Below, piece by piece: positions 1 through 64,000 of a DNA stretch of 64,000 bases; position 1 is the first letter of the stretch, and every line of letters begins with the position of its first letter. The position numbers were made by a program, and so were the translations under genes. The notes beneath the pieces were generated by a model, which saw only the letters and a program-made list of their open reading frames with translations, did not search any database and was not told the DNA's origin. Source of the stretch: Neelides folsomi (taxonomy: Eukaryota; Arthropoda; Collembola; Neelipleona; Neelidae); contig JAQGBZ010000110.1 in NCBI GenBank assembly GCA_034687125.1, positions 62,001 through 126,000 of the forward strand, written 5' to 3'.

Positions 1-3000
1 AAACCAGTGGAATATTTTCCATGTTGAGTGTTTTTCTTTTACTTGGAGGAGTAGATGAGAAGGGTAATGATACGAATAAACAAGGAGTTGTTATATTCTT
101 ACCTTGAACAACATGCAAGTTGAGTTTCGAGAGCATCTTCCTGGAAGAGGGAGAAATAATCATATTTACCCGACACCGAGGATTTAAGTCAAGGCTCCTT
201 CACGATCTGAGAGGATGAGGAAAGGAATATATAGAAAATGTTTGAAGTGATGGGCATAGGAAGAGAAATGAGATTTCTAAGAGCAGCTCTGTGGAGATGT
301 TTAAAGTTCCGACTCTGAGCCTCAGCTCGGGCAAGATGGGGGAATCCGAATTAAATTTCCTTTCCATCGTGCCACAAGGCTCTTCAAGGGGAATTATATT
401 AATTCTGCCTAACAAATCCTACCTTCTCCTTTTTATATATCTTATGTACTACCATTAGTTATGTAGGTCGTCATTTGGAGGAAAATGTAAGCTTATAATA
501 AATGATGGGCTTTCCAATGTACGATGGGAGAAATAAGGGTGGACCTTCGTCCTAGCTCCTCAGCTTACTGTCACTTGAGGACAAGAAGGAACAAATAAAT
601 TGAAGAGCCGGATCAAACACAATACAAAAAAAAGACGCTTTCCCTTTACACTCGTCCTTCTTTCTTTAAAAAACTAGGGACACATGTTGTATTTCACATT
701 TCTCCTTTACAAGCTTTTCATGTTCTCTTTCAAAGGAGGGCAAAATTTTGGAAATAGGAGGAAAATGAGAGAAAGTCCATAATTTAACCTTCTGTTCCTT
801 TTATGTGATGGGGAGGATAAAGGGCTAATAATGGAACTTCGACCTTTTCCTTTATGAGGAGAAACATTATTATTTTTACGTCGAATTGAATCTAATTGAG
901 GGGAGGACTAACATGTCGAAGGTAAATGTGAAAGGCATGTAAAATGTCAAAGGAATCAGGGGAAGGAAGATGGAACTGGTGAATTGAATGAGGAAAGTCT
1001 TTTAAACCTTCACCGCCCTTGTAGGCCCCTATCCTTTCCCACCATGAGTCGTTTTAATGCAGATACGAATGTCCATCAAGTGAGATAAGTGGAGATATTT
1101 TAGTGAGATGAGGAATGTTGGGAGTCATATAGGGCTAAGTGGTATATCTATCATCGTCCCTTCTTTTTTTAAAGTTTCTCCACACCTGTCGGAAACGCAT
1201 ATACTGCAGGCTGTAGGAGTTTCCCAACTTCTGAATAAGAACTTGAACGTATGAACCTTTCAAATTCCCTGTTCCATTTTGTCAGGTTGTTTGGAATCGA
1301 GTCGTAATAACATTCATCTCGTGGACGGCTGAAGAGCATGGGAATTTGAGTGGGTGGGAAATGTTTCCAGGGGCTGTTAAGCCAGAAGATGAGAGTTTTA
1401 GTACAATACTCTTTGTTACATCCCCACTTTGAGACAATTGAGATTTAGACACGATTCTTTCTCAATATGAGTATGAAAATCTCTCTCAAGATTTGATATA
1501 CTTACAGACGTGCTCTTTCATCTCATTCTGCAAATCTTACTTTTCTCAATTTTTTCCGAATCCTTTCACCCATTAATTTTAAGAACTTTTAAGTAACATA
1601 CGTATTTAAATATTTAAACATTTCTATTAAGCATTTATTTAAGAAAGGCATTTGTAATGTCACATGTTTGTGTCTCATTTATCGATTATGTTTTTAATGG
1701 AGTTTTGCGTTTTTTGCTTTTCTGCTCCATATGATATGACAAAAACTCGTAAAATTATTAAAACTCATAAAAGAGAGAACAATTCATATTAATAGTAATT
1801 ATAATCACAAGCCATAGTGAAATGAACACTTTTTGCTATTTGTCTGCATCATTATAAAACTTAGGTCGTAAATCTTTTCAATTTCTACTATTCCAATGAA
1901 TAACATTCTGTATAATTTATAAAGAGAATTAAAACTTTTTTATGTAAATAATCTAGTTGGTCCCCTTAAAACTTTTTTCTTATCCATTATTTTAACTTCA
2001 ACCATATCAAAAGTAAATTTACATATTACATATTAGTATCTCTCTCATATATTATACGTTTATTGTTTAATCAAAAGCTTAAATTAGTTTTGGTAAAAAT
2101 AGAATTTGTGTATAACTAACGATTAGTTTTTGCGTTTTAGATTTTTGAAGCTTAAGTTAATTAAATATCAATCAACCTTAAAGAATTTATGTGTATTTAA
2201 TTGTAAGTACTAATTGTTTATTTAATTTAAAATTTTATATTAATTTTTATTGAGAATTTCCACTGGTTAGATTAGATTAATGTCATATATCTGCAACATT
2301 TTATAAATGGAATTGTTATGTCTTTCATTGTTCCTTCCTGGGAATTGAGTTCATCAACTTTATGCGACATTGAGATCATTGGATATGAATTTGGCTTCGA
2401 GCGTACGATTATTTTATTGTGGTATTTTAAGATGGGAAGAATGTGTATGTAACAGCATCAACTCAATTGAATTGCTTGTCTCTTTATATGATCTCTCTTT
2501 ATAATCAATTGATATTTAAATTTATTTCACATCAGCGAATACTTACATATTAATGATCATGATTATTGTATACAAAGATATAAAAGTATTATGTATAAAT
2601 ATTAATGATGTATGCGTCTTCACTCTCGTGCATACGAACCCTGCTGAGTCATTCATAACGAGAACATCCTGATGCTTCGTTTGATATTGGACTTCACTTG
2701 ATTATTTTCCATTATTCAATCCCGCCTCAGTTTCAATATTAATATATTCATTATAATAAAGTATACCAATTATTTATCGCGTATGAATTTGGCTAAAGTA
2801 TATTTTAAAGTACTTAATCTTTAGCTCACTGATAGCTTTATTAAAAACATACGAGTATTATTAAATATTTGTTTAAAGATACGAATTAATAAAGTCTGCC
2901 TATCTGTTACTCGCAAATAGCCACACACGTAGAGTATGTATGTAATGTTTTCAGAAAAATACATTGTAGATCGAAATAAATATTAACAGAATTATTATAC

Positions 3001-5446
3001 CTACATTACTCAATTATATACATATTTATGTACAAGTTTTATTTTTAATAATATCACCTTTTGTATTTTTTATTAATGTTGGAATATGATATTTAACACC
3101 GTACATATAATATATCAGTCAGTTTGCCATTCATTTATAATGCGAAACTCGTGGTAATGATGTAATGTAAATTGGATGAGTCAAAATCATCTAGTCACGT
3201 CATAAAATCACGATTTTTTCATCTGCGTATAAGATCATGATTACGTCATGTGTTTAAGTTTAACTTATCGTAGTTTCACTGGTAGGGCTAAGACATCAGA
3301 TTTCCACGCTAAACCAATTCTTTATAAGGCTCTCTTTTTCCTATATAAAAATATACAATTCCATGATTTGTTATTATTGTTTTAGAATGAATTTAGATAT
3401 TAATTTATTTTATTACTGCATGCTGTAAGTACCTACTTATTATGTACTCTAGATATACTTATAGGTGAGTATTTGTATTTTTGCACACTTGAACAATTTA
3501 CATTAACTATGTATCTATGAGCTAAAGTATTTTCTGATTTGGTCATTATTTTATAACCCATACCTTATCGTTAATAGTGAATAGTGAGCACATGAGTATT
3601 TATCAGTAATTTATTCAAACTTTATTCTGACAATAAGTATTATTGTTATATCTTATCGCTTTTGACTTTGAAAAACTATGCAACTTTTATTTGCCAACTT
3701 AAAGTATAAAAGGTATTTCTATCCATTGCATACTTATCATATTTAACAAATAGGCACTTTGATATTTGAACTTTGAAAGAATTTCACCTTTCTCATTCTC
3801 TGTTTGTCATTGAAAGCAATCACGTAATCCAATTTTGTGTATTTTAATAAAGTTGTAGTACGTCACAGTTTTGAATTAATAAATAACATTAAAATTAGTT
3901 TGAAAGAAAAAACCTGTTTAATCTAAATTGAACCGAATTATACTATCAGTATTTCACAACAGATACAATTTTGATTCATATTATTGTATTTTGATTTAAA
4001 GCTAAACCGTTTTTATATACGGAGTACTGTATTGGCGTATCGGCTCTTTAATTATTAAAATTTTAAAGTATATTTTTTTGTATAATGACTTTATCACCTG
4101 TTGAGTTCATTAATAATTAATGAGGTATATAGACAGATTGACTAACGCTATGTAAAGTATTTGACATTTTAAATTGTGTTGACTCTCATATCTGTCACTT
4201 TATTGATTTTTCTATTTTATATTCTATACATCCGGCTGGTTTAAAATAACTTTTCGTGAAGTACATTATATCTTGTCAATTGGCTGTTGGGTTTGGCTCA
4301 CTAAATTCCACTTTCGACATTAATTTGTTTCAGTCACTGTGCGTATTTTTTGCACAAGAGTATTGTCTGGTTGAAATTGGGAGGTTCTCGAATTTGTGAA
4401 GTTATCAGATAACTCGTGAAGTTGAAAAGCTTTAAAAACCTCTTTAAATTGAATAATTTGTTTATCGAAGGCTATCTCTTATTTGCCTTGAGCTGATGTG
4501 TTAACTTTCCAATAGTAATCATTTATCATTTTTGGAGATTTTGAGCTTCAGGAAGTTGTTCATTTCTTTTATTGTCAGAACTAAATGGTATTCGTGCAGC
4601 ATTTGCTCAAGCTCGATACTCCATTAAGTGGATAACATTTTAGAGCATTAGTACTTGAATAATTGCACTCCGCCATCCCTTTGCTAATAAATCGTTTAAT
4701 TACAAAGTACGAATAGGGATTGCCAATCATTCCAGTTCACACTACGTTTAATTTCGGTTCGTTTGTAATTTTTCTCTGGATTTTCATTTTGGAATCCATA
4801 CATAAGGTATAAAGAATAGGGTCTAAAAGTAAGTTGAGCTTACTGGTGCGGTGGAGGAAATTAAATTGATTAGGAATAGGGCTTTGGATATAAAAGCAGG
4901 CTTCCTCTCGATTCTCCCAACTTCCCGCAGGTTTAACCAAAAATGGCCTGCGTAGAATTGAAAATTGCCCTTTAATGCGTTCTTGGATTAAAGGAGCTAT
5001 TGGGGATCGCAGAGAATAAATTCTCCCTTTGTATTCGCCCTAGTTCTACGTTTTATTCTCCCTTAATATCAATTATTCGAATTCAAATTTGTTCGCTAAT
5101 TGATGATCGTGGTTCGGAATACGTTAACTGGGAGGTTTGAAAGGTAGATTTACTCTTGCGGATCCCGCTCTCAAATCTAATCAAAAGGTTTGAATCCTTT
5201 CTCATTTATAAACAAATCTTGGATCACTTCTCTTCCAGGGACCAAAGTTTGATTCTGCACAATTTTAATCTTCCCTTTCTTTCCCTATAGTGTATTTCCT
5301 TCTATTAGTGCAGAATGTCAGTATCAGATGTGGTCAATTTGTCTCAATGCTTTATTCAACTGATTGCATTGACCGTATTTTATAGACGATTTATCCTCAA
5401 ATTTCCCATTTCTAGTTATAATAATTAATTTATATTAACATTTATA
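1..5446. other. Intergenic DNA upstream of the first calcium-sensor gene
   Basis: I recognise no protein family here in any frame. Bases 1 to about 1550 are of mixed composition with purine-rich runs and resemble the long introns further along. From about 1550 to 5440 the DNA becomes strongly AT-rich, with many short A/T runs and no sustained open frame. The left part could be the intron of a gene that lies off the left edge; one possible small exon is listed separately at 103-140. Confidence 0.5.
103..140 (-). other. Possible 38-nt internal exon of an unknown gene
   Basis: On the minus strand a pyrimidine-rich tract ending in TTCCAG precedes 38 nt that end in TTCAAG followed by the consensus donor GTAAGA. 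One frame reads EDALETQLACCS with no stop. The splice signals are good, but the piece is too short to assign to any family and no partner exon is visible. It may be a micro-exon of a gene running off the left edge, or chance. Confidence 0.2.
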
Positions 5447-5595
5447 TTACTCTCCAGACACCGAACCAATGCAGTTCCCGAGTTTTAGAATTTGAATACG
5501 ATTATTATAATTTTAATCTATAGCAATTAAAATTATGTAACTCTAATTCAAATTCAAAATCAGCGAAATGCATTGGCTCAACGTCTGGTGAGTAA
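5447..5595. repeat. 149-bp imperfect inverted repeat just upstream of the calcium-sensor start codon
   Basis: The left arm starts TTACTCTCCAGAC and continues through ACCAATGCA. The right arm carries the complement, ending GTCTGGTGAGTAA. The arms are each about 65-70 nt and match at roughly three quarters of positions, around an A/T-rich centre. No clear target duplication was seen. It could be an old foldback or MITE copy, or part of the 5' leader, because the right end contains a good splice donor (CTG|GTGAGT). Confidence 0.6.
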
Positions 5596-5643
5596 ATCTG
5601 ACTTTTGTAAATCCATTATTTAATTGTGTTTTTTCTATGATAG
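5588..5643 (+). other. Possible 56-nt intron in the 5' leader of the calcium-sensor gene
   Basis: GTGAGT at 5588 matches the donor consensus. A T-rich tract ends in TATGATAG at 5643, 21 nt before the ATG at 5665. Introns of similar size are usual in arthropods. The support is from signals only, so this is an inference. Confidence 0.3.
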
Positions 5644-5664
5644 TTTACAAAAGAAGAAGATAAC

Positions 5665-8600
5665 ATGGGTTGTATTACAAGCAAAGACAAGCTCTCTAAG
5701 GAAGATTTGGATTTTTTGAAAGCCCACACACGATACGACGAGGCCACAATCAAGGAATGGTACAAAGGGTTTAAGGTAAGATCTTAATTTCCCATTGCTT
5801 CTCTATTAGATAATGAATTAAGTAAAAGTTTCAGTTTAATTAAATCCTTCACGCTCTCTGATAAATAATAATTAGGAGATGGGTGTGTGGTTTGAGCTTT
5901 TTGGAAAAACGATCCTTTGAACTCGCGCACATTAATCATCGAAGCCGAGATTCACTTTCTCGGAATGAACTTTATTCGGGCTTGTACATATAAGACACAT
6001 AAGATGGATATGGTTCATTATATTGAATTGGTGATGCGAGGGAGGCGGAGGTGACAATGTCACGAACTTCAACCCATCTTCACACCGTTTAACTTAATGA
6101 GATAAGAGGGTGTGATAAATTGGAGAGCATTTTCCTTACTGTGTATCATGTCATGGTCTCATCACTCTTCTCAGAATTCTTTCAACCCTTCGTGTTCTCA
6201 CTCTATGATTCCAATGAGGTTTTGTCTCCCCATTACTTTGATATTTATGAGATTTTTTTCCTTGTGTTTGTTATTTTAATAGAAAGCTTTTTTTCGTCTT
6301 TGGTTTTTAGATGATTCATTTTGCCGATATGTTTTAAAGTCAGATAACATAATAATAAACCATATTATTCGTCTTACAATGTATTAAGTATTATAAGTAG
6401 TAATAAAATAAGGATTATACTATAGAGTCCATATTTTTTAATATTTTTGCTACTACAAACCACGAGTAGAATGTGGTAATAAATATTATAACATGGATAT
6501 ACTAAGTATTCAATTCATAAATTGTGGCTGCGTTGGTTGTCTCTGCACAGCTTGATACTTTCCATTGCATACATATTACAGTGATTTAGAATTCTCCTGT
6601 TGAAGCTCGTTATCAAAGCTACCTAAAACTTATGGAGATATGGATGATGGGAATATGAGAGGGAATGGGAGCTAATAATGGACGGAGAAGATTAGCACAT
6701 TAATTCGAGTCCCAGACACGACTTCTTGTGTGGAATTATTACATAAAATGGGGATAAAGGAATGGATTAAGTTAAAAGTTGAGAAGGAATGAGAGATGGT
6801 AATAGAAGCTTGGATGTTTCCTCCCTATCTCCAACTCTTCCCTCTTTCTCCTCAAATAAGGATGAATGGGGGATTTTAGCATATTTTTTCTCCTCACATT
6901 TCTCAACTTTCTTCAAATTCCTCTAGTAGGAAATGAGGCATATGGCCCAACAAAGAGAGAAAAGATGGTGGAGCATAGCGGCTTATCTAATAATCATATA
7001 ACTTTATATTGTGGACACTTCCAATGGCCTGCAAATACTTATGTAGAACTTTCATCGTTTCAGAATTTTATATTACACAACATGGGATATCTCTCCCATT
7101 CCAAATGTCTCAACTCTCATTTTTCCTTTCGTATTATTATTCTAGTTTTTTACTTTTTCCTGGAGGAAACATGTTTCCAAGTTGGAGTAGTTCGCTGGTT
7201 CGCGAATGTTATTTAGATACCCTTCGCACTCTCATGTAATATGTTATGTATATGCAGTTACTTACATAATGTAAGTTTATATGAGGCCTTGATGGGAGTT
7301 GTCCTAAAAGATTCGTGTGGTTTCTTAACTTTTTTTCTCTCTGCACTATTCTTTTACGCCTTCCTGTTCCATTTTCTCATTTTTGTACTCTACTTATACT
7401 TACCAAGTTGCACCAATTTTCTCTCCTTTTTTACTTTCCTTGTCACGAGATTCTCGTAACTTTGACCTGTCCCTGACATTTTTATTAGTATTCTGCAAAC
7501 ATTTCTTCGGCAGTACTAAACGAAAAAATGTTCTTGTTGCATCTAGAAAAAAAGGAGGAATCTTTTATAAGCACAAGAACCAACATTCGCTATCTTCTTC
7601 AATGTGACCAATTTCCTCCGACTAGGTCTTAAACATATTTTTACCAAGCTCTGTAGAAATCCAATTCAATTTCTTTACTAATGGTTGAAGATGACGGGTG
7701 GGGAGAAAGGATAGGTTTGGTCCTTGTAACTTTATAAAGAGATTTAATTCCATAGAGGAGAGTCCTTAAATTCAATTTCTCCTTTTTGTAACTGTATTTA
7801 AATGACAAAAGTTTGGCAAGTAAGCAATTTTTATGCTCCATTTACCTTTTTCCTCCATTTGAATTGAGTTACCTAAATACTAATGCTTCCAATTTATTCA
7901 ATCTTCTTCGTATATCAGTCAATTTCATATTTTATACCTCTATTTACTCCTTTCATGATGGGAAATTGAAAGGAAAGTAAGTTGAGAAGTACAAGTTGGA
8001 AAATAAATTAATAACAATTTTGTGGAGGAAATTGATGATAGGGAAAAATTACATGTCAAAATCTTTTATGGAAAGTGCGAAAATTGAGTAGACCGTGGGG
8101 TTCTTTGTCTTATGGAGAAAGTTAAGAGAGTTAATCAAGTCTTTGTCTTTACATTGAGCGACTTTTTCTATCTTGATAACACTTTTTAGGGTACATTAAT
8201 TGATGATGTGGGAGAAGTATTGAAGGGATACATAAGTCAACCCATTCTCGTTAGACAACCACCGCCATGAGAAGGAAATGGGAAAAAGGAAGGGCGATCA
8301 ATAATATAGATCTTCAATTTAAAAGTAGACGTATGTATGTACATGAATAGAAACTCTCTGTATACCAACAAAATAAACTCACTGTTTTATCGAACCATTT
8401 TTATACCACTCAAACCAAATAAATATGCGTCTATTCGACTCGACTGCTTTTATGATCATTGGAATATTATTCCTATCGACGAAGAAATAATTTCTCTGCC
8501 ATTCTCTTTATGGCAAAATTATAGATGAATTAGCAATGATTCCGCTTGAAAATCAATGTCAATTAACATAGGGGGGAATGTCTCTTTTATGAATTAAGGG

Positions 8601-11600
8601 TTAATGAGCTGATATGCTATTTCCCATTTTGTGCACAATTGTGTTGTGAGAAGGTAGACAGTTTGAAAATTGGTTATTTCAAAGTAAATCTCTCCGACAG
8701 TTCAATTTCCACTACTTGCATATTTATGTCTGTATTATCCAACGTAAAGGCTCATTTAGTCTTCTTTTCATTTCAATTGGTTATAATATATAGGGCAATT
8801 TATGCAGAAGCCTTATTTGAATAAATGGCCAGACAAATGCAAATACTTAAATTAAATTTTTATATAATAAAAATGGGAATTTTCATTAGAATTGTTTTGT
8901 TCAATGTGAGTGCTCCTGGGTTTGACATCTTCTCATATTACCTTTTTCCCATCGAACAGGATGTTAAATATCATATGATGTGTTTTCTTGAACGAAATTC
9001 ATTTATTGCCCCCTTTCTTCTTGACATGGTCGAGGAGATATTTTCTTATATAAAAGTATTTTGAAAGGGGGGAAGAATGCCTGAGGAGGCCGATAGGTTA
9101 CCGATCCATATTGGTGTGGATATTTTAGACGAAGTCGTCGAGGGCGTAGGTATACATCCTTTCGTAGGTAAAAAAAGGTTTGGGGGTTCTTGGGGAATTG
9201 AACCGTCGGAACGTTTTCTCTTATCTACACAAGAGGAAGCTTTGAAGTTTTTCTCAATCCCCTTTAGAAGAAACTTTAGACGAAAGTTTGATGGGAGGTC
9301 CTTGTGCGGATTTTGGCCTTCCTGACTACCAGTATATGAAAACTGTTTAAGAGGGCTCCTAAGCCCATACATTCTCACAAAATACCTCTTTTACCAAAAG
9401 GTGGGTTTTAAACCGGGCCCAATAATGCTCCCCTATTAAAGAGGAAAAGTCTTGAGAGTTCAATAGTTCTTCTCGTTTCTTTAACTTTTGAGAGACAGCG
9501 AGGGAAGTTTTCCCCCATTTTTACATGATTTTGGGGCTGATTGGGTTTTCATTTGATTTCCCTTAAGTTCCTAATTCACAAAATTTACAATGGTTTTTTA
9601 TCTTATTTTGGGGAATTTTCCACTACTGAATGGAAATTGAAAACTAAATAATAAAAATAAGGTATAAATTTTTTCCGTGGGCTTAAGCTTCTCATACCTT
9701 TTGCCTTGTAAATTGTACGAGGTAATGCGGATGTGGCGATGTGGTGCGTCGTTATTCGATACATTTATGTTCCTTGTGGAACATTGCACTTTTTTATTGT
9801 TCTTTGGCTGATTCGTCTCTTTCCTAGGTTTCCTGTAATTTTTTGCACCTTGAAGGTTTATTTTCCATCGAATGGGTCGAACGTCACCATTTGTTTTTAT
9901 GGCCCTCAGGGATTATTTTCATGCTTTTGGTAATTGTGGGCAGTAGGCTTTTGAGCCACCTCAATTTCCAAGAGGGAAAAATAAGTGGAGAAGTCGACTC
10001 ATTTTCCACCCCAACTTTTCTTCCGGAACCCTTATGAATAGAAATTGGTCTCTCCGGGAAGGTTGAGACAGAGAAAGGATTACTTTCTACTTTCCTCTCT
10101 CATCCAATCTTAGAGAGTAATGTGGAGTTGTTGAGCGGCTCTGGCACTCTTTCTCTCCCAAATTATAACATGGGAGGAACCAGAATTGGAAGGAATGTTG
10201 AGGCTTAAACGGCTGCTTTGCGTGAGATTCCTCAACTCGAGTGAGGGAAATGATCTTGTCCCTTTACAGAAAAAGAGATTTCTCCCAATCTCACCTATAT
10301 TTTCCCACGAATATTTCCATTGACTCCTTTTAAAGGGAGTGAAGCGGTAGAGAAGGGTGATTGGATGCTCTCACGTAAGATAGTAAGTATTGCCTTATCT
10401 TCCACCCAGCCACTCCCTTTTAACTCCGGACACTCAGGGAAAAATTTCCTCATAGGATCAGAGTTAATCAATTTGTGGAGAACTCGGAGGGACTCTCACC
10501 GTCGCTCTACTCATTTCCTACTAATGTTATTAACTCTCACAAATCTCTTTTTACTTTGATCACCAATAATAACTATTTCAAATCGAAAATTTATTTTTTT
10601 ATCCTTATCAGCGTAGAGGGTTAATGGACCATTAAAAGTTAAATTATTTACATATTTTAAAGGCTAAAGGCTTATCGCTTATATAAACATTAATGGAAAT
10701 GTATTCGTATTTAGTGTATGAATTCATCAACCTCTTTTAAGGTAATATGAACATACAAAGTACATAAGCACGACTAAATAAGTACAAGGGAAGAAAATTA
10801 CTTTGCTGGTTGAATCAACATTGTGAATGCGCAATACTTTTCTATACATTTAAAATGAATTTTTCGTGAAGTAGGGATATGATATGAGACATTATTTGTA
10901 GATACATTTTATAAATATTTCATCTTCCTTCACAAGTAATCCTGGATTGACGTTGCCCTATGCAATATTATGATGATGGGCCTAATGGATAAAGATTCTT
11001 TAGAACAATGGAACACGTCCCCTCATTATTCTCATTTAATCGATTAATCTTCATTGGAGATGATATTGGCAAGGGAAGGATGGATATCCTATAGAATTCC
11101 ATTCAGACCTCAGACCCCATTACGTGGGTAGGTTGAAGAGGTACGTGATAGGAAAATGAAGAGGTTGCGGCTAGGCCCTTATGATATATGACTTCTCATC
11201 ACTTGAAGGTTGTACATAGGGCTCTTGTGAGGGATAAATACCATAACTGACTCCTTTGATCCGCATAGAGATTTGAATGTCAGGCCCACTCAAACGGATG
11301 AAATGAGAATCCTCACTTATCACACTCGACAAATTTGTGAATTTGGGGATATTTCTCCGAGGAGAAATGAAACAATTGAGTCAAGTTTGACCGAGAGTGC
11401 AAAATAAAGGCTCCTTTACTCGAGAAGGTTTCATTTTCTCCCTCGTAGCTGAATGTATTGATCTTCTAGGTTTAATTATTAAAAAAGCATTTTCCACGAC
11501 GAAGAAGAACCGAGGAGGGAAATTTACTTTGTTCCGCTCATCTTTCCTTCCTTCCAGACTGGAAACTCTGGCTGGAGCAAGAGGAAATTAAGGATGGGTT

Positions 11601-14600
11601 TTAAGACTCTCCGTGTCGGTTCTCAACCACCTATTTAAATTTCTTCTCAACTTCCTCTTCCGAATGCTCGGAAAGCAAATTAGCTTGAACATGGAGGAAA
11701 TTGTAATTAAAGTGTTGCTCCAAAGCTCAAACCACGTACACCAATTATCTCCGTATCTTTCCAACTGTCTCTTTTAAGAGGGAATATGAGAGGGCTTGAG
11801 AAGAGTTTCAGGGGGATTATTAAGCCAGAGATAATTGGCTCTCATTTATTAAATTAATGTGAGTAATTCATAAGATTATTTTTCCCTATTTTAGCAAGAT
11901 TGTCCAAATGGGCGGCTGACCCCAATGAAGTTCGTCGATATGTACAAAATGTTCTTCCCGAGTGGAAATGCAGAGGAATTCTGCGATCACGTCTTCAGGA
12001 CATTTGATATGGACAAGAATGGATACATCGACTTCAAGGTATGGACCTCAATTATTCATGCTATGAATTTATGCGATTTTTCACTACTTATGATTAGATT
12101 GCATTGGATGTAGTGTGCACTTGAACGTCTCAACATGAATTATGCAGATGCTTACTTTAAGCACACTTTGATACTTTACCTTCCTTTTACGACTTACTGC
12201 CCTTTAATTCTCTCGACCCAATTTCATAAAAGGAAGGCGCATTTGAGCAAATGTGTTTTAATTTAATATCCTCTTATAACTAAAATGAGGTTTTCTCTGC
12301 ATTTGCGAGAAACGACTATTTAATTCCCAATTTACCCATTTTACTAAATATCCTCTTTATTAGATTTGATTTGAGAGAGTTTTAATTTTACTACTGGATA
12401 AATTTTTTATTGTATCAATCCAATTAGTTTAATAGTTTGTATTTAATTGGAATTTCAATATGCCTGAGGTGATCCAAAGGAATGGAATTTAAAAATTGAC
12501 TTGAGAGTTTAGCTAATTGAATTTTATTTTCTCATTAACTTCAGTTTTAACCTCTGCACCACATCAAATTCTGAATGTGCTGAAGATAAAGAGAGTTTTT
12601 CAATTAATGATGGCGGAGAGTTGAAAGAAGGAACAGGGTGGATCAATTCCTTGTAAAGTTTGGGGGAGCTGGGAGAGCTTTGATTTCTCCTCTTTCGACT
12701 TGTTGAAGAGACGTTGATGATGGATTGCAGGATGAAGGAAAGGAGAGAAAAGACGAGATGTTTCATTTCTCACTGTCCACCGATCCACTTCGGCTCCTTT
12801 TGATCCCCAGAAAGTCCTTCATTTATTGGGACTTCCTTCACCTCAGGCGGAAATTCTTTGGACAACAACTTTTTCATTCTTTGTAAATCGGACTTGTATT
12901 TGTTTTTCCTTGTAGTCTCTCTCATCCTCCGTCCATCCATTTACACCCAAGAGACACTTTTTAAATTGAAAGGAAGAGGGATGAGAATGATTAAAAATCA
13001 ATCCCCTTGCTTTTCCTATCCACATGAAGGTGGAAGAATGAGAGACTATGAACCGGATTTTTGTTTCTTTTAGGAATTTCTTCTCGCGATTGATGTGACA
13101 TCATCAGGCACGCCCGAAGAGAAACTTAAATGGGCATTCAGAATGTACGACGTCGATGGAAACGGCGTCATTGACTTGCAGGAGATGACGAAGATTGTTC
13201 AGGTACGTCAAATGGAATTATTTTCATCATTATTAACTATACTCTATATTGTAGATCTATAGAGTGGAGCCTTTAATGGGCAAAGGTCTCATTGCGTAGC
13301 CCCAAGATAATTTAGAATCATTAGAGATTTATCATCTTCCACTCCCAATATCAAATGGATTGATTTCCTCCTCGATCCAATGACGCGTGTGTGTTTTTGT
13401 AGAAATGGGAATGAAATTATAGAGAGATGAAGGGCGAAATGACGCCAATGTTCGTTTCAACAGCTATTATTCTCTTGTTCTTGCCGGATCGTGCAACTCG
13501 AGACATTTAAAATTCTAGAGAAAGCGAAAGAAGATATGGTTGATACTAATGATGCCTATTAGGTGAAAAGATTTATTATAGTAATTTGACCCTTGAAGGA
13601 GCGCTCGTTCCCTCCCTCGTCGCCATATAATAAACAAAGAGGAAATAAATTAGAGCGGAAGCTTTCCAAGGGACTCTGTGTGGACCACCGCACAGGTGAA
13701 ACTTGAGCAAAGAAAGAGAGAGAGAGAAGGCGAAAGAAAAATACTCGTGCTGTTGTTAAGTAAAAGTAAAGTAGCAAATGGACGAAAGCCTTTTCCCAAC
13801 TTTTACCCTTTTTTTATAACAGCTCACAGTAAGAGGGCGGAGATTCGACTCCATCATTTTCCTTTTTTGCACAAGTTGATTTCATGTGGGGGATATTTAA
13901 AAAAACATGTAAGGTGATTTACATCATTTACATGCCATCGTGCTCGCGAGTTCTAACAATTGTGTTTTTTAATTTTGGAAAATATTTGGCAATTTCCTCT
14001 ACAATAAAACCATTTTATGATTGAGAACGTATGAAAACAGGGAGGTTTCTTTAATGATTTTTGAGTTGAGGAGAAAGAGCAAGGATGTTTGGTAATATTA
14101 AGTAGTAATATATAGAGGTATGTAACTACAGTTATGATATACCTACTTATGTATTGAGTTTGAGTGTATCAGACAACTTGAGGGAAGTTGTGAATTAATC
14201 TAATTTAATAGTCGACCCGGATCTTCTCTTCATTGTGTGATGAATTTGGTAGTTAGTTGGAAGTAAGGCAGTTGGGAGACGTGAGGGTTATTCCAAAAGA
14301 TTAGGATGGGAGTTGATGGTGGGGAGAGGAAGAGTGATTCGATAGGATCGAAATAGACCTCAATCGATCCACTGGAGGCTCAAGGAAACACATGAGTTCT
14401 CTCTCTCTCCCATGCACATACAGAGCCTACTTGTTCCACTTCCGATTACTCAAGCCTCACCGCCCGCAATCACTCCTCTTATACAATGATTCCAACTCGT
14501 CCCTCCCCCCACCTTTACATTCTCAATAATTGAAGATGATGAGATGCCTATAGGGGCCTCGAACCCAATTTTCTTTTCTTCCAATTATTCCACGATTCTT

Positions 14601-15109
14601 CTTCAATTCCACCACACCGCCTCAGACTAATGGGCCCCTAGGGAGACCCTTCTTATGTATTTCTTTTACTTCATACGAGGAATTCCGTCGAGTCGAATTA
14701 TTATCATCTTTTTCTCTCCCTTTTCCACCCAATTCGGCTATCTTTTTGCAAAAAAGGAGGAATATTAATACCATTACCTTCTCTCTTTGATGGATTCGTT
14801 TCCGCGTGGAGAGGAAGGGGAATGGGATCCGACAGAATTTTTTGATTTTTATATAAGTTATATATTACTTATTCCTTTGATATAATGTGATTTATGTGAA
14901 TTGAAAATGGATAATTTTTTTTCCAGGCCATTTATGACATGTTAGGAACCAATTCGGCTAATCGACCACAAGACTCGGCCGAAGAACGGGCCAAGAGCAT
15001 CTTCGCCAAAATGGATGAGAATGGAGATGGGCAATTGACTCAAGAGGAATTCCTTAAAGGCTGTCTTCAAGACGAAGAGCTCTCGAAGATGCTCGCACCT
15101 GGAACGTAA
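5665..15109 (+). CDS. Neuronal calcium sensor protein, visinin/recoverin-type (188 aa, 4 exons)
   Basis: Exons are 5665-5775, 11895-12038, 13074-13202 and 14927-15109, joined at GT-AG sites in phase 0. The product begins [12 protein letters not shown], so Gly2 is an N-myristoylation site and Cys3 a possible palmitoylation site. EF1 is the degenerate CPxG type (DCPNGR, about residues 39-44) that does not bind calcium. EF2 (75-86, [12 protein letters not shown]), EF3 (111-122, [12 protein letters not shown]) and EF4 (158-169, [12 protein letters not shown]) keep all calcium ligands. Length is normal for the family. By family knowledge it is a cytosolic calcium switch whose myristoyl group tethers it to membranes in neurons. 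The protein closely resembles a conserved arthropod group distinct from frequenin and neurocalcin; I do not assign a symbol. Intron 1 is 6.1 kb. An ATTAAA at about 15264 could be the poly(A) signal. Confidence 0.93.
5776..14926 (+). other. Long introns of the visinin-type calcium-sensor gene
   Basis: Three introns: 5776-11894 (6119 bp), 12039-13073 (1035 bp) and 13203-14926 (1724 bp). They contain purine-rich and pyrimidine-rich blocks, and short open frames on both strands (for example around 9046-9378), none with recognisable protein similarity. No RNA gene or mobile element was recognised. Confidence 0.6.
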
Positions 15110-15761
15110 TCAGGAGAAAATGGAGCAGAGAGCGACGAGGAGAACAAAAATTATCTTTCCAACTCTCATCAAACCATAAAAGGAATTTGTATTACCTGCA
15201 TTGTCTCGACTTGTTTTTATTTTTTGTTATGTTTGTAATTTTTACTTGTTCATTTTCCATTATTAAATATTACTTTTCATTTTAACCTTCTTTCCAATTC
15301 ACATTCTCATATGTAGTTAAATATATTTAAAATAATATACGTATTGATACCATACTTAATACGTTCGCATTCTCATGAGAATATACGGACAAACAGAAAC
15401 TACACAAAGATTTGTACTGGATTGTACCACGTACTCATGATTGGTATGTTAATTAGCAATTAGCAAACTGAATGTAATTGTTGTTAAGTGTGAAGTCTTC
15501 ACGGTCACCAATTGAAATATTTTACTAAAAAGCTTGTGTATGATGATAAAATTCTTCAAGTATTGTCGAATAACTTTAAACTCATATAATAGCAATTGGA
15601 GAAACACTCGTCACTCTTTGAGGTAAAATTATGTTGGAAAACGTCATTGCTTTTACATTGCCATTTGTATTTAAAGTCATTAAAAATACTCTCAACAAAC
15701 CTTACAATTAAAGTTGTTTAAAGAAAAGGTTAAAATGTAATATTACTTACTTATACCTGTA

Positions 15762-15778
15762 TGTGTGTGTGTGTGTGA
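15762..15778. repeat. Short GT dinucleotide microsatellite
   Basis: About eight consecutive TG/GT units follow ACCTGTA, some 650 bases downstream of the calcium-sensor stop codon. Simple-sequence DNA with no coding role. Confidence 0.8.
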
Positions 15779-18700
15779 TCCAATGTGGATGTTATATTTG
15801 TTTTGACTACCGGCGAAGTAGAAAAACTAATGTTTACACACATAAGATTATAAACATTTTGGCGTAAGAAGGTTCCTCCTATTCAACTCTGTAACATCTT
15901 CTCAAAATAAAGCTTTCTCTCGTAGTAATTCCACCCAAATCCCGAAATCGCGAAAATGCGGATTCTTGCTTTCATTTATACAGCCTCTTGCTTTTACACT
16001 TTCACTTCTTCGTCTATTTTAAATCTGATTCATAAATCCGGTCCCCTGGGCCTTCCCATCCACACGCCCTGCCGAACCAGAGGGATTTAATGAGATAAGC
16101 GGGAGAGTTCCGGGAAATAGTAAGCAAAGATGGCGAACGGAGAAATTTTAATGATGAGCCTGTTTAGAAAGGATTAGTTCACTCAGTTTTAAAGCAACAT
16201 TAATTATTAATTTCCTATTTAATGCCTTTGATGATTATGCGAAAGAACATTCGGGTTTTAGTCATGAGTCCTTGTGTAATTTTATTAAGCAAACACATGC
16301 GATAAGTCATACGTGAAACGAAACATGTCAATTGTTTTGTGTTACAAACCCCCTTTGAAAATGAAATTTTATCTTCAGAGGAAAATTAGACATTAACATC
16401 ATCCCTTTGCATTGTTCTGTGGATTCTAACAGGTTTTCTCCCCTTTCATCCGCTTGACGCATCTTTTTGTCATTGGACGCAATCCAATATTTTATTGGGG
16501 TTTGATGGAAATGTTTTGACTGAGAAATGCGGAGTCCCTCAAGCCCTATAATAAACTACTTGCTATAAAGTTTTTTATTTGACTTGTCTAATATTTAAAA
16601 TGGGCCTTCCTCCGTCTATAATGTCCCAGCTAAAGAGACAGTTTGACATTTAGATAAGGCATTCAATTTTCTCTCAACTCTTCCTTCATTTTTTTGACTT
16701 GGGATCTTGCACATATTCTCCCATTCTTCATGGGAAGTACAAACGGACGGAATGGAAGTTTTTATTGTAAATATCTCCCGCTCTCACTGTGCACACTTTG
16801 AGAGGAAAGTAAGTTGAGATTGATGTTTGCCTTTTCCTCAAGGCGACATATTTCTTCCAACTTCTCTGTGTATTTATATTAAAGAAGAGACATACACACG
16901 CAATGCGCCACTTCGACTTCCCGACCCGAGAAATGATTAATTAAATTCCACTTTCCTTTCCTAACTAACGCCGTTCCTCCACTTTCTCGTTCCGAACGTA
17001 CACATGAAGTTTCTTAATTAATTACTCCATCTTTACTCGGCTCTCAATTCATAAATATAATTAGCCTTTGCCTCATTACCATCAATACATCAAGTGGTGT
17101 GCTTTAACAGTGGGGGTTAATCAGAATGTAATACATAATCAGCATGATTACACGACTTGGCATTAGTTATTCATTCATAATTAAACTTTCTTCATTTAGG
17201 GATGAATATGAACGAATTGCGACGACAATGCAGAAGAGTTGGAAATTATGAAGTTGACATTTTTCATTGGAATTTTTCAATCACTTCAAATGAATCTTGT
17301 AAAAAAGGCAATTTGGAACTCAATGAGGAAAATTAAAGAGTTAAGAGCTCTCTGTAAAGGTTCGGCTAAAGAAATTTAACCCGAGTAACTTTAGTTTTGG
17401 TGTTTAAAGGGGTGAGCGTTTGTCTTTCTTGATTATTTTCGGATAATCCCTTCCCAGACTGGATTGTTCTCAGCACCCAGAGCCCTCCATGAAAACGAAA
17501 TTCTCCACAAGAAATTTGTGAGTCGTGAAAGGGGGAAAGGAGGGCCATAAACTTGACGCCGTTTAAATTAAACTCTAGTATATCTGTTAAAGAGTTTTGA
17601 AACTCCTTCTACGTCGGTGGTTGGGAAGTCTTTACTTGAACAAAGATAACTTCATCGAGAGCGGCGTGTTTTGGGAAGTCTCTTGAGAAAGCCCATTCCA
17701 CCACCTTCATCTCACAACGTAATGTGTAATTCAAAACTTTATGATTCCCCTTCTCATCTCTCCGCTCCTCAATTGAGTTCTTGTAGGGACAAGTGAGGAA
17801 AAGCTATTTTAAAATGTTCATCCATATTCATGGCAAAGATATGGGATGAAGTGGGTACTTGTAGCGTTTGGGGAAGAAAAACCCTTTTTTCCATCATTCA
17901 AAATCTCCCCAATTTCCCACTTCCATAACCTCATTCTCCATTATTCTTTTCTTTCAACTTTTGAAAAAGTGTAAATTTGTTTTTTCCTCGCCCAAAAAAG
18001 TTCCACTAAGATTTCTTTTTTTTCTTTCAGTTGGGGCTGAAAAGGATTGACCTATTTAAAATATATATCTGACTTTGACGGGACTCTCAAATGCATATGA
18101 AATGGCTGGAAGGGAAAAAAGAAATTTAAATTCAAAATGTATTTCGCTTTCTCTTAATCCAACTCGTTCTAACTTGTATTTGAAGTAATCTCATAGAAAT
18201 TGTCCATTTTTCTTTCAAACTTCTAAAGTTCATTACGAGGCTCGATTGGGTTCCCCTGTTGTTTCACTCCCATGGTTGAAACAAAGATTGGATATTTCCC
18301 ATTTCAACTACATTTTTTTAACCACATTTATCCAATTGAAACAGGAAGCTTATCGAGATATTTTTACGCTTAAAAGCATATTTACAATATTATGGATTTT
18401 ACAAAGCATAGGTAAAATGAATAAATATGTTATGTAAAATCATTTATGTATTTATATTGAGTAAAGCGTGGGTGAATCCTATATGAGTGTTTATTTTGCA
18501 CTTATTGAACTATGGAAGATCTTTATAGTTCTAAAAATATTTTTACCACCCATGGGATATAATATTAAAAGCCCATATGTTTGGCGGAGCAATTGATTTT
18601 CATTCACGCCTCTGTTAAAATGTTCGATCAAGGATCTAAATGATTAATATTAATGCAAATATAATGCCTTGAAGTTGAAGGAGGGAATGAGGATGAGTGA

Positions 18701-21700
18701 TAAGGTTTAATTTAATCGAGATTCAGTTCCTTATCCACTTCTCCAAATACGAAATTTCCATTCCATTTATCTCTTCCGAGATATTTGGTCTGAAAGAGCT
18801 CACCATTCAATTTACTTAATACATTATGAACCCAGCCGCTTTTGAATAAAGTTGATAAACTTTTTGTTCCGTTTTTCAATATTTGTCTTATACAAGACTG
18901 TTTATAAATTTTGAGTAAACACGTATAAGGAAGTTTAATTAAGTTGCCTATTTCCCTATGTGCGCTTCAAGAGTTATGATCATAATATTTTGTTTGGAGA
19001 GAGATATACGGCATACGGCGTATAATATTGGAGATGAATGAGGCTTAAATTCTGCTTTCTCCAACAGCTCATTTCCATTTTATCTCGAATATTCCGGCTC
19101 GTTGAGGTTTGTTGGAGTAGCTCCACTTTGGGGGGACTCGTCGTTTGAGTTTCACATTTTCTCCCTTTAACACTCCGTTTATTAATTTTGATTCTCATCT
19201 TCCAACGGTTGACTCGGGTGAAGTTATGTTGAGTGGAATTAGTGAGTCTCTCAGCCCAACCAACTGTTTGGACATTTGAGAATGGAAATTAAATCAGGGA
19301 CGAAATTGAGGTTGATGACGACGAAGACGGAACAACCTCACTTTTGCTCAAAGGCACAGAAGTATTTTCATTTTCGGAATGGCATTTATATTGTACACTC
19401 AATGTCTCTTTATGTCATCATGAATCTAACTCTGAGAGAAGTCTGAATTGACAAGGGCGTATGAAAAAGAGATACATAAAATGAAGAGCTGAAACTCCAA
19501 GCAGTAAAACTATACGGCCGCATTCCACATTATGAGATCTAAAGGAAAGTCGTCCTTTTTTATTTTCCCGTCCCGGCCTTTTTATTAAAGGATTCGCCCA
19601 AATGAAGTAGGATATGTATTTATAAGTTAACATTATACTACATAGGACACTCGTGGAGGCCCGTGGTGGCGCATTAGGCATATTTTAATAGTTGCTTCCT
19701 TGTAAATAGGATTTTATTACATGGATTATTTGGGAAAAGTGAGGAGGCGGCAGAAGTAATTTATGATACACTGAGAAGGCGGCGAGTGTTTGACGATGAG
19801 GAAATTAGCATAAATTAAATGGGAGAGGGGAAAGCTGGGTTAAAGTGGGAATTTGTGTCTCCATTCCCTTCCTCTTTATGATGCAAAATGAACTCTTGGG
19901 TCACTTTCCATATAATTTTCACTCGAGTGAAAGGAAGACCGTAAAGTTTTACAGGGCAGCCCAATTAATCCCATGCAGCTTGCACAAACTCAAAGGAACT
20001 CTTACCTTTGTTCCTTTCTTTAATGGTCGATGCGGGCTCGATGTGGAACAATGGAGGAACTCAATCTACTATTAATAGTTATACCTTTGTGTTTATGAAG
20101 AATCTCCTCGGAGTAGCATTATGTTCTACGCGTAGCTATTTTCATAACCCCGTATGTTAATTTCTTACTCCACTCCATTAGATATTTTATATCAAGTAAA
20201 AAGCAAATTTGGGGGATTTGTTCTAAATGGGCGCAAGTCTGAGGGTGGAAAGAACTCGGCCATTCCACCATTCGAACCGCTCAAACTTTCAACACATTAC
20301 GAATATAAATTTCCATACATATCGTAGGATTGGTAAAGAAGAAGCCAGATGGTTCACTTGAATATTTCACGACAATGGTGATGACATTTCCTAAAGGCGG
20401 ACGTGTCAAGGACTCAATGCTAATTCCAATTCGATTTTCCCTATGCGGTCCCAACCATTCATTTCGCATCTTTAATTGCTCTTGTCGAGTCGAGTAACCT
20501 CACCTTTCCAATTTAACCTTCAATTGTGTAAATATTATTTATTTACATTCGTTTGATCAATCGTTATTTTTTATCACATTTTCTTTCTCGCTTTACGCGT
20601 GTAATTTTTATCGATGTGATGCAGCAAATTAAAATAAATTATCCTCATTTTTTATCGATCTCATAATTAAGAATGATATTTTATTATGTACATACATAAC
20701 ATACTTATATTGATGTTGAAAGCTATGTAAAGCAAATACCTCTTTACATATTAAAAATAGTAATTATGCTTTAATTATTAACATGCAATGAACTCGTAAT
20801 CATGAGTAGTTTAAATATTGCACTGACATTAATTAGTAGTTAGACAAGTGAAATAAATATGCTATCTTATTTAATCATTCGTAGCAATGATTAACCCCTG
20901 ACCCACTTCATTATCAATATCGACCTTGAATGTATTCTTACCTTGTATGCTATTTAAGAACTAATTACATGATTGTAATGTTTGTTAAATCGAGTAAGAC
21001 AAATTAATTAAGGTTAACTTTTAATAAAGTGAAAAATTCTTCATCAAATTGGTAAAATATTTAAATGTCTATATTTCGTGGACCACATGAAAATGTTTGC
21101 TAAAGATCGAATCATTCGGGTAATAAAGATTATGCTCGCAATTTTGCCAAACATTATATCCAATTACACGAAGCACTATGTTGCATACTTTTAAGGTGTA
21201 TGCAATGTATTTATGTATATGATGATATTACTTAAATGTTAAAATTGTCCGAGTGGTTATGCATATAAATATAATAAACTTAATTAATATTCGACATTCT
21301 TCTAGTGTACAAATCTCCAAATTGCGTTATTGTGTAAATACTCAAGACCGTGAAGTATAGATCGATTGATTGGATTCACATTAGAAATTAAACTACCTAG
21401 TAATTAAAGATTAAATGTTATGCGTATTGTATTTAATGGATAAATAAATGATTAAAAGTTTCATTAGATTTGGAGTTTATTTATTTAAATGGAATATTTT
21501 ATAACCTTTTCGCATGTTGCGTGTGTAATATAAATACCAACAATTGTAATGAGTTTAAACCACAATTTCAATCAACGAATTTCTGCTTTGTATCTGCAAC
21601 GTAATTGTTTAACCATAAATTGTGGACATGCTCAATTGAAATTCCATTTCTGTTCTCAATTTCTCTCAAAAGTTTGTAATTAATTGGCTATTAGCCCAGG

Positions 21701-22366
21701 CGGCTTGATATTTCTGGAATCTCTGTAATTATCTTATATCATTATTTTATAATTATTTCATTTGGCCCGAGGGTGATTTACTTATGTCATGTCCAAGTGA
21801 TTTCTCCTCTCGTTAAGCTTTATTACCAACGAGTTCATGCTTCGAGATTATGCCTAAATTTAGACGAAGGAAATCAAATAGCTTCGAGGCACAACCTTAT
21901 TGATTTCCCATTCCCCATTCTTATAAATCTCGGAGTCAAAATAATAATACATTTCATATGTAGGTACAATATTTCTCTCTACGGTTGGCTTTTTAATAGA
22001 AATAGAACCCAAACATTTTTATTCGCTGATCCTTCAGCTCTCTTCAAATTCATGAGTTGAAAAGGTTTTTCAAATTTTTGACAATGATGAATCTATAAAA
22101 AATACATTGCACTAATGTGTTTCAAATCTATCAGTACTTAAATAACAATAACAAACCGTCTATTAGCAAGAAATGCAGCTTAAGTAATCGCATTACTCAA
22201 TTTATTCTCAGGAGGATGGGTTATACGTTATACAGTAGTAGTGTAGTATGTAGTACTGTCTGTATTTTCTGCCGTAAGTACATAGATTTGGCATTATTGC
22301 AAATAATTAAAATCAATTATTTTTTCAATTTTTAATGAATTATGCTCAATGCCTTTTATATACATA

Positions 22367-22388
22367 CTAGTCCGTGAAATTGCACGGA
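22367..22388 (-). mobile_element. Possible Helitron-type 3' terminus
   Basis: On the minus strand a perfect 6-bp stem (TCCGTG/CACGGA, loop CAATTT) is followed directly by CTAG and then T. This resembles the hairpin plus CTRR end of Helitrons inserted at A/T. The usual gap of several bases between hairpin and CTAG is absent and I found no matching 5' TC end, so this is tentative. Confidence 0.25.
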
Positions 22389-25300
22389 AAATAAAAAATT
22401 CATAATTTATTGATAGAATGATAAACGATGGGGTCGGGATGGCTTTGACTTTAATGTTTGTCTTGAGGATGATTTGGGCAAGTATCCTTTACAAAGGATG
22501 CAAGTATCAATTGCAAACGTGAGCGTGAGGATGAATAATTGAGTGAGGTACTTCACTTGCCATTCTTTTCATTCCTCACCACTTTCATTAAGAAGTGAAT
22601 GGTGAGGGAAAGACTTTGAGATTAGTTTAGGAATGGAGTCGAATGAGGAGGAGGATGCCACTCTAATAGCCTCCGAGACAGGAACATGGAAACTCGATAA
22701 ATTACCCATTTACACCCAACTCTCGCCCCAAATCTCCTATACATCCACTTGCCTTCACTTCCAAACCCACCGATTGAAAGGAAAAAAACTTCCAAACTTT
22801 CTAAAATTTAAACTTTCAAGATCTTTGGTTCTTTCCCTCATTTATTATTTAATTATATTTCTTTCAAAATGAATAAGCGAGATTGAGTTAATTAAACCTC
22901 GTTCCCTATTTGACATTCTCCCCCTTTGTCTTCTACTAACATATAGAGATACATGTGTTATAAGTGCACAGAATTGCGGAAGGCCCTTTGAACCATTCAA
23001 ATGAAGGAATAAAAGGAATACTGGGAATAATTTTCATTATTGTGCCAACAAGTTTGTAGTCCGTTGATTTTATGGAGGGAATTGGGGCTTTTGTTCCTCG
23101 TGAATTCTTCCTTTGATTAAAATGAGGGACCGTTGTGGAAGAATTCGCTTACAATTTAACTTTTAAGAGCCCTCGAGACGGATGTCGGAAGGGGTCGTCA
23201 AACAAAATTAATTAATTATAAATTTCCACCCGCCTCATTTTGAAGATGGTTAGAAGTCGAAAAGATCCCATGGTGCAACGACCTGGTTCATTCCCATCAA
23301 TGCTTCCCAAGATACTCTCAGTGAGATGGGCATAGGAAGAAAGCAAACTCATGCTTTTATAATCTCCAGCTCCAAAACCTTGCGTCGAGGAGACTCAGCG
23401 TTCTTTCAATCTACAAGCTCGCCATTATTACTTTCTTTTATTTTTCAACTCAATCCTGGTTTATTCACGACCCCCGGATTTCATTTCTGCCCGATTTCAT
23501 CCTATTTTCTCATTCTCTATCTCATCTCGTTGAACAATATTCTTTAATCAAAAAGGAAGAGAAAAATATACTGAAATGAAAATATTTATCAATAAACATA
23601 ATAACTCCAACTCCATATTTACAATAACTACATACTACAGATACTACCTGTACTTATACATTAATAGATGTATAGTAGTACATATCAACCATAACTCTTT
23701 AAATGCAGCATGGTCTCTGAATATTACTTACAAATAATATATTGTAATTATGTGGATTTGTAAAAACAGTAATATTGGATGTAACGGCGAATTAAATGAT
23801 AATTTGAATATAAACGTTAAATTTGAATGTTATGGCTATGGCAGTATTTAGCTTGTTTATACTGAACTTTCTTATGAGCAAAATGATGAATTTGTAAATA
23901 TTCCTTCATTAGACTTTGACTAATAAACTAAACACATAAAAACTTTAACTCTTCTTTCATCGAATTGACCTTTGACCTCTTCATTTTCCATCCTAATTTT
24001 CACATTTGGAAAGTTAGGAAAGTTGAGTAAATATAGTCGACGCTACATTGGATATAAGTGCAATTGGTTCAATTTGTCCTACACTAACCATTATCAAGAG
24101 ATGGATTAAGTGATCAAAGTGGGGTTCGATGCGTAATAGTATAATTTGTAAGTTGTTCACTGAGTTGTTCCAATGGTCCTCACATAAATTTCTGAGCCCG
24201 CATCTTCTGCCGAGGAATTCCCTATCGTATCTGAAGAGATGAGGAAAGTAGGAATTATTTTCTCTTTAGATACCTCTGTTGGACCCAGGAGACTTCAGGA
24301 ATTTATCACTGAAAGAGAAGACGATCGCCCTTGCAGACACATTTGCCAGCTCTCTGACTCAGCCTCTCTCTCCAAGGAAGAAAAGAAGGTAAATTCTCCT
24401 TTCTTATTCTCAACTTACTCGTCCAATGACCCAGAACCTCGTCCCCAAATTCTTTACTCCTTGTTATACAAGTGGAATGGGACACTAGAAAAGAATGGTT
24501 TCCTTTGGAATATTCTCGCCCAGCATACGGAATGAATTCCTATATACTTTTACACACAACGTCCACATCCAAACTCCGGACTGTAACATCAAGTATTCAT
24601 ATGTACACATTTCAATGATTTATTCACCTTTACTTATTCATTTGAGCAGGGAGAATTCCGGAGCATTTTCCGGGACAAATGGAAACCTCTTGTTGTTACA
24701 TTTCCCGCAGACGCTGAGGGACTCTTTAATATTCCCAAACGGAATTTTCTCCATACCTACTATATTAAATGCATCCATACAATACTACAGTAGTTATCAA
24801 ATAGAGGGTGAGTAGGATGAGAAATTAATACAGAGTCTTATGAGACGGGGTCATGACAAGAGAAAGGATAGGAAATGGGATCAGTTTTATCAAAATACTA
24901 ATGTTTTTTCCTTGTTCTCTTTTCTACTACACAGAGTGCTAATCTAAACTTCTGATTTGCATCCATTCAAACGGTCCCCGAACTGAGGATTAAATATTCA
25001 TCTTTTACAGGGCTTTAGAAATAATAAAAGGAAATAGATTCCATTTATCAAAAAGGAAAATCTTTATTATTTAAACATTTTAACTATGCAGCTAAACATT
25101 AACTTCTATACAAGGGCCACAAAATATTTGTTAGTAATTAATGCGCGTACCAAGCATAGATTTTTAATAGGACCGTCAATCAAGTCAAATGAAGGAAATG
25201 AGCACAACTAAAGCATTATCTCTTATACCTTTATGATATTAGTTCAACATTAAAACATAAGTCCAATGTGAATGAATAATAGGCTTCTACTTATTCTAAC

Positions 25301-25772
25301 TATGAATCAGATATCTCACTTTACATTTAATTTAGATATAACATAATGTTAAACATAAAGATATTTGATTTGAGACTTTACATTTATTGTGATAATTTTA
25401 AATGTTTTAGAATTCTTCATTCAATTTAATATTAAATTTAAAAGTGATTAAGAATAAGTAAACATTATACATAAAAGTATTTTTATGGTAAGCTGGAATT
25501 GTAGGTTGGCTTACATTCAAATACTATGCAGACACTTTTTCTTAGAAATATTCGTATACTTTATTTAACTTTTATTCGGTTGCTGAAGGATATTTTGGAG
25601 AAGTGTCGGATTTTGTAGTCTGGTTCTGGTTGAGAGTTAATTCCCTTACCTTTCTTTTGGTTGAGTTTGTCGGGGAGATTAATTTGAAAGTGATTTCAGG
25701 AATTCCCAGGGGCACCGCGAGGTTCCCACGAACTCCACATTGTACAAAGCGTGAAGAAGGCGAGGGTTGAAG

Positions 25773-26790
<1,018 letters not shown>

Positions 26791-27247
26791 GGACGATCCA
26801 AGTCCATCTCGACCTACACCCTTTCACCATCTTCCCTATATTCGTGAACCCTCCGTGAAAACCCAACCGCCTTTGACTCTTCTTCCTACAACCCACATTA
26901 CCTTCTTTACAAATAAATTCAAGACATTATTGTGTACTTCTACAGTCCTTTATTATTCACATTTATTTAAAGTAAAAATTAAACTAATTGTAATTATTTA
27001 AAATTATTGGTATTTCTTAAATCATACATAAAATCTATGTACTATCAATAGTATCACTTACCATTATTACACTATCTTAATTATTATAAAATTATAAAAA
27101 GAATATTGGTACTTATAAATGTATTCTTATTAATTTTAATATATTTATCCAAAGTTCAAATTAATAGCTATTTGTATATATTATTCCTCGTTGGTTCTAT
27201 TTAAAAATTAAACTGAATATACAAAGTTAGAAAATGGAAATTGTTTT
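26791..27247. other. Convergent intergenic region between neurocalcin and the monooxygenase gene
   Basis: The 3' flanks of two genes face each other here. AATAAA at about 26910 may be the neurocalcin poly(A) signal. The rest is AT-rich with no other feature seen. Confidence 0.55.
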
Positions 27248-30200
27248 TTAAACAAAGAGATAAATGATTGGAAAAATTATTAATGAAGCGATGGAGGATC
27301 TTGTGGAACTTTTCATTCCCGAAGAGGAAGAAACTCTTTCATAACGAACTGTCTCAAGACCATTGTTTTTTGAAGGAAACACGACAACAACATCTTTATA
27401 CGAGACAGCCACTATCCTTATTTCACTACTATTGTTGATAGTTTGGATGTTTTGGACGAGCTTTTCTTGTCCGGGTTTAACTTTTTCTTTATGATTCGTT
27501 TCCACTACACTATTGGTGTTCTCTAACTCATCAATGTCATTTGATTCTTCTTTAACATTTCCACAAGTGTTGATTGGTTTGTAAGGTTTCTTTACTTTTG
27601 GATATTTAACTCGTCCCGTAGCAGTTAAACCATAGTTGATGGCAGAGCAGTAATAATCTTGGTCGTCAAATCTTTGCTTTTCTTGAAATTCTTGACGGAA
27701 TTCGGGAGTCCATTTAACAACTGTATTCAAAGCTTCAGAGTAAAGTTTACCAAACATTGAAGGAGGATCTGTTATGATGGGTTCTTCTGAATTAGGGCTC
27801 CTATAAGAATAAAATCATTTAAGTCATCTGATTATTTTATTAAAATTGCACATATTACTAGATTATTCAGTGTCTTATTGTGTCATGGGTGATGCAAAAT
27901 TTACATTGGTAACATTGGGAAAGCATCCAGGTAATTTTTTCAACTATTCCGAGTATCTAAAAATCTAAAGCAATGGAGAATATTTCAATTGAGTTATATT
28001 GTTAACCTGTTTTGTAGTTAAATTAAATGTTGGATTATTTTTGAATTTCCCATGACACAATAAGACACACATTATTGAATAATCTAGTATTATGATGATG
28101 AGATAATGTGATACACAGCTTCATCTTCCTTTTCACTTTTAAATATACGAATACGAATGAATAAGATGTCTTACGTTGTAATGTTCAATATTCCCAAATC
28201 TTGGAAAAGGTTCTGATATGAAGGTTGACTTGTGCAAAATTCAAGTCTATCTCTTGGATAATACCAAGTGAAAGTCTGGCACATTTCCTCTGTTGTTGAT
28301 TGACCCCCTAATGTCACTTTTCCTCTTCTCCATCTTGTATCATAGACGCATTCTATAAATTACAGAAAAATACAAAAGTTCAAATACATGCTACTGTTAT
28401 CTTTAACCCAGATTATTCTCAAATGAACACATGGTGTATGTAAATATCTTAATTACTCAAATTATTAATAAGTATTGTGTATGAAGTAATTTACCAAATA
28501 TGCATTCAAGAATGCAATAATTAGTGAATTGATATAATCACGCACCTAGTGAGAGTTGGTCTCCGGGAAGAATATGGACTTCTTCTGAAAGAGGACGATT
28601 TTGCTGATATGCGAAATCATAATTGTCGTCATTAAGAATCCAGGGAAGTTCTTCAGTTCCACGAAAATGTCTCAATTTTAAACGGCGTCCTAAATGAACA
28701 TTTTAAATTAATTAGGTATGATTTCTACAGAATTTTTTTAAAGTATTTAATATAATTTGTGTATCGTTTTTGGTTCAAACCTCCCAAATGAGCATGTAAA
28801 AGAACGTTGAACATTTTAATTCCTTCTTTAGGTAATTGACGAGTGCAAGCAGGAGCGCAATGACCAACGCTCATAAAATCAACTGAATTTGGTGGGATTG
28901 TTTGAGAAAGACTAACAACATTTCCGGTTGTTAACATTGCAGCATCATATTTCCTTTTATTTACAAATACAATTAATTTCAAATATCCATTGTTAAATAT
29001 TTGCTAATATACTAAAATAGTTAAATATTACATTATTATAAATAATTAACGAAATAACCTTCTCGTTAAATGCTTAATTGAAATAAATTCCAAAGTTATT
29101 AATCAAAAGAATGTAAACCTCAGCTTATCTGTGTAGAAAACTTCAATCCCAGCTTTGTATTTTACATTTTCCAATAGTTGAGGATTGTCATAATGAATTT
29201 CAAGCATGTAATACAATTGCTCGTCTGGATTTTCACCAACTGGATATCCTACGTGTTGAGGGAACATAAACTTCCGTCCTCCGTTTCCCCATATAAACAA
29301 ATTATTTCTGCAAAAGTCAGTCGGAAGTGTTTGGTTTGCAGGTGGGAGATAACAATAGTTCCCTTTCTCTCCAACGTGTTTTTCAAAGATTGTATTGTTA
29401 AGTGTTGCATTAAGTCCGGGTGGAAGAACTTTTGGAATTGCACATTCATAAACGACAAAATGATGAGTATGGGCAACGGCTGCAGCGTTGTTTAAAATCG
29501 GACCAAACTAGAATTTAAAAACAATGTTGTAGCATGCAAATTCTGTATTTGTCATAATGCGAGTATGTAGTATAATATTATCTTACAGGTAGTTAAATAT
29601 ACAGGGTGTCCATGAGTTAACTGCGTTTTTTTTAAATTTGTAAAAAATTTAAAAAACGCAGTTAACTCGTGGACACCCGATACACACGCATGCTATTAGC
29701 TGTTTCTAATATAAAAAATCGAAATAAAATTCAAAATTATACCCCGATGATATGATGTTTCTTATCATATTGAGGAGCTTTATGAATTGAACACCAATAA
29801 GATGTAAATTCTGCAGGCATCTCCATTTCCATTGCCGCTTCCCAGGATTTGACGTCACTATAAAATATAATATATTTCATGAATTTTGAAACCTTTTAGG
29901 GATGTTCAAGGTAATGGGTGACTTATTTAATTTAGAGAGCATTGTGTTAATACATATGAAGGTTAAACTACAAAAATCATAATCCATTACAAGTACTAAT
30001 TGCTTGCTATTAGTACTTGTATTAAATGTGAAGATTTATAATGCCATTGTATAAAATTGTCAAGTGATTGAATATTGCAAAAGTACTATAGGTATATCAT
30101 GTATTTTTAAAGGAATCATAGTTAATTCATTAAAATCGTTAGTTTACTCTTCAGGTAGAGGCTGTGGCGAAGGATCGAGTAAGTTGACTGAATAAGTTCC

Positions 30201-30970
30201 TCGAACTGGACCATGGTAAGTAATAAAATCAGTTTGGCCAAATGTCCATATAAGTCTTGTCGTATCTTTCTGTTATAAAGAATAATACATGCAAATGACA
30301 ATGAAATTAATAAAAAGTGAAAGACCAAGGCTACTCACGTTTCTCGCTTAATTGAGTTAATTATATAATTTAGCATATTTTTCCTCCTTTGTAAGTATAA
30401 ATAAATGATTTAATTAATTCTAATAAAATGTAGGCAAAAATTACTGTTATAGGAAAATCCCTTTCATCACACGTTTCTGCAAGTCGAGAAAAATGGAGAG
30501 TTGTATGAGTTTCATTTTCCTCTCCATGAATCAGCTCCCAGTCTGGATGTGGATCTTCAATTGGCATTGTGTTTCCAATTCCAAGATAATTCTATTATTA
30601 CATAATAAGGCAATTTAACTTGATGTAATGATTAAAAAAACATTTTGCTACTTACCTTAAAATATGTCCTTCCATCATCTCCAACTCCACCAATGATCAT
30701 GTCAGCGTTTCTCATTCCCCCATTAGGTGAGATACCAAATCCCACAAATCCTTTTGTTTTCACACTCACAATGAATTCAATCCGACTTCCATTGTTTTCA
30801 GGTATGACTTTCCAGAATACTTTGAAATTCCCTTGATGATCTATCACTTCTGAGATAAAGTCACTGGTATTAGTTTGACATTTGCCTATTTGTACTCCGG
30901 CCAATAAAACTACGAGAATTAATAAACGTTGAAAATAAATGGAGTATTTATTATTATAATCTGCACCCAT
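27248..30970 (-). CDS. DBH-like copper monooxygenase, MOXD1 type (711 aa, 9 exons)
   Basis: Exons in transcript order: 30656-30970, 30445-30591, 30148-30269, 29743-29857, 29119-29507, 28781-28953, 28546-28689, 28175-28352 and 27248-27800, all in frame. A signal peptide (about 1-31, hydrophobic LLILVVLLAGV) is followed by a DOMON domain (about 40-190, with VGFGISPNGGM and NADMIIGG). Two copper type II monooxygenase domains follow. The first-copper ligands are His248-His249 (HTHHFVVYEC) and His318 (PQHVG). The second-copper ligands are His416 and His418 (LLHAHLG) and Met492 (TTEEMC). All expected ligands are present, so the enzyme should be active. The C-terminus is hydrophobic (about 695-711, IASLIIFPIIYLFV), suggesting a membrane or GPI anchor. 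Family reaction: ascorbate-dependent beta- or alpha-hydroxylation; the substrate for MOXD1-type proteins is not settled, so tyramine or dopamine should not be assumed. Two small transposon remnants sit in its introns. Confidence 0.93.
27858..28087. mobile_element. 230-bp MITE with TA duplication in a monooxygenase intron
   Basis: Terminal inverted repeats of about 34 nt begin CTAGATTATTCA and include GTGTCTTATTGTGTCATGGG. The right copy has an 8-nt insertion. TA flanks both sides (27856-27857 and 28088-28089), as in Tc1/mariner-type insertions. There is no coding capacity, so it is non-autonomous. It lies in the last intron (27801-28174), which would be about 142 bp without it. Confidence 0.75.
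29602..29680. mobile_element. 79-bp mariner-like palindrome in a monooxygenase intron
   Basis: Two arms of about 35 nt starting GGGTGTCCA and containing GAGTTAACTGCG face each other around a 5-7-nt centre, with one T/C mismatch. The left end is CAGGGTGTCC, the right end GGACACCCGA, and TA lies on both sides (29600-29601, 29681-29682). CAGGGTGTCC-type ends and TA duplication are known from Tc1/mariner elements. Only the inverted repeats remain, giving a near-perfect hairpin in the intron 29508-29742. Confidence 0.75.
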
Positions 30971-32696
30971 ATTATAATATTTAATAAAGGGAAAAGAAGA
31001 GTCAAGCCAGTCTTTTCCAATTGAGAAATGAAAGTGAAGTGGAAGTTGGCACTTATGAAGTGAGGACGAGGCTCACTAATGTTTAAGATACACAATCTGG
31101 CCGTGAATGTCTTGAGAGGTATTTAATTTAGTTATTTAGATATTTAATTTTAAGAATAGCTCAAATTGCATTTATCCTCACGCAACGAATTCCTCAGAGG
31201 TGAAGACGAGAATGAGGTCTCTATTAGCTCCAACATGCAAAGACATTTATTGCCAAGTACCACAGGAGGCTGAGACTCTCCATAAATGCATTCAATGCTC
31301 TTTGTAATTATTCTTTACAAGAATTGAACGGGCAAAAATGGGGTTGGAAAACCCGAGCTTGAGCGTAGGTACTGCCATTCAGTTTCATCTCTTTTTTAAG
31401 GCTTCTCTCTTAATCTTTTAATGCTTGGAGACGGAGGTGGGAGGAGGAGGAAAAAATCCTCTTACGCATGAAGATCTCACCTGGAGTTGAATCTCATATA
31501 TGCATTAATATAGGGACAAGGTGCAGCTCATTGGAAAATAAAGTTGTTTTATCAGCATCATGCACCTGTATGAATGAGGACATCTTCGTGAGTTGTATCT
31601 GGTATGAAGTGGTATTTATAATACGAGGATGAAGGTATTAGTAGATATACACATATTTAGATACACTGCCCCTCAAATCCAATTTCATCTTTTCACAAAA
31701 AAGAGTTATCTATTTACGTAACAGAACAAGAGAATCCTTTTCGTGTTGAGTTTTTCAAGTTCTTGAGAAGCAATTTACAATTTTTATATTACCTACGTTG
31801 AGTGATTATATAAAATAATTATTTTACCGACTTCTGCTATATTACCATATTATCGCAAAATTCATAACTGGACACGCTTGGCTAATTTTCTAAAGTTTTT
31901 TTCTTACAGCCATTTTACATATTTCATTGTCATTCTTTGTAATTATGGTTCGTTAGAGAGTATGATTTAATTGTTAAGCTTGTATTTGTCAATAGATCAT
32001 GAACCTCAAATGAAAAAAATTGTTCACTTTATGACGCTAGACTGTATTTACATTAGTGCATTTAATGATTGTCATTGATGTATCTGTATCTGTATAATAT
32101 GTACATTATATCGTAATTCATATTTAAATTAATAAAATTTCAAGAATATTATCAAAAAATGTACTAATATTTGGTTAACAGTCATTATAAATAAATAATG
32201 TACATATTTAAATAAAACAAATAATTCAACTAGCCATGTTTCTCACAGTCTAATTTTTGATGTGAAGTGTTTGTCTGACAAGAGCTTTTCTCAAATTCGC
32301 AATGGGAAACGCGGGTCTACTAGACAGTTATTGTGAGCTTAAATATTGAAATGAATGCAGATGCAGGAGAATCACCTAACAATTTTTCACTGCTCTATTC
32401 TACATTGACCGGCGACCGGTTGACCAAACTTGGACCAGACAGAACTGACAACTGATATTCCTAGGACTAGGATCTTAAACATTGCCCGTTTCGGTTAGTC
32501 AGGTCAGCGAAAGTTTCATAGTATAAATAGTATATTAAAAATAACTTATTAACCATTGCATTACATAAATATTTAAGATTTTATAGGTGAATAAATTAAG
32601 TGTATTTTTGTAATGTCAGATTATGTAAAACAACTATTATATATAAACTATATAACTAACCTACATACTTTTAAATATTAGTTCCAGATTCCAATC
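30971..32696. promoter_or_regulatory. Divergent intergenic region between monooxygenase and CYTH genes
   Basis: The two genes start head-to-head, 1726 bp apart between start codons. The region must hold both promoters and 5' leaders, but I could not pick out a convincing TATA box or operator. The part from about 31,700 to 32,690 is AT-rich. Confidence 0.4.
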
Positions 32697-34299
32697 ATGC
32701 AATTCAACATTGAAATCAAAGCGAGAAATATGATCGGTTTTGAGAAGGCCGTAGAGATTGCAAAGAATTTGCTCGGAAATGATGAATCAGATGAGACTCG
32801 ATTCACTTTGAATCAATGCGACACCTTTTACAAGTGTTCGACCGGAAGGTTGAAACTCCGAGAAGAGGGTCAAAAATTTGCCAAGCTTATCGAATATTCT
32901 CGTCCCGATGATGAAGGACCGAAGTTGAGCAAATACAGCATTGCGAAAATCGAAGGACAAGAAAATGTACAAGATTTGAAGCGAGTCTTTGAAAAATCCC
33001 TTGGCACAATTGTCATTGTTGAGAAAAAACGGAATGTCTTTGTGATCAAAGAACAGGGATTAAGCGTCAGAGTTCACCTTGATTCAGTTCTTCATCTTGG
33101 GGATTTTATTGAATTTGAGGTTAGAAATTTATACGCAATACATGTATGAAAAAGATTGGATCAGGGTGTAGCAAATGGACCCAAAACGGGTAGTGGTTAC
33201 CCGAAAAGGGGTAATGCTTACCCGAAAACAGGTAATGGTTACCCGAATTGAGGTAACTGTTACCACAAAACGGGTAATGTTACCACAAACGGGTAACGTT
33301 ACCCGAAGGTAATTTCAAAACGGGTAACGCTCACCCGATGGTTACCCGAACAAAATCCTATTACCCTGGCAAAATATTTGATTACCCGAAAAAACTATAC
33401 AATTTTTGAAATTACTGAAGAATAAAACATGGTATACACTATTCATATACCTATTGAGCTTATGTATATCGCTATAAGATTTATTAATTGAAATTAATTT
33501 TATTGATTTATGAATGGAAAATTTTTTCAGTTATCCTATTTATAATGTAGTTTTATGTCAAATGAAATTTGAAATAAGAAATATTTTTGTATAAATCATT
33601 AGTTAATTTAATTATTATTATACAATAAGATCACAAAATCCAAAATTATTTATTTGATACGTTAATACATACATAGTTAATTGTAAATAGAATTTATTGA
33701 TTATATTTCATTTCATAACTTGAATAAAACTACGTTGTAAATAGGATAACAGTAAATTCCCATTCATAAATCATGTTTTATTATTAGAGAATTATTATTG
33801 GAGAATTAGGACATGACTTGATAGGATAACCAAAGATTATGTTCGGGTAACCTAAGATTTTGTTCAGGTAATCAAATATTTTGTCCGGATAACCTTGGAT
33901 TTTGTTCGGGTAACCATCGGGTAAGCGTTACCCGTTTTGAAATTTTCTTCGGGTAACGTTACCCGTTTTGTGATAACAGTTACCTCATTTCGGGTAACCA
34001 TTACCTGTTTTCGGGTAAGCATTACCCTTTTTCAGGTAACCATTACCCGAATTGTGGTAACCACTACCTGTTTTCGGGTAATGGTTACCCGTTTTGGGTC
34101 CATTTGCTACACCCTGACCAAAAGATTGTATTTTACTTATTTATTTAAAACTAATGAAAAAAACTTATAGGTGATTGTCAATTCCGAAGAGGATTCCTCA
34201 GCTGGTTCTAAAGTGGCGAGGATTTTAATGGAAAAGTTTCACATTGAAGAAAGCGATTTAATAAGTAATGCGTATGCCGATCTCTTACAAAGTCGCTAA
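32697..34299 (+). CDS. CYTH-domain protein, CyaB-like / triphosphate tunnel family (183 aa, 2 exons)
   Basis: Exons are 32697-33119 and 34171-34299, joined in phase 0. The start MQFNIEIKARN gives the N-terminal CYTH signature (IEIKAR, residues 5-10), with Glu6 and Lys8. Further family landmarks are QCDTFYKC, GRLKLREEGQ, LIEYSRPDDEGPKLSKY, RVHLDSVLHLGDFIEFEV, and the end FHIEESDLISNAYADLL. The whole domain is present at the expected size. The family folds as a beta-barrel tunnel that binds tripolyphosphate compounds with metal; members include class IV adenylate cyclases and thiamine triphosphatases. The true substrate of this animal subgroup is unknown to me. Its single intron contains a 961-bp foldback transposon; without it the intron would be 81 bp. 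AATAAA at 34399-34404 may be its poly(A) signal, placing its 3' end opposite that of the JMJD4 gene. Confidence 0.88.
33150..34128. mobile_element. 961-bp foldback transposable element with 9-bp target duplication
   Basis: The element spans 33159-34119, flanked by AAAAGATTG at 33150-33158 and 34120-34128. Its ends are GATCAGGGTGTAGCAAATGG and the complement of GGTCAGGGTGTAGCAAATGG. The inverted repeats run nearly to the centre, including an inner match around GTTATCCTATTTATAA. The outer about 210 nt of each arm is built of alternating CGGGTAA and TTACCCG units, so each arm contains small palindromes of its own. There is no coding capacity. A 9-bp duplication with very long inverted repeats points to Mutator-like or Foldback-type elements, though the superfamily is an inference. 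Confidence 0.88.
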
Positions 34300-34448
34300 A
34301 TTTTTTTAAATATAAATAATATTATACATTTTCACATTTGAATGTTTTTATTATCGAAAATTTGTTAAATATAAATCATACAATTTAATTTTTCGCTTAA
34401 TAAAAATGTCTATTTGTTGACAAGAAAGGAATCTGAATTTTCATTATC
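34300..34448. terminator. Overlapping 3' ends of the convergent CYTH and JMJD4 genes
   Basis: Only 149 bp separate the two stop codons. AATAAA on the plus strand at 34399-34404 suits the CYTH gene. AATAAA on the minus strand at 34347-34352 suits the JMJD4 gene. If both are used, the transcripts overlap by several tens of bases in antisense. Signals seen, use inferred. Confidence 0.5.
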
Positions 34449-36256
34449 TCATAATTGAGAAAAAATATAATTTATAATTAAAATATCAAATGTATAGTAA
34501 AAATTTTCATTGTTTTTTAAGCTAATTTCCCTTTTAGTTCTTATTTTAAGTAATAATTTATAAAATTCTGAATAGTTAATTCCATAATTGGCTTTGAGTA
34601 TAAGTTGGCACTGGGAATGAAATTCGATGGCGTTTTTCATTTCTGAGATTTCCTCCTTGACGTCTTCAAGTGCCCTTTGAAGGGATTTCCAAACATAGAT
34701 GAGATTTGCAGCATTGATCCAATTGTGGTTTATTGAAATCGTGTCCTCTAAATTCCACACCACATGGTACCATCCAGATGGGACAAAGATGGCTTCTCCT
34801 GCCTCTTGAATAACCTCGTAGTAATCGTAATTAATTCTTCCAGGATCCTCATAATCATAAATAAGTCTTTTCTTCTTGGAATCGAAAAACCTTCTGAGAG
34901 AATTTGGATGGTAAAGTCGCCATTTTTTTCTTCCAATTACATTTGCCGACCAACTAAAAGAACCATACACATCCGCATGGAAAGAACTCCTGTTAAAAAT
35001 TCAAGATATAGATTTTTAAGTAACATTGTATAATTTATGCTAATGAAATGAAATTATATTAATCGCTACTGTGAATAATTTAAATACCATAAATGCATGA
35101 GCTAATTAAAGTCAATTTATTTGCACATACCAGGATCCTTTGGGGCCAAGGTATGCGAAACGATAATCATCATCGTCTTCTTCACAAACTTCATTTAGCC
35201 AGTCATCAGAAAAGAAAATTGGCGTCTCATATGGGCAATAAACGTTTTTACTTGACTTTTTAATGTGCCAATCCTGCAGATTTATAAAACATGTTATGTG
35301 TTAAAATGTATTTATGATTATATAGTTTATCTTCGTCCTATCTTAAAGAATGAGGTTTAACCTCCACAAATATTCAAACAAATTGTTTATAATTTCGCCG
35401 ACAATACTAACATTTACATAAAATCAATTATAAATATTATCATTTTAAATTGCTTAAAGCAATAAAAGCAGAATTAACGATAAGTCAGCAATGTATTTAT
35501 TTATTAACAGAAGATACATAAATCATAAATAAATAATAGTCCAAGTTTTAAAAAAATCATTGAAAATATAATCTTATCTCGTTGCGTTAAAACTATCTTT
35601 TATAAATTTTTGAGTTTACGAATGTTTGACCTTTAGATAAAGACATGGCTCCGTTGAAGGATAACCTTCGTTCTTGTAATCTTTCCAATAGCGAATGTAT
35701 TCTTCAACTGTCATTTCATGGGTTGATCCATTTCCATATTCAGCATTCTCCAATACTGATTGGCAGGTTGTTGCATTAATTTTCGATTCTGCTTTAAATT
35801 GGAAATTAAATCATACAATAGGTAGTCTTTATATTGGAACTTTAAAGATAAATTACATAACATTTACAAGAATTTACATTATAACAAGGTTAATAGGAAT
35901 AACAAAAAGAAATTATGGTATTTAGATTGTTTAGAATACTAATAAGTTTACTTACAAAATAAATTCAAAATTTCTTGGAAGTTAATTTCCTCTTGGTCGA
36001 CCCAATCTCTCCTAGAATTCCAATTATCCGTAATATTCTTTTCAAATAGGCAAGGTCGGTTCATTAATAAAAATCCATTATAAAATTCATCATAGGATAT
36101 CGATGTGTCAAGGATAGGAAAATCTTCTAATTTCTCCATATCTAAATCTTCATTAGATTCTAAAGAACTAAAGAGGTTCACTTTACTGAAGAGTTTACTT
36201 TGACTTTTTAACAATCTTTCTAATAATTGTTCTGTAATCTGACTAGATTTGTTCAT
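34449..36256 (-). CDS. JMJD4: JmjC-domain 2-oxoglutarate oxygenase, JMJD4 homologue (381 aa, 4 exons)
   Basis: Exons in transcript order: 35956-36256, 35631-35791, 35131-35273 and 34449-34989. The JmjC domain shows FAYLGPKGSW (about 193-202), then the iron ligands His206 and Asp208 (HADVYGSFSWSANVIGRKKW) and His277 (FVPSGWYHVVWNLEDTISINHNW). These blocks are those of JMJD4 rather than other JmjC proteins. The N-terminal part has the family's YDEFYNGFLLMNRPCLF and TVEEYIRYWKDY segments. Human JMJD4 is reported to hydroxylate a lysine of translation release factor eRF1; the same role here is inferred from orthology. At the first junction I chose the acceptor AAAG|CAGAATC because the later CAG site would create an in-frame stop. 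It starts head-to-head with the CNPase-like gene, 503 bp away. Confidence 0.92.
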
Positions 36257-36759
36257 GTTCGATATTAAAGAAATGAGGTTTATAAATATTATATAGAAAA
36301 TAAAGACTCAATACTCAACCACCTTGTTAATGATCATTAGAGTGATAAGTAAATTATAAATTAATAAAATCTGAATTCAGTCTTCTCTTCAGTTCAGTCG
36401 AAGTCGAACGTCGAAGAATTGTCGATTAATTTTTGGTAGCGCCAAAAGTTATGAAAAGGAGCAAGAGGTTGAATCATCCCAATTCCACTGGGCCAAAAAC
36501 AAAAACACATGGAGTGAAGACACTGAAAGTGTTGGATCTCTCCGTATGATGTAATAAACAGTAGGAATTTGTTAACTCTTGTTGAAAAATAAACTTAAAA
36601 TGTAATATAGCTAACAGAGAGTCAATTATTATAAGTGGAATTTAATTACTATTGACCCATCCATCGAGAAGGATAGTCATTCAGTAATTTTCATAGCCAG
36701 ATAAAGGGAAAAGTTTTAGATAATCATTTATAAAACAAGAAGATAATTTTCATACTCAA
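36257..36759. promoter_or_regulatory. Divergent promoter region between JMJD4 and the CNPase-like gene
   Basis: About 500 bp must serve two opposite transcripts. It contains a small plus-strand frame (36451-36549) encoding MKRSKRLNHPNSTGPKTK and 14 further residues, which could be an upstream ORF or an alternative first exon of the CNPase-like gene. No clear TATA box or binding site was identified. Confidence 0.4.
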
Positions 36760-38519
36760 ATGGCTAATGCAAAAACGAGAGGACCAAAAGTAAGTACAAT
36801 TCCAACAACTGAAATTCCAAAAATGAGTAATAAAAAGTCTTCTACAACATCTGCTGTCTCTCAAGATTCAAATAGTAATCCTAAGAAAGGAAAAACAAAG
36901 AATTCTTCAACATCGACTGATTCGACTGCCCAAGATGTTACAAAAGTCAATATTTTAAAAGTCAAAAAACAAAAGGATCAGAATTCATCATCGACAACGA
37001 ATGTCGTCCAAAATAAATGTGCTAATCTACCGAAAGGGAAAACTCAAAAAACTCAAAATTCTCCTTCGACAACGACTGTCTCGGTTCCGAAAGTAAATGG
37101 TGCTAATGATAATCCGACCAAGAAAAAACCCAAGTCAGTTGAAAATTCACCTTCGACGTCGACTACGATGACAAAAAGTAAAGGCAATCAGAATAACTCA
37201 ATGAAAATTAAAACTGTCACTGATTCTCCAAAGAACTCTGCTTCTGATTTTATTAAACCAAAGAATTGTGCGGCTAATTGGCTGAAAGAGAAAGCACAAT
37301 CCGCTGAGAATTCTCCTTCAACTTCGACTAATCAAAGTATTCAATGTCGATGATTTCAAATTCAATTATAAATAAATATTATTTAAATATAATAATCTCA
37401 TTTTTAAATAATACTCAAGGTTAAATAATGTTAATAATTATGGTCATTAATGAGTTTATGTAATAGGTAAGAGAAAATCTGAAAAGTCTGAGAGTACTGA
37501 TGGGAGCAATGATCTTGTCAGCAAATTTCAAGCAATTTCGCTCAGTCCCAATGTTAAAGAGGTAAAACACTTATTTAGTATTCGCTTGAATAATTTTATT
37601 CGCAAATTCTGAATGTGATAAAAAAATTGACATGATTAAATTAAATGTAGGAGCTGCCTTGTAACGTATTATACTATGGGTGGTTCTTCAGTGAAGAATC
37701 ATCAATCTCGCTAAAAGAACTTTCTTATATATACTTGAGAGAATGCTATTGTGTAATTCCGCAATTTAGAAAATTCCTCAATGAATTATGTACAAAAGAG
37801 GAAATTAATGGTAAGAGATAAGAGAGCGGAAATGTTTACAAAATCTTTGATTAGAGAATTTTAAATTCTTAAACATTTCAATCACATTTCATTAAGCAAA
37901 AGTTATATAAGTTTTTTTATATTATCTAGATCCATTTGAATATTATAAAACAACTGTCCGGACCAAAACGTTAAAATATCACGTTACAGCCAAATTTTGT
38001 GGTCGGGAACTAATTCTACCATATCAAAATGATGTAAATAACAATATTGGAAAGGCATTTCGGATTGAAATGATCGGATTTTTCCTAACTCCAACATCAT
38101 TTGGAATTCGAGTTAAATTAACCAAAGCGGTTGAACATCTTTTTGATCAAGACAGAAAGGAAAGTAAAAAGAAATCAAAATGTCGTCCTAGTGGGATTCC
38201 TAGATTGAGTAAAGGAGATTCCTTTCCATGCAGTTTTCCAGGAATTGAAATGATTCCTCAACTTGATGATTTAAATCCGCCGTCGTCCAGAGCTCATGTC
38301 ACAATTGGAGTGAGTCCTAGAACGAAAGCAATTCAAGCCGGTTTGGATCTTTTGGATATTTGTGATTTGGAATTAAGACAATCGTCTGTTCATACACAAG
38401 ATTACAGATTGCCGTCACTAGGAGCTTTAGTTCGCCAATTTGGAAGATCTGGAGATGCATTTGTAATTTATCCTACACATCTAATTGCCGCTGAAGGAAT
38501 TTTTAAGCCATTTATTTAA
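36760..38519 (+). CDS. CNPase-like 2',3'-cyclic nucleotide 3'-phosphodiesterase with basic repeat N-terminus (473 aa, 4 exons)
   Basis: Exons are 36760-37336, 37467-37561, 37651-37810 and 37930-38519, in frame throughout. Residues 1 to about 192 are Lys/Ser/Thr-rich, with degenerate repeats of 26-29 residues each ending in a form of NSPSTST. From about 225 the protein follows vertebrate CNPase: VLYYGWFFSEESS, then the first catalytic HVT (295-297, in YHVTAKFC), FFLTPTSFGIRVKL, the second HVT (400-402, in SRAHVTIGVS) and GLDLLDI. The two HxT motifs mark the 2H phosphoesterase fold, which hydrolyses 2',3'-cyclic phosphates to 2'-phosphates. The P-loop kinase-like half that precedes this domain in vertebrate CNPase is not present in these exons. 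A basic insertion of about 30 residues precedes the second HVT, and the C-terminus IFKPFI lacks a CaaX prenylation box. The first donor (CAAA|GTATTC) is weak, and a site 11 bases downstream would also keep the frame. Confidence 0.8.
36880..37336 (+). repeat. Degenerate 26-29-residue tandem repeats in the CNPase-like N-terminus
   Basis: Reading the protein, block ends fall at NSSTST, NSSSTT, NSPSTTT, NSPSTST, SPKNSAS and NSPSTST, each preceded by a Lys-rich stretch (such as KGKTQKTQ or KKKPKSVE). Spacing is 26-29 residues. At DNA level, forms of AATTCTCCTTCGACAACGAC recur. The pattern suggests expansion by tandem duplication followed by drift, giving a disordered, positively charged tail. Confidence 0.7.
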
Positions 38520-40604
38520 TTTTTTAAAAGAACGTCCATGGAATACTGAAGAATTTTCTGCTGAAACTGATGATAAAGCCCATAAAGTGATACTAATGTA
38601 ACATTTACCTTTTAAATGGATTTTTTTATAAATACAAAATATCTAAATACTTTTTGTATATGAGCCAGATTCTATAATACATAAAATATATAAACATTTT
38701 AATAATAATATTGCTTTTGAAAATAAGTTATCTAAATAATATGTCCCTACTAAATAAAATGTCACATGAGAACTTTAATAAAATGGTACGTGTCCGTATT
38801 TATCCAAAAAAGAGAATTTGCTGTATGTTAAACATTTTACACTTTACAAAAATCTCAAGTTAAAAACTTTTACATTAATAGCTATTCATAATATGAATGA
38901 ACTTTAAATAGTTAATATTTTTAAAGGAATGTGGACTCTGTGCAATTACTTTCATCTAAAATTTCTTAATTGGTTTTACATTTTAAAGTAAATGGAGATG
39001 GGGAAAGTTTGTTTAAAGTTGGACGTGAGCCATAGAAGGAAAAGATGCGTTTATTTTAAACGTCGTTGTGGATCTACGAGTACTCGCATTCATTCAGGGT
39101 CCTTTCCCGTCAGGGCGATCAGGTTCATCCGGATCTTTCTTTTTACACAAATTCTCATGACATATTTCCCTATCATGATAAAATTACGATTATGAATCTC
39201 ATTCTCCATACAATCCCTAATTCTTATTAAACCTTCATCTTGAGGGCGATTTGGGGTAAGTAATAACGAAGACGCTCGGCTTTCCTTCCTTTCGGATACA
39301 ACTTAATTTACGAGACAATTTAAATGTTGAAGATAAGGAAGATTTGTTCTCTTTTTCCTGTTCCACAACGGTTGGGGCTTTCAAATGGGAGAAAACAGGG
39401 AGTAATAGGCAGCAACCATTTCAAGTCAGTTCAAAAATCCCCATTGAAATTAGGATTTCTTTCTTTGGAAAAATAAATGATTAAATCTTCTAAATTCATT
39501 TCTTCAACGCTTTTATTCACACATTACGATTCAACAATGGAAACATTTATGACTTATCATCATTATCCTTAATCATATTCACATACGACACTCATAGAAC
39601 AGATATACTCTATCTAAACTCACTTGAACATTTAATACACGTAATATTTAAGTATATTAAATTCATTCAGAATGAATCTTGCTTTGACTCATAGAATATA
39701 ATATTATTTTATCATTAAGTTTAAAAACTCGTTTTTTCGATATGATATTATGTTTTATTACTATTAACATGTTGAACTTACCATTTATTAGATTTATATA
39801 TGAACTTGTGTTTAATACACATTATGTAACTACCTATTTATAATTTTATGTACTTAACTTATTAATGTATCCAAAAATTAAGCTATTATTCATACAATAA
39901 ATGTTAAAAAATTATTAAACCATCACACAATTTTAAAAATTATTTTTATGACAAATATCTGGAAATTCTTAATTTCATTTACACATGAATTTTATCATGT
40001 ATTTTAAGTCATTTAAATGAGGTATTTCGGCGTCTTTTCTCCGAAGAAGATGCAAAACTCCGGCTTTACTTTTTGTATATTTTTAATTATTAAATAACAT
40101 CAATTTAATGAACACAGTTCACCCTCTCTTCAATCACGATACAATATAAATATTTTGTTGCTTATAATATTAAGTATAGAGATATTTATATAAGGTAAAT
40201 GACTCTGCTGCGCTGTGTGAAATGACATCACGTCGTGCCACAAGTGGAACTTTTCAGAAAATTCACCAAATCTCAATAATTTTGTATGCTTGAAACGTCC
40301 ATTTAAATTAATGTAGCAATTCAGAGATATCCTATTTCACTAACTTTGTTCAGTCAAACATCTTTATAGAAATCAAATGTTTAATATAACTACAGTATAC
40401 TTATAATAAGAAATTATAAATAATACATATTACTTTTAAGTATTATACTTTTAAGTATCATACTATGATTGCAATAATTGAGCAAACAACTTGTTTAAAA
40501 TATAAGTTTGTATAAATATAGTATAAGCACTATTAAATATAAACGTAATCATATTATAAAATAATAGTATCCACATGTGGCATATGATTGAAGAGCTGAT
40601 TCTG
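38520..40604. other. Convergent intergenic region between CNPase-like and glutamate receptor genes
   Basis: AT-rich DNA with no frame that resembles a protein. A more mixed stretch at about 38,990-39,480 contains only short frames without recognisable domains. The 3' ends of both neighbouring genes must lie here. Confidence 0.55.
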
Positions 40605-62152
<21,548 letters not shown>

Positions 62153-64000
62153 CTAATAACAAAAGGAACTCGTCAATTCCCTTATCTAATTCGTAACAGA
62201 ATCCATGGTGGGAATTCGGGGGCCATCATCAAACCTCGTCCACAAAATATCTTGGATTAGATTTCTCATTATTGTACTATCGGGTACAATTTCTAGAGTT
62301 CCAGTTGAAACTCGCTACCGCAGAGATGAAATTATTAGTGAGGTTTTCTCTTATTATTAGCAGTAAGCCCCGCAACTGACATATTGTTTAAGAGATCAAC
62401 CCCTGACTCGACGCGCCGTAAAATAACACAGACACTCACAGAATCATCCCAACAGAATCACAAATCAATGCTTTCTTTATAATTATAAACCCAAATATAG
62501 CAAAATGATGTTGGAATTTCAATTATACATTATCTGTAATAGCTTCTCTCTTCTCTCAACTTCACTACAAATAATATGCAATATACCAAAAGAGAATATA
62601 AAAATGATTTATAGTGTATACTTACAATGTGTACCTATCAAATTTAATGGCTAGGTATTGATATTGGCATGAAATATGATACAAAATACATTGCTATAAA
62701 TAACTTCTGTAATAATAGGTATAAATAAAAATATAGTTTTCTCTACAGTTTCACCGTTTTGAATCAATATTTTTTGTAATAAATGTTTACGTTAATATTA
62801 ATATCATTTTATAAATAATATGTAATTATATAATTTCTTATTATAGTATGAAGCAATACATAAAATCGTAAACTAATAGTAAACTTAGAAGTGTGCTACA
62901 TTGAGAAACAACTATCACCTTTCATGATGTTAGGAGCATTAAAGCATTAACATTGAAAGCTTTTAAGTAATTTTTGGGAAATACGCCCCAAAGGCCACAA
63001 TTAAAAGCAATTATTTTCCACACGGAGAAACATTAGTTTAAAAAGCATTTTATGCGTACTCGGTCAGTACGCAGAATTCGCAAACTCATCCACAAGGAGT
63101 TAGTGTAGGTATGTTCGTTTTAATTAGATTTCCAGCTGACTTTGAATCTATTTTGAAACAAAATGTTATAAATGAAATTTAAATTCCCATTTCGGAGAAA
63201 TATGCGTGAAAAGAGTATTAGTAAAAGTTTGATCCTCTTACAACAAACCATAAAGGAATAAAGTTAAAAATAAAAGGAAAATTTCAAAAACAACATATCG
63301 ATCTTGTTTAGGCAAATTGTAAGCAAATTTAAATTAATGATTAAGAATGAACGTCGACTAGGGGTGAAAGGGGAATTGGCCCTTCTTAACTTCCCAACCC
63401 CAGAATATGCCAGCATTCCGTATCTTCTTTCAATTTGGGAAATGTGTCTTTGAAGTTCACTCAGCTCATTTATAACTGTTGGTATAAGGGAAGTGGAGGC
63501 GGAAGAGTTATTACTTCTTTACAACAAAATGAAAATGAGAGATAGATAGAATAGAGGAATGGCATTGGAAATTAAATCAGGAAACAAGCGAATTCTGACA
63601 ATAAGTATGAAAGCACGTGTACAATGCAGCATCCTTTACGAGCTCTACGAGTATACTATCCTTAGTTATACTTATTATTTATATATCCCTAATGAAGATT
63701 GAAAACAAGTTAGTTTAGCATGAACATTGAGCATTTCCTCAACACTTCTTGTTTATGGTTCATTATAAGGAGAGAAGTAATTTAAAAGACACGCATTGAA
63801 AATGTTCGTTAAGAAAGAGGAGGAGAAAGGAAATGAGGCAAACTGGGAAAATATTGAGAAAGATGAGTTTTAAAAGGATGAATTTTCCTGTGAGAGGACG
63901 AGATCCATTTTGTATACATATTATCGTCAAGTTTCCCGATTAAAAAGAGACTCTGAGAGCCTGTAGCTTTTAATTAGACAAATGATGGGAGCGAAGAAAG
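62153..64000. other. Right-hand flank, probably intron of the glutamate receptor gene
   Basis: The exon ending at 62152 begins with one base of a split codon after a TTATTAG acceptor, so an upstream exon must exist. I found no segment resembling the start of the receptor's amino-terminal domain here. The stretch 62,450-63,300 is AT-rich. Nothing else was recognised. Confidence 0.55.

Follow-up and report, generated by a model that had tools for sequence, protein, structure and literature searches.

The window analysed here, a stretch of 64,000 nucleotides from Neelides folsomi, contains a gene for a CYTH domain protein with a foldback element in one of its introns. The exons at 32697 to 33119 and 34171 to 34299 join in phase 0 to give a 183-aa protein, and the CYTH score is 29.4 bits for the spliced protein versus 20.5 bits for the frame of the first exon (Pfam cut-off, 23.2). 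Frames near the insertion contain CNPase (37911 to 38519, plus strand), JmjC/cupin-8 (34449 to 35000, minus strand), and copper type II monooxygenase (29103 to 29507, minus strand) domains. The features of the locus are as follows.

32697-33119, plus strand: host exon, N-terminal part of the CYTH domain
33120-34170, plus strand: host intron, phase 0, 1051 bp
33150-33158, no strand: left target site duplication AAAAGATTG, identical to 34120-34128
33159-34119, no strand: foldback element, 961 bp, whole-element fold z of -29.6
33159-33178, plus strand: left tip GATCAGGGTGTAGCAAATGG, 1 mismatch to the right tip over 20 bp
33187-33337, plus strand: left dyad array, 7 dyads, GGGTAA-N3/N2-TTACCC and near forms
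33364-33576, plus strand: left inner arm, AT-rich, diverged from the right inner arm
33577-33703, no strand: centre, 127 bp left over outside the arm alignment
33704-33892, minus strand: right inner arm, from the arm alignment
33918-34091, minus strand: right dyad array, 8 dyads versus 7 on the left
34100-34119, minus strand: right tip GGTCAGGGTGTAGCAAATGG, inverted match to the left tip
34120-34128, no strand: right target site duplication AAAAGATTG, identical to 33150-33158
34171-34299, plus strand: last host exon with stop codon, spliced protein of 183 aa

The element measures exactly 961 bp and lies between two identical 9-bp copies of AAAAGATTG, so that the precise duplication described earlier from this DNA is confirmed. 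The limits and the overall anatomy given in that preliminary description also hold, since the tips match and the palindrome continues up to the 127-bp centre. Removal of the element and one copy of the duplication from the 1051-bp intron leaves 81 bp, the size that had been calculated for the empty intron. The tips are inverted repeats in which 33 of the 34 outer bases agree (GATC on the left versus GGTC on the right). In the outer arms, aligned in a register (left 21 versus right 62) that was set by hand from an earlier alignment and that allows unequal numbers of units, 152 matches, 13 mismatches, and 3 gap events were counted over 186 columns, whereas the inner arms had 147 matches, 34 mismatches, and 20 gap events over 221 columns. 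The statement that the arms are little diverged is therefore true of the outer arms and fails for the inner ones.

The centres of the seven dyads in the left array are located 37, 58, 79, 100, 120.5, 139.5, and 171 bp from the tip. The whole element contains 15 dyads that resemble GGGTAA-N2/3-TTACCC with no more than 3 mismatches, whereas 50 mononucleotide shuffles yielded 1.16 on average and never more than 4. As had been proposed, the arms are able to fold on themselves as well as on each other: the left arm alone (237 nt) gave a single-strand fold z of -5.2, equalled by none of 200 shuffles, and the whole element a z of -29.6, equalled by none of 20. Long inverted repeats with internal tandem units and little or nothing between them constitute the anatomy of a foldback element, and the data support the conclusion that this is a real and complete transposable element of that type. 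The longest listed stop-to-stop frame that overlaps it is 81 aa, and the element is seemingly non-autonomous.

Related elements were found elsewhere in the genome, which was searched as 75.1 Mb in 840 contigs, the window included. The left arm matched 34 stretches, three of which belong to the element itself. A search with the 20-bp tip (up to 3 mismatches) returned 28 places, including two in the element itself, versus none for the reversed control; a looser tip pattern gave 218 places versus 107 for its control, and perfect CGGGTAA-N0-6-TTACCCG palindromes occurred at 27 places genome-wide versus 3 for the reversed control. Within the collected loci, 37 tips with up to 4 mismatches were recognized; 18 of them form nine pairs, and the other 19, single or mispaired, were left out of the duplication scoring. 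The nine two-ended copies are 195 to 1319 bp long. Seven are flanked by exact 9-bp duplications, one by a duplication with 8 of 9 bases identical, and one (C449; 6 of 9 bases) by none. The seven exact duplications (AAAAGATTG, CAACACAAA, CAAAAGTTG, AACTTCATA, ACATTAATG, GAATTTATG, and GGTTAAATG) differ from one another and come from seven places on seven contigs. Several copies at unrelated sites, with target duplications of their own, are thus present, as in a foldback transposon, and the two expectations formulated from the single locus, i.e., that further copies exist and that these have 9-bp duplications, were both borne out.

A candidate copy on C48 (16097/20679) was not included among the pairs: its opposed tips are 4.6 kb apart, without a duplication, and a 716-aa open frame lies between them. 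In IMG/VR, the tip pattern matched 16 stretches, and as none of these had an opposed second tip, the matches were taken as chance; in one stretch (L108), the second tip pointed the same way as the first, and a single dyad was far off. A distant relative is nested in C243 (L069, C243:32223-35495, positions 2171 to 2469). It has the left tip GGTTGGGGTC, 20-bp units with GGTAT/ATACC half-sites, and the duplication GGAAAAGTC, which was read directly, and its host is a decayed MULE element with a duplication of its own. Family arms (in C540, the centre) are located within ~400 bp of contig ends at the starts of C300, C391, C577, C497, and C540 and at the ends of C609 and C115. The assembly thus seems to break in foldback DNA, and the copy number is probably underestimated. 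A literature search at the level of titles and abstract openings matched no known family to this one. We regard the family, which was not recognized in the literature searched, as a new family within an established type of transposon.

The insertion had been considered fairly recent, and the perfect target duplication fits a young insertion. Despite this duplication, a recent date is poorly supported in view of the identities of the nearest other arm stretches of at least 88 bp (85% to 89%), of the closest stretch of the centre elsewhere (86% over 241 bp), and of the wide difference between the inner arms. The 3 gap events in the outer arms versus 20 in the inner arms suggest that the outer arms are constrained or homogenized, which makes the divergence between arms a poor clock for the insertion. 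At C357:14482-14935 and C217:1965-2693, which represent a duplicated or allelic site, the two contigs are 96% identical in the DNA flanking one insertion and 97% identical in an inner piece, but 83% to 85% identical in the arms; ~275 bp of this site are present only in C217. Here the arms have changed more than their surroundings, so arms can outpace flanks, and the clock would again be spoiled.

The order of dyads was examined in 20 arms chosen by hand from the collected loci (the right slice of C51 runs into the opposite arm). The unit is a dyad, GGGTAA-N3-TTACCC or its variant with N2 at the centre, and the spacers are short and A or T rich. The centre of the first dyad is 36 to 37.5 bp from the tip in 18 of the 20 arms, the second dyad follows exactly 21.0 bp further in 16, and 11 arms contain a 31.5-bp step that leads from a 2-nt-centred dyad to a 3-nt-centred one; since the arms share ancestry, these counts do not represent independent events. 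In arms that have all parts, the outermost dyads are 3-nt-centred and 21 bp apart; one to three 2-nt-centred dyads follow at intervals of ~19 bp, and a lone dyad lies innermost. Subfamilies with different tips (C110, C326, C130 50409-50787, and C449) have the same order with a variable number of units, and the arms of C106, C124, C217, C357, and C130 40807-41744 depart from it. DNA makes a turn in ~10.5 bp, so that 21 bp corresponds to two turns and 31.5 bp to three. The 19-bp step is a non-integer number of helical turns, which argues against a simple one-face model for the 2-nt-centred part.

The half-sites themselves vary in a symmetric manner. Among 117 different dyads, each sequence being taken once, the fourth base of the two half-sites was T/T in 56, C/C in 25, T/C or C/T in 19, and a combination involving A or G in 17. 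The change from GGGTAA to GGGCAA occurs in both halves together (p of 2e-10 for joint change, a value that ignores shared descent), and no significant joint change was detected at the other five half-site positions of the same 117 dyads. In a scan allowing two other mismatches, the consensus base was present in both halves in 69 of 91 dyads for base 2, 72 of 95 for base 3, 75 of 81 for base 5, and 67 of 89 for base 6.

Tentatively, the dimer sites of the arms may be viewed as a lattice in phase with the helix, in which two site classes always come in the same order: 3-nt-centred sites at 21 bp, 2-nt-centred sites at ~19 bp, and finally a lone site three turns inward. Subfamilies whose half-sites go symmetrically from GGGTAA to GGGCAA would retain this grammar, which would mean that the transposase and its array have changed together, and foldback arms could then be selected platforms for multi-site synapsis rather than by-products of repeat growth. 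A role of the Foldback and Phantom tandem repeats as binding sites is described in the literature as untested (PMC3688188). The dyads could instead act as DNA or RNA hairpins, such as cruciforms or an intron hairpin, and not as protein sites, an explanation that concerns the arms only, leaves the element a transposon, and overlaps with the other readings. The folding of the arms on themselves and on each other agrees with it, as does the symmetry preserved by joint change at one half-site position. Hairpins, however, need neither a fixed core nor a fixed spacing, yet half-site bases 2, 3, 5, and 6 are largely consensus in both halves and many of the dyad steps are 21.0 bp, and we therefore find a role as hairpins doubtful.

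Candidates for the transposase were sought among the MULE genes, for which the genome gave 18 domain matches. In C423 (L089), FLYWCH and MULE domains occur together in an open frame of 508 aa, and the element has ~170-bp repeats that are 98% identical, 15-bp units, and the exact 9-bp duplication TAAAATTAC. The decayed MULE element of C243 has 14-bp units and the 9-bp duplication ATAAATTAC, and that of C485 has the 9-bp duplication GTTTTAAAC and repeats without tandem units. These are the three out of six MULE-bearing elements checked for ends that had an exact 9-bp duplication near their repeats, with tandem units in two of the three; no duplication was found at C263, C16, and C284, and as ~1000 position pairs were tried per element, the single finds are not beyond doubt. 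Of five MULE elements whose arms were passed through Tandem Repeats Finder, four (C423, C243, C16, and C263 [left only]) had tandem units in one arm or both, and C485 had none. MULEs of this genome thus seem to make 9-bp duplications and to tend toward composite arms.

No MULE gene was found between arms of the family, and 16 loci around MULE matches (loci of up to 3.4 kb, with ~1.5 kb on each side; the matches on C681, C2, and C38 were left out) contained no family tips and a single lone dyad. The decayed MULE element of C243 was the best candidate: in comparison with the family, its left end was somewhat more similar than expected by chance (z of 3.7) and its right end was not (z of 0.8), the best single scores being reached by 31 and 66 of 300 shuffles, and seven other MULE element ends had z values of -1.5 to 1.8. 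C485 contains, ~1.4 kb from one of the family's right tips, a MULE (460-aa frame) that was considered as an autonomous partner. It was rejected and is read as a separate element, since inverted repeats and a 9-bp duplication of its own surround it. A 214-aa frame beside a left arm in C339 was likewise rejected as a gene of the element: a relative in C534 shares the DNA (67% identity) to ~11 bp from the end of the arm, and an arm at the C534 place is missing from both arm searches. From these sequences, C339 is read as a putative lone arm beside an unrelated gene family. The frame (C339:30507-31148, minus strand) and its matches on C563, C534, C115, C351, and C557 are open over 214 to 325 aa in five of the six places and broken in C557; no Pfam match at an E value of 0.1 or better was obtained for this frame family, which represents host genes or another mobile element.

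The duplications of the family agree with those of the Phantom group (8 to 10 bp, mostly 9 bp), although a 9-bp duplication is common to MULE and Merlin elements and is not decisive for MULE. A Mutator-like (MULE/Phantom) transposase is likely to move the family, and the assignment goes no further than likely because Merlin transposases are also present in the genome and GG tips and duplications of 8 to 9 bp are shared. It is unlikely, in our estimation, that the same foldback transposon is mobilized by a Merlin (IS1016-like) transposase. The DDE_Tnp_IS1595 domain had 18 genome matches, of which 14 are uninterrupted by stops, and one Merlin match on C440 is 4 to 5 kb from family arms, the nearest tip being 4.9 kb away among the 100 of 218 tip places listed. 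Merlin tips start with GG and the duplications are 8 or 9 bp (PMC8101967), and the family has both a GG tip and a duplication in this range. On the other hand, Merlin inverted repeats are 24 to 462 bp long, and the portion of that paper available to us does not mention composite dyad arms (PMC8101967). The seven exact duplications of the family are, moreover, all 9 bp, and some MULE elements of this genome show 9-bp duplications and tandem units in their arms.

P elements generate 8-bp duplications and Galileo 7-bp duplications, the latter differing from the 9 bp of the present family. A Galileo-like foldback from the P superfamily, or one from some superfamily outside those considered, is hence less probable still, since the exact duplications are 9 bp and not 7 to 8 bp, even though foldback arms are known to arise in several superfamilies (PMC3169594 and PMC3688188). 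Finally, the possibility that the palindrome grew in place or arose in the assembly, for which the several contigs ending in or near family DNA might speak, can practically be dismissed, as exact, locus-specific duplications are present at seven places on seven contigs and the intron reads correctly once the insert is removed.

The preferred reading, a foldback transposon moved by a MULE transposase, can be compared with described systems. Foldback (FB) of Drosophila melanogaster has long tandem-repeat arms, 9-bp duplications, and 31-bp units. The present family is like FB in its long tandem-repeat arms and 9-bp duplications and unlike it in the length and sequence of the unit, the two being set apart by description only. 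The published systems that follow are compared on the basis of excerpts of the respective papers. Tm1, a Mutator/foldback family of root-knot nematodes, resembles the present family in that (i) its inverted repeats are composite, with short units in variable numbers that differ between the ends; (ii) short, MITE-like copies form the largest class; and (iii) its duplications are 8 to 10 bp, mostly 9 bp, without a consensus (PMC3169594). One Tm1 copy has a FLYWCH and MULE transposase of the Phantom type (PMC3169594), whereas no transposase-bearing copy was found in the present family. The Tm1 units measure ~14 bp, without being presented as dyads in the excerpt (PMC3169594), and most Tm1 elements have unlike 7-bp motifs at their two ends, whereas the tips of the present family are alike. 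In a comparison by eye with the published Tm1 motifs (PMC3169594), the family showed neither Motif C units nor asymmetric A1/A2 tips; both of its tips are GGTCAGGGTGTAG-like and its unit is the GGGTAA dyad.

Muta1 of Aedes aegypti has 145-bp repeats with a terminal motif and nine copies of a 12-bp subterminal repeat separated by 3- to 4-bp spacers, 8- to 9-bp duplications, and more than 300 putative non-autonomous derivatives with varying unit numbers, and it excises and reinserts in yeast (PMC5225508). It differs in its 12-bp units, compared with dyads of ~16 to 17 bp placed at 19 and 21 bp here, and in arms that are short relative to the 3198-bp element (PMC5225508). Galileo of Drosophila has foldback-like arms with several sites for its THAP domain transposase, as detected by footprinting and gel shift, and is thus a precedent, from another superfamily, for several transposase sites in foldback arms; Galileo belongs to the P superfamily, and its sites are widely separated, at ~70, 561 to 577, and 701 to 718 bp from the end (PMC3688188). 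Further relatives in kind are Tetris of Drosophila (PMC4079207) and MULEs of an arthropod survey (PMC13359780). Against this background, the element is ordinary in kind, and its arms are unusually regular.

Altogether, we consider it probable that the element is a non-autonomous foldback DNA transposon that was inserted into an 81-bp intron with a 9-bp duplication and was moved in trans, most likely by a MULE (Phantom-type FLYWCH) transposase, with arms that are arrays of dimer sites. Sequence comparison establishes the insertion with its duplication, the multiple copies, the dyad grammar, and the symmetric half-site change. A DDE transposase supplied in trans, most likely the MULE enzyme, would cut at the GGTCAGGGTG tips. 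The arms would present arrays of two-fold symmetric sites, GG(T/C)AA-N2/3-TT(A/G)CC, on which transposase or host-factor dimers may line up, with the outer sites two helical turns apart, and thereby pair both ends, as suggested by the dyad symmetry, the spacing, and the symmetric half-site switch. Slippage or unequal exchange would add and remove units, so that the arms become longer and shorter and the foldback shape is kept. The element would be spliced out with the intron of the CYTH gene, and the transcript would form a long hairpin.

For the host gene, one insertion has taken the intron from 81 bp to 1051 bp, with a long hairpin possible and the reading frame kept open. For the family, the observations address the question of why foldback elements retain long repetitive arms, and the regular dyad array together with the joint half-site change makes the multi-site idea for foldback ends directly testable by footprinting.
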